From: Oceanotoga teriensis
GTDB taxonomy: Bacteria; Thermotogota; Thermotogae; Petrotogales; Petrotogaceae
Length of the DNA stretch: 64,000 bases
Reading direction: 5' to 3'
Assembly: GCF_003148465.1 (NCBI RefSeq)
Contig: NZ_QGGI01000001.1
Span: forward strand, 221,170 to 285,169
Shown here: piece after piece, positions 1 through 64,000 of the stretch
Position numbering within the stretch: position 1 is the stretch's first letter
Layout: each line of letters opens with the position of its first letter
Program-made: the position numbers and the translations under genes
The notes under the pieces: generated by a model
Seen by the model: only the letters and a program-made list of their open reading frames with translations
Told to the model about the DNA's origin: nothing
Databases searched by the model: none

Positions 1-11
1 AGGTGCATTTT

Positions 12-1991
12 ATGAAAAGCATCAAATTGAAAGTTATTTTATTAATTATTGTTATTTCATTCATACCTTTAGCAATTGTATCTTTTTTTAGCACTTACAA
101 TTATTATAATACTGTAAAAACTAATGTTGATGAAACATTATTATTACAAAATGAAAAGACAAAACTTTTTTTTGAAAACACAAATTCCAATCTCGAAGAA
201 TTCATGATATTTTTATCTAATGAAGAAAATGTAATAAACTCTAAAGAAAATAAAAATTCAGAACAAACATTTTTAATGACATCTTTTGCAAACATTCAAC
301 AAAAATATACTTATATTAGAAATGTATTTATTGGATTAGAAGATGGAGTCTTTTTTATGAAACCAGATCAAAAATTACCGGATGATTATGATCCAAGAAT
401 TAGAGATTGGTATAAAAATTCTTTAATCACCGATGATGTATTATTTACAGATCCTTATGTAGATGCAGCGAGTGGCGATCTAGTAATATCTATTACTAAA
501 AGAGTCAAAAATTCAAATATTACTACAGGTGTTGTAGGAATAGATATTTCAATGGTTTCATATATAAATTCTCTTAAAGACAGTGAAATATTCAACTCTT
601 CTCACTCGTTTATAATGAACAATGATGGAACTGTATTAATAGACACTATTCCTGAAAATATTGGAAAATCAATATCGGACAGTAATCTATTCAAAAGTAT
701 AAATAATGATAATGGAAAATCTGAATATATTGATTCAAATACAAAAGAAAAAAGATTTATATACTTTAACACCCTTGAAAATGGTTGGATATTGGTAACT
801 TCAGTTCAAACAAAAGAAGTTCTATCTCAAGCAACACAAGTACTCATAACGATGCTAATATTCTCAACAACAATAATAATAATATCATTAATCATAGGAA
901 TTATTTTTGTAAAAAAAGTAATAAGTGATCCTTTAACAAAATTAAAAGAAAAAATAAAAATATTTGGAACAGGAGATTTAAATGTAAATTTCGAAACTAA
1001 ATTGAAAGACGAAATTGGAATTATAGCCAACAGTTTAAATGAAATGGCAATAAATATAAAAGAACTAATGAATTCAATAAATGAAGCATCTGAAAATATC
1101 AATTCTTCTTCAAATGATTTGGCAAGTGTAGCCGAAGAGAGCTCAGCAGGAACTGAAGAATTAAGTTCTCAAATGAATTTTATAGAAAATAAATTAGAAG
1201 ATAGTTCATCTGCCGTTGAAGAAATAACAAGTGGAATAGAAGAAATGGCTTCAAGTTCTTCTACACTATCAAATGCAGCACAGTCATTATTAACATCGAC
1301 TAAAGACACCAAAATTTCTACAACAAATGGTTTAAAAACAATAAAAGCTATAACATTAGAAATTAATGAAGCTTCAAAAAAATCAAAAGATTCTCAAAGA
1401 AATGTTGACAATTTATCTAAAAAATCAGAAAATGTTGGTAAAATAGTAGATTCTATAGATTCCATAACTCAACAAACAAATCTTTTAGCTTTAAATGCAG
1501 CTATTGAAGCAGCTCGTGCTGGAGAAGCTGGAAAAGGTTTTGCTGTAGTTGCAGATGAAATAAGGAAACTTGCTGAAGAAAGTGCTAAAGCAACCAATGA
1601 AATATCACAAATACTTTTAGAAATAAAAGATGATACCAATACAGTAAACAAATCAACTCTTGAAACTACTGATGTAATAGAAAAAGCCAATGAAAGTATG
1701 ACATTAGTAGCTAAAGAATTTGAAGTTATTTCAGATAAGATAATTCAAATAAATGAACAAATAGAAAGTATAACTGCTACATCTGAAGAACAAAGTGCAA
1801 GTACTCAAGAAATGAGTGCAGCTATGGACAGAGTAGCAAAAGGAATAGTAGAAATAAATTCGCAAGTAAAAGATGCAACCAAAGCTGTTTTTGATCAATC
1901 AGAAGCTGCTCAACATGTAAGTGCTAACTCTGAAGAATTGGCTGCATTATCAGATGGCTTAATTTCACAAGTAAATAAATTTAAATTTTAA
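12..1991 (+). CDS. Methyl-accepting chemotaxis protein with extracellular Cache-type sensor
   Basis: Transmembrane chemoreceptor that should signal through CheW/CheA to the flagellar motor. The order seen is: a first membrane helix (about residues 5-28), a large extracytoplasmic domain with dCache-like features (RDWYKNS, then [15 protein letters not shown] near residue 150), a second helix (about 275-298), a HAMP stretch, and a long helical signalling domain. The conserved hairpin tip of the MCP family is clear ([19 protein letters not shown] region, then [15 protein letters not shown]). ATG at 12 is chosen because AGGTG lies at the right distance at the very edge of the window; a GTG three codons earlier is less likely. 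The ligand cannot be read from the sequence. No terminator is visible before the next gene. Confidence 0.95.
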
Positions 1992-1992
1992 C

Positions 1993-2020
1993 TTAAACCT
2001 TTTAAATATTATGATATAAT
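1993..2020 (+). promoter_or_regulatory. Possible sigma70-type promoter for the lipoprotein gene
   Basis: TTAAAC (1993-1998), a 16-base spacer and a perfect TATAAT (2015-2020) lie just behind the chemoreceptor stop codon. The -35 match is weak and the DNA is very AT-rich, so this is tentative. It would give a leader of about 110 bases to the gene at 2138, containing the perfect dyad TGACATAATGTCA at 2059-2071. Confidence 0.35.
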
Positions 2021-2137
2021 AACTTAGAGATGAAAATGTGTATTTCATACCTCAAAAATGACATAATGTCAAAAATATATAGTTTAATTTATTTTTATAG
2101 TATATAATTTATTTAAATACCAAGGAGGTTAACTATT

Positions 2138-2671
2138 ATGAAAAAAACTTTGTTATTTCTAAGTTTGCTAACTCTAACATTTCTATTGATAAGTTGTACA
2201 CCACCAATTCCAGGCGGTATTGATGGCGGAAATACTGGTGGAAATATTACTTCAAATACTTTAGTAGGAGAATATAATTTAAAATTTGAAACATCATCTC
2301 AAAAATCTTCTCCTGATATGGCTTTAACATATTCTGATTTTACACTTGAAATAAGTTATGATGGATCTTATAAAGTAAAAATAGAATCAGATAACTTTTA
2401 TAATGATACTAGAGTTAAATTTGAAAATCCCGAAATACAAGTTTCAGAAAATTATAATGAAATAGATTTAGACTTTGATATTAAATTTACAAATACTGAT
2501 AATTCTGAAAATAATGGAACTATCAAATTTAAATCCAATATTAGAAATAATCACTTAACTTTTGAAAATAATAAAGTATCAAAAATAACTTATTCAGCTG
2601 ATACAGGTTTTACAATACCTAATACACATTATTATGTTAATGGTATAACTTTAACAAGAAAAGACTCTTAG
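2138..2671 (+). CDS. Putative lipoprotein, unknown function
   Basis: I do not recognise a family. The 177-residue product begins with a lipoprotein signal peptide: two lysines, a hydrophobic stretch and the lipobox LISC with the cysteine at about residue 20. A glycine- and proline-rich linker (PPIPGG, then GGNTGGN) follows, as is common after lipid-anchored cysteines. The rest is rich in Asn, Ser, Thr, Tyr and alternating beta-type residues, consistent with a small beta-rich surface domain. A strong ribosome site (AAGGAGG) precedes the ATG. The next gene starts 10 bases after the stop and also encodes an exported protein, so the two are probably cotranscribed. Confidence 0.8.
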   Translation: MKKTLLFLSLLTLTFLLISCTPPIPGGIDGGNTGGNITSNTLVGEYNLKFETSSQKSSPDMALTYSDFTLEISYDGSYKVKIESDNFYNDTRVKFENPEIQVSENYNEIDLDFDIKFTNTDNSENNGTIKFKSNIRNNHLTFENNKVSKITYSADTGFTIPNTHYYVNGITLTRKDS

Positions 2672-2681
2672 GAGGGATAAA

Positions 2682-3140
2682 ATGAAAAAAATTTTATTTA
2701 CAAGTTTAATTTTAATTATTGGAATCATATCTTTTTCTTCAAAGTTTATATATGTTTATGATGGAAATAAAATGACAGCAGATATGTATAACGTGGAAAA
2801 ATTTGGAAAAATTTCTATAACTTCAGATTATATAATTCTTGGAAATTCAGATAGTTCATATGATTCTAATACAGTTAAAATACCTATAACTTTTCCATTA
2901 GAAGAACAAAAATATGATAAAATAAATGATATGATAAATAAAGGATATATAGTTAAACCAAAAGAAGATAATAAATATTTTAAAACTTCTATGAGTAGAA
3001 ATCTAACTGTTTATCAAATAAAAGAAATAAAAGTCAATGCATTGATAAAAGATTTTCTAAAATTTATGGAGTCAAATAATTCTATTTTCAATATTAATGA
3101 CTGGGCAGTTGAATGGATAATGGCTATACCAGTAGATTGA
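2682..3140 (+). CDS. Exported protein, unknown function
   Basis: Product of 152 residues with no family I recognise. Residues 1-20 form a cleavable-type signal peptide (MKK, then a hydrophobic run ending in SFSS) without a lipobox, so export to the periplasm or cell surface is likely. The mature part is charged and mixed alpha/beta, with no cysteine and no visible catalytic motif. The start is well supported by TTAGGAGGGATAAA in front of the ATG. It closely follows the lipoprotein gene and ends in a clear terminator, so the two form a small two-gene unit. Confidence 0.75.
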   Translation: MKKILFTSLILIIGIISFSSKFIYVYDGNKMTADMYNVEKFGKISITSDYIILGNSDSSYDSNTVKIPITFPLEEQKYDKINDMINKGYIVKPKEDNKYFKTSMSRNLTVYQIKEIKVNALIKDFLKFMESNNSIFNINDWAVEWIMAIPVD

Positions 3141-3156
3141 TATAGATAAAAATTAT

Positions 3157-3200
3157 AAAATCCCAAGATTTGAAATAAAATCTTGGGATTTTATTTTTAT
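3157..3200 (+). terminator. Rho-independent terminator
   Basis: A 14-base perfect stem (AAAATCCCAAGATT at 3157-3170 with its complement at 3179-3192) has an 8-base loop and is followed by TTATTTTTAT. It closes the lipoprotein/exported-protein unit. Confidence 0.9.
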
Positions 3201-3234
3201 CATTATTATTGTATAATTTAATGGGTGATTAAAA

Positions 3235-4239
3235 ATGAAGAAAAAAAAATCTATAAAAAATTTTTATATTAAATCGAAAAAATTGATAAGAAGATTCTAT
3301 TTTTCTCTTCTAGTCGTTTTATCTATTTTTTCAAGCTGGATTGTATTATTTTATGGTTTTTTCGTATGGATTGGTATATATATCATAAATATTTTAACAA
3401 GTAAATTACCTTTAGAATCTAATCATTATGAAGGTCCGAGTACTTATACTTATAAAATAGCAGAAAAGAATAATTTAAAATTAGATATTTGGTATCCAAA
3501 AAATTTTAAACCCAACTATCCAGTAATTTTCTTTTCTCATGGCGGAGGATGGATATCTGGTTTTAGAAATCAGCCCAATAATGTTTCTTGGTGTAAATAT
3601 CTTGCTTCTCAAGGATTTGCAATAGTATCAGTTGATTATAGATTTGGATTTTCTAATAAAATGATGGATATTTTATCCGATTATTCAGATGCTTTAGATT
3701 TTATAAGATCTAATAGTAAAGAATTGAGATTAAACACTAAAAAAATAACTTTAATGGGTCTTTCAGCTGGTGGACATTTAGCTTTATTATATTCATCATT
3801 TTATAGTTTTTTAAAAAATAAAGAAAAAATGGAAGGTATAAAATCTGTTGTAGCTTATTATACTCCCACTGATCTCACAGATCTTCTTGATAAAGAAAAT
3901 AAAAGTTTATTTGCTAAATTTTCTGTAATAACAACCATGAAAGGAACTAATAAAGATAAAGAAGATGAATATATTTATTTTTCTCCAATGCATTGGTTCT
4001 CTAAAAATATGGTTCCTGTATTATTTGTTCATGGTAAAGAAGATGAAGTCGTTCCATTCAATTCTTCTGTAAAATCTATAAGAAAATTGAAAGAGTATAA
4101 TGTACCTTTTGAATTTCTTGTTCATAAAAATGGTGGACATACTTTTGAATTTCAATTAAAAGATTTTCAAACAATAAAAATAATAAATAAAACTACTTCT
4201 TTTATAAAGAGGATGAATGAAAATGAAAAGAAATATTGA
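3235..4239 (+). CDS. Membrane-anchored alpha/beta hydrolase (esterase/lipase type)
   Basis: Serine hydrolase of the carboxylesterase/BD-FAE-like alpha/beta superfamily, 334 residues. The signature elements appear in order: the HGGGW oxyanion motif (about residue 102), the nucleophile elbow GLSAGG (about 180), an acid in HGKEDEVVP (about 262) and the catalytic histidine in NGGHTFEF (about 300). A basic N-terminus followed by a hydrophobic segment of about 35 residues suggests attachment to the membrane. The substrate is unknown. The next gene starts inside its last codons, so translation is coupled and the two hydrolases probably act together. Confidence 0.85.
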   Translation: MKKKKSIKNFYIKSKKLIRRFYFSLLVVLSIFSSWIVLFYGFFVWIGIYIINILTSKLPLESNHYEGPSTYTYKIAEKNNLKLDIWYPKNFKPNYPVIFFSHGGGWISGFRNQPNNVSWCKYLASQGFAIVSVDYRFGFSNKMMDILSDYSDALDFIRSNSKELRLNTKKITLMGLSAGGHLALLYSSFYSFLKNKEKMEGIKSVVAYYTPTDLTDLLDKENKSLFAKFSVITTMKGTNKDKEDEYIYFSPMHWFSKNMVPVLFVHGKEDEVVPFNSSVKSIRKLKEYNVPFEFLVHKNGGHTFEFQLKDFQTIKIINKTTSFIKRMNENEKKY

Positions 4240-5242
4240 TTTTAATTATGAGAGAAAAAAAATTGATTTTATGAGTGGATATATATTTAAGGGTAGACAT
4301 TATAGATGTAATTATATTAGATATAAATCGATGTATAAAAATATAAGCAAAGGAACTGAAACTGTAGAAGTTTATAATTTTGAACCAAAAGATAAAGTAT
4401 ATGCTTCTGTATTAATAGTTCATGGACTGGGAAGTTCTAATATAAAATTTTTATTATGGATGGGTAGACATCTGGCATCCGTTGGAATAAATTCATCTGT
4501 TTTGATACTTCCCGGAAATTACACAAGGGTAGATGATAAATCTGTAAGTGGTAGAAATTATTTATGGCCTGATATAAACATAATGTATAATTTTTGGGAA
4601 AATGGAATATTAGATATAAGAACAACTTTAGATCTGCTCGAAGATCATGGATTATGGAATAAAAATAATGCTCTCATAGGATATTGTCTTGGCGGAATGC
4701 TTTCTACAATTGTATCTTCTATTGATAGTAGAATAAGCGAATTGATATTATTAACAACAGGTGGACATTTGCCAGAAATAATGTATAGATCTCCTGCTAC
4801 AAAATTTATAAGAAAATTGATTGAAAAAGGATTCAAAATGGAAAATCATCTAAATGAACCACAAAAAATGTTTTCAATATACAATGAAAATTTAGATTCG
4901 ATAAAAAAAATGACTTTAGATGAAATAATAAATAGTGATATACATCCTATATTTAAAATAGATCCATTATCCTATGCACATTTGATAGATTATAAAAAAG
5001 TGACTTTTTTTGAAGCTTTATTCGATAAGACTTTATCAATAAAAAGTCGAAAAAGTCTTTTAAAAGAGTTTAAAGGATGTAAATATTATCCAATTCCAAT
5101 AGGTCATGTGAGCTGGCTTCCTTTTGAATATTTTGTTGCAATATATATAATGAATAAACTCAATATAAAAGATGCAAAAATACGTTCAAGAATTCTTACT
5201 AAAGATGAGATGGATGAAAATTTTGATAACATTTATAAATGA
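4223..5242 (+). CDS. Alpha/beta hydrolase with cysteine-type nucleophile elbow
   Basis: Second alpha/beta hydrolase, about 339 residues. The fold is indicated by VLIVHGLGSSN (strand and oxyanion loop) and by the elbow GYCLGG, followed late in the protein by GHVSW as the likely catalytic histidine. Cysteine at the nucleophile position is the pattern known from dienelactone hydrolases and polyester synthases, unlike the serine in the upstream neighbour. The protein does not look like a complete member of either family. ATG 4223 is preferred over 4217 because AGAGG lies about 10 bases upstream. It overlaps the previous gene by 17 bases. No signal peptide is seen. Substrate unknown. Confidence 0.8.
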   Translation: MKRNIDFNYERKKIDFMSGYIFKGRHYRCNYIRYKSMYKNISKGTETVEVYNFEPKDKVYASVLIVHGLGSSNIKFLLWMGRHLASVGINSSVLILPGNYTRVDDKSVSGRNYLWPDINIMYNFWENGILDIRTTLDLLEDHGLWNKNNALIGYCLGGMLSTIVSSIDSRISELILLTTGGHLPEIMYRSPATKFIRKLIEKGFKMENHLNEPQKMFSIYNENLDSIKKMTLDEIINSDIHPIFKIDPLSYAHLIDYKKVTFFEALFDKTLSIKSRKSLLKEFKGCKYYPIPIGHVSWLPFEYFVAIYIMNKLNIKDAKIRSRILTKDEMDENFDNIYK

Positions 5243-5274
5243 GAAGATTTTATTAAATAAAATCTTCTTTTTTT
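5242..5274 (+). terminator. Rho-independent terminator
   Basis: AGAAGATTTTATT and its complement form a stem ending at 5268, followed by a run of T (to 5274). The left arm begins at the last base of the hydrolase stop codon. Confidence 0.85.
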
Positions 5275-5388
5275 ATTAAATTAAAAGTTAATTTTTTATT
5301 TTAATTTAATGTATTCATATTTTTTATTTTACTTATATTTAATAAATAAATATTAGAATGTAATGGGGAGTTTTTGAGGGTGGTGATT

Positions 5389-7050
5389 ATGAGTAAATTT
5401 TCTTTGCAGAATATTTTCATGAAAAAGTTCATATTTACATTTATAATAATATATATAATCATAATATCTATTATGACTTTGATAATAAATTATTTCTTTG
5501 ATTATAAAATATTACCTTCTATGGAAAATGAAATAATGTATAGTTTAAATGTATATATAAATCAACTTGAAAACACTTTATATTCTAATGATGAAAAATA
5601 TTATATAATTTCAAAAGCTATTTTAAATCATTTAACAGAATTAAACTCTACGAATATAGAAAATAACATAAAAAAATTTGAAAGTATAAAAAATGATTAT
5701 ATTACACCCGATATTACAAACATAAATTATTATATTATAAACAATGACGGAATCATAATACAAACTGATTATACAAACGATTTAAATATGGATTTAAAGA
5801 GTAAATATCCTGAAATGATGAATAGTATCTTAAAATTAGAAACGAACAAATATAATATTCAAAAAACAAATTTTTTTATAGATTTTAATAAAACAAGATT
5901 TTATAGTTTTTTAAGGATATCAGAAGATTTCATCTTCGAAATAGGTATTGAAATAAGTGATTCATTTATAGAAAATTTTTTGAATCAATTTTCTATAGAT
6001 AATAAAGAAAAATCATATGTAAAAAAAATAAACATATTTAATAAATATTATAAATCTTATATAGATGATAATTATGCAACAATAGAAGATAAAAATTCTT
6101 TTTTTAATATTAAAGATTCAGATAATTTTTTTATTTTAAGAAAAAATAATAACATAAATTCTATATATAGAGCTTTTAAACTGAACAAAGAAAATTCTTT
6201 TGACTATGATTATAATTTTTTGATAAAACTTGATATGGATTTTAATGAAATTTCAAAATATAAATCTTATTTATGTCTTTTATTTATAATAATCTCAATA
6301 ATCGTATTGTTTATAATGTATACAATACAGACAAAAAATTTAAAAATGCTAATTAAACCTCTAAAATTACTTCATGAAAATATAATACATAAAGAAAAGA
6401 TAATTAAAGCCCCTAAAGTAAAAATAAAAGAAATAGATGATATCATATATTCATATAATGATTTAATAGATAAATTAAAAAAAGATATGAATTTAGTTAT
6501 GGAACTAAATAAAAAATTATCTTATAATATAAGACAAAAAGAAATTGCGGAAATTAAACTTTTAAAATTAGCCTCCAAAGATGATTTAACTAATACTTAT
6601 AATAGAAGAAAATGTTTTGAATTTATAAAAGATCATATAAAGCTTTCAAATCAAAAAGATACAATGTTTTCATTGATATTTATTGATCTTGATAAATTAA
6701 AGAGTGTTAATGACAATTATGGTCATAGCGAAGGTGATAAATATCTGTTAAATGTTTCAAAAGCCATAAAGTATTCTTTAGGAAAAGATGATATACTCTG
6801 TAGATTTGGTGGCGATGAATTTATAATAATAATAAATTCATCAGATTTTTATTATATTGATAAAACTTTAGATCTTATAAAAGAAAATGCCTCGAAGATA
6901 AAATTAAAAAATAATTTAAAATACGATTTAGAATTTAGTTTTGGAATTTCTATATACAAACCAAATGAAGGATTAAATGCCCGAGATTTAATAGATTTAG
7001 CCGATGAAAGAATGTATATCAATAAAAAATCAAAAAAATTGGACCTTTAA
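5389..7050 (+). CDS. Membrane-bound diguanylate cyclase (GGDEF)
   Basis: Probable cyclic di-GMP synthase of about 553 residues. An N-terminal membrane helix (about residues 12-38), an extracytoplasmic sensor region and a second helix (about 295-315) precede a linker and a C-terminal GGDEF domain. The catalytic motif FGGDEF is intact (474-478), and the family's early motif DDLTNTYNRR and IDLDKLKSVND are present. The usual product-inhibition site RxxD upstream of GGDEF is absent (a glycine replaces the arginine), so feedback control through that site is unlikely. ATG 5389 is chosen because GAGGGTGGTG lies directly upstream. It stands alone between two terminators. Confidence 0.93.
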   Translation: MSKFSLQNIFMKKFIFTFIIIYIIIISIMTLIINYFFDYKILPSMENEIMYSLNVYINQLENTLYSNDEKYYIISKAILNHLTELNSTNIENNIKKFESIKNDYITPDITNINYYIINNDGIIIQTDYTNDLNMDLKSKYPEMMNSILKLETNKYNIQKTNFFIDFNKTRFYSFLRISEDFIFEIGIEISDSFIENFLNQFSIDNKEKSYVKKINIFNKYYKSYIDDNYATIEDKNSFFNIKDSDNFFILRKNNNINSIYRAFKLNKENSFDYDYNFLIKLDMDFNEISKYKSYLCLLFIIISIIVLFIMYTIQTKNLKMLIKPLKLLHENIIHKEKIIKAPKVKIKEIDDIIYSYNDLIDKLKKDMNLVMELNKKLSYNIRQKEIAEIKLLKLASKDDLTNTYNRRKCFEFIKDHIKLSNQKDTMFSLIFIDLDKLKSVNDNYGHSEGDKYLLNVSKAIKYSLGKDDILCRFGGDEFIIIINSSDFYYIDKTLDLIKENASKIKLKNNLKYDLEFSFGISIYKPNEGLNARDLIDLADERMYINKKSKKLDL

Positions 7051-7063
7051 AGGTCCAATTTTT
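7035..7063. terminator. Bidirectional terminator between diguanylate cyclase and feoB
   Basis: AAAAATTGGACCTT and its complement form a nearly continuous palindrome flanked by A- and T-runs on both sides. The stem includes the last codons and stop of the GGDEF gene, and the feoB stop codon lies 2 bases beyond it. It can serve both convergent transcripts. Confidence 0.9.
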
Positions 7064-7064
7064 A

Positions 7065-9032
7065 TTATATAAATAATAATCCTATATTATATACAATAAA
7101 TGAAACTACATAAGCAAGAACAAAAGTATATATCACACTAAACCAAGCCCATTTTGCACCTATTTCTTGTTTTATAGCCCCAATAGTCGCAACACATGGA
7201 GTATATATCAATGTGAATACTAAAAATGCATACGCACTTGCAGCATTAAAATACTGTGGAAGTACTGTAGTTAAAACATCTTCTCCTCCAAATATAGTTC
7301 CCATAGTTCCTATAACAATTTCTTTTGCTAAAAATCCGAATATTAAAGAAACTCCTGCTTGCCAAAATCCAAAACCTAAAGGTTTGAATATAGGAGCAAT
7401 AACAGAGCCTATATGTCCAATTATAGAGCTTTCTGATGCATATTCAACTCCAGATGGTAATGTTGCAAGAATCCATATAACTATAACTGTACCAAATATT
7501 ATAGTTCCAGCTTTTTTTATAAACATCATAGTTCTTCTTCCAGCTTCAAGTAGTATAGCTTTTAAACTTGGTAATCTATATGGAGGTAATTCCATTATAA
7601 ATACGCTTTCTTCTTTTTTAAACATAGTTTTATTAAATATAGTTGCCATTATTATAGCAAGAATAACTCCTAATAAATAAAGTGAAAATATAACTAAACC
7701 TGCATGTTTTGGAAAGAATATTCCGGCAATCAATATATATACAGGTAATCTTGCATTACAAGACATTAAAGGAGTGACAAGTATTGTTATTATCCTATCT
7801 TTTCTTGATTCAAGAGTTCTTGTACTCATTATAGCTGGTATACTACACCCAAAACCAAGTATCATAGGTATAAATGATTTTCCATGAAGTCCGATTTTTG
7901 TCATTAATTTATCCATAACAAAAGCAGCTCTTGACATATATCCAATATCGCCAAGAAAAGATATAAATAAAAACAATAAAAATATATTAGGCACGAAAAC
8001 TAATACTGAACCAACTCCACCTATTAATCCATTTACAATAAAGTTTGTCAATAAATTATCTGGTAATTTTGTAGAAACTAAATCTCCCAAAGATGCAAAG
8101 CCATCATCTATCATTCCATTAAAAACATCACCAATTGTAAAAGTCAAAGTAAATATAGCAAACATTATAATCAAAAATATAGGTATACCCAACCATCTAT
8201 TAGTTATTATTTTATCTATTTTATCAGAAGTATTATTAACTAAATTTTTTCTTTTAACATACTTTCCAGATATTTTTGTTATAAAATCATATTTTTTTTC
8301 AGATACAATAATACTTGCATCATCATCATTTTGTTTTTCTAATTGAGCTATCAATTTATCTATTTGAGTCAAATTATCTTTAGAGATATCTTCTCTAAAT
8401 TCAACATCACCTTCTATAAGTTTTAAAGAAACCCATCTTTTAGATTTTTCAGATATATTTTTTTCTTGTTCAATAATATTATTTATCTGACTTAGGATAT
8501 TTTCAAAACTCTCATCATAATTTAAATTCTCTGGATATTGAGGGCTTTTTAAAGATCCTTCAATCTGTTTCTTTAAATCTTCTAAACCAATTTTTTTATT
8601 TGCAGATGTTTTTACGATTGGAATTCCAAGTTCTTTTGATATTGAATTTATATCTATCTTTATCTGTCTTTTTTCAAGTTCATCACTCATATTAAAAACT
8701 AAAAGAGTGTTTTTTTGCATTTCCATGATCTCTGTAACTAAATACATATTTCTTTCAATATTAGTTTGATCTACAACAACTACTATTAAATCCGGATTAT
8801 CTTTTATCAAAAAATCTCTTGCAATTCTTTCATCCATAGAATTAGCTGTAAGAGAATATGTTCCAGGAAGGTCTACTATTCTATATTCTTCATCATTATA
8901 TTTAAGTTTTCCTTCTTTTTTTTCAACAGTAACTCCTGGCCAATTCCCTACATGTTGATGACTTCCAGTTAAAGCATTGAAAATTGTAGTTTTTCCACTG
9001 TTTGGATTACCACATAAAGCAACTGTTTTCAT
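7065..9032 (-). CDS. feoB: Ferrous iron transporter FeoB
   Basis: Inner-membrane Fe(II) permease with a cytoplasmic GTPase domain, 655 residues, close to the usual family length. The GTPase motifs are intact: GNPNSGKTT (8-16), the switch region HVGNWPGVTVEKKEG, DLPG (54-57) and NMSD (114-117). A helical linker leads to the membrane part with the Gate motif region (MSRAAFVMDKLM, GFGCSIPAIMSTRTLESRKDR) and the second gate near the end (FTLIYTPCVATIGAI). The ATG overlaps the feoA stop (ATGA), with GGAGGCGAT upstream. It is the last gene of the dtxR-feoA-feoA-feoB operon and probably iron-repressed by the regulator of the same operon. Confidence 0.98.
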   Translation of the reverse strand: MKTVALCGNPNSGKTTIFNALTGSHQHVGNWPGVTVEKKEGKLKYNDEEYRIVDLPGTYSLTANSMDERIARDFLIKDNPDLIVVVVDQTNIERNMYLVTEIMEMQKNTLLVFNMSDELEKRQIKIDINSISKELGIPIVKTSANKKIGLEDLKKQIEGSLKSPQYPENLNYDESFENILSQINNIIEQEKNISEKSKRWVSLKLIEGDVEFREDISKDNLTQIDKLIAQLEKQNDDDASIIVSEKKYDFITKISGKYVKRKNLVNNTSDKIDKIITNRWLGIPIFLIIMFAIFTLTFTIGDVFNGMIDDGFASLGDLVSTKLPDNLLTNFIVNGLIGGVGSVLVFVPNIFLLFLFISFLGDIGYMSRAAFVMDKLMTKIGLHGKSFIPMILGFGCSIPAIMSTRTLESRKDRIITILVTPLMSCNARLPVYILIAGIFFPKHAGLVIFSLYLLGVILAIIMATIFNKTMFKKEESVFIMELPPYRLPSLKAILLEAGRRTMMFIKKAGTIIFGTVIVIWILATLPSGVEYASESSIIGHIGSVIAPIFKPLGFGFWQAGVSLIFGFLAKEIVIGTMGTIFGGEDVLTTVLPQYFNAASAYAFLVFTLIYTPCVATIGAIKQEIGAKWAWFSVIYTFVLAYVVSFIVYNIGLLFI

Positions 9033-9262
9033 ACTCTATCGCCTCCGGTTATCTCTATATATTTTGCTTCTTCTTTTCTAAGACTTAAAGAATAATTTCT
9101 TATCTTTATTTCTAAAGGATCTCCCAAAGGCGCTTTTCTCACGAGTAATATTTCTATTCCTGGTGTTAATCCCATTGCTAAAAGTCTTTGTCTGACTTTT
9201 AAATTTCCTTCAAGCTTTTTTATTTTGCCTGAATATCCTACTTCACATTCATCAAGAAACAT
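9029..9262 (-). CDS. feoA: FeoA-domain protein (second copy, beside feoB)
   Basis: Small SH3-like protein of 77 residues, thought in this family to assist FeoB. Recognised by the pattern RQRLLAMGLTPGIEI followed by RKAPLGDPLEIKIR and RKEEAKYI. It overlaps feoB by 4 bases. The sequence is strikingly like the C-terminal domain of the fused regulator at 10039-10701 (shared RKAPLGDP, then an E-x-I-R core), more than like the other FeoA at 9305. It lies 42 bases downstream of that other FeoA gene. Confidence 0.95.
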   Translation of the reverse strand: MFLDECEVGYSGKIKKLEGNLKVRQRLLAMGLTPGIEILLVRKAPLGDPLEIKIRNYSLSLRKEEAKYIEITGGDRV

Positions 9263-9304
9263 TGTTAGTCCTCCCTAATTTTAAAAAAATAAAAAAATAA
9301 TATT

Positions 9305-9523
9305 TTATATGTTTTTAACAAAAATTCTTTTAGCCATATTTTGACCTATTCCATATCTACTTCCATCCACCAATATAATTATAGGGCCTCCAAAATTCCC
9401 ACTCAAAACTTCTATATTTTTTCCTTCCATTATTCCCATTTTTGCAAGTCTTCTTTTCATCATAAGACCTGAACTTATTTTTTCAACTATAAAATTTCCA
9501 ATATTTGCAAATACTAAAGGCAT
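9305..9523 (-). CDS. feoA: FeoA-domain protein (first copy)
   Basis: FeoA family protein of 72 residues with the core MMKRRLAKMGIMEGKNIEV. The middle loop reads GNFGGPIIILVDGSRYGIG instead of the RKAPLGDP type seen in the neighbouring copy, so it has diverged and may have a separate role. Its ATG starts 1 base beyond the stop of the dtxR-type gene, so translation is coupled to that regulator. Two different FeoA proteins beside one FeoB is a known arrangement in several anaerobes. Confidence 0.93.
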   Translation of the reverse strand: MPLVFANIGNFIVEKISSGLMMKRRLAKMGIMEGKNIEVLSGNFGGPIIILVDGSRYGIGQNMAKRIFVKNI

Positions 9524-9524
9524 T

Positions 9525-9956
9525 TTATTCCTCCTTTAAATTGATAGATTTCAAATGCTTTTGAAACTCGATTTTATAATTTTCATTTTCTTCAAAAAAA
9601 GATTCTAATAATTCTATAGAATTTAAAAAATTTTTTGAGTTTATATGCTCTATTTTACAAGAAACTTCATCCGCCTCTTTTTCACTAAAATTTAAAAAAT
9701 CCAACAAAAATTTATTCATTATATATTTTCTTTTATACAATTTTGAAGCTTTAATTATGCCTTTTTGAGTTAAATTTATATGACTATGTTTTATATACTC
9801 TATATAGTCATACGATTCAAGTCTTTTCAAGGCACTTATAACGGAAGAATGTTTCACTTCCGCTTCATTAGTTATGTCTCTAACTTGTATTATTTTATTT
9901 TGTAAATATAGCTTGTATATAGCTATTAAATAATGTTCAAGATTTTCAGTCATCAA
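9525..9956 (-). CDS. DtxR/MntR-family metal-dependent repressor, short form
   Basis: Metalloregulator of 143 residues: an N-terminal winged helix (LEHYLIAIYKLY, VRDITNEAEVKHSSVISALKRLESYDYIEY) and a dimerisation/metal-binding domain with SCKIEHINS, matching the Cys-x-x-Glu-His site of the DtxR family. It lacks the C-terminal SH3/FeoA-like domain; instead a free FeoA gene follows at once. It is the first gene of the feo operon and has its own promoter with a palindrome over the likely start of transcription, so autoregulation by Fe(II) or Mn(II) is the obvious model. Which metal it senses cannot be told. Confidence 0.93.
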   Translation of the reverse strand: MMTENLEHYLIAIYKLYLQNKIIQVRDITNEAEVKHSSVISALKRLESYDYIEYIKHSHINLTQKGIIKASKLYKRKYIMNKFLLDFLNFSEKEADEVSCKIEHINSKNFLNSIELLESFFEENENYKIEFQKHLKSINLKEE

Positions 9957-9970
9957 TTTAATCTTCCTTT

Positions 9971-9986
9971 TGTAGTTAGTTCTACA
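9971..9986. promoter_or_regulatory. Candidate operator of the feo operon (GTAG-N6-CTAC)
   Basis: The 16-base inverted repeat TGTAG-N6-CTACA has perfect 5-base arms. It sits 2 bases downstream of the -10 box of the dtxR-feoAAB promoter and covers the probable transcription start. The same arm sequences and spacing recur at the second regulator gene (10718-10733). Confidence 0.65.
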
Positions 9987-9988
9987 TT

Positions 9989-10017
9989 ATTTTACCACCT
10001 TTAATTTACTTTGTCAA
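9989..10017 (-). promoter_or_regulatory. Promoter of the dtxR-feoA-feoA-feoB operon
   Basis: On the minus strand, TTGACA (10017-10012), a 17-base spacer and TAAAAT (9994-9989) make a near-consensus sigma70 promoter. The -35 box directly abuts the T-tail of the terminator of the upstream gene. Confidence 0.8.
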
Positions 10018-10020
10018 TAA

Positions 10021-10046
10021 AAAAATAGACTTTTCAGTCTATTTTT
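10021..10046 (-). terminator. Terminator of the fused dtxR-feoA regulator gene
   Basis: AAAAATAGAC, a 6-base loop and GTCTATTTTT form a 10-base stem, with a T-run beyond it on the minus strand. The stop codon of the regulator (10039-10041) lies inside the stem. Confidence 0.85.
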
Positions 10047-10701
10047 CTAAAATAATATTTTCAGCTTCGGTTTTTCTTATTGCAACATTATAGCCTCTTA
10101 TAAGTACTTCAATCGGATCTCCTAAGGGGGCTTTTCTCAATAATTCTACGTCTATTCCAGAGGTTATTCCCATTACCATTAATCGTCTTTTTATTGCCTC
10201 ATTACCTCTAACTTCAAGAACTTTTGCTTTTTCTCCAACTTTTAAATCTTTTAAAGTTTTTTCAAAAGTGCTTGATTTATCTTTATAATTAGTAATATAC
10301 TGCTTATATTTATTTTTTATTTCTGTATTGCTTTCTATAAAATTTCTTAGAATATCCATAGATTGAATGAGCTTTTCAGACTTTATATGTTCCATTTTAC
10401 ATGATAATTCTTCTGCTTCAAAAGGGGATATGTCCAAAACATTCATCAAGAAACTTCTTATAGTCATTCTGTTTTTATATATTTTTTGAGCTTCTATTAT
10501 TCCGGGTTGAGTTAATTTTACATAACCTCTTTTTTCATAAGTAACAAAAGAAATACTTTTTAATTTTTTTATTGCGTCTATGGCAGAAGTATGTTTTACA
10601 GACATCAATTCTGTAATGTCTTTAACTCTTGCAATGTTGTTTTCAAGTTGTGCTTCATATATAGCAAGCAAATAATTTTCAAGACTCTCTGATAATTCCA
10701 T
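10039..10701 (-). CDS. DtxR/MntR-family repressor fused to a C-terminal FeoA domain
   Basis: Full-length metalloregulator of 220 residues. Residues 1-70 form the winged helix (VKDITELMSVKHTSAIDAIKKL), about 75-135 carry the metal and dimer domain with SCKMEHIKS, and about 150-220 are a FeoA/SH3-like domain (IKRRLMVMGITSGIDVELL, RKAPLGDPIEVLIRGY). ATG 10701 is chosen because AGGAAG lies 9 bases upstream; a GTG three codons earlier would overlap that site. It is monocistronic, with its own promoter, operator-like palindrome and terminator, immediately upstream of the feo operon. A second, non-fused regulator heads that operon, so two related repressors may share targets. Confidence 0.95.
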   Translation of the reverse strand: MELSESLENYLLAIYEAQLENNIARVKDITELMSVKHTSAIDAIKKLKSISFVTYEKRGYVKLTQPGIIEAQKIYKNRMTIRSFLMNVLDISPFEAEELSCKMEHIKSEKLIQSMDILRNFIESNTEIKNKYKQYITNYKDKSSTFEKTLKDLKVGEKAKVLEVRGNEAIKRRLMVMGITSGIDVELLRKAPLGDPIEVLIRGYNVAIRKTEAENIILEK

Positions 10702-10717
10702 ATAAATCACTTCCTAT

Positions 10718-10733
10718 TGTAGTTTTTCCTACT
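10718..10733. promoter_or_regulatory. Candidate operator of the fused dtxR-feoA regulator gene
   Basis: The palindrome GTAG-N6-CTAC (10719-10732) lies 2 bases downstream of the -10 box, exactly the placement of the palindrome at the feo operon (9971-9986). The two repeats share arms but not the central six bases, as expected of a dimeric repressor site. Confidence 0.65.
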
Positions 10734-10735
10734 TA

Positions 10736-10764
10736 ATTCTACCATATATATTTGTATAAGTCAA
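10736..10764 (-). promoter_or_regulatory. Promoter of the fused dtxR-feoA regulator gene
   Basis: On the minus strand, TTGACT (10764-10759), 17 bases and TAGAAT (10741-10736) form a good sigma70 promoter. Confidence 0.75.
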
Positions 10765-10830
10765 GCTTATATTAAAAAATGAATTCATTTTTTTACATAA
10801 ATTAATTATATCAAAAAATATTTTTCCCCT

Positions 10831-10859
10831 TTGACAAATTATTAACTTTTTGGTATTAT
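10831..10859 (+). promoter_or_regulatory. Strong promoter in front of btuR
   Basis: Perfect TTGACA (10831-10836), a 17-base spacer and TATTAT (10854-10859). It would start transcription about 30 bases before btuR. No riboswitch or terminator separates it from btuR. Confidence 0.85.
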
Positions 10860-10897
10860 TTTATAGCTTAAATTATTAATATATTGGGGGTATAATT

Positions 10898-11410
10898 ATG
10901 AAAAATGGAATGATTCATGTTTATACCGGCAATGGAAAAGGAAAGACTACAGCTGCTTTTGGTGTTGTATTGAGAAGCATTTTATCGAATAAAGAAGTTT
11001 TTGTAGCTCAATTTGTAAAAAATAGGGACTCATCAGAGTTGTCAATTTCTAATTATTTTGATAATATTGATATTGTACAGTATGGAGAAGGCTTTTTTAT
11101 AAGAAGATCTCCAGAAACAAAAGATATAAACGCTGCAAAAAAAGCACTTGCCGATGTAAAAGAAAAAATTATTTCTCAAAAATATGATTTAATAGTCATG
11201 GATGAAATAAATATCGCTATTAAATTTAATCTTTTAACAGCCGAAGAAGTTTTAGATGCTATAAATAGTAATGGAAAAACAGAAATAATTTTGACTGGAA
11301 GATGGGCTGATGAAAAAATAATAGAAAGAGCCGATCTTGTAACTGAAATGAAAGAGATAAAACATTATTATTCAAAAGGTGTTTTATCCAGAAAAGGTAT
11401 AGATAAATAG
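10898..11410 (+). CDS. btuR: Corrinoid adenosyltransferase, BtuR/CobA type
   Basis: Transfers the adenosyl group of ATP to Co(I) corrinoids, giving adenosylcobalamin or adenosyl intermediates. The 170-residue protein has the family's P-loop GNGKGKTT (11-18) near the N-terminus, then VMDEINIAIKFNLL and the late motif LTGRWADEKIIERADLVTEM. The start is supported by GGGGG upstream. It precedes the riboswitch-controlled cbi genes by 214 bases and lies on the same strand without an intervening terminator. A second, unrelated adenosyltransferase (PduO type) is found at 63242-63769. Confidence 0.97.
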   Translation: MKNGMIHVYTGNGKGKTTAAFGVVLRSILSNKEVFVAQFVKNRDSSELSISNYFDNIDIVQYGEGFFIRRSPETKDINAAKKALADVKEKIISQKYDLIVMDEINIAIKFNLLTAEEVLDAINSNGKTEIILTGRWADEKIIERADLVTEMKEIKHYYSKGVLSRKGIDK

Positions 11411-11432
11411 GTAAAATTTAATATATAAACTT

Positions 11433-11575
11433 TTAAGGTGTATAACAGGGAATTAGGTGAAAATCCTAAGCGGCCCAGCCACCGTATGCAGGGATGAAAA
11501 TCATAAATGCCACTGGTTTTTAACTGGGAAGGCTTGATTAGTAAAATGATCTGTAAGTCGGGAGACCTACCTTTT
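11433..11575 (+). promoter_or_regulatory. Cobalamin riboswitch
   Basis: RNA leader that binds adenosylcobalamin or a related corrinoid. The class landmarks appear in order: GGTGAAAATCC (11456-11466), the B12-box core GCGGCCCAGCCACCGTA (11470 onward), GCCACTGG (11509-11516), TGGGAAGGC (11525-11533) and AGTCGGGAGACCTACC (11556-11571). The outer helix P1 can form between AAGGTG (11435-11440) and the ACCTT region (11569-11573). It lies between btuR and cbiC, so it controls the cbi operon but not btuR. Confidence 0.97.
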
Positions 11576-11587
11576 AAGTTCGTAACT

Positions 11588-11620
11588 TTGCTTTTTCTTG
11601 GTGTGAAAAGCAAGGATTTT
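11588..11620 (+). promoter_or_regulatory. Expression-platform hairpin of the riboswitch
   Basis: TTGCTTTT (11588-11595) pairs with AAAAGCAA (11606-11613), followed by GGATTTTT. The stem ends at the edge of the cbiC ribosome site (AAGGA at 11612-11616) and is followed by five T. It could terminate transcription, hide the ribosome site, or both. An alternative small hairpin (AAGTT/AACTT, 11576-11588) competes for its left edge. Confidence 0.6.
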
Positions 11621-11624
11621 TGTT

Positions 11625-12242
11625 ATGGGAGTTGGTATACAAATGCATAACTATATTGTAAATCCTAAAAATATCGAAAAAAGAAGCTTTGAAATAATTA
11701 CAGAAGCTTTAGGAGAAAAACTAAACGATGTAGACCCTATAAAATCAAATGTAATAAAAAGGGTCATTCACACCACAGGAAATCTTGATATGTGGAACAA
11801 GCTTTATTTTTCTGAAGATTATTTTGATTTTTTTAAAAGAAAAATTCAAAATAAGAAAATTTACACAGATGTAAATATGATAAAAAGCGGTTTATCAAAG
11901 AATTTTGTAAAAAATTTAAATATAGACTGTTTTATTAGCGATGAAGCTATATCGAAGAAATCTAAATTAACTGGCATATCGAGAGCCTATTTATCTATGG
12001 AGAAAGCACTTGAAATGGAAGATGGTATTTTTATTGTTGGAAATGCACCTACTGCACTTTTTAAGTTGCTTGAATCCAAAAAGAAACTTTTTATTATTGG
12101 AGTTCCAGTAGGCTTTGTAGGAGCGGCAGAAAGCAAAGAAGCTTTAATGAAATCACAACACAGTTTTATTACATTACCAGGAAATATGGGTGGTTCTACA
12201 ATAGCTGTAGCCATTTTTAATGCTTTAATAAGGTCTTTATAA
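11625..12242 (+). CDS. cbiC: Cobalt-precorrin-8 methylmutase CbiC
   Basis: Moves the methyl group from C-11 to C-12 of cobalt-precorrin-8, yielding cobyrinate. At 205 residues it has the normal length. Family marks are RVIHTTGN with the catalytic histidine at about residue 49, VNMIKSG, the GISRAYLSME stretch, and VGNAPTALFKLLE followed by IGVPVGFVGAAESK near the end. ATG 11625 is preferred (AAGGA 8 bases upstream), although an internal ATG at 11643 is also possible. It is the first gene of the riboswitch-controlled cbi operon. Confidence 0.97.
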   Translation: MGVGIQMHNYIVNPKNIEKRSFEIITEALGEKLNDVDPIKSNVIKRVIHTTGNLDMWNKLYFSEDYFDFFKRKIQNKKIYTDVNMIKSGLSKNFVKNLNIDCFISDEAISKKSKLTGISRAYLSMEKALEMEDGIFIVGNAPTALFKLLESKKKLFIIGVPVGFVGAAESKEALMKSQHSFITLPGNMGGSTIAVAIFNALIRSL

Positions 12243-12243
12243 A

Positions 12244-13356
12244 ATGGAATGGTATGTAAATGTAAATGGTAAAAAATTAAAACGTGGTTTCACAACTGGC
12301 ACTGCAGCCACTGCGGCTTTAAAAGCCTCTGTTCTTTTTAATAAGTATAATATAAAACCAGACAATGTAAATATAGAATTACCTAATGGAGAATTAATAA
12401 ATATTCCAATATATAAATATGAAATTATTTCAGGTTTAAAATATGCTTTTGTAAAGAAAGATGCCGGTGATGATGCCGATATAACAAATCAATGTTTGAT
12501 TTATTGTTCCTTTAAATATGAAAATTTAAATAATATAATTTTTGATTCTTATGAAGGAGTAGGAAAGATCACCAAAGATGGACTCGATATAAGCAAAGGA
12601 GAATTTGCTATTAATCCAATTCCTCGTGAGATGATGAAAAAAGTTTTAAATGAAGAGAATATTAAGAATGGCAGAGTTATAGTAAATGTAAAAAATGGTG
12701 AGATTCTCGCAAAAAAAACCTTAAACGAAAATCTTGGCATAATTGATGGAATATCCATTTTAGGAACTACTGGAATTGTTGAACCTATGAATGAAAACGC
12801 ATGGAAAGAATCTTTGATCCCTCATATTAGCATTGTTTCAAAACAATTCGATACAATTACTTTATTATTAGGTGGAAAAGGGCTTTCAATATATAAAAAA
12901 TATTCTTTTTTTAAAGAGGATTATATATTATGTGGAAATCATATCGGTTATTCTATAGAAAAATCATTGGAAATGGGTATTAAAAAAATACATATACTTG
13001 GTAGTTTTCAAAAATTAATAAAACTTGCCGGTTTAAATCTTAATACAGACAGTAGGTATACAGATTCAAAAAATGAATTATTAGCCCTTTTATATATTTT
13101 GTTTACTGAAAAATATGACAAAGAGGTCATTGACAAAATACTTAATTTAAAAACTATTTATAATTTTTTGGATATTTTAAAGAATAATGATATAAATATC
13201 AAAAAATTTTTTATATTTGTGTCTGAATATATATCCCATAAATTAAGTAATAAATTCAATGCCGAATTTGTTATTTCTTTATGTGATAAAACTCAGATAA
13301 TTTCACATAGAGGAGATGAGCAAAATTATTTATATTTTAGGAACACAGATCAATAA
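12244..13356 (+). CDS. cbiD: Cobalt-precorrin-5B C1-methyltransferase CbiD
   Basis: Adds the C-1 methyl group in the anaerobic corrin pathway. The 370-residue protein opens with KRGFTTGTAATAALKAS, the typical CbiD N-terminus, followed by VKKDAGDDADITN and the INPIPREMM and GTTGIVEPM motifs. The start is 1 base after the cbiC stop; AAGG about 10 bases upstream is a weak ribosome site, so translational coupling is likely. Its last 41 bases overlap the next gene. Confidence 0.97.
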   Translation: MEWYVNVNGKKLKRGFTTGTAATAALKASVLFNKYNIKPDNVNIELPNGELINIPIYKYEIISGLKYAFVKKDAGDDADITNQCLIYCSFKYENLNNIIFDSYEGVGKITKDGLDISKGEFAINPIPREMMKKVLNEENIKNGRVIVNVKNGEILAKKTLNENLGIIDGISILGTTGIVEPMNENAWKESLIPHISIVSKQFDTITLLLGGKGLSIYKKYSFFKEDYILCGNHIGYSIEKSLEMGIKKIHILGSFQKLIKLAGLNLNTDSRYTDSKNELLALLYILFTEKYDKEVIDKILNLKTIYNFLDILKNNDINIKKFFIFVSEYISHKLSNKFNAEFVISLCDKTQIISHRGDEQNYLYFRNTDQ

Positions 13357-14530
13357 AATTGAAAATTTAACTCAAAAACAACTCGAAATAATAAAAAAAG
13401 CCGATTTTTTTGCTGGTTTTAATTTTTCTTTGGGTATGTCTAAGGAATTAAATCCAAATGCAAAATATCATGTAATGGATATATATAGTTCATTAAAAGA
13501 TGAAAATGTAATTGACTTAATATCTCAGATGAAAACATTTAAAACTTCTGTTTTAATGGTTTCTGGAAACCCTTTAATGTTTTCATATTCAAAAAGAATT
13601 ATGGATAAACTTTCAAAAAATGAATATGAAGTTTTAATTTCACCATCTTCAATAAATTATTTATGCCAAAAGGCTAAATATCCTATGAATAGTGTTCGCT
13701 ATATAAGTGGTCATAATTCACATAATCTTCGAAAAACTTATAATGATGTCCTTAAAACATTGAATGATAATCATCAAATTGCATATTTTGTAAAAAATAA
13801 AAAAGATTATGATTCTTTATTTAATATATTAAAAAATATAAAAGTAGACATAGTAGCTGGATTTGAACTCGGTACAAAAAATGAAGAAATATTTGAGTTT
13901 AAATCAAATATGCCTATAGATTTCAAAAAAGGACGTTGGATTCTTCTTCTAATACCTCAAGAAAATGATTTTATAAATTTATTTCCTAAAAATTCAGATC
14001 TTTCAACTAAAAATATTCCAGTTTCAAGAGAATGGAGTAGATTTATTTTATTGAATACTTTAAATAGAAAACAAAAACATGATGTAATTTGGGATTTAGG
14101 AGCTGGTAGCGGAGCAACATCTTTATTCATTTCTTCTTTTTTTAATAGAGATTGTTTAATATATGCATTTGAAAAAGATTATGATAGATTTGAAAGTTTA
14201 AAATTGAATACAAACCTTAATCCTGAAATAGAAGCAATAAATAAAGATTTTATAGATATCTTAGATGAATACGAATCTCCAGACATAGTTCATTTAGGTG
14301 GAGGAATAAATTTAGAAGCTTTAAATAAAATAACATCTAAAATGAAAAAGAATAGTCTATTAATTTCTTCTGTAACTACTTTAGAAAGTTTAAATATGAT
14401 ACTTTCTATAGAAAATTTTAACTTTGAGTATGATATGTATACAAAATTTTCGAATAACAAATTAGGTGAAAAATCTGCCTTTAAAGGCGAACATGTATTT
14501 TACTGTATAAGAGGTGAAAAAAATGATTAA
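13316..14530 (+). CDS. cbiET: CbiE-CbiT fusion: precorrin methyltransferase and C15-methyltransferase/decarboxylase
   Basis: Fused enzyme of 404 residues (CobL-like order) for methylation at C-5 and C-15 with C-12 decarboxylation. The N-terminal half is CbiE-like (residues 1 to about 205; SGNPLMFSYS, ISGHNSHNL), but its first loop reads LGTQIN where the family normally has a glycine-rich GxGPG. The C-terminal half is a clear CbiT methyltransferase (SREWSRF, then WDLGAGSGATSLF at about residue 258). The only reasonable ATG (13316) has GAGGAG directly against it, an unusually short spacing inside the end of cbiD, so translation probably depends on coupling. Confidence 0.92.
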   Translation: MSKIIYILGTQINKIENLTQKQLEIIKKADFFAGFNFSLGMSKELNPNAKYHVMDIYSSLKDENVIDLISQMKTFKTSVLMVSGNPLMFSYSKRIMDKLSKNEYEVLISPSSINYLCQKAKYPMNSVRYISGHNSHNLRKTYNDVLKTLNDNHQIAYFVKNKKDYDSLFNILKNIKVDIVAGFELGTKNEEIFEFKSNMPIDFKKGRWILLLIPQENDFINLFPKNSDLSTKNIPVSREWSRFILLNTLNRKQKHDVIWDLGAGSGATSLFISSFFNRDCLIYAFEKDYDRFESLKLNTNLNPEIEAINKDFIDILDEYESPDIVHLGGGINLEALNKITSKMKKNSLLISSVTTLESLNMILSIENFNFEYDMYTKFSNNKLGEKSAFKGEHVFYCIRGEKND

Positions 14531-15245
14531 TTTTATTGGTGCTGGTCCTGGAAGTGTAGATTTTTTAACTGTGAAAGGATTTAATTTAATAAAAAAATCA
14601 GATGTTTTGTTATATGCTGGTTCTACAGTATCCAATGAAGTATTAGATTTAGTTGATCATGTAAATATATTTAACAGTGCTTCTATGACATTAGAAGATA
14701 TAAAATTTATATTCAATAAGTTTAAAGACAGCAATATAGCAAGAGTTCATTCAGGAGATACAGCTATTTATTCAGCAATAGATGAAGAAATAAATGCTGT
14801 TAAAGAATTAGGATTAGATTATCAAGTTATTCCAGGAATAAGTGCTTATTCTTATTTTGCATCTAAATTAGCTATAGAATTAACTTCACCTGAAATAGTT
14901 CAATCAATAGTTATAACAAGATTAGAGGGCAGAACAAAAGTTCCTGAAAATATTGAAAATTTTTTAAAAGAACAACCTTCATGTGCAATATATCTTTCTG
15001 GTTCAAAACCATATGAAGTACTAAATTTATTGAAAAAATATTATACAGAAGATGCTTATCTTGCGATTGGTCATAAACTTTCAAGAGAGGATGAAAGAAT
15101 AGAATTAAAACAATTAAAAGATTGGAATGATATAGATTTTCCTTCCCTTTTAACACTTTTTATGGTTTTTAAAAAAGAAAATATAAAGTCCAAATTATAT
15201 GATAAAAAATTTTCTCATGGTTGTAGAACAGAGATAGAGTCATGA
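14523..15245 (+). CDS. cbiF: Cobalt-precorrin-4 C11-methyltransferase CbiF
   Basis: SAM-dependent tetrapyrrole methylase that methylates C-11. About 240 residues with INFIGAGPGSVDFLTVKG at the N-terminus, VLLYAGSTV, ARVHSGDTAIYSA and YQVIPGISAYSYFASKL, all typical of CbiF/CobM. ATG 14523 is chosen because AGAGGTG lies 7 bases upstream; the in-frame GTG at 14514 falls within that site. It overlaps the end of the cbiET gene by 8 bases, showing tight coupling. Confidence 0.96.
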   Translation: MINFIGAGPGSVDFLTVKGFNLIKKSDVLLYAGSTVSNEVLDLVDHVNIFNSASMTLEDIKFIFNKFKDSNIARVHSGDTAIYSAIDEEINAVKELGLDYQVIPGISAYSYFASKLAIELTSPEIVQSIVITRLEGRTKVPENIENFLKEQPSCAIYLSGSKPYEVLNLLKKYYTEDAYLAIGHKLSREDERIELKQLKDWNDIDFPSLLTLFMVFKKENIKSKLYDKKFSHGCRTEIES

Positions 15246-16231
15246 AAATTTGCTTAATTTCGATAAGAAAAATAAAAATACCAAGATTTTTCAATGAATT
15301 AAATATATTTGAAATAAAAAAAGGCTCTTTAAAAGAAAAAATAAAGATGGCTTTTGATTTCTTCGATTCAATAATATTCATAGGAAGTTCTGGTATTGTT
15401 GTAAGAATGATTTCTGATTTTTTAAAAGATAAAACAACTGATCCTTCAATATTTGTATATGATGAAAAATTTAAAAATTTAACTTTATTATGTGGTTCAC
15501 ATATGGCAGGTGGTCATAGAATTGGAGAACTTTTATCAATTAATTCTAATTCAAATTTTGTTTATACCACCTCAACAGATATAAACGGATTAACTGGTTT
15601 AGATTTATTTTGCAGAGATAATAATCTTTTTGTAGAAAAAAAACATATATTATATATAAATAATTATATTTTAAATAATCAATATTTGCCTGTTAGCAAA
15701 GATTTTAAAAATTTTTATATACCAAAAAATTTCAAGATTTCTGAAAATCCTATTATCTATTTAGATAGAGAAGATAAAAATATTTCTTTATTTTCAAAAA
15801 AGTATACTCTTGGAATCGGGTTTCATAAAAATACTGATTTTAAAACATTAAATAAAGAATTTCATGAGACAGTACCAAAATATTTTTTAAATAGAATAAA
15901 TAATGTTGCTTCAATAGAAAAAAAATGGAATACAAAAACTTTTCATAGATTTTTAAGATTAAATAATATTTATAATTCCAATTCTTTTACATCGAATTCT
16001 TTAAATAAGGCTGCAAGATTCCTAAATATAAAGGGGAATGAATATGTAAAAAGAGCTACAAATGCAATAGCAGTATCAGAACCATCTGCCTTTTTAGGCT
16101 CTTTTAATGGAAATAAAGTTTTTGAAGGCAAAAATAATAATTCGAAATTTGTTATATATGAAATTTCAGCTCCTTTGTGGAGATTGAATAATTATAAAAT
16201 TGAAGAAGTTCCGGAGGTTTTTTATGAATAA
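15242..16231 (+). CDS. cbiG: Cobalt-precorrin-5A hydrolase CbiG
   Basis: Opens the ring-A lactone of cobalt-precorrin-5A and releases acetaldehyde. The 329-residue protein has the three CbiG parts: an N-terminal domain (IIFIGSSGIVVRMI, then LLCGSHMAGGHRIGELLS, the family's most conserved stretch), a middle linker and a C-terminal domain (TLGIGFHKNTDFKTL; SAFLGSFNGNKVFEGKN). It overlaps the cbiF stop by 4 bases (ATGA). Confidence 0.94.
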   Translation: MKICLISIRKIKIPRFFNELNIFEIKKGSLKEKIKMAFDFFDSIIFIGSSGIVVRMISDFLKDKTTDPSIFVYDEKFKNLTLLCGSHMAGGHRIGELLSINSNSNFVYTTSTDINGLTGLDLFCRDNNLFVEKKHILYINNYILNNQYLPVSKDFKNFYIPKNFKISENPIIYLDREDKNISLFSKKYTLGIGFHKNTDFKTLNKEFHETVPKYFLNRINNVASIEKKWNTKTFHRFLRLNNIYNSNSFTSNSLNKAARFLNIKGNEYVKRATNAIAVSEPSAFLGSFNGNKVFEGKNNNSKFVIYEISAPLWRLNNYKIEEVPEVFYE

Positions 16232-16952
16232 TAAATTATTTATAGTAGGTATAGGACCAAATAATATAGAATTTATGACAAAGAAATCTATTGAAATATT
16301 AAATAATTCTGACATAATTGTGGGTTATTCAAAATATGTAGAAAGAATTAAAAATGATTTTAAACATGCTGAATATATTTGTACTGGTATGCGAACAGAA
16401 ACTGAAAGAGTAATTAAAGCTTTAGAACTTTCTGAATCCGGTAAAAAAGTTAGTCTTATATCAAGTGGTGATTCTGGAGTTTATGGAATGGCTTCTTTAG
16501 CTTTAGAACTTTCAAAAAATTATAAAGTTGATATAGAAATTATTCCTGGAATTACAGTTGCTAATTCAGCTGCATCTATAATAGGCTCACCTTTAACTTT
16601 AGATTATGCAGTGATAAGTTTAAGTGATATATTAGTAGATTGGCAAACTATAGTTAAAAGGCTTGAATGTTTTGCTGAAAGCGGTGTTTCTACTGTAATT
16701 TATAATCCTAAAAGTAAAACAAGAGATTGGCAATTAAAAAAAGCTTTTGATATATTCAAGAATATAAGAAATAATTTTTATGTATGTGTAGTAAAAAATG
16801 CCTTTATGGATTCACAACAGATATTAATAAGTCATTGTGACAATTATGATTGGATAGATTCAGTTGATATGATGAGTGTTGTATATTTTTGTGACGAAAA
16901 AACTATTAAAATAAATGAAAAATTAGTTGTCCCAAGAGGCTATGTTAAATGA
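16224..16952 (+). CDS. cbiH: Cobalt-precorrin-3 C17-methyltransferase CbiH
   Basis: Methylates C-17 with ring contraction in the anaerobic pathway. About 242 residues with KLFIVGIGPNNIEFMTKKSI, IIVGYSKYVERI, GMRTETERV, ISSGDSGVYGMASLALEL and VIYNPKSKTRDWQL, all diagnostic of CbiH/CobJ. ATG 16224 has GGAGG 8 bases upstream inside the last codons of cbiG; an earlier in-frame start would duplicate cbiG coding sequence and is unlikely. The gene overlaps cbiG by 8 bases. Confidence 0.96.
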   Translation: MNNKLFIVGIGPNNIEFMTKKSIEILNNSDIIVGYSKYVERIKNDFKHAEYICTGMRTETERVIKALELSESGKKVSLISSGDSGVYGMASLALELSKNYKVDIEIIPGITVANSAASIIGSPLTLDYAVISLSDILVDWQTIVKRLECFAESGVSTVIYNPKSKTRDWQLKKAFDIFKNIRNNFYVCVVKNAFMDSQQILISHCDNYDWIDSVDMMSVVYFCDEKTIKINEKLVVPRGYVK

Positions 16953-17695
16953 GAATAGGAATAATTGGAGGCACTTCTGAATCAAAAGAATTGGCAAATT
17001 TTTTATATGATAAAAATATCAAATTCAATATACATTTCAAAAATATATATTCAAAATTTAATAATAATACTATTAATTCAAGAATTAATAGTATAAGATT
17101 TTTTAATAATAAAATTATTGTAAAAACTGATAAAACTTATTTCTATGATCTTTTGATAGATATGTCTCATCCATTTGCAAAAAATATAAAAAAATTATAT
17201 ATAAATTTACCTAAAAATAAAGTTTTAAGATTTTCCAGAGGATCTTCAAACTTTGATAAAAAATATTATGGTTATGACACTATGACAATGAACATAATAA
17301 AAAAACATACTAAAATCCTAAGTTTAATGGGTTATAAAGGAACAACTGAAATAATTAAAAGTTTAAATAAAATTTCTGATATTAATAACTTTTTAATAGT
17401 CAGTAGAAGTATTGAAAAAATTAATTATGGTATAAACTTTAATTTTGAACCTTCTAAAATATTCGATATTGAATGGTTTGAAGAAATAATTAAAAAATAT
17501 GATATTTCATGTGTTTTAATAAAAGATTCTGGTTCTCAATCAAAAACAAAAGAAAAAATTGAATTTTTTCTTTCTAAAAATATTGAAATATTTCTTTTAT
17601 CATATAAAGAAAACACAAATAAAAAAATTTTCTATGATATGGAAAAATTAAAAAAATATATTATGAAAAAGGTGAATTTTATTGAAAAAATATAA
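16949..17695 (+). CDS. cbiJ: Cobalt-precorrin-6A reductase CbiJ
   Basis: Reduces the corrin macrocycle at C-18/C-19 using NAD(P)H. The 248-residue protein begins with the nucleotide-binding loop IGIIGGTSESKELANFL, has LIDMSHPFA (a family landmark) at about residue 70, FSRGSS, and LVSRS- and LIKDSGSQSKTKEK-type segments near the end. The middle is rich in Lys, Asn and Ile, like the rest of this genome. It starts in the cbiH stop (ATGA), and the ribosome site of the next gene lies inside its last codons. Confidence 0.92.
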   Translation: MRIGIIGGTSESKELANFLYDKNIKFNIHFKNIYSKFNNNTINSRINSIRFFNNKIIVKTDKTYFYDLLIDMSHPFAKNIKKLYINLPKNKVLRFSRGSSNFDKKYYGYDTMTMNIIKKHTKILSLMGYKGTTEIIKSLNKISDINNFLIVSRSIEKINYGINFNFEPSKIFDIEWFEEIIKKYDISCVLIKDSGSQSKTKEKIEFFLSKNIEIFLLSYKENTNKKIFYDMEKLKKYIMKKVNFIEKI

Positions 17696-18695
17696 TATAT
17701 CTTATTTAATATTATTTTTACTTCTTTTTATAAGTATTGTTTTTTATACTTCAAAAGGATTTATTGAAATACCATTTTTTACAACTATAAAAATGATTTT
17801 TTCTGAAATATCTAATAATTCTTTAAAAGATGAATTCATGAAATTTTGGTATGTTATTTTTGAAGTTAGAATACCAAGAATATTGACTTCTACAATAGCA
17901 GGTGCAGCTTTAGGTTTATCTGGATTAATATTTCAAGCTGTTTTATTGAATCCTCTCGCAGATCCTTATATATTAGGAGTATCATCAGGAGCTTCATTTG
18001 GAGCAGCTTTAGCTTTATTATTTAATATTCAAATTTTTGGTCTTTTTACAATATCTTTCTTTTCCTTTATGTTTGCAATTTTAAGTTTAATATTAACTCT
18101 ATGTATATCATATACAAATAAAAAAATAACTAAAACATCATTAATATTATCTGGAATAATTGTCAATTCATTTTTTTCTGCCGGCTTGAGTTTTATGAAA
18201 TATTTGGCTGATGAAGAAGTTGGCTCAATAGTATTTTGGTTGATGGGATCTTTTACTTCAAAATCATGGGATGATTTTATAATGATTTCTTCAGTATTTT
18301 TTCCAACTTTAATAATTATATATTTTTTTGCAGATAAGATGAATATTCTATCTCTTGGAGACAGAAATGCAAAGAATTTAGGAATAAATACAACTTTAAT
18401 AAGAGTTTTTTTGCTCATCATAGCTTCTTTATTGAGTGCTATTGTAGTTTCAAGGACAGGCATAATTGGTTTTGTTGGTTTGATAATACCACATATATGT
18501 AGATTTATATGGGGTTCTGATAATAAAAAATTGATTTTTTATACCCCTTTAGTGGGAGCTTTATTATTATCATTTGCTGATAATTTTATAAGAATAATTC
18601 TTCCTGTAGAATTGCCTATTGGAATTTTAACTTCTCTAACTGGAGCACCTTTCTTTGTTTTCGTTATGAGAAAGAAAATAAGGAGGCATTCTTAA
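17682..18695 (+). CDS. btuC: Corrinoid ABC transporter permease (BtuC/FecCD family)
   Basis: Membrane subunit of a vitamin B12-type importer, 337 residues, with about ten hydrophobic helices. The family motifs RIPRILTSTIAGAALGLSGLIFQ, NPLADPYILGVSSGASFGA and RTGIIGFVGLIIPHICR (ATPase-coupling loop) are seen. FecCD permeases also carry siderophores and haem, so the corrinoid assignment rests on its position between cbiJ and cbiA. The start is TTG at 17682, supported by AAGGTG 7 bases upstream; it overlaps cbiJ by 14 bases. Confidence 0.9.
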   Translation: MKKYNISYLILFLLLFISIVFYTSKGFIEIPFFTTIKMIFSEISNNSLKDEFMKFWYVIFEVRIPRILTSTIAGAALGLSGLIFQAVLLNPLADPYILGVSSGASFGAALALLFNIQIFGLFTISFFSFMFAILSLILTLCISYTNKKITKTSLILSGIIVNSFFSAGLSFMKYLADEEVGSIVFWLMGSFTSKSWDDFIMISSVFFPTLIIIYFFADKMNILSLGDRNAKNLGINTTLIRVFLLIIASLLSAIVVSRTGIIGFVGLIIPHICRFIWGSDNKKLIFYTPLVGALLLSFADNFIRIILPVELPIGILTSLTGAPFFVFVMRKKIRRHS

Positions 18696-19486
18696 TGATA
18701 CTCGAAACAGTGAATCTAAATTATTCAATAAATGAACATGAAATATTAAAAAATGTGAATTTATGTTTTGAAGAAGGAAAATTTTATGGAATACTTGGCC
18801 CTAATGGTGCGGGTAAAAGTACTTTTATAGATATAATTTCGGCAATTAAAAATAATTATAAAGGTAAAGTTTTTTTAAACGGGAAAAATATAAAAGAATT
18901 ACATTTAAAAGAAGTTGCCAAAATGATTTCATTAGTTCCACAAAATTTTTATCTTGATTTTCCTTTTTCAATAAAAGAAATACTTTTGATGGGACGTCAT
19001 CCACACAAAAAATTTTTAAAAGGATATTCTGAAGAAGATTATTTAATGGTTGATAAAATATATAACAAATTTAATTTTAACCTTTTAAACAATAATTCAG
19101 TTATGGAATTAAGTGGAGGAGAAAAGCAAAGAGTATTTTTTGCAAAAGCACTTGTTCAAGATACTCCAATAGTACTTTTAGATGAATCCACTTCAAATCT
19201 TGATATTTATTATACTCATATGCTTTTAAAAGATATGAAAAATTTAGTTAAAACTCAAAATAAAACTGTAATTTCTATATTTCATGATATTAACTGTGCA
19301 ATAAATTATTGCGATGAATTAATATTTATGAAAAATGGTCAAATAATAACAAAAGGACCTTTATCAGAAACGATAAATGAGGATAATCTTTTTAATTTAT
19401 ATAATATGAATTTTAAAATATTTAAAAACAAAAATAAAATAATTTCCATTATACCAGAGGAGGAAAATTTATATGAAAAAATTTAG
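18695..19486 (+). CDS. btuD: Corrinoid ABC transporter ATPase (BtuD-like)
   Basis: Energising subunit of the importer, 263 residues. Walker A GPNGAGKST, the Q-loop region VPQNF, signature LSGGEKQR, Walker B VLLDEST and the switch histidine (SIFHDIN) are intact. It starts in the stop codon of the permease (TAATG) and overlaps the binding-protein gene by 14 bases. Specificity is inferred from context. Confidence 0.92.
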   Translation: MILETVNLNYSINEHEILKNVNLCFEEGKFYGILGPNGAGKSTFIDIISAIKNNYKGKVFLNGKNIKELHLKEVAKMISLVPQNFYLDFPFSIKEILLMGRHPHKKFLKGYSEEDYLMVDKIYNKFNFNLLNNNSVMELSGGEKQRVFFAKALVQDTPIVLLDESTSNLDIYYTHMLLKDMKNLVKTQNKTVISIFHDINCAINYCDELIFMKNGQIITKGPLSETINEDNLFNLYNMNFKIFKNKNKIISIIPEEENLYEKI

Positions 19487-20720
19487 TATTTTGTTTATCT
19501 TTTTATTGATCACACTTTTATCATTTGCATATCCATATACATTTACAGATGATTCTGGAAATGTAATAAAGGTTGATAAACCTTTTAAAAGAATAATTTC
19601 ATTGTATGGAGGTCATACAGAAAACATATTTTATATGGAAGCAAAGGATTCTTTAATAGCTGTATCAACTAGTGAAGCTTTTCCACCAAATTTTAAAAAT
19701 CTTCCAGCAATAAGTTATAAAGAAGATGTTGAAAAATTTATCTCTTTAAATCCAGATCTTGTATTAATAAGACCTATGATTTATAGAAGATATGGTGATT
19801 TAGTTGAAAAATTAGAAGCTTTTGGAATTACAGTTGTTTCATTACAGCCTGAAACATTTGATGATGTATTTCCTTATTGGGAAAAACTTGGAATTTTAAC
19901 TGGTAAAATAGATGAATCAAAAGCTTTAATAAAAGAATTTGAATTAAAAGTAAATAAACTACCAAAAATAGAACAAAATGATTTAACTGAGATATTTTTT
20001 GAATCTATACATAAAAATTTTAAAACAACTGCAAATGGTTCAATTGCCGATTATGTTTTAAAAAGATCTGGTCTTTTTAATGTAGCTGATGAAGCTATTC
20101 AAGTAGTTGAAGGCTCTACTATATCTGAATTCTCAAAAGAACAATTAATTGAAAATGGAGATAAAGTAGAATATTATATCGCTCAAAAAGGAGCTATGAA
20201 TAAAATAAGTAAAGATATAATAAAAAATGAATCTGGTTTTAATGCTATTAAAGCAGTCAGAAATGATAATATAATAATAATAGATGAAAAAATAATTTCA
20301 AGACCTACTCCAAGAGTTTATTATTCTATTGTTGAATTTTATAAATTGATTCATAATGATTATTTAACTTCAAATCATTATTTATATAATGATGAAAAAG
20401 TATCTAAAATATCTTTTTCAACTATTGCTATAGATTTTTTAATGATTCCTTTTAAAACTCCTGAATATTTCAAAAAAGAAATCAATAAAGATGGTCATTT
20501 ATTTGGAGATTTCTCTGATATAAACTACAGAGATATTCAGCATTTATATGCTGAAACTGCTTTTTATAATGATATTGTTGATAGTAAATCAAATAAATTC
20601 GAACCTAATTCAATTTTATCTTCAAATGATATTAATTCTTATTTGAGCAGAATTTTAAATGAAACTGTTAATGAAAATATAGTTACAAATAAAGATCTTA
20701 TAGATTTTTTAAGAAAGTGA
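19473..20720 (+). CDS. btuF: Corrinoid-binding periplasmic protein (BtuF-like), enlarged
   Basis: Substrate-binding protein of the importer. A signal peptide (residues 1 to about 19, ending SFAYP) without a lipobox cysteine is followed by the cluster A-2 type binding domain (YTFTDDSGNVIKVDKPFKRIISL; NPDLVLIRP; LGILTGKIDESKALI). At 415 residues it is longer than the usual 270-350; about 110-120 residues after residue 295 have no obvious counterpart. How it is held at the cell surface is unclear; the extra part might help. GAGGAGG supports the ATG. B12 specificity is inferred from the operon. Confidence 0.88.
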   Translation: MKKFSILFIFLLITLLSFAYPYTFTDDSGNVIKVDKPFKRIISLYGGHTENIFYMEAKDSLIAVSTSEAFPPNFKNLPAISYKEDVEKFISLNPDLVLIRPMIYRRYGDLVEKLEAFGITVVSLQPETFDDVFPYWEKLGILTGKIDESKALIKEFELKVNKLPKIEQNDLTEIFFESIHKNFKTTANGSIADYVLKRSGLFNVADEAIQVVEGSTISEFSKEQLIENGDKVEYYIAQKGAMNKISKDIIKNESGFNAIKAVRNDNIIIIDEKIISRPTPRVYYSIVEFYKLIHNDYLTSNHYLYNDEKVSKISFSTIAIDFLMIPFKTPEYFKKEINKDGHLFGDFSDINYRDIQHLYAETAFYNDIVDSKSNKFEPNSILSSNDINSYLSRILNETVNENIVTNKDLIDFLRK

Positions 20721-20721
20721 G

Positions 20722-22017
20722 ATGAGAAAAATTAAATCATTTTTTATTACATCTTTATTTACTGGTTCTGGAAAAACAACTTTTACTATGGGATTATTAA
20801 ACCTTTTGAAAAAAGATGTTATTTCATTTAAAACAGGACCAGATTTTATAGATCCTATTTTACACATGAAAATAACTGGTAAAAAAAGTTATAATTTAGA
20901 TTCTTTTTTCTTAGATAAAGATAGATTAAATAATCATTTTTATGGAATATGTAAAGAAAATAAAAATGAAAATATTGTTATAGAGGGAGCAATGGGTCTT
21001 CTCGATGGGGTAAGAAAAAATGAGGCTTCTTCTGATGATATAGCTTCAAAATTAGAATTACCAGTAACATTATTGATAGAAAGTTATCCTTCTATTCATA
21101 CTATTGGGCCAATAATAAATGGAATTAAAAATTCAGCTCGTTCAAATATTAAAAGTATAATAATAACAAAAAGCAAATCAGAGAAGATGTTTAATTTACA
21201 GAAAAAAAGTATAATTGAAGAAACTGGAATTAAAAATGTTTTTAGATTTCCTAAATCTGATTTATTAAATATTAAAGATAGACATCTTGGTTTAAATATA
21301 CATGAAGATGATTTTTTGAAAGTTGCTGAAAATGCTTCTAAATTGATACGAGACAATATAGATATCAATATTTTATCTCATCAAATAAACTTAAATTATG
21401 ATTCTGAAAAAATTTTTAATAAAAATAAACTCGATTATAAAAATAAAAAAATAGCAATTTCAAAAGATGAAGCTTTTAATTTTTTATATGAAGATAATTT
21501 GAAATATTTTGAAGATAAAGGTTTAGAAATACTTTATTTTTCACCTTTAAATGATAAAGAAATTCCAGATGCTGATTTCTATTATTTTACAGGCGGATAT
21601 CCAGAATTATTTTTAAAAAAATTATCAAAAAATAAATCGATGTTAAGATCTGTAAATAAAATTTGCAATTCAGAAAAACCAGTAATTGCTGAATGTGGTG
21701 GTTTTATGTACTTGAGCAAATCTATAAATAATTATAAAATGGTTGGATTTTTTGATTGTGATAGTTATATGCAAAATAGAATGTTTAAAACTTTTGGATA
21801 TCAAAATATAAAACTAAATGATTTTGAAATAAAGGGTCATGAATTCCATTATAGCGATATGAATTATAATGAAGAAATAAATGCTTTTAATATAATCATG
21901 GAATCATCTAAAAATACTTTTAAAAGTGGAATATTGAAAAATAAAACATTGGGAAGTTATTCTCATTTATATTTTAAATCTTCTTCAAAGGAGGAACTTT
22001 TATGGGAATTCCTATAA
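20722..22017 (+). CDS. cbiA: Cobyrinate a,c-diamide synthase CbiA
   Basis: Glutamine- and ATP-dependent amidation of the a and c side chains of cobyrinate. The N-terminal half has the P-loop TGSGKTTFTMG (about residues 14-24) and KTGPDFIDP; the C-terminal half is a class I glutamine amidotransferase domain with AECGGFMYLS (nucleophilic Cys at about 318) and KGHEFHYS (His). The length of 431 is a little shorter than average. It starts 1 base after the btuF stop with only a weak ribosome site, so coupling is probable; it overlaps cbiP by 16 bases. Confidence 0.96.
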   Translation: MRKIKSFFITSLFTGSGKTTFTMGLLNLLKKDVISFKTGPDFIDPILHMKITGKKSYNLDSFFLDKDRLNNHFYGICKENKNENIVIEGAMGLLDGVRKNEASSDDIASKLELPVTLLIESYPSIHTIGPIINGIKNSARSNIKSIIITKSKSEKMFNLQKKSIIEETGIKNVFRFPKSDLLNIKDRHLGLNIHEDDFLKVAENASKLIRDNIDINILSHQINLNYDSEKIFNKNKLDYKNKKIAISKDEAFNFLYEDNLKYFEDKGLEILYFSPLNDKEIPDADFYYFTGGYPELFLKKLSKNKSMLRSVNKICNSEKPVIAECGGFMYLSKSINNYKMVGFFDCDSYMQNRMFKTFGYQNIKLNDFEIKGHEFHYSDMNYNEEINAFNIIMESSKNTFKSGILKNKTLGSYSHLYFKSSSKEELLWEFL

Positions 22018-23435
22018 TGATAGTTGGTACATCTTCTGATGCAGGAAAAACTTTGATTTCAACAGTAATATGTAATCATTTAACAGAATTAGGTTTTAAA
22101 GTTGCTCCTTTCAAAATGCAGAATATGTCATTAAATTCAATGTGCTCAATAGAAGGTGGAGAAATGAGTGTTGCTCAATATATTCAAGCTATTGCTTGTA
22201 AAAAGCTCCCTTCTGTAAGATTTAATCCTATTCTTTTAAAACCAGAAAATGGAAAAACTTATGTGATTTTTAATGGTAAATATTATAATAAATATTCTCC
22301 AAAAGACTATATGTCTGATAGAAAAAAAGAATTTTTTGATAAAGGTATTAATATTTTAAATCAATTATTAGATGAGAATGATTATGTAATAATCGAAGGA
22401 GCTGGTAGTCCAGCAGAAGTAAATTTAATGAAATATGATATAACAAATATGGCTGTTGCTAAAGCTGTAAAAGCTCATACTATTATTGTAACTGATATAA
22501 ATTTAGGAGGATCTTTTGCAAGTATTGTTGGCACCATGGAAATTTTTAATGAAGAAGAAAAAAATTTAGTGAAAGGTTTTATATTTAATAAATATTATGG
22601 AAAAAAAGAAATGCTTGATGATGGATTAAAATATTTATTAGACAAATATAATAAACCAACTTTGGGAATAGTTCCTTATGCAAAACATAATATTCCTGAT
22701 GAAGATTCAATGAAAAAATGGAATTTTGAATCTGGTGATATTGATATAAGAATAATAAAAACCCCTCATATATCTAATTTTGCTGATTTTGATCCTTTAT
22801 CTTGGAAAAATGGAATAAAATACATAGAAAAACCAGATAATTCAATTCCAGATCTTTTGATAATTCCAGGTTCAAAGTCTACTGTTGAAGATTTAAAATG
22901 GCTTAGAATAAATGGATTTGATGATTATATTTTAAAATGCAAACAAAATAATTCCATTATAATGGGAATTTGTGGTGGATTTCAAATGTTAACTGAAAAT
23001 ATTGAAGATAATTTTGAAAATAATGAAAATATTGAAGGAATTGGATTAATACCTTTAAAAACTATATTTAAAAAAGAAAAAATAACAGGTATAAAAAAAG
23101 GATATTTAAATTTTTTGAATTCCAATTATGATATAGAAGGATTTGAAATAAGACATGGTCATACTGAAACAAATGATCATTATTTTTGCACAATAAAAGA
23201 TATTAATGGTAATGAATATAAAGATGGTTTCATAAAAGAAAATGTAATAGGAACCTATATGCATGGTTTATTTAACAATGACCATTTTACAGATGATTTT
23301 TTGAATTTCTTGAGAACTAAAAAAGGATTATCCATAAAAAAATATAATTCTTATTCTTTATATGATCAAATTAACAACTTTTCAAAAGAAATATCTAAAC
23401 ATATAAATTTTGAGGATATTTTATCATGGCATTAA
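22002..23435 (+). CDS. cbiP: Cobyric acid synthase CbiP
   Basis: Amidates the b, d, e and g side chains of adenosylcobyrinate a,c-diamide. The 477-residue protein has the P-loop-like VGTSSDAGKTLI, PFKMQNMSLNS, EGAGSPAEVNL, the synthase-amidotransferase junction IPGSKSTVEDL, MGICGGFQML with the catalytic Cys, and EIRHGHTE with the His; these are CbiP/CobQ landmarks. AAAGGAGG stands before the ATG. CbiP acts on adenosylated substrate, in keeping with btuR at the head of the locus. Confidence 0.97.
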   Translation: MGIPIMIVGTSSDAGKTLISTVICNHLTELGFKVAPFKMQNMSLNSMCSIEGGEMSVAQYIQAIACKKLPSVRFNPILLKPENGKTYVIFNGKYYNKYSPKDYMSDRKKEFFDKGINILNQLLDENDYVIIEGAGSPAEVNLMKYDITNMAVAKAVKAHTIIVTDINLGGSFASIVGTMEIFNEEEKNLVKGFIFNKYYGKKEMLDDGLKYLLDKYNKPTLGIVPYAKHNIPDEDSMKKWNFESGDIDIRIIKTPHISNFADFDPLSWKNGIKYIEKPDNSIPDLLIIPGSKSTVEDLKWLRINGFDDYILKCKQNNSIIMGICGGFQMLTENIEDNFENNENIEGIGLIPLKTIFKKEKITGIKKGYLNFLNSNYDIEGFEIRHGHTETNDHYFCTIKDINGNEYKDGFIKENVIGTYMHGLFNNDHFTDDFLNFLRTKKGLSIKKYNSYSLYDQINNFSKEISKHINFEDILSWH

Positions 23436-24337
23436 TTATTTCTTTTTTTATAGATTTGATTTTTGGAGAACCATATTTAATCTTTCACCCTGTATATTAT
23501 ATGGGAAAATTTATATCTTTCTTTGATAAAAAATTCAAACATTCTATTTTTTTTGGTTTTTTGAGTTTTATTTTAATAGAAGCTTTTTTTATGGGATTAT
23601 TATTTTTGATTTCTAAATTGAATATGATATTTTCAATAATAATATATATTTTCTTTATAAGTTCTTCTTTTGCTATTTCTTCATTATATACTCATGTAAA
23701 AAAATGTGACACTGATGATTTAAGTAAATTGAGATATAATGTTTCAATGATAGTTAGTAGAGATACTTCCAAGCTTTCAAAAAAAGAACTTTATTCGGCA
23801 GCAGTTGAAACATTGGCAGAAAATTATGTTGATTCTGTTCTATCTCCTATATTTTATTATTTTTTATTTGGTGTTTATGGAATAGTATTCTTTAGAATAG
23901 CAAACACAATGGATGCTATGATTGGATATAGAAATGAAAAATATGAAAAATATGGTAAATTTGCTGCAAGAACAGATGATGTATTAAATTTTATTCCTGC
24001 AAGATTGAGTTATTTATTTTTTGTATTATTTTCTCCTATTAAAGTAAGTAAATCATTTTTTAAATTCGGAAAAATAAAAATAAATGGAACTAAATCTATG
24101 TCTTGTATGGCAGGACTTTTAAAAGTGAATTTAAAAAAAGAAGGTGTTTATAATATAAATCCTGAATATGATTTACCGGATCAAAAATCTCTAAAAAAAT
24201 CTTTAATGTATTATATATTTATATGCATACTAACTATTTTGATCGGAGTGATTTTATTATGGCTTATGAAAAGTTTTTACATGTTAAACATGGAGGAAAT
24301 GTTCCTCTTTCCTGGATTGATTTTTCTATATCTGTAA
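23426..24337 (+). CDS. cbiB: Adenosylcobinamide-phosphate synthase CbiB
   Basis: Membrane enzyme that joins adenosylcobyric acid with aminopropanol (phosphate). Several hydrophobic helices and the markers DLIFGEPYLIFHPVYYMG, VSRDTSKLSK, AAVETLAENYVDSVLSPIFYY and RIANTMDAMIGYRNEKY identify the family. At 303 residues it is near normal length. The last 26 residues after the final helix are read from DNA that also encodes the start of cobD in another frame (79-base overlap), so the tail is probably not conserved. Confidence 0.94.
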   Translation: MALIISFFIDLIFGEPYLIFHPVYYMGKFISFFDKKFKHSIFFGFLSFILIEAFFMGLLFLISKLNMIFSIIIYIFFISSSFAISSLYTHVKKCDTDDLSKLRYNVSMIVSRDTSKLSKKELYSAAVETLAENYVDSVLSPIFYYFLFGVYGIVFFRIANTMDAMIGYRNEKYEKYGKFAARTDDVLNFIPARLSYLFFVLFSPIKVSKSFFKFGKIKINGTKSMSCMAGLLKVNLKKEGVYNINPEYDLPDQKSLKKSLMYYIFICILTILIGVILLWLMKSFYMLNMEEMFLFPGLIFLYL

Positions 24338-25215
24338 ATCCATTTTTTCCAAAATTTTTTGATAATTATGAAATAGAACTAAATACTCTTTCTTCAAGAT
24401 ATATTTATTTTGAAGATATAGAAGAGTCTATAAGTAAAAAAATATCTCATGATATAAACTTATGTGCTGGAACTACTGAATCTCTTTATCTTTTAAATAT
24501 GGCTTTTAATAATGATGTAGTAATAGAAAAAGGATCTTATGGAGAATATGAAAGAGTTGCAAAATTGTTCAATAAAAATGTACATATAGTTGATTCTGTA
24601 ATGAATCATGAATATAATAATTGTATTGTAATTTTAAATAATCCAAAAAATCCAAATGGAGATTTTTTAAATTATAATACTATAAAAAATTTTGTTGAAT
24701 CAAATTTATCAAAAAATAATATTCCTGTACTTGATGATGCTTTTTTGGATTTCATACTTTTTGATTCTAATGATTGGGAAAAAAAATGGACATTTGAGGG
24801 AGCTATTCATCTAAGAACATATACAAAATCTTATTCTTTACCAGGAATAAGAGTAGGTTATTTTATAGACCCTTATGATAAAATGAAAAAATTCAAAATG
24901 CCTTGGAGTATAGGTTCAATAGGAAAATTGTTTTTAATCAAGATGTTAAAAGATGATGGTGAATTTTTAAAATATTCTATGAATTTATTGGATATTGAAA
25001 GAAGAAGGATAAATGCCATACTTGATACAGATAATAAATCTCCTTTTTTCTTTTGCAGAGTTAATAATAAAAAAGAATTGATAGAAGTCTTAAATAATAA
25101 TAAAATGATGGTAAGAGATTGTTCTTCATTTGGTTATGATAGTTTTATAAGATTTGGTATTAGAAAACACTTTGAAAATAATAAATTAATAGATATTTTA
25201 AAAAATTACATTTGA
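24259..25215 (+). CDS. cobD: Threonine-phosphate decarboxylase-like aminotransferase CobD
   Basis: PLP enzyme of the aspartate aminotransferase fold, expected to make aminopropanol phosphate from threonine phosphate for CbiB. HGGNVP at the N-terminus, WIDFSISVNPFFP, ILNNPKNPNGDFL, DDAFLDF, and TKSYSLPGIRVGY with the PLP-binding lysine identify the family. About 318 residues. ATG 24259 has GGAGTG 8 bases upstream; earlier in-frame starts lie deeper in cbiB and add residues foreign to the family. It is the last gene of the operon; no cobU, cobS, cobT or cobC gene follows. Confidence 0.93.
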   Translation: MAYEKFLHVKHGGNVPLSWIDFSISVNPFFPKFFDNYEIELNTLSSRYIYFEDIEESISKKISHDINLCAGTTESLYLLNMAFNNDVVIEKGSYGEYERVAKLFNKNVHIVDSVMNHEYNNCIVILNNPKNPNGDFLNYNTIKNFVESNLSKNNIPVLDDAFLDFILFDSNDWEKKWTFEGAIHLRTYTKSYSLPGIRVGYFIDPYDKMKKFKMPWSIGSIGKLFLIKMLKDDGEFLKYSMNLLDIERRRINAILDTDNKSPFFFCRVNNKKELIEVLNNNKMMVRDCSSFGYDSFIRFGIRKHFENNKLIDILKNYI

Positions 25216-25265
25216 AAAGAATAAATCATTGTTATATATTTTATATGACAATGATTTATTCTTTT
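25215..25265 (+). terminator. Terminator of the cobalamin operon
   Basis: An 18-base stem (AAAAGAATAAATCATTGT, 25215-25232, with its complement at 25248-25265). The right arm ends in CTTTT, but the T-tail beyond it is short. Confidence 0.8.
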
Positions 25266-25266
25266 G

Positions 25267-25295
25267 TTGAAATGATAAATTAATTAGTGTATAAT
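25267..25295 (+). promoter_or_regulatory. Promoter of the ABC exporter gene
   Basis: TTGAAA (25267-25272), a 17-base spacer and TATAAT (25290-25295), placed directly behind the terminator of the cobalamin operon. Confidence 0.8.
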
Positions 25296-25343
25296 TTTTA
25301 ATGATTAACATTTAAAAATTATTTGTAAGGGGGCTTAATTGTT

Positions 25344-26954
25344 ATGGGGGGATATTCTTTTTTGTTTAAAATAATTTTTAAACATAAGAAAAAGTTATTT
25401 TTTACACTTATTTTGATGGCATTTTCAACTTTTTTAGGTTATTCTATACCTTATCTTTTTAAAGTTATTTTAGATAATGTAAATACTATGGATTATAAAA
25501 GTTTTTTATTAATAGTTCCTTCAATAATTATTTTTGGATTGACAATGTATTTTTCAAGTATTTTTTCGGATAAATATTTTAATATCTATACACAAAATAT
25601 AGTTTTTGATATAAGAAAAAAAATAATAGATAAAATTTTTAATTCAAATTTAAGTATTTTCCAAAAAATCTCTCAAACTGATTTTGTAAGAATTATACTT
25701 TCTGATACCGAAGAAATAAAAAATGCTTTGAATTCTTCAGTATTTTTATTATTTGATATAATCATTAGAATCATAGCTTTAGCTTTTTTTATATCTCAAA
25801 TAGATATAAAAGTTTTTTTAGCTTTATTTATTTGGTGTATATTATTCTTTTTATTAACAAAAAATATGAGTAATGGAATTAAGGATTCAAAAATTAAAGA
25901 AAGAAAATTTTATGGAAAAATGACTTCTAAATTTAAAGATTTCATAATAGGCAATGTTGATATAAGATATTTAATGCCTTTTAAAGCTTTAAATGATGAA
26001 CTCGATATAAATTTTAAAGATTATTTAAAATCTTCAAATGAAGCAGAAGTCAAGATGTCTAAATATAGAAACTTAACAACTGTTTCTGAATTTGGGATTA
26101 TTTTAATATTAATTGTATATGCTTTATTACAAAATAAAAATGGTACTTTTGATATATCAAAAACATTAACTCTTTTTATATATTCACCTTATATTTTGCC
26201 AATAATTCATCAAGTTTATCATTTACAGAGTAATTTCACAAACATAAAAGGGTTAATAAATCCTTTATATGAAATATTTAATATACCTACAGAAGAGAAA
26301 GCAATAGATGTTGATTGCATTGATAATATTAAAACAGAAAATCTTAGCTTGACACTTGGAAATAATACTTTATTTGAAAAATTAAATTTAAATTTCCAAA
26401 AAGGTAATATTTATATAATTAAAGGTATATCTGGAAAAGGTAAAAGTTCTTTTTTAAACTCTATTTTAGACTTATTACCTCATGATGGTGAAATTTATAT
26501 AAATAATGATAAAGATATAAAAGATATTTCTTTAAAATCTTTGAATAAAAGAATAATGTATATACCTCAAGATGTATATATATTTAATGAGACAATTATG
26601 TATAATATAAATTTTAATTCTGATAAAAAAATATCAACCAATCTTTTAACTGAATTAAATCTTGATTCCATAGCTAAAAGATTAGAAACTTCTATTGGAG
26701 AGAATAATAATGAGGTCATTTCGGGCGGCGAAAAGAAGAGAATAGGTCTTGCTCGTGTTTTAAATTTCCATGATGATAAAGATATAATAGTTCTTGATGA
26801 AACTTTTTCAAATATGGATAGTGAAACTAAATTAAAAACATTAAATAAAGTTATAAGTTTTTCAAAAGATAAAATTTTAATCATTACAACTCATGATACT
26901 GAAATATTTGAATATATTAAAAATATGCCAAATATAATTGAAATAGGTATATAA
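25344..26954 (+). CDS. ABC exporter, half-transporter with fused membrane and ATPase domains
   Basis: Type IV (MsbA/LmrA-like) exporter of 536 residues: residues 1 to about 300 form a six-helix membrane domain and about 325-536 the ATPase. Walker A GISGKGKSS, the Q-loop YIPQDVYIF, signature ISGGEKKR, Walker B IIVLDETFSN and ITTHD are all present, so it should be active as a homodimer, or as a heterodimer with a partner encoded elsewhere. A GGGGG ribosome site lies about 11 bases before the ATG. It is monocistronic between its own promoter and a terminator. The cargo cannot be inferred. Confidence 0.92.
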   Translation: MGGYSFLFKIIFKHKKKLFFTLILMAFSTFLGYSIPYLFKVILDNVNTMDYKSFLLIVPSIIIFGLTMYFSSIFSDKYFNIYTQNIVFDIRKKIIDKIFNSNLSIFQKISQTDFVRIILSDTEEIKNALNSSVFLLFDIIIRIIALAFFISQIDIKVFLALFIWCILFFLLTKNMSNGIKDSKIKERKFYGKMTSKFKDFIIGNVDIRYLMPFKALNDELDINFKDYLKSSNEAEVKMSKYRNLTTVSEFGIILILIVYALLQNKNGTFDISKTLTLFIYSPYILPIIHQVYHLQSNFTNIKGLINPLYEIFNIPTEEKAIDVDCIDNIKTENLSLTLGNNTLFEKLNLNFQKGNIYIIKGISGKGKSSFLNSILDLLPHDGEIYINNDKDIKDISLKSLNKRIMYIPQDVYIFNETIMYNINFNSDKKISTNLLTELNLDSIAKRLETSIGENNNEVISGGEKKRIGLARVLNFHDDKDIIVLDETFSNMDSETKLKTLNKVISFSKDKILIITTHDTEIFEYIKNMPNIIEIGI

Positions 26955-26961
26955 AAATTTT

Positions 26962-27003
26962 AAAACAGAAAATCTATAATACTATAGATTTTCTGTTTTT
27001 ATA
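26962..27003. terminator. Bidirectional terminator between ABC exporter and HD-GYP gene
   Basis: A 17-base perfect stem (26962-26978 with 26983-26999) and 4-base loop; T-rich tails on both strands. It ends both convergent transcripts. Confidence 0.92.
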
Positions 27004-27005
27004 AT

Positions 27006-28748
27006 TTATTCTTTATATTTTTCATATATATTTTTTATTTCATCCATGTTTTTTAAAAATGCTTCAAAAACCAAAGGATCAAAATGTGTTCCCGTTTCAT
27101 TTTTTATTATATCGAGCGATTCTTCAATAGAAAATGCTTCTTTATAAGGTCTTTTACTGGTTAATGCATCAAATACATCTGCAATTGCTACTATTCTGCC
27201 ACTCATAGATATTTCTTTACCTTTTTTACCCTTAGGGTATCCAGAGCCATCGTATCTTTCATGATGATCTGAGGTTATTTCTATTGCAGTATTTAAAAAA
27301 TCATAATTTATAAAACTTTTTAATTTTTGATTCATATTTGTAAGTATTTTTGTACCAATATTTACATGTTTTTTCATTATTTCAAATTCTTCTTTAGTTA
27401 ATTTACCTGGTTTTAAGAGTATTCCATCAGGAATTCCAACTTTTCCCATATCATGTAATGGCGAAAATAAATATATTTCCCTTATCTTGTCTGGAGTCAT
27501 TTTTTTATCTTCTTTTGCTATTTCTTTAGCTATAATTCTTGAATAATTTGAAACTCTAACTATATGATTACCAGTTTCATTGTCTTTTCCTTCAACTATT
27601 TTAACAAATCCAGATGCAGTTGCAGCTATCATTTGTTGAACTATAAAATGACTATATATATTTTGTTTTAACGTATATACTATTTTTTTTGCAAATTTTT
27701 TATGATCTTCATTATAAGAATTTTTATCTTTGGATGAAAAGAATATAAACCCATAACATTTTCCATCAAAAAATATAGGTGCTGTAAGACTTGATTTTAT
27801 ACCTTCTTTTAATAAAAGAAATGTAGATTGAGATTTATTTATAGTATTAAAATGTTTTTCAAGATCATTTATTATTCTATAATTATCTTTTTCTTTTGTT
27901 ATTTTTTCAAGTGTTGTCTTCTTTATACTTTCTATAAATCCTGGTTCAAGATAAACCTCTTTTAACTTTGAAACAGCAGTTTCTGCAATGACATTATCAA
28001 AAGAATCTATAAAAGCAACTGATAATCTATCAACAGGAATATAATTTTCTATTTGTTCCATAACTTTTGGTAATAATTCAGATAAAGTTCCAAAATTACC
28101 CAAATCTATGAGTCTTCTATTTAATATTAATTCTTTACTTGTCTTTAAAAGAATATTATTTATTTCTTTTTCTTCTTCCCAGTAACTATTTTGTTCAAAC
28201 TTTTCTTCATTAAAATTTATTACATTCTTTAATTTTTTTATTTCTTTGTATATTCTATTATAAGACTTTGAAGAATATCTACTTATAAGAACAGAAATTA
28301 TTATTACAGATATTATTCCAAATATAAGTATTATGAGATAGTTATTTATTTTTTTAAAAAATAAATTAAAATATTCTTTATTTGAATCAGACATATTTGA
28401 AGCATATTCTGAAAAAATTGCTATTGTTTTTTCAGTGTCTAATTCTTCTTTTTCTATTTGTTCTTTTATAATAGAAAATTTTTGTTTTAATTCTGAATCA
28501 TTTTTTTCAAGTTTTTCTATGTTTTCTAAAATTTCATTTTTTAAAATAATATTCATATCATTACTTTTTAAATAATATAAATCTGACATTATTGAATTAG
28601 TTGTTTGTAAAATTATTTTTGTATTATCTGCATTTTTTTGATACCCAATATTTTCTATGTTTATGAATAAAAGTATTGTAATTAAAAGTAATAATATGAT
28701 AAAAGAACTAAATATTAAACTTTTATTTAGTTTTTTAATACTTTTCAA
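27006..28748 (-). CDS. Membrane HD-GYP phosphodiesterase with GAF domain
   Basis: Probable cyclic di-GMP hydrolase of 580 residues. Two membrane helices (about residues 10-30 and 135-155) flank an extracytoplasmic helical region; a GAF-like domain (about 210-365) and a C-terminal HD-GYP domain follow. The HD-GYP markers are complete: NHIVRVSNYS, HDMGKVGIPD, HHERYDGSGYP and the later IADVFDALTSKRPYK. The start codon is TTG, supported by GGGAGG 8 bases upstream. It is the last gene of the comB-adh-HD-GYP unit. It would oppose the diguanylate cyclase at 5389-7050. Confidence 0.94.
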   Translation of the reverse strand: MKSIKKLNKSLIFSSFIILLLLITILLFINIENIGYQKNADNTKIILQTTNSIMSDLYYLKSNDMNIILKNEILENIEKLEKNDSELKQKFSIIKEQIEKEELDTEKTIAIFSEYASNMSDSNKEYFNLFFKKINNYLIILIFGIISVIIISVLISRYSSKSYNRIYKEIKKLKNVINFNEEKFEQNSYWEEEKEINNILLKTSKELILNRRLIDLGNFGTLSELLPKVMEQIENYIPVDRLSVAFIDSFDNVIAETAVSKLKEVYLEPGFIESIKKTTLEKITKEKDNYRIINDLEKHFNTINKSQSTFLLLKEGIKSSLTAPIFFDGKCYGFIFFSSKDKNSYNEDHKKFAKKIVYTLKQNIYSHFIVQQMIAATASGFVKIVEGKDNETGNHIVRVSNYSRIIAKEIAKEDKKMTPDKIREIYLFSPLHDMGKVGIPDGILLKPGKLTKEEFEIMKKHVNIGTKILTNMNQKLKSFINYDFLNTAIEITSDHHERYDGSGYPKGKKGKEISMSGRIVAIADVFDALTSKRPYKEAFSIEESLDIIKNETGTHFDPLVFEAFLKNMDEIKNIYEKYKE

Positions 28749-28779
28749 AACTTTTTCCTCCCAGACATTATAAAAAAAA

Positions 28780-29943
28780 TTAATAGGCTATATTTAATAT
28801 TTCTAAAATTTCTTTATAATCTAATTTTTTCATCTTTCCAAATGGGGCTATTTGTGAAGCATTTTCAGCAATTTTTATTAATTGTTCTTTTGTTATTTTT
28901 ATTTCTGAAAATGATACTGGTTGTCCTATTTTTCTGTACCAATCTTTTAAAGCTGTTATACCTAATTCTGCATCAAATTTTGGATTTCCTGTATCTATTC
29001 CAAAGATTTTTTCAGCAAATCTATCGAGTTTTTCAACTCCATCATCTTGTATATACTTTAACCACGCTGGGAAAACAATCGCTAATCCTTCACCATGAGA
29101 AATATCATGAATAGCTGAAACAGAATGTTCTATCATATGAGAAGACCAATCTCCACCCATTTTACCAGTACTTAAAAGACCATTTAAAGCTAAAGTTGAA
29201 GACCAACATAATTCAGCTCTTGATTCATAATCATTTTCATCTTGTAATAATTTTTCAGTAGATTTCATAACAGTTCTTATTATCCCTTCCGAAATTTCAT
29301 CCTGTATCATAGTATTTTTAGTTGGATCAAAATAAAATTCCATTACATGGCTTATAGTATCAACAGCACCATTTATTGTCTGTTTTTTTGGTAATGTAGA
29401 TTGTATTTTAGGATCTATTATAGAAACTTGAGGATAAACTTTTTTTGAAAAAAAATCCCATTTTTGATTTGTTTGATCATTTGTAACTACAGCATTTCCA
29501 TTCATTTCTGAACCTGTTGCTGAAAGAGTTAAAATAGTATATATAGGTAATGCTTTTGTTATTTTTGATTTTTTTTCAAAAGCTTCCCATATATCTCCAT
29601 TATGATAAAAACCAGCTGCTATAGCTTTTGAAGAATCTATTACACTTCCTCCACCAACTGCTAATATTCCTTTTACATTATTATCTTTTGCAATATTTAT
29701 ACCTTCTTGAACTTTTGAAAGTATGGGATTTGGTTTTACTCCTGAAAGTTCAACAAAATCTATATTTTTATTTTTTAATGAATTGATTATTCTATCATAT
29801 AATCCTGTTTTCTTTATAGAATTTCTTCCATAAACTAATAAAACCTTCTTTATGTTTCCTTTTCTTAATTCTTTTCCTATTAGTTCTACTTTGTCTTCAC
29901 CAAAAATAATTTTAGTCTTATTTTCAAATATAAAATCTTTCAT
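28780..29943 (-). CDS. Iron-containing alcohol dehydrogenase (butanol dehydrogenase type)
   Basis: NAD(P)H-dependent group III alcohol dehydrogenase, 387 residues, related to BdhA/YqhD-type enzymes that reduce aldehydes in fermentation. GGGSVIDSSKAIAAG (nucleotide binding), LSATGSEMNGNAVVTN, and the metal-binding series with SHVMEFYF, MIEHSVSAIHDISHGEGLAIVFP are intact. It begins 0 bases after comB, with a GGAGG site inside the end of that gene. A distinct iron alcohol dehydrogenase lies at 36853-37959. The substrate is inferred only in general terms. Confidence 0.94.
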   Translation of the reverse strand: MKDFIFENKTKIIFGEDKVELIGKELRKGNIKKVLLVYGRNSIKKTGLYDRIINSLKNKNIDFVELSGVKPNPILSKVQEGINIAKDNNVKGILAVGGGSVIDSSKAIAAGFYHNGDIWEAFEKKSKITKALPIYTILTLSATGSEMNGNAVVTNDQTNQKWDFFSKKVYPQVSIIDPKIQSTLPKKQTINGAVDTISHVMEFYFDPTKNTMIQDEISEGIIRTVMKSTEKLLQDENDYESRAELCWSSTLALNGLLSTGKMGGDWSSHMIEHSVSAIHDISHGEGLAIVFPAWLKYIQDDGVEKLDRFAEKIFGIDTGNPKFDAELGITALKDWYRKIGQPVSFSEIKITKEQLIKIAENASQIAPFGKMKKLDYKEILEILNIAY

Positions 29944-30660
29944 TTAAACACCTCCATTTATAATGTGTTTATACATACTTTTCTCTCCTTTTTTGGATTT
30001 TCCAAAAAAGTTATATACATTTTCTTCAAAACAATAATTCAAGTCTTCTATAAGCCCAAGTTTTATTAATCTTTGTGAGTGATCTGATTTTTTTATATAA
30101 TCTTTAGATTGATTGGAAATATTTAAAGCTAATTTTGCCGAATCATTTAATATTAGATCTTTTTTAAAAAAATTTATAAATTTTCCTGCAGCATAAATAT
30201 CTTCTAAAGATAAGTTATTATTAGTTCCAGCACACATTACTCCTATATCATTATAATTTTTATTTTCTATATATTCATAAATACTTTTTATATTTAAATT
30301 TGAAAGAGCTATTACTTCTCCTTTTTCATAGATTTTTTGAAAAGCTTTTGTACCATTTGTAGTGGTTATTATAATTTCTTTATTTTTTATATCGTTTTTG
30401 TTTAATATCATTTCTAATGGAGAATTTCCATAATCAAATCCTTCAACTTTTATAGCATTTCTTTCACCAGTTAATATTATATTATTATCTTTTTCTTTTT
30501 GTTGCTTTGCCTTTTCAATATCTCCAAAAAGCGAAACTTTTTTTGCTTCACAATAAAATAAGGTAGTTATAGTAGATGTTGCTCTTAAAATATCTATTAA
30601 TATATATATGTCATGTTGTTTAACATCATCTGTTGGCGTATTATATACATTTATTTTCAT
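29944..30660 (-). CDS. comB: 2-phosphosulfolactate phosphatase-like protein ComB
   Basis: Mg-dependent phosphatase family known from coenzyme M synthesis in methanogens and widely present in bacteria without coenzyme M. The 238-residue product has IYILIDILRATSTITTLFYC, ILTGERNAIKVEGFDYGNSP, TTNGTKAF, MCAGTNNNLSLEDIYAAGKF, all typical of ComB. The bacterial substrate is not known; sulfolactate metabolism is one possibility. First gene of a minus-strand unit with the dehydrogenase and HD-GYP genes. The 231-base region between it and the divergent MATE gene holds promoter-like AT-rich sequence but no box set I would call. Confidence 0.88.
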   Translation of the reverse strand: MKINVYNTPTDDVKQHDIYILIDILRATSTITTLFYCEAKKVSLFGDIEKAKQQKEKDNNIILTGERNAIKVEGFDYGNSPLEMILNKNDIKNKEIIITTTNGTKAFQKIYEKGEVIALSNLNIKSIYEYIENKNYNDIGVMCAGTNNNLSLEDIYAAGKFINFFKKDLILNDSAKLALNISNQSKDYIKKSDHSQRLIKLGLIEDLNYCFEENVYNFFGKSKKGEKSMYKHIINGGV

Positions 30661-30891
30661 AAACTCACTCCTCTCATATATATATTAACAGATTTTTATT
30701 TTTTTTATTTTAAACATTTTTTCTTTATATGTAATATTCGTTTTTTTGATATAAATTTTTAATATTTATAAGAATATTAACTGGTATAATTATATTAAAA
30801 TAAACTTGATCTTATATTATTAATATAGGTGATAGTTTATTTTTTAGTATTTTTTTAGATTATATATTTGTATAATTTTCGGAGGTTGCAT

Positions 30892-32250
30892 ATGAACAAA
30901 TATAAAAAAGTCTTAAAAATTGCATTACCAGCTGTTGGTGAAATGGTTCTATTTATGCTAGTTTGGGTTATAGATACCGCTTTTATTGGTAGATGGGGTG
31001 GCAATGATGCTGTAAGTGCTGTTGGAATAAGTACCGAAATACTGTATACAATAGCCGGAATAATGGTTACAATCGGTATAAGTGTTCCCATAACTTCTCT
31101 TGTGGCTCAAAAATTTGGGGCTAAAAAAATGGATGAAGCTGAGATATATCTTGCAAATGGTTTAAGAATAGGATTTTTAGTTTCTCTATTAGTTTCTATA
31201 CTTTTATTTATTTTTAAATCTCAGGTTGTCTCTATAATGGGAGCCAAAGAACAAGTCTTTTTGTACTCTATGGAATATATGAAATTTGCAACTATAGGAG
31301 TCTTTTTTAATATGATGTCTTCTCTTTTAAATTCTGGATTGAGAGGCATAGGTAGAACAGATATTTCACTCATATCTGCAGGAATTTCAAATATTTTAAA
31401 TATTTTCTTAGATTGGGTTTTAATATATGGAAAGTTTGGAATGCCAGAAATGGGTGTTGCAGGTTCTGCTCTGGCAACATTAATAGCTTTTTTTGTTTCA
31501 TTTTTATTTTTGAGTTTTTATTATTTTAAATTTTCAGATTTGAAAATAAAATTTAAATTAATATTTGATAAAAATAAAGAATTCACAAAAAAAATAATCC
31601 AATTAGCAATACCATCTGGATTTCAAGAGGGGGCTTTCAGTCTTGGTAGACTTTTAAATGTTGCAATAGTTTTAACTGGTTTAGGTAGTTTATCAGCCGC
31701 AACAAATCAAATAGTCACAACAGTTGAAAGTATATCTTTTATGCCCGGTTGGGGCTTTAGTGTTGCTGCAACTTCTCTTGTAGGTCAGATGATCGGAGCT
31801 AAAGATAAAGATTCTGCTATAAAGTTCGCAAGAATTTCTGCTCTACTGGGATCTATTATAATGACAAGTTTTGCTTTTTTATACTTTATATTTCCAGAAT
31901 TTTTTATAGGTCTTTTTATAGATGATCCATTAACTATTGAACTTGGGAAAAAAAGTTTAAGAATAGCCGCTTTTGAACAAACAACAATGGCTATTTCAAT
32001 GGTATATGCAGGAGCATTAAAAGGATACGGAGATACTAAAACACCATTCTTCATATCTTTATTTACAAATTGGGCTATAAGATTGCCTTTAATATTTGTT
32101 TCTGTATTTTTACTAAAATTACCTTTAGAATATGTTTGGGGTATAATGGTAATTCAATGGTTTATAGACGCAGTACTACATTTTATAATGTTTAAAAAGA
32201 AGATGCAAGGTGTTTCTTTTAGAAAATTCAGAAAAAAACGCGTTTTATAA
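30892..32250 (+). CDS. MATE-family multidrug/Na+ antiporter
   Basis: Membrane exporter of about 452 residues with twelve predicted helices in two homologous halves (ALPAVGEMVLFMLVWVIDTAFIG at the start; LAIPSGFQEGAFSLGRLLNVAIV in the second half). The family traits GLRGIGRTD and AGALKGYGDTKTP occur at equivalent points. ATG 30892 is chosen for the strong GGAGG 7 bases upstream. Na+ or H+ coupling and cargo are unknown. Its 3' end interlocks with the stop of the opposing VOC gene and no terminator separates them. Confidence 0.93.
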   Translation: MNKYKKVLKIALPAVGEMVLFMLVWVIDTAFIGRWGGNDAVSAVGISTEILYTIAGIMVTIGISVPITSLVAQKFGAKKMDEAEIYLANGLRIGFLVSLLVSILLFIFKSQVVSIMGAKEQVFLYSMEYMKFATIGVFFNMMSSLLNSGLRGIGRTDISLISAGISNILNIFLDWVLIYGKFGMPEMGVAGSALATLIAFFVSFLFLSFYYFKFSDLKIKFKLIFDKNKEFTKKIIQLAIPSGFQEGAFSLGRLLNVAIVLTGLGSLSAATNQIVTTVESISFMPGWGFSVAATSLVGQMIGAKDKDSAIKFARISALLGSIIMTSFAFLYFIFPEFFIGLFIDDPLTIELGKKSLRIAAFEQTTMAISMVYAGALKGYGDTKTPFFISLFTNWAIRLPLIFVSVFLLKLPLEYVWGIMVIQWFIDAVLHFIMFKKKMQGVSFRKFRKKRVL

Positions 32251-32610
32251 TGCTATATACCATCTAATTCCAAACTTATCTATTAAATCAGCCATCATTT
32301 CATTCCAATCACAAGGACCTAATGGAAATATAATATTTCCATCAATCTTTAAAATCTCATATGCTCTCATTAGTTTATCTTTATTTTCTTTACCAAAGTT
32401 CAAACAAAATTGCATATTTTCTCCTGATTTATCCCAGTCATTCGATTCGCTTATAGATATAATATGTTTTTGGTCTTTTATAATTTCAGCATGTAAAAAA
32501 GTTCCATCTTCATTTTTTACATTGTACCCTAACTCGGCATCAAATGCTTTTATATATAGATTAACTGCTTCAACACTATTTTTAAGATATGCTTGTAATG
32601 TAATTTTCAT
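32245..32610 (-). CDS. VOC-superfamily protein, PhnB/glyoxalase-like
   Basis: Small protein of 121 residues with the paired beta-alpha-beta modules of the vicinal oxygen chelate fold (ITLQAYLKNSVEAVNLYIKAFDAEL; HAEIIKDQKHIISISE; MQFCLNFGKENKD; PLGPCDWNEMMADLIDKFGIRWYIAL). It resembles PhnB-like proteins of unknown role rather than a defined glyoxalase. RBS GGAGGGAC precedes the ATG. It is transcribed alone, and its stop lies within the shared TTATAA next to the MATE stop. Confidence 0.88.
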   Translation of the reverse strand: MKITLQAYLKNSVEAVNLYIKAFDAELGYNVKNEDGTFLHAEIIKDQKHIISISESNDWDKSGENMQFCLNFGKENKDKLMRAYEILKIDGNIIFPLGPCDWNEMMADLIDKFGIRWYIAL

Positions 32611-32650
32611 TTTGTCCCTCCATTTTATTTATTAATCATATTATATCAAA

Positions 32651-32687
32651 AAACAACCTTTCATCCATAAAAGATGAAAGGTTGTTT
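32651..32687 (-). terminator. Terminator of the ychF-tmcAL-guaA operon
   Basis: A 15-base stem (32651-32665 with 32673-32687), 7-base loop and, on the minus strand, a T-run beyond it. It lies 19 bases downstream of the guaA stop. Confidence 0.92.
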
Positions 32688-32705
32688 AAAAATATATTTT
32701 TAGTA

Positions 32706-34229
32706 TTATTCCCACTCAATTGTTGAAGGTGGTTTACTTGTTATATCATAAACTACTCTTCCAACACCGTCTACACCATTTGTTATTCTTGTGGATGCAA
32801 GATCAAGTATATCAAATGGTATTCTACTCCAATCTGCAGTCATTCCTTCTACAGAATCAACTGCTCTTAAAGATATTACATTTTCGTATTTTCTTGTGTC
32901 CCCTGTAACTCCAACAGTTTTGACGGGAGTTAAAACTGCGAATGCTTGCCAAACTTTATCATACCAATTTTTTTCTTTTAATGTTTCTATAAATATATTA
33001 TCAACTTTTTTTAATATTTCAAGTTTTTCTTGAGTTATTCCACCTATGACTCTTATAGATAATCCAGGTCCAGGAAATGGATGTCTATATAATATGTGTT
33101 TAGGTATTCCTAATATTTCTCCAACTGCTCTAACTTCATCTTTGAATAATTCTCTTAATGGTTCTATTATTTTTAAATCCATTTTTTCTGGTAATCCACC
33201 AACATTGTGATGTGATTTTATTTTTGATGTTTTTTTACCTGAAGCCGCACTTTCTATTACATCTGAATATATTGTTCCTTGGGCAAGATATTTTACATCT
33301 CCTGATTTTTTAGCTTCTTCTTCAAAAACTCTTATGAATTCTTCACCTATTATTTTTCTTTTTTTCTCTGGATCTTCAATATTCTTTAATTTATTTAAGA
33401 ATCTTTCTTGGGCATTTACAACTGTCAAATCAAGTCCCATTATTTCTCTAAATATTCTTCTTACATCCTCTGGTTCATTTAATCTCAATAGTCCATGATC
33501 AACAAAAACTGCTTTTAAATTTTTTCCTATTGCTTTGTTTATTAAAACAGCTGCTACTGAAGAGTCTACTCCACCAGAAAGAGCTATTATTACTTTTTCA
33601 TCTCCAACTTGTTCTTTTATTTCTTCTATTTTATGCTCTATAAAATCTTTTAATGACCAGTCATTTGGCGTTTGACATATATCTATTATAAAATTTTCTA
33701 ATACTTCTGTTCCAAATTCACTGTGCCTAACTTCTGGATGATATTGTATTGCATAGAATGGTTTGTCAAGGAAATGAAAAGCTGCTATTAATCCATTTTC
33801 TGTTTTAGCTAATATTTCTGCATTTTCTGGAACTTTTACAACTGAATCTCCATGGCTCATCCAAGTAGTGAATTCTTCAGGTATTTTTGAAAATAATTTA
33901 TTTTGTTTTTCTACATGTATTGTTGTTCTTCCATATTCTGCAACTTTTTCTTTTCTAACTTCTCCATTAAAAATTTTAGCTAGAGATTGCATTCCATAAC
34001 ATACCCCAAGTACAGGTATTTCTTTTTGAAAAACATATTGAGGTATTTCTGGAGAGTCTTCAGCATACACAGAATCAGGTCCACCCGATAGTATTATTCC
34101 ACTAACTTCTTCTAAATCTGGATTTTCATCATATTGTACAACATGAGAATAAACCCCTAATTCTCTTATTCTTCTTGCAAGAAGTTGTGTATACTGAGAA
34201 CCAAAATCAATCACAAGAATCTTTTTCAT
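32706..34229 (-). CDS. guaA: GMP synthase (glutamine-hydrolysing) GuaA
   Basis: Converts XMP, ATP and glutamine to GMP. The 507-residue protein has the amidotransferase domain (GVCYGMQ with catalytic Cys at about residue 77; YHPEVRHSE), the ATP pyrophosphatase domain (ALSGGVDSSVAA, about 220) and the GMP synthase C-terminus (HPFPGPGLSIRVIGG; ending in KPPSTIEWE). Full length and intact. AGGAGG precedes the ATG. It is the last gene after ychF and tmcAL with 11-12-base gaps; no purine riboswitch is visible. Confidence 0.98.
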   Translation of the reverse strand: MKKILVIDFGSQYTQLLARRIRELGVYSHVVQYDENPDLEEVSGIILSGGPDSVYAEDSPEIPQYVFQKEIPVLGVCYGMQSLAKIFNGEVRKEKVAEYGRTTIHVEKQNKLFSKIPEEFTTWMSHGDSVVKVPENAEILAKTENGLIAAFHFLDKPFYAIQYHPEVRHSEFGTEVLENFIIDICQTPNDWSLKDFIEHKIEEIKEQVGDEKVIIALSGGVDSSVAAVLINKAIGKNLKAVFVDHGLLRLNEPEDVRRIFREIMGLDLTVVNAQERFLNKLKNIEDPEKKRKIIGEEFIRVFEEEAKKSGDVKYLAQGTIYSDVIESAASGKKTSKIKSHHNVGGLPEKMDLKIIEPLRELFKDEVRAVGEILGIPKHILYRHPFPGPGLSIRVIGGITQEKLEILKKVDNIFIETLKEKNWYDKVWQAFAVLTPVKTVGVTGDTRKYENVISLRAVDSVEGMTADWSRIPFDILDLASTRITNGVDGVGRVVYDITSKPPSTIEWE

Positions 34230-34240
34230 TAAATTACCTC

Positions 34241-35527
34241 CTACTTTATTATAATTTGTCTGGTTAATTCATTATATTTTTTTGAATTCTCTTTATTTTG
34301 ATATAAAAGCGAGTATATTTCTGAAGCTTTTATATCATAGTTAAATTGTTCTAAAAACATATCTGAATGTACTATTATATCTTCGCTTAATTCTTTTTTT
34401 CTGATTTCATTTAATATTTTTATATATCTTGATGGAGTAGTGATTATTGGTAATTTAACTTTGTTTTTCATTTGATTTAAGAGTTCTTTACCTTTTTTAT
34501 TGAATCCAAGTACTCTTATATATTGAGGTCCATATTCATTGAATTTTTGAATTTTTTCATCTGTTATATCAAATATTATATTTAAGATTGTTCTTTTTAT
34601 TCTGGTATAAGTAAATCTCTTTGTTTTTATATTTGCAAGCAATTCAGATAGATCTGAACTTCTTTGAGCAGATTCTATTATTCTTTTTTCAAGTCCTTCT
34701 TTTACTCCATATATTTTTATTAATTCTTCTTTCGGAGTTATCCTTGTTTTGTATAATATTATATCTCTCATATTTTCATAACTTATAGGACCTTTGCCAT
34801 CATTTATTTCTTGAAGAATTTTTTGATAGGAGGTTTCTGGTATTGTTTTTTCTAAAAGTTTATAATTTTCATCTAATATTATTTTTCTTATTGCTGTAGC
34901 AGAGGATATTTCTCCTGTATAATTTTCTTCATTATAATCAGCACTTTTTCTTTTTATACAGTTTAAGTGAATATTTGTATTGTATAATTTGGAATTTTTT
35001 AAGTATTCTATCCCAAGTATATCATTGGATTTTTCTATTATTTTATATATTATATCTTTTTTATCATCTTTTTCAAAGTAATCATATAAAGCTTTTTTCC
35101 TTGCGTTTGGATATGAATGACCTTCTTTCAAATGATATTTTATATATTTTTTAAATTTTCCCGGTTGATATAAGAGTATATGAGCTATTTCATTCATTAT
35201 TTCTATATCACCAGATTCACTTCCAAATATTATATCCGTAACTACTTTACTTCTATGAAGTGTTCCTATTGAACCAAGAGCAAAACCTCCTGCATCTTGT
35301 ATTGAATATACAAATGGTAATTCTAATAAAAGATCTATTCCATTTTGTAATGCTATTTCAGTTCTTGCATATTTGTCTATAATTGCAGGTTCTCCTCTTT
35401 GAACAAAATTACCACTCATAACAGCAACCGTATAGTCAGGGTTGACTATTTTTTTAGCTTGTTTTATATGATATTTATGGCCATTATGAAATGGATTGTA
35501 TTCAACTATCAAACCTAATACTTTCAT
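34241..35527 (-). CDS. tmcAL: tRNA(Met) cytidine acetate ligase TmcAL (YlbM family)
   Basis: Expected to activate acetate with ATP and acetylate C34 of elongator tRNA(Met). The 428-residue protein has the nucleotidyltransferase signature GLIVEYNPFHNGHKYHI at the N-terminus, VMSGNFVQRGEPAIIDKYART, LPFVYSIQDAGGFALG, and SSATAIRK (ATP site) in the middle; the C-terminal helical part fits YlbM proteins. It lies between ychF and guaA with 12-base gaps and should be cotranscribed. The assignment follows the B. subtilis enzyme. Confidence 0.93.
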   Translation of the reverse strand: MKVLGLIVEYNPFHNGHKYHIKQAKKIVNPDYTVAVMSGNFVQRGEPAIIDKYARTEIALQNGIDLLLELPFVYSIQDAGGFALGSIGTLHRSKVVTDIIFGSESGDIEIMNEIAHILLYQPGKFKKYIKYHLKEGHSYPNARKKALYDYFEKDDKKDIIYKIIEKSNDILGIEYLKNSKLYNTNIHLNCIKRKSADYNEENYTGEISSATAIRKIILDENYKLLEKTIPETSYQKILQEINDGKGPISYENMRDIILYKTRITPKEELIKIYGVKEGLEKRIIESAQRSSDLSELLANIKTKRFTYTRIKRTILNIIFDITDEKIQKFNEYGPQYIRVLGFNKKGKELLNQMKNKVKLPIITTPSRYIKILNEIRKKELSEDIIVHSDMFLEQFNYDIKASEIYSLLYQNKENSKKYNELTRQIIIK

Positions 35528-35539
35528 TATTTTTCCTTA

Positions 35540-36631
35540 TCAGTGGAAATGTATATATATTACATCGCCTTCTTGCAATATATATTCTTTCCCATGTATT
35601 GATATTATTCCTTTTTCTTTAGCAATTTTTAAATTTTCAAGTTCTTTTAGATTTTGATAATTTATTATTTCAGCTTTTATGAACCCTTTTTGTATATCCG
35701 TATGTATTTTTCCAGCGGCTTCATATATCGTTGTACCTTCATTTATATTCCAAGATTTACTTTCATTTTCATTCGCTGTTATAAAAGTAATTTGTTTTAA
35801 TAATTTTTTACATTCTAATATAAAATCATCTAATATGTCATTCTTAATTCCAAATTCTTCCATAAAAATTTCTTTATCATCTTCATCCATTTGATTTATG
35901 TCTGATATTATTTTTGATGGGATTTCAATATAATCAGATTCCATTTCTTCGGAGTATTCTTTTATTTTTTTAGATAGTTGTTTAGAATTTTCTGAATCAT
36001 CTATATTTGCAACATAAATTATAGGTTTTTCACTTAATAAAAATAATTCATCTATTATTTTTTGGGTTTCTTCATCTCTTTCATTCTTTTTAAAATTTCT
36101 TATAGGTTTAGTATTTTCTAAATGTCCTTTTATCTGTTCTAATATTTCGATTTCTTTTCTTGCTTCTTTGTCTCCAGCTCTTGCTAATTTAAAGGTTTTT
36201 TCGTATCTTTTTTGAACTGTGCTAAGATCTTTTTGTATTAACTCAAAATCTATTATTTCAGCATCAAAAATTGGATCTACTTTTCCTGATACATGAGTTA
36301 TATTATCATCTTCAAAAGATCTAAGCACATGAGCTATAGCATCTACTTTACTTATATGATCTAAGAATTGATTTCCAAGGCCCTCTCCATTGGAAGCACC
36401 TTTAACCAATCCTGCAATATCTACAAATTGAATAGTTGGATTTACTTTTTTTGCAGAATTATAGAGTTTAGAGACTTTGTCTAATCTGAAGTCTTTATAT
36501 TCTATTATTGATATATTTGGCTCTACAGTGCAAAAAGGATAGTTTTCAGCTGGAACTTGTTGTTTGGATAATGCATTAAATAAAGTTGATTTTCCTACAT
36601 TTGGTAAACCAACTAATCCTATTTTTAACAT
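35540..36631 (-). CDS. ychF: Obg-like ATPase YchF
   Basis: Ribosome-associated P-loop ATPase, 363 residues as usual. GLPNVGKSTLFNALS (8 onward), ENYPFCTVEPN, DIAGLVKGASNGEGLGNQFL and a coiled-coil insertion are followed by the TGS-like C-terminus, where SWNINEGTTIYEAAGKIHTDIQKGFIKAE and IHGKEYILQEGDVIYIHF are characteristic. First gene of ychF-tmcAL-guaA. The 221 bases between it and the divergent alcohol dehydrogenase gene are AT-rich and contain no feature I can name. Confidence 0.97.
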   Translation of the reverse strand: MLKIGLVGLPNVGKSTLFNALSKQQVPAENYPFCTVEPNISIIEYKDFRLDKVSKLYNSAKKVNPTIQFVDIAGLVKGASNGEGLGNQFLDHISKVDAIAHVLRSFEDDNITHVSGKVDPIFDAEIIDFELIQKDLSTVQKRYEKTFKLARAGDKEARKEIEILEQIKGHLENTKPIRNFKKNERDEETQKIIDELFLLSEKPIIYVANIDDSENSKQLSKKIKEYSEEMESDYIEIPSKIISDINQMDEDDKEIFMEEFGIKNDILDDFILECKKLLKQITFITANENESKSWNINEGTTIYEAAGKIHTDIQKGFIKAEIINYQNLKELENLKIAKEKGIISIHGKEYILQEGDVIYIHFH

Positions 36632-36852
36632 TTTTTTATACTCCTTTTTTATTTGAAGTTTTTGTATTTTTTGTTTTTATATCTACTATATATATTAACA
36701 TTTTTTTTATTCTTATACTTAAATATATTTTTAATTATTTATATTTAATGTTATTTTTAAGTTCATTTTTATAGTTATAATGTATTCTTTCGTAAAATAT
36801 ATTAAACAATATTATGTTAAAATATTTAGAGTATTTAAAGGGGGATGATAGT

Positions 36853-37959
36853 ATGAATTTTTCTTTTTTTAATCCTACTAAAGTTTTTTTTGGTATAGAT
36901 TGTATTTCTAATTATGATAATCATTTTTTAGATATAGGTAAAAAAGCTTTGATTGTAACTGGTAAGTCTTCTGCTAAAAAAACTGGTGCTTATAATGATA
37001 TAATTTCAGTTTTAAAAAAGTATAATATAGATCATGTACTATTTGATGATGTGAGTGAAAATCCCAACTTTGAAATAATAGAAAGAGCTAAAAATTTTGG
37101 TATTAAAAATAATGTAGATTTTATAATAGGTATTGGCGGAGGAAGTCCTATGGATGCAGCTAAAGCTCTTGCTGTTTTAATAGCTAATCCTGATTTTGAT
37201 GTTGAAGATCTTTATAACAATAATTTTGATAAGGCTTTGAAGATTGTAGAAATTACGACAACTTCAGGAACTGGTTCTGAAGTTACTCAATATTCTGTTC
37301 TTACGGATATGAATAACAATAAAAGAGGGTTTGGAAATTTCAAAACTTTTCCATATATTAGTTTTGTAGACCCAAAATATACTTTGGAATTAAATTTTGA
37401 TTTAACTTTAACAACAGCTGTTGACGCTATGTCTCATTCAATAGAAGGTTTAATTTCAAATACTTCAACAGATTTAACTGATCTATTTGCTAAAAAATCT
37501 CTTGAATTGATTAAAAATACTTTACCAATTATTTTGAGTTCTGAAAGTAATTTAAATGATCTTTCTTTGAGAAATGATCTTTCTTTGGCTTCTATGTATG
37601 CAGGTATGGTTATTTCTCAAACAGGAACTGTTTTACCTCATGTACTTGGTTATGGTTTAACTTCTAATTATGGTATTAGACATGGTGTTGCAACGGCCTT
37701 ATTTCAATTGCCTGTAATTAGAAAAATTAATTCTGAGAATCCTCAAAAATTAGATACATTATATGATGTTTTTTATTCTTTTGAAGATTTTAATAATTTT
37801 ATAAATGATTTAAATTTGGATAGATATTGTACTAAACTTAAGAGTGAAGATATAGATTCATTTACTAAAAATGCTTTGAATTCAAAACACATAAAAAAAA
37901 CTCCAGCTACTTTTACCTATGATGATATTTTTTCATTTTATTCGGAGGTTTGTAAATGA
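36853..37959 (+). CDS. Iron-containing alcohol dehydrogenase (second type)
   Basis: Group III alcohol dehydrogenase of about 368 residues with GIGGGSPMDAAKALA, TTSGTGSEVTQYSVLT, a metal site in TAVDAMSHSIEG and LPHVLGYGLTSNYGIRHGVA. It differs clearly from the enzyme at 28780-29943 and is closer to propanediol/ethanol-type members. ATG 36853 is preferred because AAGGGGGATG lies upstream; an earlier in-frame ATG lacks a site. It overlaps the next gene by 4 bases (ATGA), so an oxidoreductase leads an RNA-modification operon. Confidence 0.92.
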   Translation: MNFSFFNPTKVFFGIDCISNYDNHFLDIGKKALIVTGKSSAKKTGAYNDIISVLKKYNIDHVLFDDVSENPNFEIIERAKNFGIKNNVDFIIGIGGGSPMDAAKALAVLIANPDFDVEDLYNNNFDKALKIVEITTTSGTGSEVTQYSVLTDMNNNKRGFGNFKTFPYISFVDPKYTLELNFDLTLTTAVDAMSHSIEGLISNTSTDLTDLFAKKSLELIKNTLPIILSSESNLNDLSLRNDLSLASMYAGMVISQTGTVLPHVLGYGLTSNYGIRHGVATALFQLPVIRKINSENPQKLDTLYDVFYSFEDFNNFINDLNLDRYCTKLKSEDIDSFTKNALNSKHIKKTPATFTYDDIFSFYSEVCK

Positions 37960-39134
37960 TTATTAATTTAAAAAAAGATATTAAATCAAGAATTTTAAAT
38001 GGACATCCATGGATTTATTCTAATGAAATTTTGAATGATGTAGATGTTGTAGATGGCGATATTGTTGATGTTTTCTATAATAAGAATTTTGTGGGAAAAG
38101 GGTATTATAATTCAAATTCTTTGATAAGAATAAGGCTTTTAACTAAAAAAAATGAAACTATTGATTTTGATTTTTTTAAGAATAAAATCCTAAGAGCCAA
38201 AAATTATAGAGAAAATTTATTGAATTTTTCTGATTCTTACAGATTGATTTTTGGTGAAGCAGATGGATTACCAGGACTGATTGTAGATAAATTTAATGAT
38301 TATTTAGTAATTCAAGTTAATACTTTAGGTATTTTTAAGTATAAATTTGACATTTTAAAGGCCTTAATAGAAATTTTTAATCCTAAAGGTATTTATGAAA
38401 AGGATGATGAAAAAAGTTCTAAAATTGAAGGTTTTGATTATTATGATAGATGGGTACATGGCAATGGACCTGATTTACTTGAATTTGAATTGAATAATAT
38501 AAAATTTTTTAGTGATTTAAAAGGTCAAAAAACTGGATTTTTTTTAGATCAAAGATTAAATGCTTTAAATTTTATGACATTTTGTAAAGATAAAAATGTT
38601 TTAGATGCTTTTTCTTATACTGGAAATTTTGGTATACATGCATTATGTGGAGGAGCAAATCATGTTACTTTTGTTGATTTTTCGGAAAGAGCTCTTGAAG
38701 TTTTAGAATTAATTTTAAAAAATAATAATATTAGTTCTAATAGATATGATTTGATTCATTCTAATGCTTTTGATTATTTAAGAATGATGGATGAAAGCGG
38801 TAAAATGTTTGATATTACATCAATTGATCCACCTTCACTTGCAAAATCAAGGAAAAGCAAACCAAATGCATTTAGAGGGTATAAAGAGATCAATTTAAGA
38901 GCTTTAAAAATAACTAAAAATGGAGGTTTATTAAATACTTCTTCATGTACTCAAATAATTTATCCAGAAGAATTTTTTAAAACTATTTTTGAAGCTGCTG
39001 AAAATACTAATAAATCATTAAAATTAATAAATAAAGGTGTTCAATCACCCGATCATCCAGTTTGTACAAATATTTTTGAAACAGAATATCTAAAAAATTA
39101 TTTGTTTTATGTAGAAGATATAAATAATTATTGA
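37956..39134 (+). CDS. Class I SAM-dependent rRNA methyltransferase, RlmI-like (copy 1)
   Basis: 23S rRNA cytosine-5 methyltransferase family, 392 residues. An N-terminal PUA-like segment (RILNGHPWIYSNEI) is followed by EADGLPGLIVDKF, GQKTGFFLDQR (family hallmark), DAFSYTGNFGIHAL (SAM loop), DPPSLAKS and a late cysteine in TSSCTQ. The exact base modified is not certain. A paralogue of similar architecture lies at 57473-58630, so the two may have different rRNA targets. Confidence 0.92.
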   Translation: MIINLKKDIKSRILNGHPWIYSNEILNDVDVVDGDIVDVFYNKNFVGKGYYNSNSLIRIRLLTKKNETIDFDFFKNKILRAKNYRENLLNFSDSYRLIFGEADGLPGLIVDKFNDYLVIQVNTLGIFKYKFDILKALIEIFNPKGIYEKDDEKSSKIEGFDYYDRWVHGNGPDLLEFELNNIKFFSDLKGQKTGFFLDQRLNALNFMTFCKDKNVLDAFSYTGNFGIHALCGGANHVTFVDFSERALEVLELILKNNNISSNRYDLIHSNAFDYLRMMDESGKMFDITSIDPPSLAKSRKSKPNAFRGYKEINLRALKITKNGGLLNTSSCTQIIYPEEFFKTIFEAAENTNKSLKLINKGVQSPDHPVCTNIFETEYLKNYLFYVEDINNY

Positions 39135-39149
39135 CGGAGGTGTACTAAA

Positions 39150-39827
39150 ATGTTATTTTGGGACCCAACTTTTTTAATATTAGTTCCAGCAATTTTGCTT
39201 TCTTTATGGGCTCAAATTACCGTAAAGAGTACTTTTGATAAATTCTCAAGAAAGAGATCTTCTTTAGGAGAGAATGGAGCACAATTTGCAAGAAGACTTC
39301 TTGATTCTTTAGGTCTTTTCGATGTAAAAGTTGAAAGAGTAACAGGTTTTTTATCTGATCATTATGATCCACAAAATAAAGTTCTAAGGCTTTCTGATGC
39401 TACTTATAATTCTTTTTCTGTAGCTGCTTTAGGCGTTGTTGCTCATGAAGTTGGACATGCTGTTCAAGATCAAAAATCTTATAAACCTTTAGTATTGAGG
39501 AACCTTTCTGTTCCTTTCGCAAATTTTGGCGGTAATTTATCTTGGATTATATTTATAATAGGTTTAATTTTTTCTACCCCTACACTTTTATATGCTGGTA
39601 TAATATTGTTTTCTTTTGTTGTTTTATTTTCATTGATAACTTTACCAGTTGAATTTGATGCAAGTAATAGAGCCATTAAAGTTTTACCTATGGTTGGAAT
39701 GTCTTCTGAAGAAGTTGTTATGGTAAAAAAAGTTTTAACTGCTGCTGCGATGACTTATGTTGCTGCCGCTTTTATGTCAATTATGCAATTGGTTAGAATG
39801 CTATTTTTAGCTCAAAATAGGGATTAA
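39150..39827 (+). CDS. Membrane zinc metallopeptidase, YugP family
   Basis: Integral membrane protein of 225 residues with the zinc-protease motif HEVGH (VVAHEVGHAVQDQ, at about residue 95) and helices before and after it. ASNRAIKVLPMVGM and the alanine-rich C-terminal helix match the YugP/DUF neutral zinc metallopeptidase family, whose substrate is unknown. GGAGGTG supports the ATG. Placed between two rRNA methyltransferase genes. Confidence 0.93.
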   Translation: MLFWDPTFLILVPAILLSLWAQITVKSTFDKFSRKRSSLGENGAQFARRLLDSLGLFDVKVERVTGFLSDHYDPQNKVLRLSDATYNSFSVAALGVVAHEVGHAVQDQKSYKPLVLRNLSVPFANFGGNLSWIIFIIGLIFSTPTLLYAGIILFSFVVLFSLITLPVEFDASNRAIKVLPMVGMSSEEVVMVKKVLTAAAMTYVAAAFMSIMQLVRMLFLAQNRD

Positions 39828-39830
39828 TAT

Positions 39831-41108
39831 ATGGTTAGATTATATGCTTTTAATATTCTTAAATATTATTATAAAAGAGGAACTCTATCACAAAATGATT
39901 TATCTCAAGCATATTCTATGCTTGAAGGTAAGGATATATCGTTATTAAATAACTTAGTTTATGGTACTTTAAGATATACTGTAAAAATTGATTTTTATTT
40001 AAATCATTTAATAAAAAATTTCAAATCACAACCCCCAGCTTCTAAAACTATTCTGAGGCTGGGAGTTTATCAGTTATTGTCTAATTTTGAAGATTATGCC
40101 GCAGTTAATGAAACTGTTAACTTAGTAAAGAACAAGAAAACAAGAAATTTTGTAAATGCCGTTTTGAGAAATTTTATAAGACAAAAAAATAGTTTTAAAT
40201 TACCTAAAAATGTTGAATATTCAATTCCTTTTGATTTTTTTAATTATATTAAAAAAAATTTTAGACATAATGAGGAAATTTTTATATCTCATTTAATGAA
40301 AAGAAAGAAATGTATTAGAGTTAATACTTTATTGTCTTCTAATGAAAACATTTCTGAATGGTTGAAAAATAATGAAATTAATTATAGCATAATAGAAGGT
40401 TTAAATGATCTTTTTGTAATTAATTCTGAACATATTAGATTGGAAAACACTTCTCTTTATGATAAAGGTTTTTTCTATATTCAAAACCCTTCTTCATATT
40501 TAGCTTCAAAAATTTTAAATCCTATAAATGAAGATACTGTATTAGATGCTTGTTCTGCACCTGGTGGTAAAACATCGCATTTATCTCAAATAATGAAAAA
40601 TAAAGGTAAAATAATATCTGTTGATAATGATATTATAAGATTAGAAATTGTTCAAAAAAATGTTAAAAGACTTGGTATTAAAAATGTAGATACTGTTTTG
40701 GCTGATGTTTCTACAGTTGAATTTGATTTTAAATTTGATAAAATTTTATTGGATGCTACATGTTCTGCAACTGCAACTTCACCAGTTCATCCTGAAGTTT
40801 TATTAAGAGCTAATATTAAAGATTCTTTGAATTATCAATCTATACAGAGAAAAATTTTATCTAATTTGTTTAAACATATAAAAAAGAATGGTATTTTAGT
40901 TTATTCTACATGTACTTATTATAAAATGGAAAACACAGAAAATATGAGATGGTTGACTTCTAATTTTGATGTTGAATTTATTAAATTTGATAGTCTTTTG
41001 AATAGTTTAAATATAGAATATGAGTTTGATGGTTTTGGTTATTATTTAATACCTAATGATGTATTTAGTGGTTTTTATATTTCAAAAATGAAATTTGGAG
41101 GTTTTTAA
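39831..41108 (+). CDS. rsmB: 16S rRNA m5C967 methyltransferase RsmB
   Basis: RNA methyltransferase of 425 residues with an N-terminal NusB-like helical domain (residues 1-130; LVYGTLRYTVKIDFYL, LRLGVYQLL, AAVNETVNLVK) and a C-terminal m5C methyltransferase domain: DACSAPGGKTSHLSQ, then VYSTCTYYKMENTENM with the catalytic Cys. The motif IV site reads DATCSATATSP instead of the usual DAPCSGTG, a mild deviation that keeps the cysteine. It lies upstream of rlmN as in many Gram-positive and Thermotoga genomes. Confidence 0.95.
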   Translation: MVRLYAFNILKYYYKRGTLSQNDLSQAYSMLEGKDISLLNNLVYGTLRYTVKIDFYLNHLIKNFKSQPPASKTILRLGVYQLLSNFEDYAAVNETVNLVKNKKTRNFVNAVLRNFIRQKNSFKLPKNVEYSIPFDFFNYIKKNFRHNEEIFISHLMKRKKCIRVNTLLSSNENISEWLKNNEINYSIIEGLNDLFVINSEHIRLENTSLYDKGFFYIQNPSSYLASKILNPINEDTVLDACSAPGGKTSHLSQIMKNKGKIISVDNDIIRLEIVQKNVKRLGIKNVDTVLADVSTVEFDFKFDKILLDATCSATATSPVHPEVLLRANIKDSLNYQSIQRKILSNLFKHIKKNGILVYSTCTYYKMENTENMRWLTSNFDVEFIKFDSLLNSLNIEYEFDGFGYYLIPNDVFSGFYISKMKFGGF

Positions 41109-41112
41109 GTTT

Positions 41113-42141
41113 ATGAAGAAAAATTTATTAGATATGGATTATCAAGAATTAAATTATTTTATAACTGAAGAGATGGGTTTTCAAAAATTCAGAACTTCAC
41201 AAATAGCAGATTGGATTTATCAAAAACATATTTTCACTTTTGATGAAATGACTAATCTTTCAATAGATCAAAGAGCTTCTTTAAAAGAAAAAGCAGAAAT
41301 TTTTTTGCCTGAAATATTTGATATTCAGAAATCAAGAATAGATGATACTACTAAATTTTTATTTAAGCTTAATGATGGTAATCTTGTTGAATCTGTTATT
41401 TTATATTATCCAAATAGAATAGCTGCTTGTATTTCTTCTCAAGTAGGGTGTGCATTAAAATGTTCTTTTTGTAATACAGGTAAATTAGGTTTTACAAGAG
41501 ATATGTCTTCTGGAGAAATAGTTGGACAAGTTTTAGCTATGGAAAAATATCTTAACAGTAATATTAATAATATTGTTTATATGGGTATGGGTGAACCTTT
41601 ATTAAATTATAAAAATGTAATAAAATCGATTTATAATTTAAATGATAAAAAAATGAAAAATTTAGGAGCAAGACATATTACTATTTCAACTTCTGGAATA
41701 GCAGATAAAATAGAAGAACTTGGTAATTTGAATATAGAAATAAGACTTTCTGTTTCTTTACATGCTTCTACAAATATACAAAGAGATAAAATTATGCCAA
41801 TTAATTCTAAATATCCTGTAGAACAGGTTTTACAGGCTTGTAAGACTTATCAAGATAGATCTAATAAAAGAGTTACGTTTGAATATATTGCAATAAAAGG
41901 GTTTAATGATTCTGCAGATGATGCTGAAAATCTTGCCAATGTTTTATCAGGTATAAAATCTATGGTTAATATAATACCAGTTAATCCAAATCCTTCTGGT
42001 TATGAAAGACCTTCTAAAAGATTTTTAGATGCTTTTGCTGAAATATTGAGAAGTAGAGGTATTGATACAGTTGTTAGAGCGGAAAAAGGAACAGATATAG
42101 ATGCTGCATGCGGTCAATTAAAAGGTAAATATTCTAAATGA
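41113..42141 (+). CDS. rlmN: 23S rRNA m2A2503 methyltransferase RlmN
   Basis: Radical SAM enzyme that methylates A2503 of 23S rRNA and often A37 of some tRNAs. About 342 residues: RTSQIADWIYQKH at the N-terminus, CALKCSFCNTG for the [4Fe-4S] cluster, NIVYMGMGEPLLNY, ARHITISTSG, and the C-terminal reactive cysteine in AACGQLKGKY. Intact. ATG 41113 is preferred, with GGAGG about 11 bases upstream at the rsmB stop; an in-frame TTG at 41095 is less likely. Confidence 0.97.
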   Translation: MKKNLLDMDYQELNYFITEEMGFQKFRTSQIADWIYQKHIFTFDEMTNLSIDQRASLKEKAEIFLPEIFDIQKSRIDDTTKFLFKLNDGNLVESVILYYPNRIAACISSQVGCALKCSFCNTGKLGFTRDMSSGEIVGQVLAMEKYLNSNINNIVYMGMGEPLLNYKNVIKSIYNLNDKKMKNLGARHITISTSGIADKIEELGNLNIEIRLSVSLHASTNIQRDKIMPINSKYPVEQVLQACKTYQDRSNKRVTFEYIAIKGFNDSADDAENLANVLSGIKSMVNIIPVNPNPSGYERPSKRFLDAFAEILRSRGIDTVVRAEKGTDIDAACGQLKGKYSK

Positions 42142-42166
42142 TATATTGATTTTGGGAGTGATGTTT

Positions 42167-42670
42167 TTGAGAATTTTTGGAAAGGTAATTTCCAGTTTCC
42201 TATTGTTTTTTTTAGGCCTTTTTACAGCTGGTGTTTTATCTTTATTGATTTTAATATTTTTTGTTAATACTTCTAAATATGTAGAAATCCCTTATTTAAC
42301 GGGAGAAAATAAAGATGTTGCCATAAAATCCTTAGAAGAAAAAGGTTTAATACCAAATATAGTAGGAAATGGTAATACTGTTTTATATACTGAACCTGGA
42401 CATGATGTAAAAGTAAAAACAGGTCATCATGTTATTGTTCAAATGAGAAATATAGAAAAACAAAAAGTTCCAGATCTTTTAAATATTCCTCTTGAAGTTG
42501 CAGAACAATTTTTAACAGAATTTAATATTAAATATGATATTCAAAAAATTTCTACTTATCAAAAGGATAAAAATGGTTTAATTGTTAATATTTCTCCTTC
42601 TCCAGGAAATGAAATATTAAATGATACAATAATTTTATCTGTTGGCGTTTATGAAGGGGTGGAAAAGTGA
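42167..42670 (+). CDS. Membrane-anchored PASTA protein without a kinase domain
   Basis: About 167 residues: an N-terminal membrane helix (about residues 6-35) followed by two PASTA repeats (VEIPYLTGENKDVAIKSLEEKG...; QKVPDLLNIPLEVAEQFL...), which in other proteins bind muropeptides or beta-lactams outside the cell. No kinase domain exists in or near it, although in Firmicutes this position, between rlmN and rsgA, is occupied by the PASTA kinase PrkC. TTG 42167 has GGGAG 8 bases upstream; ATG 42161 is the alternative. Its stop overlaps the rsgA start (GTGA). Confidence 0.88.
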   Translation: MRIFGKVISSFLLFFLGLFTAGVLSLLILIFFVNTSKYVEIPYLTGENKDVAIKSLEEKGLIPNIVGNGNTVLYTEPGHDVKVKTGHHVIVQMRNIEKQKVPDLLNIPLEVAEQFLTEFNIKYDIQKISTYQKDKNGLIVNISPSPGNEILNDTIILSVGVYEGVEK

Positions 42671-43563
42671 GTTGGAAAAAAGCTGTTGTTACAAGATTTC
42701 ATTCAAATATGGTTACTGCTATGGACATAGATAGTGGTGAAAGATTTGAATGTATGTTAAGAGGAAAATTTAAACAACAAAAAATAAGACCTATAGTTGG
42801 TGATTATATAGAATACTCTTCTGATAATGATAATTTAAAAGTTGAAAATATTTTACCTCAAAAGAATAGACTTTATAGACCTAATATTGCAAATGTCGAT
42901 CAAGTAGTTCTTGTAACAACTCTGAAAGATCCAGAAGTTGATTTATTGATAGTAGATAAGTTTTTAATACAAGCTGAAAAAGAAAAACTTGATGTTTTAA
43001 TAATAGTAAATAAAGTAGATCTTTTAAATACTGATGAGGAAAAATTTAAACTTGAAAAATTTATAAATACTTATTCTGAGATGTATGATGTTATCACTAC
43101 ATCTAAATTTAGTATGGAAAATATAAATTTAATAAAAGATAATTTAAAAAATAAAATTTCTACTATGGCTGGTATGTCTGGAGTTGGAAAATCTTCTTTG
43201 TTAAATATAATAAATAAAGATCTTTCATTGAAAACTGGAGAAATTTCTGATAAATTAAAAAGAGGAAAACATACTACAACTTTTACAGAACTTTTATATC
43301 TTGATTTTGGAGGATTTATAGCTGATACACCGGGTTTTGCTAATCTCGAATTGTTGGGTTTTGATACTAATTCTTTAAAAGATTTTTTTCCTGAATTTGA
43401 TGTTCTTTCAGCTTATTGCGCTTTTTCAAATTGTGCTCATATAAATGAACCTGATTGTGAAATAAAAAGATGTGTAGATTCAGGAGAGATCTCAAAATCC
43501 AGATATAATAATTATTTACATATATATTCCGAAATTTCTAAAAGGAGAGATAAGAAATGGTAA
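42667..43563 (+). CDS. rsgA: Ribosome small-subunit GTPase RsgA
   Basis: Circularly permuted GTPase in late 30S assembly, 298 residues. An OB-fold N-terminus is followed by permuted motifs: NKVD first, then GMSGVGKSSLLN, then DTPGF, and a zinc-binding C-terminus (CAFSNCAHINEPDC). The start is GTG at 42667 inside the PASTA gene's stop, with a GGGGTGG site. The rsgA-rpe order is shared with many Firmicutes and Thermotoga. Confidence 0.97.
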   Translation: MSWKKAVVTRFHSNMVTAMDIDSGERFECMLRGKFKQQKIRPIVGDYIEYSSDNDNLKVENILPQKNRLYRPNIANVDQVVLVTTLKDPEVDLLIVDKFLIQAEKEKLDVLIIVNKVDLLNTDEEKFKLEKFINTYSEMYDVITTSKFSMENINLIKDNLKNKISTMAGMSGVGKSSLLNIINKDLSLKTGEISDKLKRGKHTTTFTELLYLDFGGFIADTPGFANLELLGFDTNSLKDFFPEFDVLSAYCAFSNCAHINEPDCEIKRCVDSGEISKSRYNNYLHIYSEISKRRDKKW

Positions 43564-44213
43564 AAATATACCCATCTTTACTTGCTGCTGATTTTAATAA
43601 TCTTGAAAATGAAATTAGTGAAATAGAGGATATTGTTGATGGTTTACATATGGATATAATGGATGGTTCTTTTGTACCCAATATATCCTTTGGATTTCCA
43701 ATTTTGAATTCTGTAAGAAAAATTTCTAATTTAAATTTTGATACTCATTTGATGATAAAAAATGCTGATTCATATATAGATGAATTTTCAAAAACGAGTA
43801 GACAATTAACCGTTCATTATGAAGCAGTTACTCATTTACATAGAACTGTAAGTAGAATTAAAGAGCTTGGTTGCGAAGCAGGTGTATCATTGAATCCACA
43901 TACACCAGTTTTTTTGTTAGAGGAAATTTTACCTTATTTGGATAGAGTACTTATTATGAGTGTTAATCCGGGTTTTACAGGACAAAAATTTATAGAAAGT
44001 TCTTATAAAAAGATTAAAAAATTACATGAGATGAAATTAAAACTCAATCCAACTTTGGATATAATGGTAGATGGTGGTGTTGGTGAAAATAATATTGCAA
44101 AACTTTATAATTGTGGTGTAACTTCATTTGTTGTTGGAGCAGGTGTTTTTCATCAGGAAGATAAAAGAGCTGCTGTTTTAAATCTAAGAAAAAGAGCTGA
44201 AAATAATGATTGA
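43557..44213 (+). CDS. rpe: Ribulose-phosphate 3-epimerase
   Basis: Interconverts ribulose 5-phosphate and xylulose 5-phosphate in the pentose phosphate pathway. TIM-barrel protein of 218 residues with YPSLLAADFNNLENEI, LHMDIMDGSFVPNISFG, DTHLMI, MSVNPGFTGQKFI and MVDGGVGENN; the two catalytic aspartates and metal histidines lie within these. It overlaps rsgA by 7 bases and rdgB by 8. Confidence 0.97.
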   Translation: MVKIYPSLLAADFNNLENEISEIEDIVDGLHMDIMDGSFVPNISFGFPILNSVRKISNLNFDTHLMIKNADSYIDEFSKTSRQLTVHYEAVTHLHRTVSRIKELGCEAGVSLNPHTPVFLLEEILPYLDRVLIMSVNPGFTGQKFIESSYKKIKKLHEMKLKLNPTLDIMVDGGVGENNIAKLYNCGVTSFVVGAGVFHQEDKRAAVLNLRKRAENND

Positions 44214-44790
44214 TATTATCATAGCTACTTCAAATGATCATAAAGTTGATGAAATATCGAACTTAGCTCCAGAAAATTTTAAAATTACTTCTATAAAAAA
44301 TTTTATGGGAAATTTGAATATTGAAGAATATGGAAAATCTTTTATTGAAAATTCAGTTATAAAAGCAATAAATTCTGCTAAAATAATAAATAAACCTGTC
44401 ATCGCTGATGATTCCGGTCTTTGTATAAAATCTTTAGATGGGTTCCCAGGTATTTTTTCTGCGAGATATATGGAAACTTATTCTTATGAAGAAAAAATGC
44501 TTGAAATTTTAAAAATTTTATCTAAACATGATAATAGAGATGCTTATTTTGCTTGTGCTGCCTCGTATTTTGATCCTTCAAAAGACCTTTTGATATCTTT
44601 CGAAGGGAAAGTCGAGGGTCATATTTCTGATAAAATATCTGGATTACATGGTTTTGGCTATGATCCTTTTTTTATTCCAAAAGGGTATTCTGAAACATTC
44701 GGTGTTTTAAGTCCTAAAATAAAAAATAAAATTTCTCATAGATCTAAAGCTTTTAATGGATTATTTGATTTATTAAGTAAATTATTATAG
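44206..44790 (+). CDS. rdgB: XTP/dITP pyrophosphatase (RdgB/HAM1)
   Basis: House-cleaning nucleotide pyrophosphatase that hydrolyses ITP, dITP and XTP. The 194-residue protein shows IIATSNDHKVDEI at the N-terminus, EEYGKSFIENSVIKA, IADDSGLCIKSLDGFPGIFSARYM, HGFGYDPFF and the C-terminal SHRSKAF, all diagnostic. Last gene of the operon from 36853; a terminator-like hairpin follows. Confidence 0.97.
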   Translation: MIDIIIATSNDHKVDEISNLAPENFKITSIKNFMGNLNIEEYGKSFIENSVIKAINSAKIINKPVIADDSGLCIKSLDGFPGIFSARYMETYSYEEKMLEILKILSKHDNRDAYFACAASYFDPSKDLLISFEGKVEGHISDKISGLHGFGYDPFFIPKGYSETFGVLSPKIKNKISHRSKAFNGLFDLLSKLL

Positions 44791-44808
44791 ATTAAAGATT
44801 CATATAAT

Positions 44809-44862
44809 TCCAAAATAGAGTATATAATAAGTAAAAATTATAACTTTATTTTGGATTTTTTA
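44809..44862 (+). terminator. Probable terminator after rdgB
   Basis: TCCAAAATA (44809-44817) pairs with TATTTTGGA (44847-44855) across a 29-base loop that can fold further, followed by TTTTTATT. The large loop makes it less certain than the other terminators. Confidence 0.5.
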
Positions 44863-44891
44863 TTGACTTTTTTAAATCATAATGGTATACT
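44863..44891 (+). promoter_or_regulatory. Promoter of the radical SAM/DUF4130 pair
   Basis: TTGACT (44863-44868), 17 bases, TATACT (44886-44891): a good sigma70 promoter giving a short leader to the gene at 44914. Confidence 0.8.
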
Positions 44892-44913
44892 TATGTATAT
44901 AGAGGTGATTTTT

Positions 44914-46158
44914 ATGATTTTAAAAGATAAGATTAAAATACTTGCTGAATCGGCTAAATATGATGTTTCATGCTCTTCAAGTGGTTCTTCAAGAGCAAAT
45001 AGCAAAAATGGTATAGGAAATGCCAGTATAGGTGGAATTTGTCATTCGTGGTCTGAAGATGGGCGATGTATTTCTTTGTTAAAGATATTATTTTCTAATA
45101 ATTGCATTTTTGATTGTGCTTATTGCATAAATAGAAGGTCTAATGATATTGAACGTGCTACATTTACTGTGGATGAAATGGTTAATTTAACTATTAATTT
45201 TTATAAAAGAAATTATATAGAAGGTCTATTTTTAAGTTCTGGAATTTATTCTAATCCTAATGAAACTATGAATAGTCTTTATATGGTTGCAAAAATTTTA
45301 AGAGAAAAATATAAATTTAATGGTTATATACATTTAAAAGCTATTCCAGGTGCAGATCCTTTACTTATAAAAAAAGCTGGATTTTATGCCGATAGAATGA
45401 GTGTTAATATCGAATTACCTTCAGAAAAAAGTTTGAAAATTCTTGCTCCACAAAAAAGTAAAAGTTCATTACTCGTCCCAATGAAAAGTCTTTCTGAAAA
45501 TATATTAGATTTAAATAGATTTAATGTAAAAAATCATAAATTTGTACCTGCTGGGCAATCAACTCAATTAATAGTCGGAGCATCTCCAGAATCAGATTAT
45601 AAAATAATTAAATTAAGTGAAAATTTGTATGATAAATTTAAATTAAAAAGAGTTTATTATTCAGCTTTTTTAAAAGTTAATGAGGATAATAGACTGCCAA
45701 ACAAAAATTCTTCTCTTTTAAGAGAACATAGATTATACCAAGCTGATTGGCTTTTAAGGTTTTATAAATTTAAAGCTTATGAAATTTTTAATAAAGGTAA
45801 TTATTTTTTAGATGAAAAATTAGATCCTAAATTATTTTGGGCTTTAAATAATTTTGATTTGTTTCCAGTAGAAATAAATAGATGTGACTTTGATACTTTA
45901 ATAAGAGTTCCTGGTATAGGAGTAAAATCAGCATATAAAATTTTTAATATGAGAAGAGAAAAATCTATTAATTTTGATGATTTAAAAAAAATTAACGTGG
46001 TTCTTAAAAGGGCTAAATATTTTATTACTTGTAATGGTAGATATATGGATTTTTCTTTAAAAGATCCCGATAAAATAAAACAAGCTATCTATTTAGAAAA
46101 TAAAGGTAATTTAATTCCTTTATTTCAAGATAATTTGCCAGTTATTAGTATAAGGTGA
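44914..46158 (+). CDS. Radical SAM protein with C-terminal helix-hairpin-helix (putative DNA modification/repair, TIGR03916 type)
   Basis: About 414 residues. The radical SAM cluster site is NNCIFDCAYC (CxxxCxxC), preceded by a conserved Ser/Gly-rich CSSSGSSRANSKNGIG stretch, and followed by LFLSSGI and YIHLKAIPGADP. A helix-hairpin-helix near the end (VPGIGVKSAYKIFNMRR) suggests nucleic-acid binding. This matches the family described as a putative DNA modification/repair radical SAM protein linked to uracil-DNA-glycosylase-like genes. The chemistry is not established. ATG 44914 has AGAGGTG 6-7 bases upstream. It is the first gene of a two-gene unit with its own promoter. Confidence 0.9.
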   Translation: MILKDKIKILAESAKYDVSCSSSGSSRANSKNGIGNASIGGICHSWSEDGRCISLLKILFSNNCIFDCAYCINRRSNDIERATFTVDEMVNLTINFYKRNYIEGLFLSSGIYSNPNETMNSLYMVAKILREKYKFNGYIHLKAIPGADPLLIKKAGFYADRMSVNIELPSEKSLKILAPQKSKSSLLVPMKSLSENILDLNRFNVKNHKFVPAGQSTQLIVGASPESDYKIIKLSENLYDKFKLKRVYYSAFLKVNEDNRLPNKNSSLLREHRLYQADWLLRFYKFKAYEIFNKGNYFLDEKLDPKLFWALNNFDLFPVEINRCDFDTLIRVPGIGVKSAYKIFNMRREKSINFDDLKKINVVLKRAKYFITCNGRYMDFSLKDPDKIKQAIYLENKGNLIPLFQDNLPVISIR

Positions 46159-46162
46159 TATT

Positions 46163-46912
46163 ATGTATATAGAATATGATGGATCTTTTGAAGGATATTT
46201 AAATGCTTTATATTATATATTAAAAAATAAAATAAGCCCAAATAAGATCAGTTTTAAAAAAAATTTATTCAATATCGAATCTATTAAAATTAATAGTAAT
46301 ATTAAAATATTTAATTATATGTCATCTTATTTGAAGAGAAGCGTGAGTAATTTATCTTTACATAAATTTTATCATTGTTTTTTATCTAATTTTGAAGATA
46401 AAGATTTATTGGCAATTAAATATATAATCCTTGCTTTGAAATATCCTAAAGCCATTGATAATTATGAAACTAATGATATCGTTATTAATGTTAATAAATA
46501 TTCGAAAAGAGTTTCATTTGAAAGTCATAGATTTCTTGGAATTCTAAGGTTTAAATTATTAAAAAATAATTTTTATTTTTCAAAGATTAATCCAGATAAT
46601 TTAATAATTCCATTAATTTCAAATCATTTTGTTAAAAGACTTTCAAATGAAAATTGGATAATTTTTGATGAAAATCATATGATGGCTGCAATATATGAAG
46701 AAAAAAATCTTAGTATTGGATTAATTAAATCATTTAAAAATATTGATTTTATGCTTGAAGAAGAGGAAATTTTATATGAGGAATTTTGGAAGAAATATTA
46801 TAAGTCTATATCTATAAAAGAACGGAAAAATGATAGATTAAGAAAAAATTTTATGCCTTATAGATACTGGAAAAATCTAATAGAAATTGCAAATAAAAAA
46901 AGCGAATTATAA
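46163..46912 (+). CDS. Partner of the radical SAM protein, TIGR03915/DUF4130 type
   Basis: Protein of 249 residues starting YIEYDGSFEGYLNALYYIL, the N-terminus typical of the 'probable DNA metabolism protein' family always found beside the TIGR03916 radical SAM gene. HRFLGILRFKLL, NHFVKRLSNENWIIFDE, and FMPYRYWKNLIE close to the end also fit. In many genomes this protein is fused to a uracil-DNA-glycosylase-like domain; here it ends at about 249 residues and no such domain or gene follows. The start lies 4 bases after the radical SAM stop, with AAGGTG upstream. Role inferred from linkage only. Confidence 0.85.
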   Translation: MYIEYDGSFEGYLNALYYILKNKISPNKISFKKNLFNIESIKINSNIKIFNYMSSYLKRSVSNLSLHKFYHCFLSNFEDKDLLAIKYIILALKYPKAIDNYETNDIVINVNKYSKRVSFESHRFLGILRFKLLKNNFYFSKINPDNLIIPLISNHFVKRLSNENWIIFDENHMMAAIYEEKNLSIGLIKSFKNIDFMLEEEEILYEEFWKKYYKSISIKERKNDRLRKNFMPYRYWKNLIEIANKKSEL

Positions 46913-46925
46913 ATTCGCTTTTTTA
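46893..46925. terminator. Bidirectional terminator between DUF4130 gene and MBL gene
   Basis: AAAGCGAATT (46898-46907) pairs with AATTCGCTTT (46912-46921), flanked by A- and T-runs. The stop codon of the plus-strand gene is in the loop and the minus-strand stop is in the T-tail. Confidence 0.88.
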
Positions 46926-47630
46926 AAGATTTATTGTAACTCCAGCTCCAAAATCCATAAATCTATCATTTAATTTTTGCTTTAATAATTTTTTTGCCGT
47001 ATCTCCAGTACAATGACTTGGTAATATGTATTTGAATTGAAGTTTATTTATTTCATTTATGTCTTCTTTCAATACTTGATCATATTTTTTGTATAGATGT
47101 AATCCACCAATGATCATATATATTTTATCTGAAAAAGTTTTTTCAACATGTTCTGATATATTTTTTATTCCTGAATGAGCACATCCAGTTATCAATATTA
47201 ACCCTTTTTCTGAAGGTATTACAAGAGATTGTTCTCTTTCTTCTCCAAGTATACCAGTTGAATATATTCCCTCATCTATAGATGTAGGTTTGTTTATTAT
47301 AATCGGTCTTACTTTGATTTCTCTTAATTTATTTTCTATTTCTTCGTTTTGTTCTTCTGGAATAACTATGTTTCCAACCCTATAATTCTTTAAGACATAT
47401 TTTATAGCACCTATATGATCTTTATGACTATGAGATATAAATAATATATCTATTTTTTTTAAATCAGGATCTATAAGATTTATATTATGCTCAAAAACTT
47501 CCGGATCAGAACCTGCATCGAATAATATATTATGATAATCTGTTTTTATTAAAGTGGAAAATCCCCAATCAGATCTAAATTTAGATGATTCGCTGTAATT
47601 ATCGACTATTCCAGTAATCTTAATATTCAT
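46923..47630 (-). CDS. MBL-fold metallo-hydrolase (COG1237 type)
   Basis: Metallo-beta-lactamase-fold protein of 235 residues. Metal ligands are seen in FISHSHKDHIGAI (HxHxDH), LITGCAHSGIKNI, IIGGLHLY and SHCTGDTA. The overall pattern, with FDAGSDPEVFEHNI and the C-terminal GAGVTINL, matches the COG1237 group that includes a dihydropterin/ribofuranosylaminobenzene phosphate synthase of methanogens. The substrate in bacteria is unknown. GGAGGTG precedes the ATG. It is monocistronic, opposite the ferritin-like gene. Confidence 0.9.
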   Translation of the reverse strand: MNIKITGIVDNYSESSKFRSDWGFSTLIKTDYHNILFDAGSDPEVFEHNINLIDPDLKKIDILFISHSHKDHIGAIKYVLKNYRVGNIVIPEEQNEEIENKLREIKVRPIIINKPTSIDEGIYSTGILGEEREQSLVIPSEKGLILITGCAHSGIKNISEHVEKTFSDKIYMIIGGLHLYKKYDQVLKEDINEINKLQFKYILPSHCTGDTAKKLLKQKLNDRFMDFGAGVTINL

Positions 47631-47742
47631 AATACACCTCCATTGTTGTTAATTATATCACTATAATTTTAAAAATATCATTTATTATATATTAATTTTA
47701 TATATTAATATAATGAATATATAGTTTTTATTTTAATATTTT

Positions 47743-47772
47743 TTGGCTTTTTTATTTTATTAATGTTATAAT
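47743..47772 (+). promoter_or_regulatory. Promoter of the ferritin-like gene
   Basis: TTGGCT (47743-47748), an 18-base spacer and TATAAT (47767-47772). The 100 bases upstream are almost pure A/T and may act as an UP-like element. Confidence 0.7.
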
Positions 47773-47805
47773 TGAAATGGGTATAATAATAAGGAGGGAT
47801 TTTTT

Positions 47806-48300
47806 ATGTTTAAAAATGCTCTTGCAATTTTAAATTACGCTTATGCAAAAGAAGTGGAAGGTCATAATTTTTATAATGAAAGAATTGATAAGGTGAAAAG
47901 TGATGAATTAAAAAATATTTTTATCGCTCTTTCAGAAATGGAAATTAATCATATGAATTATGTTAAAGATTTAATATTAAAATTAAGAAATGAAGATAGT
48001 CTTGACCTTGATTATGTTGAAAAAGATGATTTTTATGATTCCAGAGAATCTTCCGAAATAGTTGGTTCCCTTGATGATTTAACTTCGGATCTTTCTATTA
48101 TAAGAATGGCTTATTTAATAGAAGATGATTTTATGAAATTTTATGAGGAAGGAGCTCAAAAAGTAGAAAATGAAGAAATGAAGAATTTGCTCTTAAAACT
48201 TTCTAAATGGGAGATGAATCATAGAGATTTATTAAATGATCTTTATAGACGTATGATGAAAATTTATTGGGAAAAAATGGGTTTTGAACCATTATTTTAA
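47806..48300 (+). CDS. Ferritin-like di-iron protein (rubrerythrin-related, no rubredoxin domain)
   Basis: Four-helix protein of 164 residues with two carboxylate/histidine helix pairs: KEVEGHNFYNERI with SEMEINHMNYV, and EDDFMKFYEEG with KWEMNHRDLL. These give the Glu and ExxH ligands of a di-iron centre. The C-terminal rubredoxin Cys motifs of true rubrerythrins are missing, so electron supply must come from elsewhere. A role in peroxide removal or iron handling in an anaerobe is likely. AAGGAGG supports the ATG. Single gene with its own promoter and terminator. Confidence 0.88.
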   Translation: MFKNALAILNYAYAKEVEGHNFYNERIDKVKSDELKNIFIALSEMEINHMNYVKDLILKLRNEDSLDLDYVEKDDFYDSRESSEIVGSLDDLTSDLSIIRMAYLIEDDFMKFYEEGAQKVENEEMKNLLLKLSKWEMNHRDLLNDLYRRMMKIYWEKMGFEPLF

Positions 48301-48304
48301 TATT

Positions 48305-48337
48305 AAAGACCATTTCTAAAGAAATGGTCTTTATTTT
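48305..48337. terminator. Bidirectional terminator between ferritin-like gene and rnfB
   Basis: AAAGACCATTTC (48305-48316) pairs with GAAATGGTCTTT (48321-48332), 4-base loop, T-rich tail on the plus strand (ATTTT) and on the minus strand (TTAATA). It closes the long minus-strand rnf unit as well. Confidence 0.88.
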
Positions 48338-48692
48338 ACATACTTTCAATTTCAGATTTTATTTTTTCTACTTCATTTTCATTTTTTTCGAATAATTCAT
48401 TTAATTGTTCATCTGTTAGATTACTTATCTTTTGTAATCTTTCAGGAACTCCTTGCCTCTTTCCAGGTAAACATCCATCGTTTTTTACTTCACCTTTTAT
48501 AAAGGCTTTAGCAAAAGCTGAACAACCAGGATAACCACATGCTCCACAATTTACTCCTGGCAATGATGCTTCTACAATTATTTTTCTTACATCTTCTTTG
48601 ACTTCAAACTTTTTTGCCGCAAAAGCCAAAAATGATCCCGATAAAAAGCCAAGTATTCCCAATAAAATTATAGAATTTATTATTGTTGTCAT
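48336..48692 (-). CDS. rnfB: RnfB, short form lacking the ferredoxin domain
   Basis: Subunit of the ion-translocating ferredoxin:NAD+ oxidoreductase. Only 118 residues: an N-terminal membrane helix (about 5-27), then the conserved four-cysteine cluster site (CGACGYPGC plus the Cys of DGCLPGKR), then a charged helical tail. Usual RnfB proteins continue with at least two [4Fe-4S] ferredoxin motifs (total about 190 residues or more); none is present and a terminator follows the stop. GGAGGTG precedes the ATG. Last gene of the operon. Confidence 0.93.
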   Translation of the reverse strand: MTTIINSIILLGILGFLSGSFLAFAAKKFEVKEDVRKIIVEASLPGVNCGACGYPGCSAFAKAFIKGEVKNDGCLPGKRQGVPERLQKISNLTDEQLNELFEKNENEVEKIKSEIESM

Positions 48693-48704
48693 TTTAGCAC
48701 CTCC

Positions 48705-49280
48705 TTAAAGTTTTACAAGTCCAGAAAATCCCATAAAGGCCATAGATAATAATCCTGCAGTTATTAATGCAACAGCAGTTCCCTTAAAAGGTGCTGGTAT
48801 ATCATTTAAATCTAATTTTTCTCTTATTGCTGAGAATATTATCAAAGCCATAGCAAATCCTAATGCTGATGCTAATGAATTTACAAATGCTTCTATAAAA
48901 TTATAATTTGTTTGTACATTTATAAGAGCAACTCCAAGAACTGCACAGTTTGTAGTTATTAATGGTAAAAATATTCCTAATGCTTCATATAATGATGGTG
49001 ATGTCTTTTTTATGAAGAATTCTACAAATTGAACGAGAACAGCTATAACAAGTATAAATACTATGAGTCTTAAAAATTCTAATCCCATAGATACGAGTAA
49101 TAGGTTTAAAAACCAAGTTATTATTCCTGCCATAGTCATTACAAATATTACGGCCATAGACATTCCAACAGCAGAATCTATTTTTTTAGATACTCCTAAG
49201 AATGGACAGATTCCTAAAAATTTTGATAATACAAAATTATTTACAAGGATAGCTGAAATAAATATTAAAACTATTCTCAT
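48705..49280 (-). CDS. rnfA: RnfA membrane subunit
   Basis: Six-helix membrane subunit, 191 residues, full length. Family marks are NNFVLSKFLGICPFLGVSKK (with the cluster-binding Cys) near the start, and FLPLITTNCAVLGVALI in the second half with the other Cys. RnfA and RnfE are thought to hold a shared [2Fe-2S] cluster within the membrane. It overlaps the rnfE stop by 1 base. Confidence 0.97.
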   Translation of the reverse strand: MRIVLIFISAILVNNFVLSKFLGICPFLGVSKKIDSAVGMSMAVIFVMTMAGIITWFLNLLLVSMGLEFLRLIVFILVIAVLVQFVEFFIKKTSPSLYEALGIFLPLITTNCAVLGVALINVQTNYNFIEAFVNSLASALGFAMALIIFSAIREKLDLNDIPAPFKGTAVALITAGLLSMAFMGFSGLVKL

Positions 49281-49891
49281 TATTTAGCCCCCTTACTTTT
49301 TTTACTTTTTGATATTCCAATAGAATTAAACAAGGCTAATAGTAAGCCAAGGGCTAAGAAAGCTCCTGGTGGTAATATGAAGGTGTACATCTTTAAAGCA
49401 TCTCCCCATATTGATATACCAAATATTGTACCATTTCCCAATAGTTCTCTAACAGATCCTAAAAGCACTAATGATCCTGTAAAACCAAGTCCCATTCCGA
49501 GTGCATCCAATATAGAATTTATTACATTATTTTTTGAAGCATAAGCTTCTGCTCTTCCCATTATTATACAGTTTACAACTATTAAAGGTATAAATAGACC
49601 TAATGTTTTCCATAATTCATAAGTAAATCCATGCATAACTAAATCTATTATTGTAACAAAAGAAGCTATTACAACTATATATATAGGTATTCTTATTTTT
49701 TGAGGAACTAATTTTCTTATCAATGAAATAACTATATTTGACATTATCAAGACTGATAATGTAGCTAATCCCATTCCTAAACCATTTTTTGCATTTGTTG
49801 TTGTAGCTAATGTAGGACACATTCCTAAAACTTGTACAAATGTAGGGTTATTTTTTATAAATGCATTTTTAAAATTTTTAGTATCGAGCAT
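49280..49891 (-). CDS. rnfE: RnfE membrane subunit
   Basis: Homologue of RnfA, 203 residues with six helices. NPTFVQVLGMCPTLATTTNAKNG and LFIPLIVVNCIIMGRAEAYA carry the conserved cysteines. A C-terminal basic tail (SKSKKSKGAK) is cytoplasmic. GGGGTGATG precedes the ATG, and the stop overlaps the rnfA start. Confidence 0.97.
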   Translation of the reverse strand: MLDTKNFKNAFIKNNPTFVQVLGMCPTLATTTNAKNGLGMGLATLSVLIMSNIVISLIRKLVPQKIRIPIYIVVIASFVTIIDLVMHGFTYELWKTLGLFIPLIVVNCIIMGRAEAYASKNNVINSILDALGMGLGFTGSLVLLGSVRELLGNGTIFGISIWGDALKMYTFILPPGAFLALGLLLALFNSIGISKSKKSKGAK

Positions 49892-49892
49892 T

Positions 49893-50582
49893 TTACATCA
49901 CCCCTTCTTTTTGTAAATATTCTATTGCTATATTTAAAGAGTTAGCAACTCCTCTAGGTGTGATTGTAGCTCCTGTCATTACATCACTTGTTTGTACAAT
50001 TCCTTGTTTTTTGTATTCATTTCTATTTTTTTCATCTGAATCTTTTCCCGCATCTTTATTTACCTTTATTTCATTTTCTAAACCAGATTGCGGTATATAG
50101 AAAAATCTTTCTTTTATTTGTTCTTCTGAAATTTTGGCTCCAAGTCCTGGAGTTTCTTGTGAATAATTTATTACTTCTATTCTATTCAATTTTAGATCAT
50201 TATCAGTTTTTATAAATGATACTACTGAAGTCACATCTCCACCAAATCCAATTCCTGTAACCGTTAGTATGTATATATCTTTTTCTTCACTTTGGAATTT
50301 GTATACAGGAGAAAGTATTTTAGAGTTTGCTGAATTTTTGTATAATGTTTCTTCCCCATCTTTCCATATGTATTTTTGTAATTCTTCTGAGTTTTGAGGT
50401 ATGTTTTCGACTAAAGAATTATTTGATTCATCTTTTAATATGTATTTTATAGCTTTTAATTTTGCATTGAATTCTGCTTCGTCTATAAAAGGACTTACAG
50501 TATTGTAAACAAAAGCTACGAGAAAAGCAGCTATTATCATATACAACATTAATATCAAACCTGTTTTTAAATATTCTTTCAT
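49893..50582 (-). CDS. rnfG: RnfG flavoprotein subunit
   Basis: FMN-carrying subunit with one N-terminal membrane helix and an extracytoplasmic FMN-binding domain, 229 residues. The covalent flavin site is SDVMTGATITPRGV (threonine of TGAT), preceded by ETPGLGAKI. It overlaps rnfD by 4 bases. Flavinylation would need ApbE, which is not encoded in this window. Confidence 0.96.
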   Translation of the reverse strand: MKEYLKTGLILMLYMIIAAFLVAFVYNTVSPFIDEAEFNAKLKAIKYILKDESNNSLVENIPQNSEELQKYIWKDGEETLYKNSANSKILSPVYKFQSEEKDIYILTVTGIGFGGDVTSVVSFIKTDNDLKLNRIEVINYSQETPGLGAKISEEQIKERFFYIPQSGLENEIKVNKDAGKDSDEKNRNEYKKQGIVQTSDVMTGATITPRGVANSLNIAIEYLQKEGVM

Positions 50583-51583
50583 TTCGCTACCTCCTTTTTA
50601 GAGGTACCAAATATTCTTGGTTTGGCCCATATATCTATTAAAGGTACAAGAGCATTCATTATTAATATGGAAAAAGATACACCTTCTGGATATGATCCAA
50701 AATATCTAATTACCATAGTTATTATTCCCATTCCAAGGCCATAAACAAATTGTCCCTTTTTAGTCATAGGCGAAGTTACCATATCAGTTGCCATAAATAA
50801 TGCTCCAAGAATTAATCCACCAGCAAGAATATGAAATAATGGTGTACCATATTTTTCAGGATTTATTGTATAAAATATTCCTGAGAATATTAATACAGTT
50901 CCTATATAAGTTAATGGTACAGTTAATTTTATTCTTCCTTTTAATGCGAGAAATAAAAATCCTATTATTAAAAACAATGCACTAACTTCACCAATAGAAC
51001 CAGGTATTTTCCCTATGAACATATCCCAGTATGAGTATTGTGAAAGACTATTTTGGAATCCTTCTGATCCTGCTATTCCAAGAGCACTTGCTCCAGTATA
51101 AGCATCTATAGATTTTAATGATATTGTATTAGATATATTTTGATAATAAAAAGGTTTTACCCATGTTGTCATAGCAGTTGGAAATGATATTATCATAAAT
51201 ACTCTTCCAACTAATGCAGGATTGAATATATTTTGTCCAAGTCCTCCATATACATGTTTTCCTATAACTATTGCCACAAGTACACCTATTAAAATTTGAT
51301 ACCAAGTTACTGCCATCGATAAATTCATTCCTAATAATAATCCTGTTACTGAAGCTGATAAATCTGGTTTATAATTTTTTTTATTTCTTATGTATTTTAC
51401 TATTATTAGATCTAATACTTCAGCACTTATCATAGATAATAACATAATATATAAAGCTCTTAATCCAAATATCCAAGTAGAAGCTATTACTGCTGGTGTT
51501 AAAGCTATTAAAACATCACTCATCACTTTTCTTGTACTATCTTTTGTTCTAAAATGGGGTGCTGCTGCGGTGTTTAATTTCAT
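50579..51583 (-). CDS. rnfD: RnfD membrane flavoprotein subunit
   Basis: Membrane subunit of 334 residues with about nine helices. HVYGGLGQNIFNPALVGRVF and MATDMVTSPMTKKGQ are conserved NqrB/RnfD segments. The expected covalent-FMN site reads YTGASALG, a serine form of the S/T-G-A-T pattern. ATG is preceded by GAGGAGGGG, 4 bases after the rnfC stop. Confidence 0.96.
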   Translation of the reverse strand: MKLNTAAAPHFRTKDSTRKVMSDVLIALTPAVIASTWIFGLRALYIMLLSMISAEVLDLIIVKYIRNKKNYKPDLSASVTGLLLGMNLSMAVTWYQILIGVLVAIVIGKHVYGGLGQNIFNPALVGRVFMIISFPTAMTTWVKPFYYQNISNTISLKSIDAYTGASALGIAGSEGFQNSLSQYSYWDMFIGKIPGSIGEVSALFLIIGFLFLALKGRIKLTVPLTYIGTVLIFSGIFYTINPEKYGTPLFHILAGGLILGALFMATDMVTSPMTKKGQFVYGLGMGIITMVIRYFGSYPEGVSFSILIMNALVPLIDIWAKPRIFGTSKKEVAK

Positions 51584-51587
51584 AATC

Positions 51588-52913
51588 TCAACCCCTCCTC
51601 TGTTTCATTGCTCTTACAACTTTTTTTGCTGTTTTGAATGATTTTGCAAGTTCTATATTAGAAGGACATATGAATGAACAACTTCCACATTCAATACAGT
51701 CCATTAACCCATTTTCTAAAGCTGTATCATAGTTTCTTGTGTCAGAATATTTTTTTAATAAATATGGTTGTAATCCTATTGGACACACACTAACACATGA
51801 AGAACATCTTATACATGGAAAATCTTCTCTTTTTGGCAAGATATCTTTTGTTAATACTGTTATTGCATTATTTCCTTTAAATGTAGGTAACTCTATATTT
51901 GGTAATGGTATTCCCATCATAGGCCCACCATATAAAATTCTATCTATGTTTTCTTCATCAATTAATCCAACATTTTCAAGTAATTCATTTACTTTTGTTC
52001 CTATTCTATACAAAAAATTTCCTGGTTTTTTTACTCCTTCTCCTGTTAAAGAAGCACCTCTTTCTACTAAAGGTTTTCCGTTTATTATTGCATCATAAAT
52101 GGCATAAGTCGTTGAAACATTAAAAACTATAACTCCAATATCTATTGGTAATCCTCCAGAAGGAACTTCTTTAGAGGTTATTGCATTTATTAATTGTTTT
52201 TCTGCCCCTTGTGGATATTTTGTTTTTAATGTTTTTATTTCTATATTTTTACCATTTGTTTTTTCTATCATAGTTTTTATTGCTTTTGATTTGTTTTCTT
52301 CTATCCCTATATAAGCTTTTTCTATTCCAGATGCATATAAAAGTATTTCAATACCTTTTATTATTTCATCTGTTTTTTCCAACATCATTCTCTCATCAAT
52401 CGTTATGTATGGTTCACATTCTGCTGCATTTATTATGAGAGTTTCTGCTTTTTTCCCCTTTGGTATCATAAGTTTTACATGGCTTGGGAACATCGCTCCT
52501 CCAAGTCCTACAATTCCAGCCTCTTTTATATTGTTTATTATTTCTTCACTTGTAAATTTAGTAAAATCATCATTGTGAGGTAATAGTTGCCAATCATCTT
52601 CTGATGTTTTTTTTATAACTATTACATCATCTTTTCTTCCTGAGGCTGCATTTACCATTTTTTCAATCGATACTATTTCCCCAGTTAATGGAGAATGTAA
52701 ATTTGCAGATATAAAACCACTCGCTTCCGCTATTTTTTGTCCCGTTTTTACTTTTTCACCTACCTCCACTATTGGTTTTGCGGGAGCTCCTAAATGATTA
52801 GAAGTATACATGTACACAGTATCAGGTAATTTTAAAACTTTTATTTCCTGATCTTGAGACATTTCTTTCTTTTCAGATGGATGTACTCCACCTCTGAATG
52901 TAAGAAAGCCCAT
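51588..52913 (-). CDS. rnfC: RnfC NADH-binding/Fe-S subunit
   Basis: Peripheral NADH- and FMN-binding subunit, 441 residues. The start FRGGVHPSEKKE and the early barrel-sandwich domain, GLGGAMFPSHVKL and INAAECEPYITIDERMM are typical, and two [4Fe-4S] motifs are seen near the C-terminus (CIRCSSCVSVCP, CIECGSCSFICP). Complete, without the long C-terminal extension seen in proteobacterial RnfC. It starts 2 bases after the radical SAM stop. Confidence 0.97.
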   Translation of the reverse strand: MGFLTFRGGVHPSEKKEMSQDQEIKVLKLPDTVYMYTSNHLGAPAKPIVEVGEKVKTGQKIAEASGFISANLHSPLTGEIVSIEKMVNAASGRKDDVIVIKKTSEDDWQLLPHNDDFTKFTSEEIINNIKEAGIVGLGGAMFPSHVKLMIPKGKKAETLIINAAECEPYITIDERMMLEKTDEIIKGIEILLYASGIEKAYIGIEENKSKAIKTMIEKTNGKNIEIKTLKTKYPQGAEKQLINAITSKEVPSGGLPIDIGVIVFNVSTTYAIYDAIINGKPLVERGASLTGEGVKKPGNFLYRIGTKVNELLENVGLIDEENIDRILYGGPMMGIPLPNIELPTFKGNNAITVLTKDILPKREDFPCIRCSSCVSVCPIGLQPYLLKKYSDTRNYDTALENGLMDCIECGSCSFICPSNIELAKSFKTAKKVVRAMKQRRG

Positions 52914-52915
52914 TT

Positions 52916-53806
52916 TTAAACCTCCTTGTTTTTTCTGACTTTAGGAATATTATATTGTACTTTCCCAGGTGTTTCATTGTAATAAGGTCTCGTACACCAT
53001 GGACACCCTGAAGTCTTTTTAGCTTCTTCTAAATCTATATCTTTTTTTGGAAGCTCTATTAAATTTCCTTGATTGTCAAACTTAAAATCTTTTAATTGTA
53101 TATCATATTTGTTTATTATTTCTCTTGAATTTTGTATTTTTCTATATCTTTCAATTGTTGGCTTTTCATATGCCTCTAATTTTGTACCTTTTACAGGTGT
53201 AAATGCAAATAAACTTACAAGTATACTTTGTGATTTCATATCCAACATAAATTTTACTATATCTTCATCAGTTTCACCTAATCCAACGATTACATGAGTG
53301 GTAACTTTATGTAAAAAATCTTTAGATGCTCTTATCATTAAATCCCTATATTTAGAATATTCTGTACCTCTAATTTTTTTAAATAATTTTTCATTTGCAA
53401 CATCAACTGATATACCTATTCTATCTATTTTATATTTTTCAAATAACATTTTTATTTCTTCTAAATTTTTTGGTCTTATTGAAACAGATACATCAACTTT
53501 CTTATTTTTTAAATATTCTAACAATGGTATTAATTCTCTTTCATAGTTTAAAGATGAAACTACTTGTATACATATTCTTCTAAATATTTTTTCATCAAAT
53601 TTTTCTTCGAATTTTTCTAAATCTATAGAAGGCCATTTAACCCTTGATAAATAGTCTGTATCTGTATAAGATTCTCTTGCTTGAGAACAAAAATAACAAT
53701 TATATACACATTTTTCTCCTATCATTATATATGCGGTAGGCATTTTAAATTCAAATCTTCCATTTTTGATTCCCATTTTAACGGCTGTTGCATATGATAA
53801 TTTCAA
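52916..53806 (-). CDS. Radical SAM protein of unknown function next to rnfC
   Basis: About 296 residues. The radical SAM cluster motif is CVYNCYFC (CxxxCxxC, about residue 30), followed by barrel strands SVSIRPKNL, IGISVDVANEKLFKKIRG and THVIVGLGETDEDIV. A second cysteine pair (CPWC) sits near the C-terminus and may hold another metal or cluster. The start chosen is TTG 53806 because a perfect AGGAGG (53821-53816) lies 9 bases upstream; the ATG at 53824 is itself part of that site. Cotranscribed with rnf and with two membrane proteins. The substrate is unknown. Confidence 0.85.
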   Translation of the reverse strand: MKLSYATAVKMGIKNGRFEFKMPTAYIMIGEKCVYNCYFCSQARESYTDTDYLSRVKWPSIDLEKFEEKFDEKIFRRICIQVVSSLNYERELIPLLEYLKNKKVDVSVSIRPKNLEEIKMLFEKYKIDRIGISVDVANEKLFKKIRGTEYSKYRDLMIRASKDFLHKVTTHVIVGLGETDEDIVKFMLDMKSQSILVSLFAFTPVKGTKLEAYEKPTIERYRKIQNSREIINKYDIQLKDFKFDNQGNLIELPKKDIDLEEAKKTSGCPWCTRPYYNETPGKVQYNIPKVRKNKEV

Positions 53807-53807
53807 T

Positions 53808-54086
53808 TTAATGTTCCTCCTCATAAATTAATTCATATCCTTTATATTCAAATATATAAAGTGTAGCTTCGCTTGTGACTATTTTATCTTTTACTTCATA
53901 TCTACTCAAAAAGGAATCCAAATCTAAATTTTGGATTCCTTCTATTTCTTCTATTAATTTAAGTGCTTTTTTTATTTCTAATTCTTTTCTAGCATTTATT
54001 TTACTTATTTCATTGTTATATTTTATAGTTAATATTGATAATATTCCAACACATATTAATATTATGAGATTTAATATTAATTTCAA
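53808..54086 (-). CDS. Small membrane protein, unknown function
   Basis: About 92 residues, no family recognised. A single hydrophobic helix (about residues 4-22, KLILNLIILICVGILSILTI) is followed by a charged amphipathic region (KALKLIEEIEGIQ) and a short beta-rich end. The resemblance is to small bitopic proteins of division or transport complexes, but there is no specific match. TTG 54086 is chosen since GGAG lies 10 bases upstream and this start clears the upstream stop (54089). An earlier TTG at 54107 is the alternative. It ends 1 base before the radical SAM start. Confidence 0.7.
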   Translation of the reverse strand: MKLILNLIILICVGILSILTIKYNNEISKINARKELEIKKALKLIEEIEGIQNLDLDSFLSRYEVKDKIVTSEATLYIFEYKGYELIYEEEH

Positions 54087-54088
54087 CT

Positions 54089-55051
54089 TTAGAATGCTCC
54101 GAGCCAAATCCCTATCAATATTATTGTGAGTATTCCTATTATTGAGAAACTCACTATTAGGATGGCATCAAAAGATGATAATTTACTCGGCATATCTTCT
54201 CTATTATTTTTAAAATCTTTTGCTACATCTCCTATTACTTTATTTTTGTCTTCATCATTCATCATTGATTCTCTTTTTTGTCTCGCATTTTCAAGTTTAG
54301 CTTTATCTATAGTTATTTTTAAATTTTTTTGTATTACAGTTTTTCCAATTTTTCCGTTTTCAAGATCTATTTTCAAAAATATGTAGTTCGTTCCTGGTAT
54401 TAATTCTTTTGATATAAGGTTTCCAGGTATTGTTTCTCTTGTTTCATTTTTTTCATCTATTTCTATTGCCAATAATGGATCACCAACATCCAGTCTTATC
54501 ACAGGGAATCCATCCAAAGGATCTATAACAGGAAATATTTCTTGAGCAGTTAAAACATCTGCTCTATTTAAATATTCATATACTCCTGAACTTCCTTCTT
54601 TTTTTGCTGCTTGAAGCCACGTTAGATCTTCATAATTATAACTCTGTGCGACTAATTTTACTTCTGTTTCTCCTCCCCAATCAAATAGTATATCTTGTAT
54701 TATAGCCTTTATTACGAATGGGTCGGCATCTTGGACACCAAGAAAGAATTTGGTAGATATTATTTCTAAACCGTATTTTTTTAGTGTTGTATAAAAATAT
54801 GCGTTGAATTGTTTGTTTATTGGAGCTAAATTTTTATCTCTTGTTATCTGATAAGTTAATATATCTATATCAGATTTAAATTTGACATATTCCTGAGTTG
54901 TATCAGGAATTTCATATTCTTTTAATTTTCTTTTAGAAAGAGTAGCAATATTAAATTCTGGTTCTTGTCTCTTTTTACCAAAAATATATCCTATAAAAGT
55001 TTCACCTGTTAATGCTGATGTAGCAAAAAATTTAATAGCATAAAAATCCAT
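54089..55051 (-). CDS. Tail-anchored protein, unknown function
   Basis: Protein of 320 residues with a mostly soluble N-terminal part and one hydrophobic helix at the extreme C-terminus (about 297-319, ILIVSFSIIGILTIILIGIWL), so it is tail-anchored with the bulk probably in the cytoplasm. I recognise no family. GETFIGYIFGKKRQEPEFN near the start and LDGFPVIRLDVGDPLLAIEIDEKN in the middle are likely structural; no cysteine or metal motif is seen. It lies between glgC and the rnf-linked radical SAM gene, with 11-base and 2-base gaps, so it belongs to the same transcript. Confidence 0.78.
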   Translation of the reverse strand: MDFYAIKFFATSALTGETFIGYIFGKKRQEPEFNIATLSKRKLKEYEIPDTTQEYVKFKSDIDILTYQITRDKNLAPINKQFNAYFYTTLKKYGLEIISTKFFLGVQDADPFVIKAIIQDILFDWGGETEVKLVAQSYNYEDLTWLQAAKKEGSSGVYEYLNRADVLTAQEIFPVIDPLDGFPVIRLDVGDPLLAIEIDEKNETRETIPGNLISKELIPGTNYIFLKIDLENGKIGKTVIQKNLKITIDKAKLENARQKRESMMNDEDKNKVIGDVAKDFKNNREDMPSKLSSFDAILIVSFSIIGILTIILIGIWLGAF

Positions 55052-55062
55052 CAGTAAACCCC

Positions 55063-56325
55063 CTAAAATTCGTTAATAATTCCTTCTCCAGAATTTAAGT
55101 TTTTAATATTTAATTCTTTTAAATCAACAAAATTATCTATTACACAATTTTTTCCTATTATTGTTTTATCTGGTATATTTGTATTAAATCCTATTAAAGT
55201 TATATCACTATTATATATTTCTTTATTTATTTTTGATACTTTATATTCTTTTAATCCTATTTCACATTTATCACCAACAACAGTACTACTGGCAATTATT
55301 GATTTGTTTATTATGGTTTCTTTACCTACTTTTACCCTATTCATTATTACCGAATCTTTTATTTTTGCACCTTTTTCTACTATTACACCTTGAAATATGA
55401 CAGAATTTTCAACTTCTCCATAAATTTCTGCACCTTCACTTACAAAGCTTTTTATAACATTAGCTTTATCAGAAATAAAAGCTGGCGGTAATTCTTCGGA
55501 TTGAGTATATACTTTCCAATTTTTATCATGAAGGTCTAAAGGGGGTAATGGTCCCAATATTTCTAAATTACAATCAAGATATGAACTTATAGTTCCCACA
55601 TCTCTCCAATATCCTTCAAAATTATACGCATATAAATTTGAATTGTTTTTTAATATCGATGGTATTATATTTTTTCCAAAATCATGATCAGATTCTGTTG
55701 ATGATGCATCTTTCATCAAAGCTTTTTTCAAAAAGTCCCAAGAAAATACGTATATTCCCAATGAAGCTAATGTTCCTTTTGGTTCTTTAGGTTTTTCTTG
55801 AAATTCTCTTATTTTATTAAATGGATCTGTAACCATTATCCCAAATCTATTAGCTTCTGATACAGGTACTTCCATACAAGCAATAGTACAATCTGCAGAT
55901 TTTTCTATATGATAATCAATTATATCATTATAATCCATTCTATATACATGGTCACCAGATAATATTATAACAAAATCAGGTTTATATTTATCTATAAATT
56001 CTATATTTTGATATACAGCATCTGCTGTTCCTTCATACCATGAAGTATCAGATCTACTTAAATATGGTGGCAGTACATAAAGACCTCCATCTTTTATATC
56101 TAAGTCCCATGGTTTTCCTATTCCAAGATGATCTACAAGTTGATGAGGCATGTATTGAGTTACAACACCTACAGTGTTTATACCAGAATTAACACAATTA
56201 CTTATTGCAAAATCTATAATTCTGTATTTTCCACCAAATGGAACAGCTGGTTTTGCAAGATTATTAGTTATAACTCCCAATCTTGTTCCTTGACCACCTG
56301 CAAGTATTAATGCGAGAACTTTCAT
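55063..56325 (-). CDS. glgC: Glucose-1-phosphate adenylyltransferase GlgC (catalytic)
   Basis: Makes ADP-glucose from ATP and glucose 1-phosphate for glycogen synthesis. The 420-residue protein has LAGGQGTRLGVITNNLAKPAVPF (substrate loop), YMPHQLVDHLGIGKPWDLD, YEGTADAVYQNI, LSGDHVYRMDY and EKPKEPKG, and a C-terminal left-handed beta-helix of hexapeptide repeats. Full length. It follows glgD by 15 bases with GGGAGGGA upstream of the ATG. Confidence 0.97.
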   Translation of the reverse strand: MKVLALILAGGQGTRLGVITNNLAKPAVPFGGKYRIIDFAISNCVNSGINTVGVVTQYMPHQLVDHLGIGKPWDLDIKDGGLYVLPPYLSRSDTSWYEGTADAVYQNIEFIDKYKPDFVIILSGDHVYRMDYNDIIDYHIEKSADCTIACMEVPVSEANRFGIMVTDPFNKIREFQEKPKEPKGTLASLGIYVFSWDFLKKALMKDASSTESDHDFGKNIIPSILKNNSNLYAYNFEGYWRDVGTISSYLDCNLEILGPLPPLDLHDKNWKVYTQSEELPPAFISDKANVIKSFVSEGAEIYGEVENSVIFQGVIVEKGAKIKDSVIMNRVKVGKETIINKSIIASSTVVGDKCEIGLKEYKVSKINKEIYNSDITLIGFNTNIPDKTIIGKNCVIDNFVDLKELNIKNLNSGEGIINEF

Positions 56326-56340
56326 AGAATCCCTCCCACT

Positions 56341-57459
56341 TTATATAACAGTTCCTTTTTCTATTATATTAATATTTGATTTTATACTTTCAATTGTTTT
56401 TCCTTCTCTTATTTTTACATCTTTATCTATTATTATATCTTTTATATGACTTCCTTCTTCTATAATTGTATCTTGTAATACTATAGAATTTTCTATGACA
56501 GCACCAGCTTTTACTATTACACCTCTTGAAAGTATTGAATTTTTTACTATTCCATTTATTATACATCCATCCGCTATAAATGAATTTGATACTTCTGCAT
56601 TTATATTTATTTTTGGAGGAGCAAAATCTTTTAATTTTGTATATATTTTTCTTCCAGAATAAAACAATTCTTTTCTCACTTCATAATTTAGTATATCCAT
56701 ATTAGTATCATAATATTCTTTTACTGATTTTTTTATATTTCTCCAATATCCTTCAAAATTATATGAGTATACTCTTAATCTTTTTAAATTTGGAACTATT
56801 ATATCCATCAGAAGATCATTTCTTTTATCTTTAGGCGATGAGTAAAGTAATTCCATCAATAAAGCTTTGTTTATAAAATAAACTCCTGTAAATATTTTAT
56901 CGGATATTTTTTCATCTATTTTTTCTTTTATATCAATTATTTTATTTTCTTTATTCACTTTTATTTGACCATATTCAGCTATATCATAACTTTCCTTATG
57001 TTCTTTTGTTATTAAGGTTATATCTGCACCATTTCTTATGTGAAATTTGTATAATTTTTTAAAATCTATATTATATATATGATCTCCAGATCCTATTAAA
57101 ACGAAGTCTTCTTCAGCTCTTTTTAATAATGTCATATTTTGAAATATTGCATCTGCGGTGCCTTCGTAAAACATGCTATCATTGAAACTTGATAAAAATG
57201 GTTGAAGTATAAACATACCTCCCCTTTTTCTATCGAGATTCCATTCTTTTCCACTTCCTAAATGGTCCATCAATGATCTTGGATTGTATTGAGTTAATAC
57301 TCCAACTTTATTTATTCCTGAATTAACCATATTACTTAAAGTAAAATCTATTGCCCTATACTTTCCAAATACAGGAACAGCTGCAGATGTCCTTTTTTTA
57401 GTTAATTTTTCTAATTTATTTCCACTTGAGCCTGATAATATTAAACCTAATACTTTCAT
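56341..57459 (-). CDS. glgD: GlgD, regulatory/non-catalytic ADP-glucose pyrophosphorylase subunit
   Basis: Paralogue of GlgC, 372 residues, with the same fold (YNPRSLMDHLGSGKEWNLDR, FYEGTADAIFQNM, IGSGDHIYN, hexapeptide repeats at the end). The nucleotide loop reads LSGSSGNKLEKLT in place of GGxGTRL, so it has lost key active-site residues, as in the GlgD subunits of Firmicutes that activate GlgC. The gene precedes glgC in one operon. Confidence 0.95.
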   Translation of the reverse strand: MKVLGLILSGSSGNKLEKLTKKRTSAAVPVFGKYRAIDFTLSNMVNSGINKVGVLTQYNPRSLMDHLGSGKEWNLDRKRGGMFILQPFLSSFNDSMFYEGTADAIFQNMTLLKRAEEDFVLIGSGDHIYNIDFKKLYKFHIRNGADITLITKEHKESYDIAEYGQIKVNKENKIIDIKEKIDEKISDKIFTGVYFINKALLMELLYSSPKDKRNDLLMDIIVPNLKRLRVYSYNFEGYWRNIKKSVKEYYDTNMDILNYEVRKELFYSGRKIYTKLKDFAPPKININAEVSNSFIADGCIINGIVKNSILSRGVIVKAGAVIENSIVLQDTIIEEGSHIKDIIIDKDVKIREGKTIESIKSNINIIEKGTVI

Positions 57460-57472
57460 TATTTCACCTCAT

Positions 57473-58630
57473 TTATATTCTAAACCATAAACATTTCAAA
57501 TATAAGCTTTCAGGTATTTGTATTATCCAAGGGTGGTCTAATGATTGATATGTCATACCCAATACCTGTATGGTTTTTTGTAAAGGTTCATAAGCTTTTC
57601 GAGTAGCTTCTATTAAGAAATCTATATCTGCTTGATATGCACAACTACATACACCCATTATTCCATTTTCTTTTAAATGTGGTGCCGATTGTTCTATTAT
57701 TTTTTTGAATATTCCTATTCCTTTTTGTCTTTCAGATTTTTTCTTTATTAAAGAAGGTGGATCTAATATTATAATATCAAATTTTTCTCCTTCATAATTT
57801 TCAATATATTTCAAAAAATCTGTATTAATAAATTTAACATTTTTTATTTTATTTAATTCAGCATTTTTTATTCCAGTTTGATATGAATGTTCATCTTTAT
57901 CTATAGCTATGACTTCTTCAGCTCCAGAAACAGCAGCATTAAATGCAAAACCGCCAGTATATGTATATGCATCCAATACTCTATCTCCATTTTTAGTGAG
58001 TGTTTGTAAAAATTTTCTTGAATCTCTTTGATCAAAGAAAAATCCTGTTTTTTGTCCTTTTTTTATATCTACATAATAATTTATTTTGTGTTCTTTTATT
58101 ATTATTTCATCTGGGGGTGTTTCTCCATATATAGTTCCAACATTTCTTTTTATATCTTCATTTACAGTTGTTTCAAAATCACTTCTTTCATATATTCCTT
58201 TAGGTTTTAATATTTTTATGAGTGCATTAGTTATATAGTTTTTGTATAATTCCATCCCTTTATTTCTTATTTGAATAACTAAAAACTCTTTATACTTGTC
58301 TATTAATACTCCCGGCAGTCCATCAGCTTCTGCATGTATAAGACGATAACTGTCAGTTTTTAAACTTTCTCTTTTTTTATAAGCTGTTAATATTTTACTT
58401 TCAAAAAACCTTTCATCTATTTCTTGATCTTTTATACTTAACATTTTTACAGATATATTTCCTTTAGAGTATATTCCTTTGCCAAGAAATTGAGAGTCTG
58501 AAGAGAATACATTACATATTTCTCCTTCTTTTCTGTCTCCTTCTATATTCTTTATTTCATCTTCAAATATCCATGGATAATTATTTTTTATTTTTCTGTC
58601 TTTTTTGTTTTTTAAAAATATTAAAAGCAT
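57473..58630 (-). CDS. Class I SAM-dependent rRNA methyltransferase, RlmI-like (copy 2)
   Basis: Second RlmI-type protein, 385 residues: PUA-like N-terminus (IKNNYPWIFEDEI), AEADGLPGVLIDKY, GQKTGFFFDQRDSRKF, DAYTYTGGFAFNAA, DPPSLIKKK and VCSCAYQ with the catalytic-type cysteine. It keeps the family hallmarks better than, or equal to, copy 1 at 37956-39134 and probably has a distinct rRNA target. AAGGAG lies before the ATG. It sits between ndk and glgD. Confidence 0.92.
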   Translation of the reverse strand: MLLIFLKNKKDRKIKNNYPWIFEDEIKNIEGDRKEGEICNVFSSDSQFLGKGIYSKGNISVKMLSIKDQEIDERFFESKILTAYKKRESLKTDSYRLIHAEADGLPGVLIDKYKEFLVIQIRNKGMELYKNYITNALIKILKPKGIYERSDFETTVNEDIKRNVGTIYGETPPDEIIIKEHKINYYVDIKKGQKTGFFFDQRDSRKFLQTLTKNGDRVLDAYTYTGGFAFNAAVSGAEEVIAIDKDEHSYQTGIKNAELNKIKNVKFINTDFLKYIENYEGEKFDIIILDPPSLIKKKSERQKGIGIFKKIIEQSAPHLKENGIMGVCSCAYQADIDFLIEATRKAYEPLQKTIQVLGMTYQSLDHPWIIQIPESLYLKCLWFRI

Positions 58631-58640
58631 TTTTTTCTCC

Positions 58641-59090
58641 TTAAAGATCTTTTTGTGTGTTTAATTTATATTCTATTATTTCTTCTTCATTAAAAAATAT
58701 TTTGAGTTCTCTTTCTGCACTCACAGGAGAATCAGAAGCGTGAACTATATTTTTCCCAACAGTTAATCCATATTCTCCTCTTATACTTCCTGGAGAAGAT
58801 TTCAAAGGATCTGCGACTCCAATTATATGTCTTACCATATCTATTGCTCTTGGACCTTCAACTATCATTAGAATTACTGGACCGGATTTTATGAAATCTA
58901 TTAATTCTTCATAAAAAGCTTTTCCTTCATGTTCTTTGTAAAGTTCTTCGGCTTCATTTTCTGTTATATTTTTTAGTTTTAAAGCTGTTATTTTTAACTC
59001 TCTTTTTTCCAATCTTGTTATTATTTCACCTATTATTCCTCGTCTTACAGAATTTGGTTTGATCATAACAAATTCTCTTTCATATTCCAT
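58641..59090 (-). CDS. ndk: Nucleoside diphosphate kinase
   Basis: Transfers the gamma-phosphate among nucleoside di- and triphosphates. About 149 residues: REFVMIKPNSVRRGIIGEI at the N-terminus, EHEGKAFYEELIDFI, GPVILMIVEG, and the phosphohistidine loop NIVHASDSPVSAEREL (HASDS where HGSDS is common). ATG 59090 is chosen because a GAGGGGGGAT site lies directly upstream; in-frame codons further upstream overlap the ABC gene. Confidence 0.97.
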   Translation of the reverse strand: MEYEREFVMIKPNSVRRGIIGEIITRLEKRELKITALKLKNITENEAEELYKEHEGKAFYEELIDFIKSGPVILMIVEGPRAIDMVRHIIGVADPLKSSPGSIRGEYGLTVGKNIVHASDSPVSAERELKIFFNEEEIIEYKLNTQKDL

Positions 59091-59091
59091 T

Positions 59092-59706
59092 TTATCCCCC
59101 CTCTTCGAGATTACCATCTATCAAATTGAAAGTTTTATCGGAATATTTTTTTACATTTTCATCATGCGTCGCTATTATTATTAATTTATTTTTTTTATAC
59201 TGGCTTATTATGTTATATATTATTTCTTTATTTTTAGTATCTAATGATGCTGTTGGTTCATCACATAATATTATTTTTGTATCAGCTATAAGTGTTCTTA
59301 TAAATGAAACCCTTTGAGCTTCTCCACCAGATATTTGGTCTGGATAATTATTTTTTATATGATATATCCCCATTTCTTTTAATAATTCATATATTTTTTC
59401 ATCATCATCTTCATTTTTTATAAGTTGCGATATTTTTATGTTTTCATATATACTTAATTCTTTTATCAAATTATGTGTTTGAAATAAAAAGCCTACTTTT
59501 AAATTATCTTTTTTTATTATATTTTTATTTTTATCCTTTATTAATCCGCCAAGTAAATATAATAAAGTTGATTTTCCACTTCCAGATGGTCCATATATAG
59601 AATACAATTGGTTTTCTTGGAAATGTACATTTATATTTTTTAAAATTATATTTTTTTTATAGGCAAAATTTAAATTTTTTACTTTTAATATAGTTTCAGT
59701 CATCAT
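59092..59706 (-). CDS. ABC transporter ATPase, LolD/MacB type
   Basis: ATP-binding subunit of 204 residues for the FtsX-type permease encoded just upstream. Walker A GPSGSGKST, LFQTHNLIKELSIYENI, signature ISGGEAQR, Walker B IILCDEPTASLD and IIATHDENV are intact. Overlaps the permease gene by 11 bases. LolCDE-type machines release lipoproteins from the inner membrane, MacB types export substrates; either would fit an organism with an outer envelope layer. Confidence 0.93.
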   Translation of the reverse strand: MMTETILKVKNLNFAYKKNIILKNINVHFQENQLYSIYGPSGSGKSTLLYLLGGLIKDKNKNIIKKDNLKVGFLFQTHNLIKELSIYENIKISQLIKNEDDDEKIYELLKEMGIYHIKNNYPDQISGGEAQRVSFIRTLIADTKIILCDEPTASLDTKNKEIIYNIISQYKKNKLIIIATHDENVKKYSDKTFNLIDGNLEEGG

Positions 59707-60778
59707 TTCTTATCGCCTCTATCGTATCTATTTTTAATATTATTTTTGATGATATAAATGAAAAAATATATGTAATAATAACATTTATTATAAAGGCAAT
59801 AATTAGTATTTTTATATTTATATTTATTGGTAAATATTCTAAATAAAATATGCTTATAGGCAATGGTATTTTTATAAAATTTAAAACTATTACAGTTATT
59901 AAACCAAATATCATTCCTATTAAGTATCCAAATAAAGCTATTATTTGAGATTGATATAAAAATATTTTTTTTATATTTTTTTTCTTCATACCTAAAGAAT
60001 TAAATATACCTATTTCTTTTTTTTTATTTAGTATACTATAAGTTATTGAATTGCTGGTTGTAAACCCTGTCATTAAAAATATAAAAAAAGTTATTATAAA
60101 GGCTAAATAACTATCTACTTGAACTGTTTTCATCAAAGATTCGTTGGATTCTTGCCAAGTCATAGCATTTGTATTTTCAAAATATTTTTCTTTTATTTTT
60201 AAGGCTTTTTTTGGTTCTTTTATATAATACCCTGTATATTTTTTTATGTCTTTATTTTTTTGAATTATATAATTAGAATCAAACAAAGATACCCCAGATT
60301 TAAAAACTCCATCTATTGTTATTTCTTTGTATATTGGTATTATCCCTTTTATCTGATATATTTTCAATTTATTTTCTTTTAAGTTCAAATTATTCATCAA
60401 TGTATTTCCTATTATATTGTTACCAGATTCATTTGTGTTTAAAAGTTTATTTATAGGTGTTAAATTATCTGTTTCTAAAATATTTATATTGATTATTTTT
60501 CCATTATTCATAATAAAAGCTGGAGTTATATCAAAATTTATCTTTTCTTCTATTTCTTGAAATTCTTTTGCTTCATAATAATTTGTTATTATATGTGGGT
60601 AAAAATCTGTTATAGATTTAATTAGAGTTTGATCAAATCCATTTATTATAGAGGTTATTATTATTAATCCCCAAACAGATATAGCAATTGAGTAGAGTGT
60701 AAATCTATAATCTTTTTTTGATTTTTTTAAGAATCCTTTTATTATTATAAATAATAGTTTTCTTTCTTTTTTATTCAT
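59696..60778 (-). CDS. ABC transporter permease, FtsX/LolC-like
   Basis: Permease of 360 residues: one N-terminal helix (about 25-48), a large extracytoplasmic domain (about 50-215) and three C-terminal helices, the four-helix MacB/LolC topology. SITYSILNKKKEIGIFNSLGMKKKNIKKIFLYQSQIIALFGYLIG-like coupling segment is seen after the first C-terminal helix. Only one permease gene is present, so it may form a homodimer. It overlaps the LCP gene stop by 8 bases. Confidence 0.9.
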   Translation of the reverse strand: MNKKERKLLFIIIKGFLKKSKKDYRFTLYSIAISVWGLIIITSIINGFDQTLIKSITDFYPHIITNYYEAKEFQEIEEKINFDITPAFIMNNGKIININILETDNLTPINKLLNTNESGNNIIGNTLMNNLNLKENKLKIYQIKGIIPIYKEITIDGVFKSGVSLFDSNYIIQKNKDIKKYTGYYIKEPKKALKIKEKYFENTNAMTWQESNESLMKTVQVDSYLAFIITFFIFLMTGFTTSNSITYSILNKKKEIGIFNSLGMKKKNIKKIFLYQSQIIALFGYLIGMIFGLITVIVLNFIKIPLPISIFYLEYLPININIKILIIAFIINVIITYIFSFISSKIILKIDTIEAIRNDD

Positions 60779-61928
60779 TCATTATCACCAATGCATCATA
60801 AGGTGTAGTATCTATTAAATTATCTGAGAAAAATTTTATTAATTCTAAATAATATTCATCATTATTTATTATCTTAAATTCTTTTTCATAATGTTTTTCG
60901 AGATCTTCTTTTATTTTTTCTATTTTTTGATTGTTTTTAGAAAATATATAAGATACTTTATTTTCTATTTGAAAATCTATTTTCTTATCTAATATTTTTA
61001 TTTGATATCCTTTTTCTTTCCAATTGTTGAATATATAAGTATAAAAACTGTATGCATTATTTTCATAATTTTTTGTAAATAATAACCATAATTGTTTTTC
61101 ATTTTCTTCTGGATCTTTAAACTTAGATATTTTATATTTAAATTCATCTATATTATGTTCATCTATAAGAACATAATTACCTTCAAGTTTTATAGGTAAT
61201 TGCATAAATGTTAAATTTGAACTTTTTAATTTGCCATAAAGATTTAACATTTCATATATTTCAAATGTATTTGTTGTTTTTTCATTGACTGTTTTCACTA
61301 ATTCTAAAAGAGTAAAAAAACCTCTTTCTTGTGCAGTTTTCAACATAGCAAATAAAGCTTGTTTTTGTCTTTCTATTCTTCCTATATCTCCATATTCATC
61401 ATGTCTAAATCTTACATAAGATAATAATTCGCTACCATTTAAATTATTATATCCTCTTTTAAAATTTATATTCAAATTTTGATGATAATCTTGATAAAAC
61501 ATGTCTTTTTCTACAAATATTTTTACGGGAGAAATTATATCTCCTATTTCTTTAAAAATAGAATAATTAAATATTACATATTTTTGTGGTCTAATACCAG
61601 AAATATTCTCTATTTCATCAAATAGTCTTTCTATTCCAAAGTGTTCATAAACAGAATTTATTTTTCTTTCTTCATTGTTTATTTTTATTATTAAATCCCT
61701 TGGAATAGGTGTTAAAAGCGTTTTACCTTTTTCATCTATACTAACAAGTATTAAAGTATCTGTTCTTGATACTCCACTTTCTTCTGAATCAACCCCTATA
61801 GCTAAAAAATATAGAGGATATTTCAAAGTTGTTTTTATTGAAAAGTTTGTGTACAAAGAAAATATTATTGATATTATTAATATAATTAGCAGGGAAAGTG
61901 TTGCTATCCCTGCAATTTTTCTAGTCAA
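60771..61928 (-). CDS. LytR-CpsA-Psr (LCP) family cell-envelope protein
   Basis: About 385 residues with an N-terminal membrane helix and an extracytoplasmic LCP domain: YFLAIGVDSEESGVSRTDTLILVSID, LTPIPRDLIIKI, NSVYEHFGI and LLSYVRFRHDEYGDIGRIERQ contain the conserved Arg and Asp residues that bind polyprenyl-pyrophosphate substrates. A C-terminal part resembles LytR_C. LCP enzymes attach glycopolymers to the wall; here the acceptor is unknown. TTG 61928 is chosen because GGAG lies 8 bases upstream; GTG 61937 falls in that site. Confidence 0.9.
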   Translation of the reverse strand: MTRKIAGIATLSLLIILIISIIFSLYTNFSIKTTLKYPLYFLAIGVDSEESGVSRTDTLILVSIDEKGKTLLTPIPRDLIIKINNEERKINSVYEHFGIERLFDEIENISGIRPQKYVIFNYSIFKEIGDIISPVKIFVEKDMFYQDYHQNLNINFKRGYNNLNGSELLSYVRFRHDEYGDIGRIERQKQALFAMLKTAQERGFFTLLELVKTVNEKTTNTFEIYEMLNLYGKLKSSNLTFMQLPIKLEGNYVLIDEHNIDEFKYKISKFKDPEENEKQLWLLFTKNYENNAYSFYTYIFNNWKEKGYQIKILDKKIDFQIENKVSYIFSKNNQKIEKIKEDLEKHYEKEFKIINNDEYYLELIKFFSDNLIDTTPYDALVIMNE

Positions 61929-61933
61929 AAGTA

Positions 61934-62638
61934 TCACTCCAATATTGTTTTTATTAAGTCATATACTTTTTGATCTATATAGTTTCTTTTATAAGTTTGA
62001 TCGCCTACATTAACAATCATAGGTTTGTTGAATATCGTTTTTAAAGTTAACTTATCATAGTCAGTTATAGAATAATTATTAAACGCGCTTATCAAAGCAT
62101 ACACAGATTCATCTGTTAGATTAGTTTCTCTGTCATATTTTCTTATAACATCTCTATATTTTCCTATGAATAATGATTGAATAGGATTTATATTGCTAAA
62201 TTTTAAAGCTGTTATAAATCCATCAATATCTTCTGAAGGTTTATTCAATAATTCTGTAAATTCTTTTATTAGATCTATATTTAAATTTATATAATATTTA
62301 AAATCTGATTTTAAATTAAATTGATTTAAAAATTCATCTGTAGCTATTATTAAACTTTTATTGTTTATATTTTTATTTGTATCTGGGAAAGTACTATTAT
62401 TAGGTATTTTAGTTATTTGAATTCTTTTATTATCATTTATAACTCTTATAAAATATAAATCATCTTCATATGATATTGCATAAGTATTTTTAGATGCTTT
62501 TAATGGTTCTGAATTATTTATTTTGAAATATTTGTATCCAAAAAAACCTATAATTGCTATAAGTATTAATATGATAATTAACAACCATAATTTTCCTTTT
62601 GATTTTTTCTTTTTACTTCCTAAATATATATTTGCCAT
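61934..62638 (-). CDS. Membrane protein of unknown function next to LCP gene
   Basis: Protein of 234 residues with a basic N-terminus (SKKKKSKGK), one hydrophobic helix (about residues 18-36) and an extracytoplasmic remainder rich in Asn, Asp and Ile. No recognisable motif, and no cysteine. The size and topology match those of the LCP neighbour and it could be a remote LCP- or LytR-related partner, but I cannot show this. It starts directly after the yqeK stop with GGAGGTG inside that gene and ends 5 bases before the LCP TTG. Confidence 0.75.
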   Translation of the reverse strand: MANIYLGSKKKKSKGKLWLLIIILILIAIIGFFGYKYFKINNSEPLKASKNTYAISYEDDLYFIRVINDNKRIQITKIPNNSTFPDTNKNINNKSLIIATDEFLNQFNLKSDFKYYINLNIDLIKEFTELLNKPSEDIDGFITALKFSNINPIQSLFIGKYRDVIRKYDRETNLTDESVYALISAFNNYSITDYDKLTLKTIFNKPMIVNVGDQTYKRNYIDQKVYDLIKTILE

Positions 62639-63208
62639 TTAAATCTGCACCTCCAGGACATGTTTATTCCAATATTCTATAGTTTCGTCTAATATCAATA
62701 ACCTATTTTTTAATGCATAAGTTATTTTTCCTTTCATTACATAATTGTATGCTTCATCTAAAGATTTTTCAGATATTTTTCTTAATTCCTCAACTCCTTT
62801 ATAATCCCTTGTTTGTTCAGCTGAATCAGAAATCACCAAAGCTTTTGTTATATCATTGGAATTGATACATCCAGAAGTATGATAATATATTGCCTGATAT
62901 ATTTCTTCGTCTAATTCATATTTTTCTTTTAAATATAGAGCTGCTATCTTACCATGTAATAACAATGGATAGTTTATTTCATACATTTTTAAATTTAATT
63001 TATATTTTTTTGCTTGCTCCATAAGTGTCTTAGAATTTTTTTCTCTGAAAATATCATGGCCTAAAGCTGCTATTTCACATTTTTTTGAATCTAAAGAAAA
63101 TATTTTTGAAAGTTTTTCTATATAGTCTTTCACAGAATAAACGTGTTTTAATCTTCTTTCACTTAAATTTTCTTCTATTTCTTTTTTTATAAAATCTATT
63201 TCATTCAT
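62639..63208 (-). CDS. yqeK: HD-domain hydrolase, YqeK family
   Basis: Metal-dependent phosphohydrolase of 189 residues. RLKHVYSVKDYIEKLS, AALGHDIFRE (HD motif), LLLHGKIAALYLKEKY and AIYYHTSG supply the metal ligands of the YqeK group, for which diadenosine tetraphosphate hydrolysis has been shown in some bacteria. In many Firmicutes yqeK is next to an LCP gene, and the same proximity holds here. It begins 33 bases after the pduO-type gene. Confidence 0.9.
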   Translation of the reverse strand: MNEIDFIKKEIEENLSERRLKHVYSVKDYIEKLSKIFSLDSKKCEIAALGHDIFREKNSKTLMEQAKKYKLNLKMYEINYPLLLHGKIAALYLKEKYELDEEIYQAIYYHTSGCINSNDITKALVISDSAEQTRDYKGVEELRKISEKSLDEAYNYVMKGKITYALKNRLLILDETIEYWNKHVLEVQI

Positions 63209-63241
63209 TATTTAAACACCGCCAAATTCACTTTACATATA

Positions 63242-63769
63242 TTACCATTTCTTATATTCTAATTTATCTTCTAAATGTTCTTCAAATCTTGCAATAATAA
63301 ATAATAAATCAGAAAGTCTGTTAACATATTTGTTCAACTGTTCGGGAACTTGCGACACTTTAGAAAGAGAAATTATTCTTCTTTCAGCTCTTCTTGCAAT
63401 TGTTCTACAAACATCTAATTTTGATGATTGAATAGTATTGCCAGGTATTACAAATCCTTTTAAATTTAATCTTGTTTCATATTTATATACATATTGAGTT
63501 ATTTTTTCAACATCACTTTCTTCTATTGGTTTTACATAAAGTTTATCTTTGGATGCCAATTGTCCAGCAACCCGAAACAAATCGTTTTGTATATCTATAA
63601 GTATTTCTTTTATTTCATGTGATTTGACATAATGTTTTGATTCTCCAATATGAGAATTCAGTTCGTCTATAGTTCCATAAGACTCTACTCTTATATCATC
63701 TTTCCAAACTCTTTCTCCACTCCAAAGGCTTGTTTGACCTTTATCTCCTTTTTTTGTAGAAATAGACAT
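63242..63769 (-). CDS. Corrinoid adenosyltransferase, PduO/MMAB type
   Basis: ATP:Co(I)rrinoid adenosyltransferase of the trimeric PduO family, 175 residues. STKKGDKGQTSLWSGERV (ATP loop), RVESYGTIDELNSHIG, and CRTIARRAERRI plus LNRLSDLLF-type end (VNRLSDLLFIIARFEE) are the landmarks. It is unrelated in fold to BtuR at 10898-11410, so two non-homologous enzymes for the same reaction occur in this genome. GGAGGTG precedes the ATG. First gene of the long minus-strand run. Confidence 0.96.
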   Translation of the reverse strand: MSISTKKGDKGQTSLWSGERVWKDDIRVESYGTIDELNSHIGESKHYVKSHEIKEILIDIQNDLFRVAGQLASKDKLYVKPIEESDVEKITQYVYKYETRLNLKGFVIPGNTIQSSKLDVCRTIARRAERRIISLSKVSQVPEQLNKYVNRLSDLLFIIARFEEHLEDKLEYKKW

Positions 63770-63798
63770 TTTTTCACCTCCAAAGTAATTATATCAAA

Positions 63799-63829
63799 AA
63801 AGGGAGGGTTTTATATAGGCCCTCCCTTT
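63799..63829 (-). terminator. Terminator of the elongation-factor gene
   Basis: AAAGGGAGGG (63799-63808) pairs with CCCTCCCTTT (63820-63829), 11-base loop; T-run beyond it on the minus strand (and A/T run on the other side). It separates the partial EF-G gene from the pduO-type gene. Confidence 0.92.
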
Positions 63830-63843
63830 AATTTTTTTTTAAT

Positions 63844-64000
63844 TTATTCTTCAACTTTGAATTCTTCAACTATTTTATTCTGTATATCAGGACTAATTTC
63901 CATATAGTGAGAGAATTTCATATTAAAATACCCTTTTCCTGAACTTAAAGAGTTTAATCGTGGTGAAAAATCCATCATTTCAGCTAATGGTATTTCAGCA
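63844..64000 (-). CDS. Elongation factor G, C-terminal fragment at the window edge
   Basis: Only the last 52 residues are in the window. They read AEIPLAEMMDFSPRLNSLSSGKGYFNM and then KFSHYMEISP, matching domain V of elongation factor G (canonical PLAEM.GY...LRS.T.GRG...M.F.HY.EVP). GRG is GKG and several other positions differ, so this could be the second EF-G-like paralogue found in Thermotogota instead of the main translocase. The start lies beyond position 64000. Confidence 0.85.
   Translation of the reverse strand, partial: AEIPLAEMMDFSPRLNSLSSGKGYFNMKFSHYMEISPDIQNKIVEEFKVEE

What the first reader, a model, noticed from the sequence alone, without database searches (positions are those of the whole stretch)
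9971..10733. Same palindrome GTAG-N6-CTAC at identical positions in both dtxR-type promoters
At the feo operon (9971-9986) and at the fused regulator gene (10718-10733) an inverted repeat with arms GTAG/CTAC and a 6-base centre lies exactly 2 bases downstream of the -10 box, over the expected transcription start. The arms match and the centres differ. This is strong evidence for a shared operator, different from the longer classic DtxR/IdeR and MntR boxes I know. Cross-regulation between the two metal repressors is implied.
Basis: partly seen in the sequence, partly recalled or inferred. Interest (0 to 1): 0.65.

Follow-up and report, generated by a model that had tools for sequence, protein, structure and literature searches.

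The report
Shared operator of an iron regulon
The repeated GTAG-N6-CTAC sequence is very probably the DNA switch by which a diphtheria-toxin-repressor-type protein turns off nine promoters, mostly for iron and heme uptake, in this Thermotogota bacterium; it is a short, single-dimer version of a known kind of switch, used here for iron where most bacteria use a different repressor (Fur).

Summary
TGTAGAACTAACTACA (9971-9986) and AGTAGGAAAAACTACA (10718-10733; minus-strand sequences) each start 2 bases past a sigma-70 -10 box. The window holds 2 such sites against 0.1 expected. The motif is not enriched genome-wide by raw count (25 versus 22 for the reversed pattern), but nine copies sit on promoters. 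Besides the two in the window these serve a split feoB operon, a FecCD/ChuW-like heme operon, its divergent flavodoxin, an ECF importer of the Trep_Strep/MptD family, two ABC/MATE clusters next to AraC genes, and zinT. The same sites lie on orthologous dtxR, feo and flavodoxin promoters of relatives; more distant DtxR-feo operons carry ATAG-N6-CTAT at the same place. Second-type (FeoC-type) feo operons lack it in 19 of 20 loci. The geometry equals the one-dimer IdeR half-site TTAGGNNNNCCTAA (PMC8464063), so it is not a foreign box. Best explanation: an Fe(II)-dependent, FeoA-fused DtxR-type repressor covers the start site of its own gene and of iron and heme uptake genes. Cross-regulation is plausible but the second DtxR is not needed, since relatives have the same sites with one regulator. 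Binding and metal are inferred, not shown.

The parts
9971..9986 (-). operator 1, TGTAGAACTAACTACA (gene strand), at the feo operon promoter
   Evidence: exact match; conserved at feo promoters of G001, G007, G011
9989..9994 (-). -10 box TAAAAT of the feo promoter
   Evidence: sequence
10012..10017 (-). -35 box TTGACA of the feo promoter, 17-bp spacer
9525..9953 (-). dtxR1: two-domain DtxR-family regulator without FeoA/SH3 domain, first gene of the feo operon (ORF listed from TTG 9956)
   Evidence: Pfam PF01325 + PF02742; best PDB match B. subtilis MntR
9305..9523 (-). feoA
   Evidence: Pfam PF04023
9029..9262 (-). second feoA
   Evidence: Pfam PF04023
7065..9032 (-). feoB
   Evidence: TIGR00437 above cut-off
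10718..10733 (-). operator 2, AGTAGGAAAAACTACA (gene strand), at the dtxR2 promoter
   Evidence: exact match; conserved at orthologous dtxR promoters of G001, G007, G027, G028, G037
10736..10741 (-). -10 box TAGAAT of the dtxR2 promoter
10759..10764 (-). -35 box TTGACT of the dtxR2 promoter, 17-bp spacer
10039..10701 (-). dtxR2: DtxR-family regulator with C-terminal FeoA domain (wHTH + dimerisation + FeoA); the conserved, autoregulated member
   Evidence: Pfam PF01325, PF02742, PF04023; 60% identical to the G007 protein; tree

Best explanation
The palindrome is the operator of a DtxR-family, FeoA-fused iron repressor (dtxR2, 10039-10701). One repressor dimer reads the two inverted TAG/CTA half-sites, which have 6 bp between them. 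With metal bound, most likely Fe(II), it sits on DNA from the -10 box to just past the start of transcription and blocks RNA polymerase. Targets are its own gene, the feo operon beside it, and at least seven other promoters, most of them for iron and heme acquisition. When iron is scarce it lets go and all are derepressed. dtxR1, inside the feo operon, is a lineage-restricted paralogue with nearly the same recognition helix; it probably reads the same site and adds a second feedback loop. Shown: the sites, promoter geometry, gene content and conservation. Inferred: the identity of the binding protein, the metal, and repression.
For: (1) Nine promoter copies in this genome share invariant GTAG...CTAC arms with varied centres, and most precede iron/heme genes: feo; dtxR2; split feoB operon DUF4198-feoA-feoA-feoBN-feoBC; FecCD-ATPase-ChuW/HutW-like radical SAM-binding protein; flavodoxin; ECF Trep_Strep importer; two ABC/MATE clusters with AraC genes; zinT. 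(2) Of the eight full TGTAGN6CTACA in the genome (count), seven are promoter sites and one lies inside a gene; P below 1e-4 for intergenic fractions up to 0.15. (3) In the seven genomes with this operon type and GTAG sites, all 17 exact copies found by the -35/-10-anchored search lie on dtxR, feo, flavodoxin/Fec, AraC-ABC or zinT promoters (genes). (4) Orthologous dtxR/feo promoters keep it at -10+0 to +4 in G001 (three sites), G007, G027, G028, G037; G023, G035, G045 and G058 have ATAG...CTAT at the dtxR promoter. (5) G058 carries that variant both at its dtxR-feo promoter and twice on its heme operon. (6) FeoC-type feoB1 operons lack it in 19 of 20 loci, even in genomes that have it elsewhere. 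(7) Heme operons of G080 and G088 lack it; only short, weakly matching DtxR-type frames were found there. (8) dtxR1 and dtxR2 share helix VKH[ST]S; the third paralogue, with VRDAS and no such promoter site, is a different clade. (9) Cys at the DtxR Cys102 position, an iron-type ligand (PMC10317159).
Against: No binding, expression or metal data. The raw genome count is unremarkable, and genomes with no DtxR hit also show some excess of TGTAGN6CTACA over the reversed control (for example G019 8 versus 2). The comparison of intergenic share with control palindromes (10 of 25 versus 3 of 15) is not significant alone. The metal site is a hybrid: Asn (DtxR2) or His (DtxR1) replaces Met10, and the ancillary-site residues look absent (reading). 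A comparable hybrid, P. gingivalis MntR with FeoA domains, responds to Mn and does not bind the iron-feoB promoter (PMC4805248). zinT and the AraC/ABC clusters are not certain iron genes. G033 has a dtxR-feo operon without the site, and G025 has a degenerate one.
Confidence: 0.82

Rival explanations
1. The operator is bound by a Fur-family protein, of which the genome has at least two, not by DtxR.
For: Two clear Fur-family proteins exist in the genome, one of unknown target (G000:C30) and one beside a zinc-type ABC operon (L177). Iron regulation outside Actinobacteria is usually by Fur (PMC10317159).
Against: The arms and 6-bp centre match a DtxR-family site. The znuA-like promoter next to the second fur-family gene carries a different palindrome, ATGCAAATTATTTGCAT, as expected of a Zur box. 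The motif marks DtxR-linked feo operons and is missing from nearly all FeoC-type feo operons and from heme operons of G080 and G088.
Confidence: 0.08
2. The two sites in the window are only a relic of a tandem duplication of dtxR with its promoter, without regulatory meaning.
For: The two genes are paralogues (about 41% identical), 750 bp apart, and the promoters look alike around the -10 box (TGGTAaAATaAtGTAG versus TGGTAgAATtAaGTAG).
Against: Centres differ while arms are kept. Seven non-homologous promoters carry the motif. G001 and G007 have it both at dtxR and at feo without a dtxR1 gene.
Confidence: 0.03
3. The repeat works as an RNA hairpin at the 5' end of the mRNA (stability or translation control).
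For: The two window sites can fold as a 4-5 bp hairpin, -3.7 and -4.2 kcal/mol, z about -2.5.
Against: At the FecCD promoter, G001 feoA and G007 feo the left arm directly abuts the -10 box (0 bases), so it would lie upstream of the start of transcription and not be transcribed; the expected FecCD transcript has no hairpin. Any DNA palindrome folds as RNA.
Confidence: 0.04
4. It is a manganese (MntR-type) operator rather than an iron one.
For: NCBIfam's best, sub-threshold models for both regulators are MntR. Position 10 is Asn or His, and MntR proteins carry Asp or Asn there (PMC10317159). The FeoA-fused hybrid PgMntR is a manganese regulator (PMC4805248).
Against: Targets are feo, FecCD/heme and flavodoxin genes. 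No Nramp gene exists in the genome. Cys occupies the Cys102 position.
Confidence: 0.12

Closest known systems
IdeR/DtxR iron box and its one-dimer half-site (Saccharopolyspora erythraea IdeR, PMC8464063)
   Same: 14-bp inverted repeat with TAG/CTA at the same spacing (TTAG-N6-CTAA versus GTAG-N6-CTAC); overlaps the -10 box and start site; iron-uptake targets; three-domain regulator
   Different: outer base G/C (or A/T) instead of T/A, inner G/C not conserved, no overlapping second dimer site (classical box is 19 bp, two dimers); hybrid metal site
MntR boxes, for example E. coli MntR (ATAGC-N4-GCTAT, recalled, not checked here)
   Same: same RTAG-N6-CTAY frame as the ATAG variant of G058, G023, G035 and G045; one-dimer site
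   Different: targets here are iron and heme genes; Cys at the position where MntR has Glu
Porphyromonas gingivalis MntR (PMC4805248)
   Same: DtxR-family regulator with C-terminal FeoA domain(s), hybrid Fe/Mn primary site with Cys, encoded with a Feo-type transporter
   Different: two FeoA domains and Asp instead of Asn/His; binds a manganese-transporter promoter, not the iron feoB promoter

Membership tests
DtxR-family regulator (protein) | N-terminal Fe_dep_repress wHTH and Fe_dep_repr_C dimerisation domain | tested here: met
   both proteins above Pfam cut-offs; profile matches IdeR, DtxR and MntR structures
DtxR/IdeR (iron sensor subfamily) | C-terminal SH3-like/FeoA-type third domain | tested here: met
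   PF04023 in dtxR2; not in dtxR1, which ends after the dimerisation domain
DtxR/IdeR (iron sensor subfamily) | sulfur ligands Met10 and Cys102 with Glu105, His106 in the primary site | tested here: inconclusive
   Cys, Glu and His present, but Asn (dtxR2) or His (dtxR1) at the Met10 position
DtxR/IdeR (iron sensor subfamily) | ancillary site (His79, Glu83, His98) | tested here: not met
   aligned residues are not His/Glu at these places in either protein (my reading, with DtxR numbering recalled); alignment by sequence only, no structure
DtxR/IdeR 19-bp iron box | TTAGGTTAGSCTAACCTAA, four CCTAA repeats, two dimers | tested here: not met
   sites are 14-16 bp with one TAG/CTA pair
one-dimer DtxR-family operator | inverted TAG...CTA with 6 bp between, at -10/+1 | tested here: met
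   spacing is met by construction of the search; position measured at 19 promoters; compared with PMC8464063
MntR regulon | sites at manganese transporter genes such as mntH | tested here: not met
   no Nramp in the genome; no identified manganese gene among the targets
Fur box | GATAAT-type inverted repeats around a 1-bp centre | tested here: not met
   invariant arms are GTAG/CTAC with 6 bp between
any of these | metal-dependent binding and repression in vitro or in vivo | not testable with these tools
   needs EMSA/footprint and expression data

The most novel reading that the evidence does not exclude
A two-sensor arrangement on one operator: a FeoA-fused repressor and a stripped paralogue without the FeoA domain both read the same box, with different metal ligands (Asn versus His next to Cys). 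Iron level, and perhaps the state of the Feo transporter through the FeoA domain, would be integrated at one site in a bacterium that uses DtxR, not Fur, as its iron master regulator.
Probability: 0.2. Interest if true: 0.65.

Novelty: new member of a known kind. Interest (0 to 1): 0.48.

Why it matters
It gives a concrete, testable iron/heme regulon for part of the Thermotogota, with a defined operator and a named regulator. It is a natural case where one-dimer DtxR-type sites appear to be the standard operator of an iron regulon; PMC10317159 says it remains open whether such half-sites exist in other species and what they do. It also shows DtxR-type rather than Fur-type control of feo and heme uptake outside Actinobacteria and Archaea, and a swap of the outer operator base (G to A) between genomes that can be matched to changes in the recognition helix.

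Tried and rejected
Raw motif counts: 25 versus 22 reversed in the genome and variable excess across the class, including genomes with no DtxR hit: uninformative, dropped as evidence. The relaxed pattern TRTAGN6CTAYA gives 84 versus 39, mostly unassigned; not used. Intergenic share against the reversed-control palindromes: not significant with 15 controls. RNA hairpin: rejected on promoter geometry. Tandem-duplication relic: rejected. The third DtxR paralogue (G000:C26) as regulator: it lies in an operon without the site, and relatives with only that type lack the GTAG site at feo. A named-genome scan returned one relevant relative, Thermotogae bacterium UR.bin268, which matches G007. No paper describing an iron or DtxR regulon of Thermotogota was found in the library; the RegPrecise paper names no DtxR regulog, but the database itself could not be searched. 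A hairpin terminator in L054 that matches the pattern was set aside.

Full report
Observation. The two sites are exactly where stated, and they are the only GTAG-N6-CTAC in the 64-kb window (0.10 expected). On the gene strand the feo promoter reads TTGACA-17-TAAAAT-AA-TGTAGAACTAACTACA and the dtxR2 promoter TTGACT-17-TAGAAT-TA-AGTAGGAAAAACTACA. The genes were confirmed: 9525-9953 is a two-domain DtxR protein, 10039-10701 a DtxR protein with a FeoA domain, and 7065-9523 feoA, feoA and feoB. The 'fused' layout is close to the normal three-domain layout of DtxR/IdeR, whose third domain is SH3-like (PMC10317159).

Is it more than chance? The bare pattern is not enriched in the 2.79-Mb genome (25 versus 22 reversed). 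Position decides. Reading all 25 places, nine lie just upstream of genes next to a -10-like box, one is a hairpin at a gene end, and the rest are coding. Of the eight with the complete TGTAGN6CTACA, seven are promoter sites and one lies inside secY-like coding sequence; the binomial P is 7e-7 at 10% intergenic DNA and 1e-5 at 15% (fractions assumed). Against reversed-control palindromes alone (10 of 25 versus 3 of 15) the excess is not significant, so gene identity and conservation carry the case.

What the nine promoters drive. Window: feo operon and dtxR2. L163: a flavodoxin, and divergently FecCD permease, ATPase, a radical SAM protein closest to the ChuW/HutW heme-degradation family (below its cut-off) and a substrate-binding protein. 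L167: two secreted proteins (one DUF4198), two feoA and a feoB split in two genes. L168: double ABC ATPase and a Trep_Strep/MptD-family ECF S component (above cut-off). L164 and L166: ABC transporter pairs and MATE proteins with AraC regulators. L165: a ZinT-family protein. Iron and heme acquisition is the common thread. That the Trep_Strep importer carries heme, and that the ABC pairs carry siderophores, is my guess from related systems and was not tested.

Conservation. A search anchored on -35 and -10 over 103 genomes of the class recovers the site at three promoters of G001 (dtxR-feoA, feoA, feoA-feoB), three of G007 (dtxR, feo, flavodoxin), two of G011 and one each of G027, G028 and G037. 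With six in this genome, these are 17 exact GTAG...CTAC copies in the seven genomes, all on this gene set (genes). G023, G035, G045 and G058 have ATAG-N6-CTAT at the dtxR promoter; G058 repeats the variant twice on its heme operon. Across 25 tabulated sites TAG and CTA are invariant by construction of the pattern, the outer base is G/C or A/T, and the six central bases vary. Over 19 promoters the distance from -10 to RTAG is 0-6 bases.

Contrast. Eleven genomes have a feoB of the DtxR-linked type; nine have the site at the operon, G025 has a degenerate one and G033 none. Twenty loci of the other feoB type (FeoC-like partner), some in the same genomes, have no GTAG form and one ATAG form, in G008. 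That is 9 of 11 versus 1 of 20, though genomes are related and not independent. (The Fisher test printed used 0 of 18 and is superseded.) Heme operons in G080 and G088 lack it; the promoter in G082 is cut by the contig end. In G088 the promoter region instead shows TGAGAATGAGTCTCA, which looks Fur-like (by eye).

Which protein. A tree of the DNA-binding and dimerisation domains puts dtxR2 with G007 and G001 (95/90), and the third paralogue in a separate, fully supported clade that shows no site at its own gene. dtxR1 has a long branch and its place is unsure. dtxR1 and dtxR2 share VKH[ST]S in the recognition helix; G027, G028 and G037 have VKTSS, the ATAG users VKVPT, YKVSS or VKTAS, and the third paralogue VRDAS. 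This favours the dtxR2 type as the binder and allows dtxR1 to bind too. G001 and G007 have the sites with no dtxR1, so dtxR1 probably joined an existing circuit.

Metal. The position of DtxR Cys102 is Cys in both regulators, followed by the Glu and His ligands; the Met10 position is Asn (dtxR2) or His (dtxR1). MntR proteins have Asp or Asn there and Glu in place of Cys (PMC10317159). The site is therefore a hybrid and cannot settle the metal; P. gingivalis MntR, also a hybrid with FeoA domains, responds to Mn (PMC4805248). The gene content argues for iron. The znuA-like promoter has its own palindrome, and no Nramp gene exists.

Comparison with known boxes. PMC8464063 showed that one IdeR dimer binds TTAGGNNNNCCTAA and proposed this 14-bp unit as the core. 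The present site has the same length and the same TAG/CTA spacing.

Verdict. A real operator of a DtxR-type iron/heme regulon, new in detail, of a known kind. The protein-DNA contact, the metal and the direction of control remain to be shown.

Noticed in passing
window 11419-11588 (+): Cobalamin riboswitch (Rfam RF00174, 102.5 bits) upstream of cobalamin-biosynthesis-like genes, right next to the iron locus.
   Followed up: no
G000:C5 locus L167: Third feo system with feoB split into a G-protein gene and a membrane gene, behind two secreted proteins (one DUF4198), under the same operator.
   Followed up: partly
G000:C4 locus L177, about 747-765: ATGCAAATTATTTGCAT palindrome just upstream of a ZnuA-like gene followed by a Fur-family gene: a likely Zur box, distinct from the GTAG motif.
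   Followed up: partly
L172 (G058) 5316-5348: Two ATAG-N6-CTAT sites 19 bp apart over -35/-10 of a FecCD-ATPase-flavodoxin-radical SAM operon; may bind two dimers.
   Followed up: partly
L171 (G041) 3024: GTAGATGTTCCTAC right after a good -10 box upstream of a copper-type P-ATPase, next to a second palindrome CCCACGTGGG; probably a different regulator.
   Followed up: no
L224 (G088) promoter gap 329-716: TGAGAATGAGTCTCA, Fur-box-like, at the heme operon of a relative without a DtxR2-type regulator.
   Followed up: no
L162 (G000:C11), upstream of the FeoC-type feo operon: A tRNA-like gene with a terminator lies between an upstream promoter and the feo promoter (read by eye).
   Followed up: no
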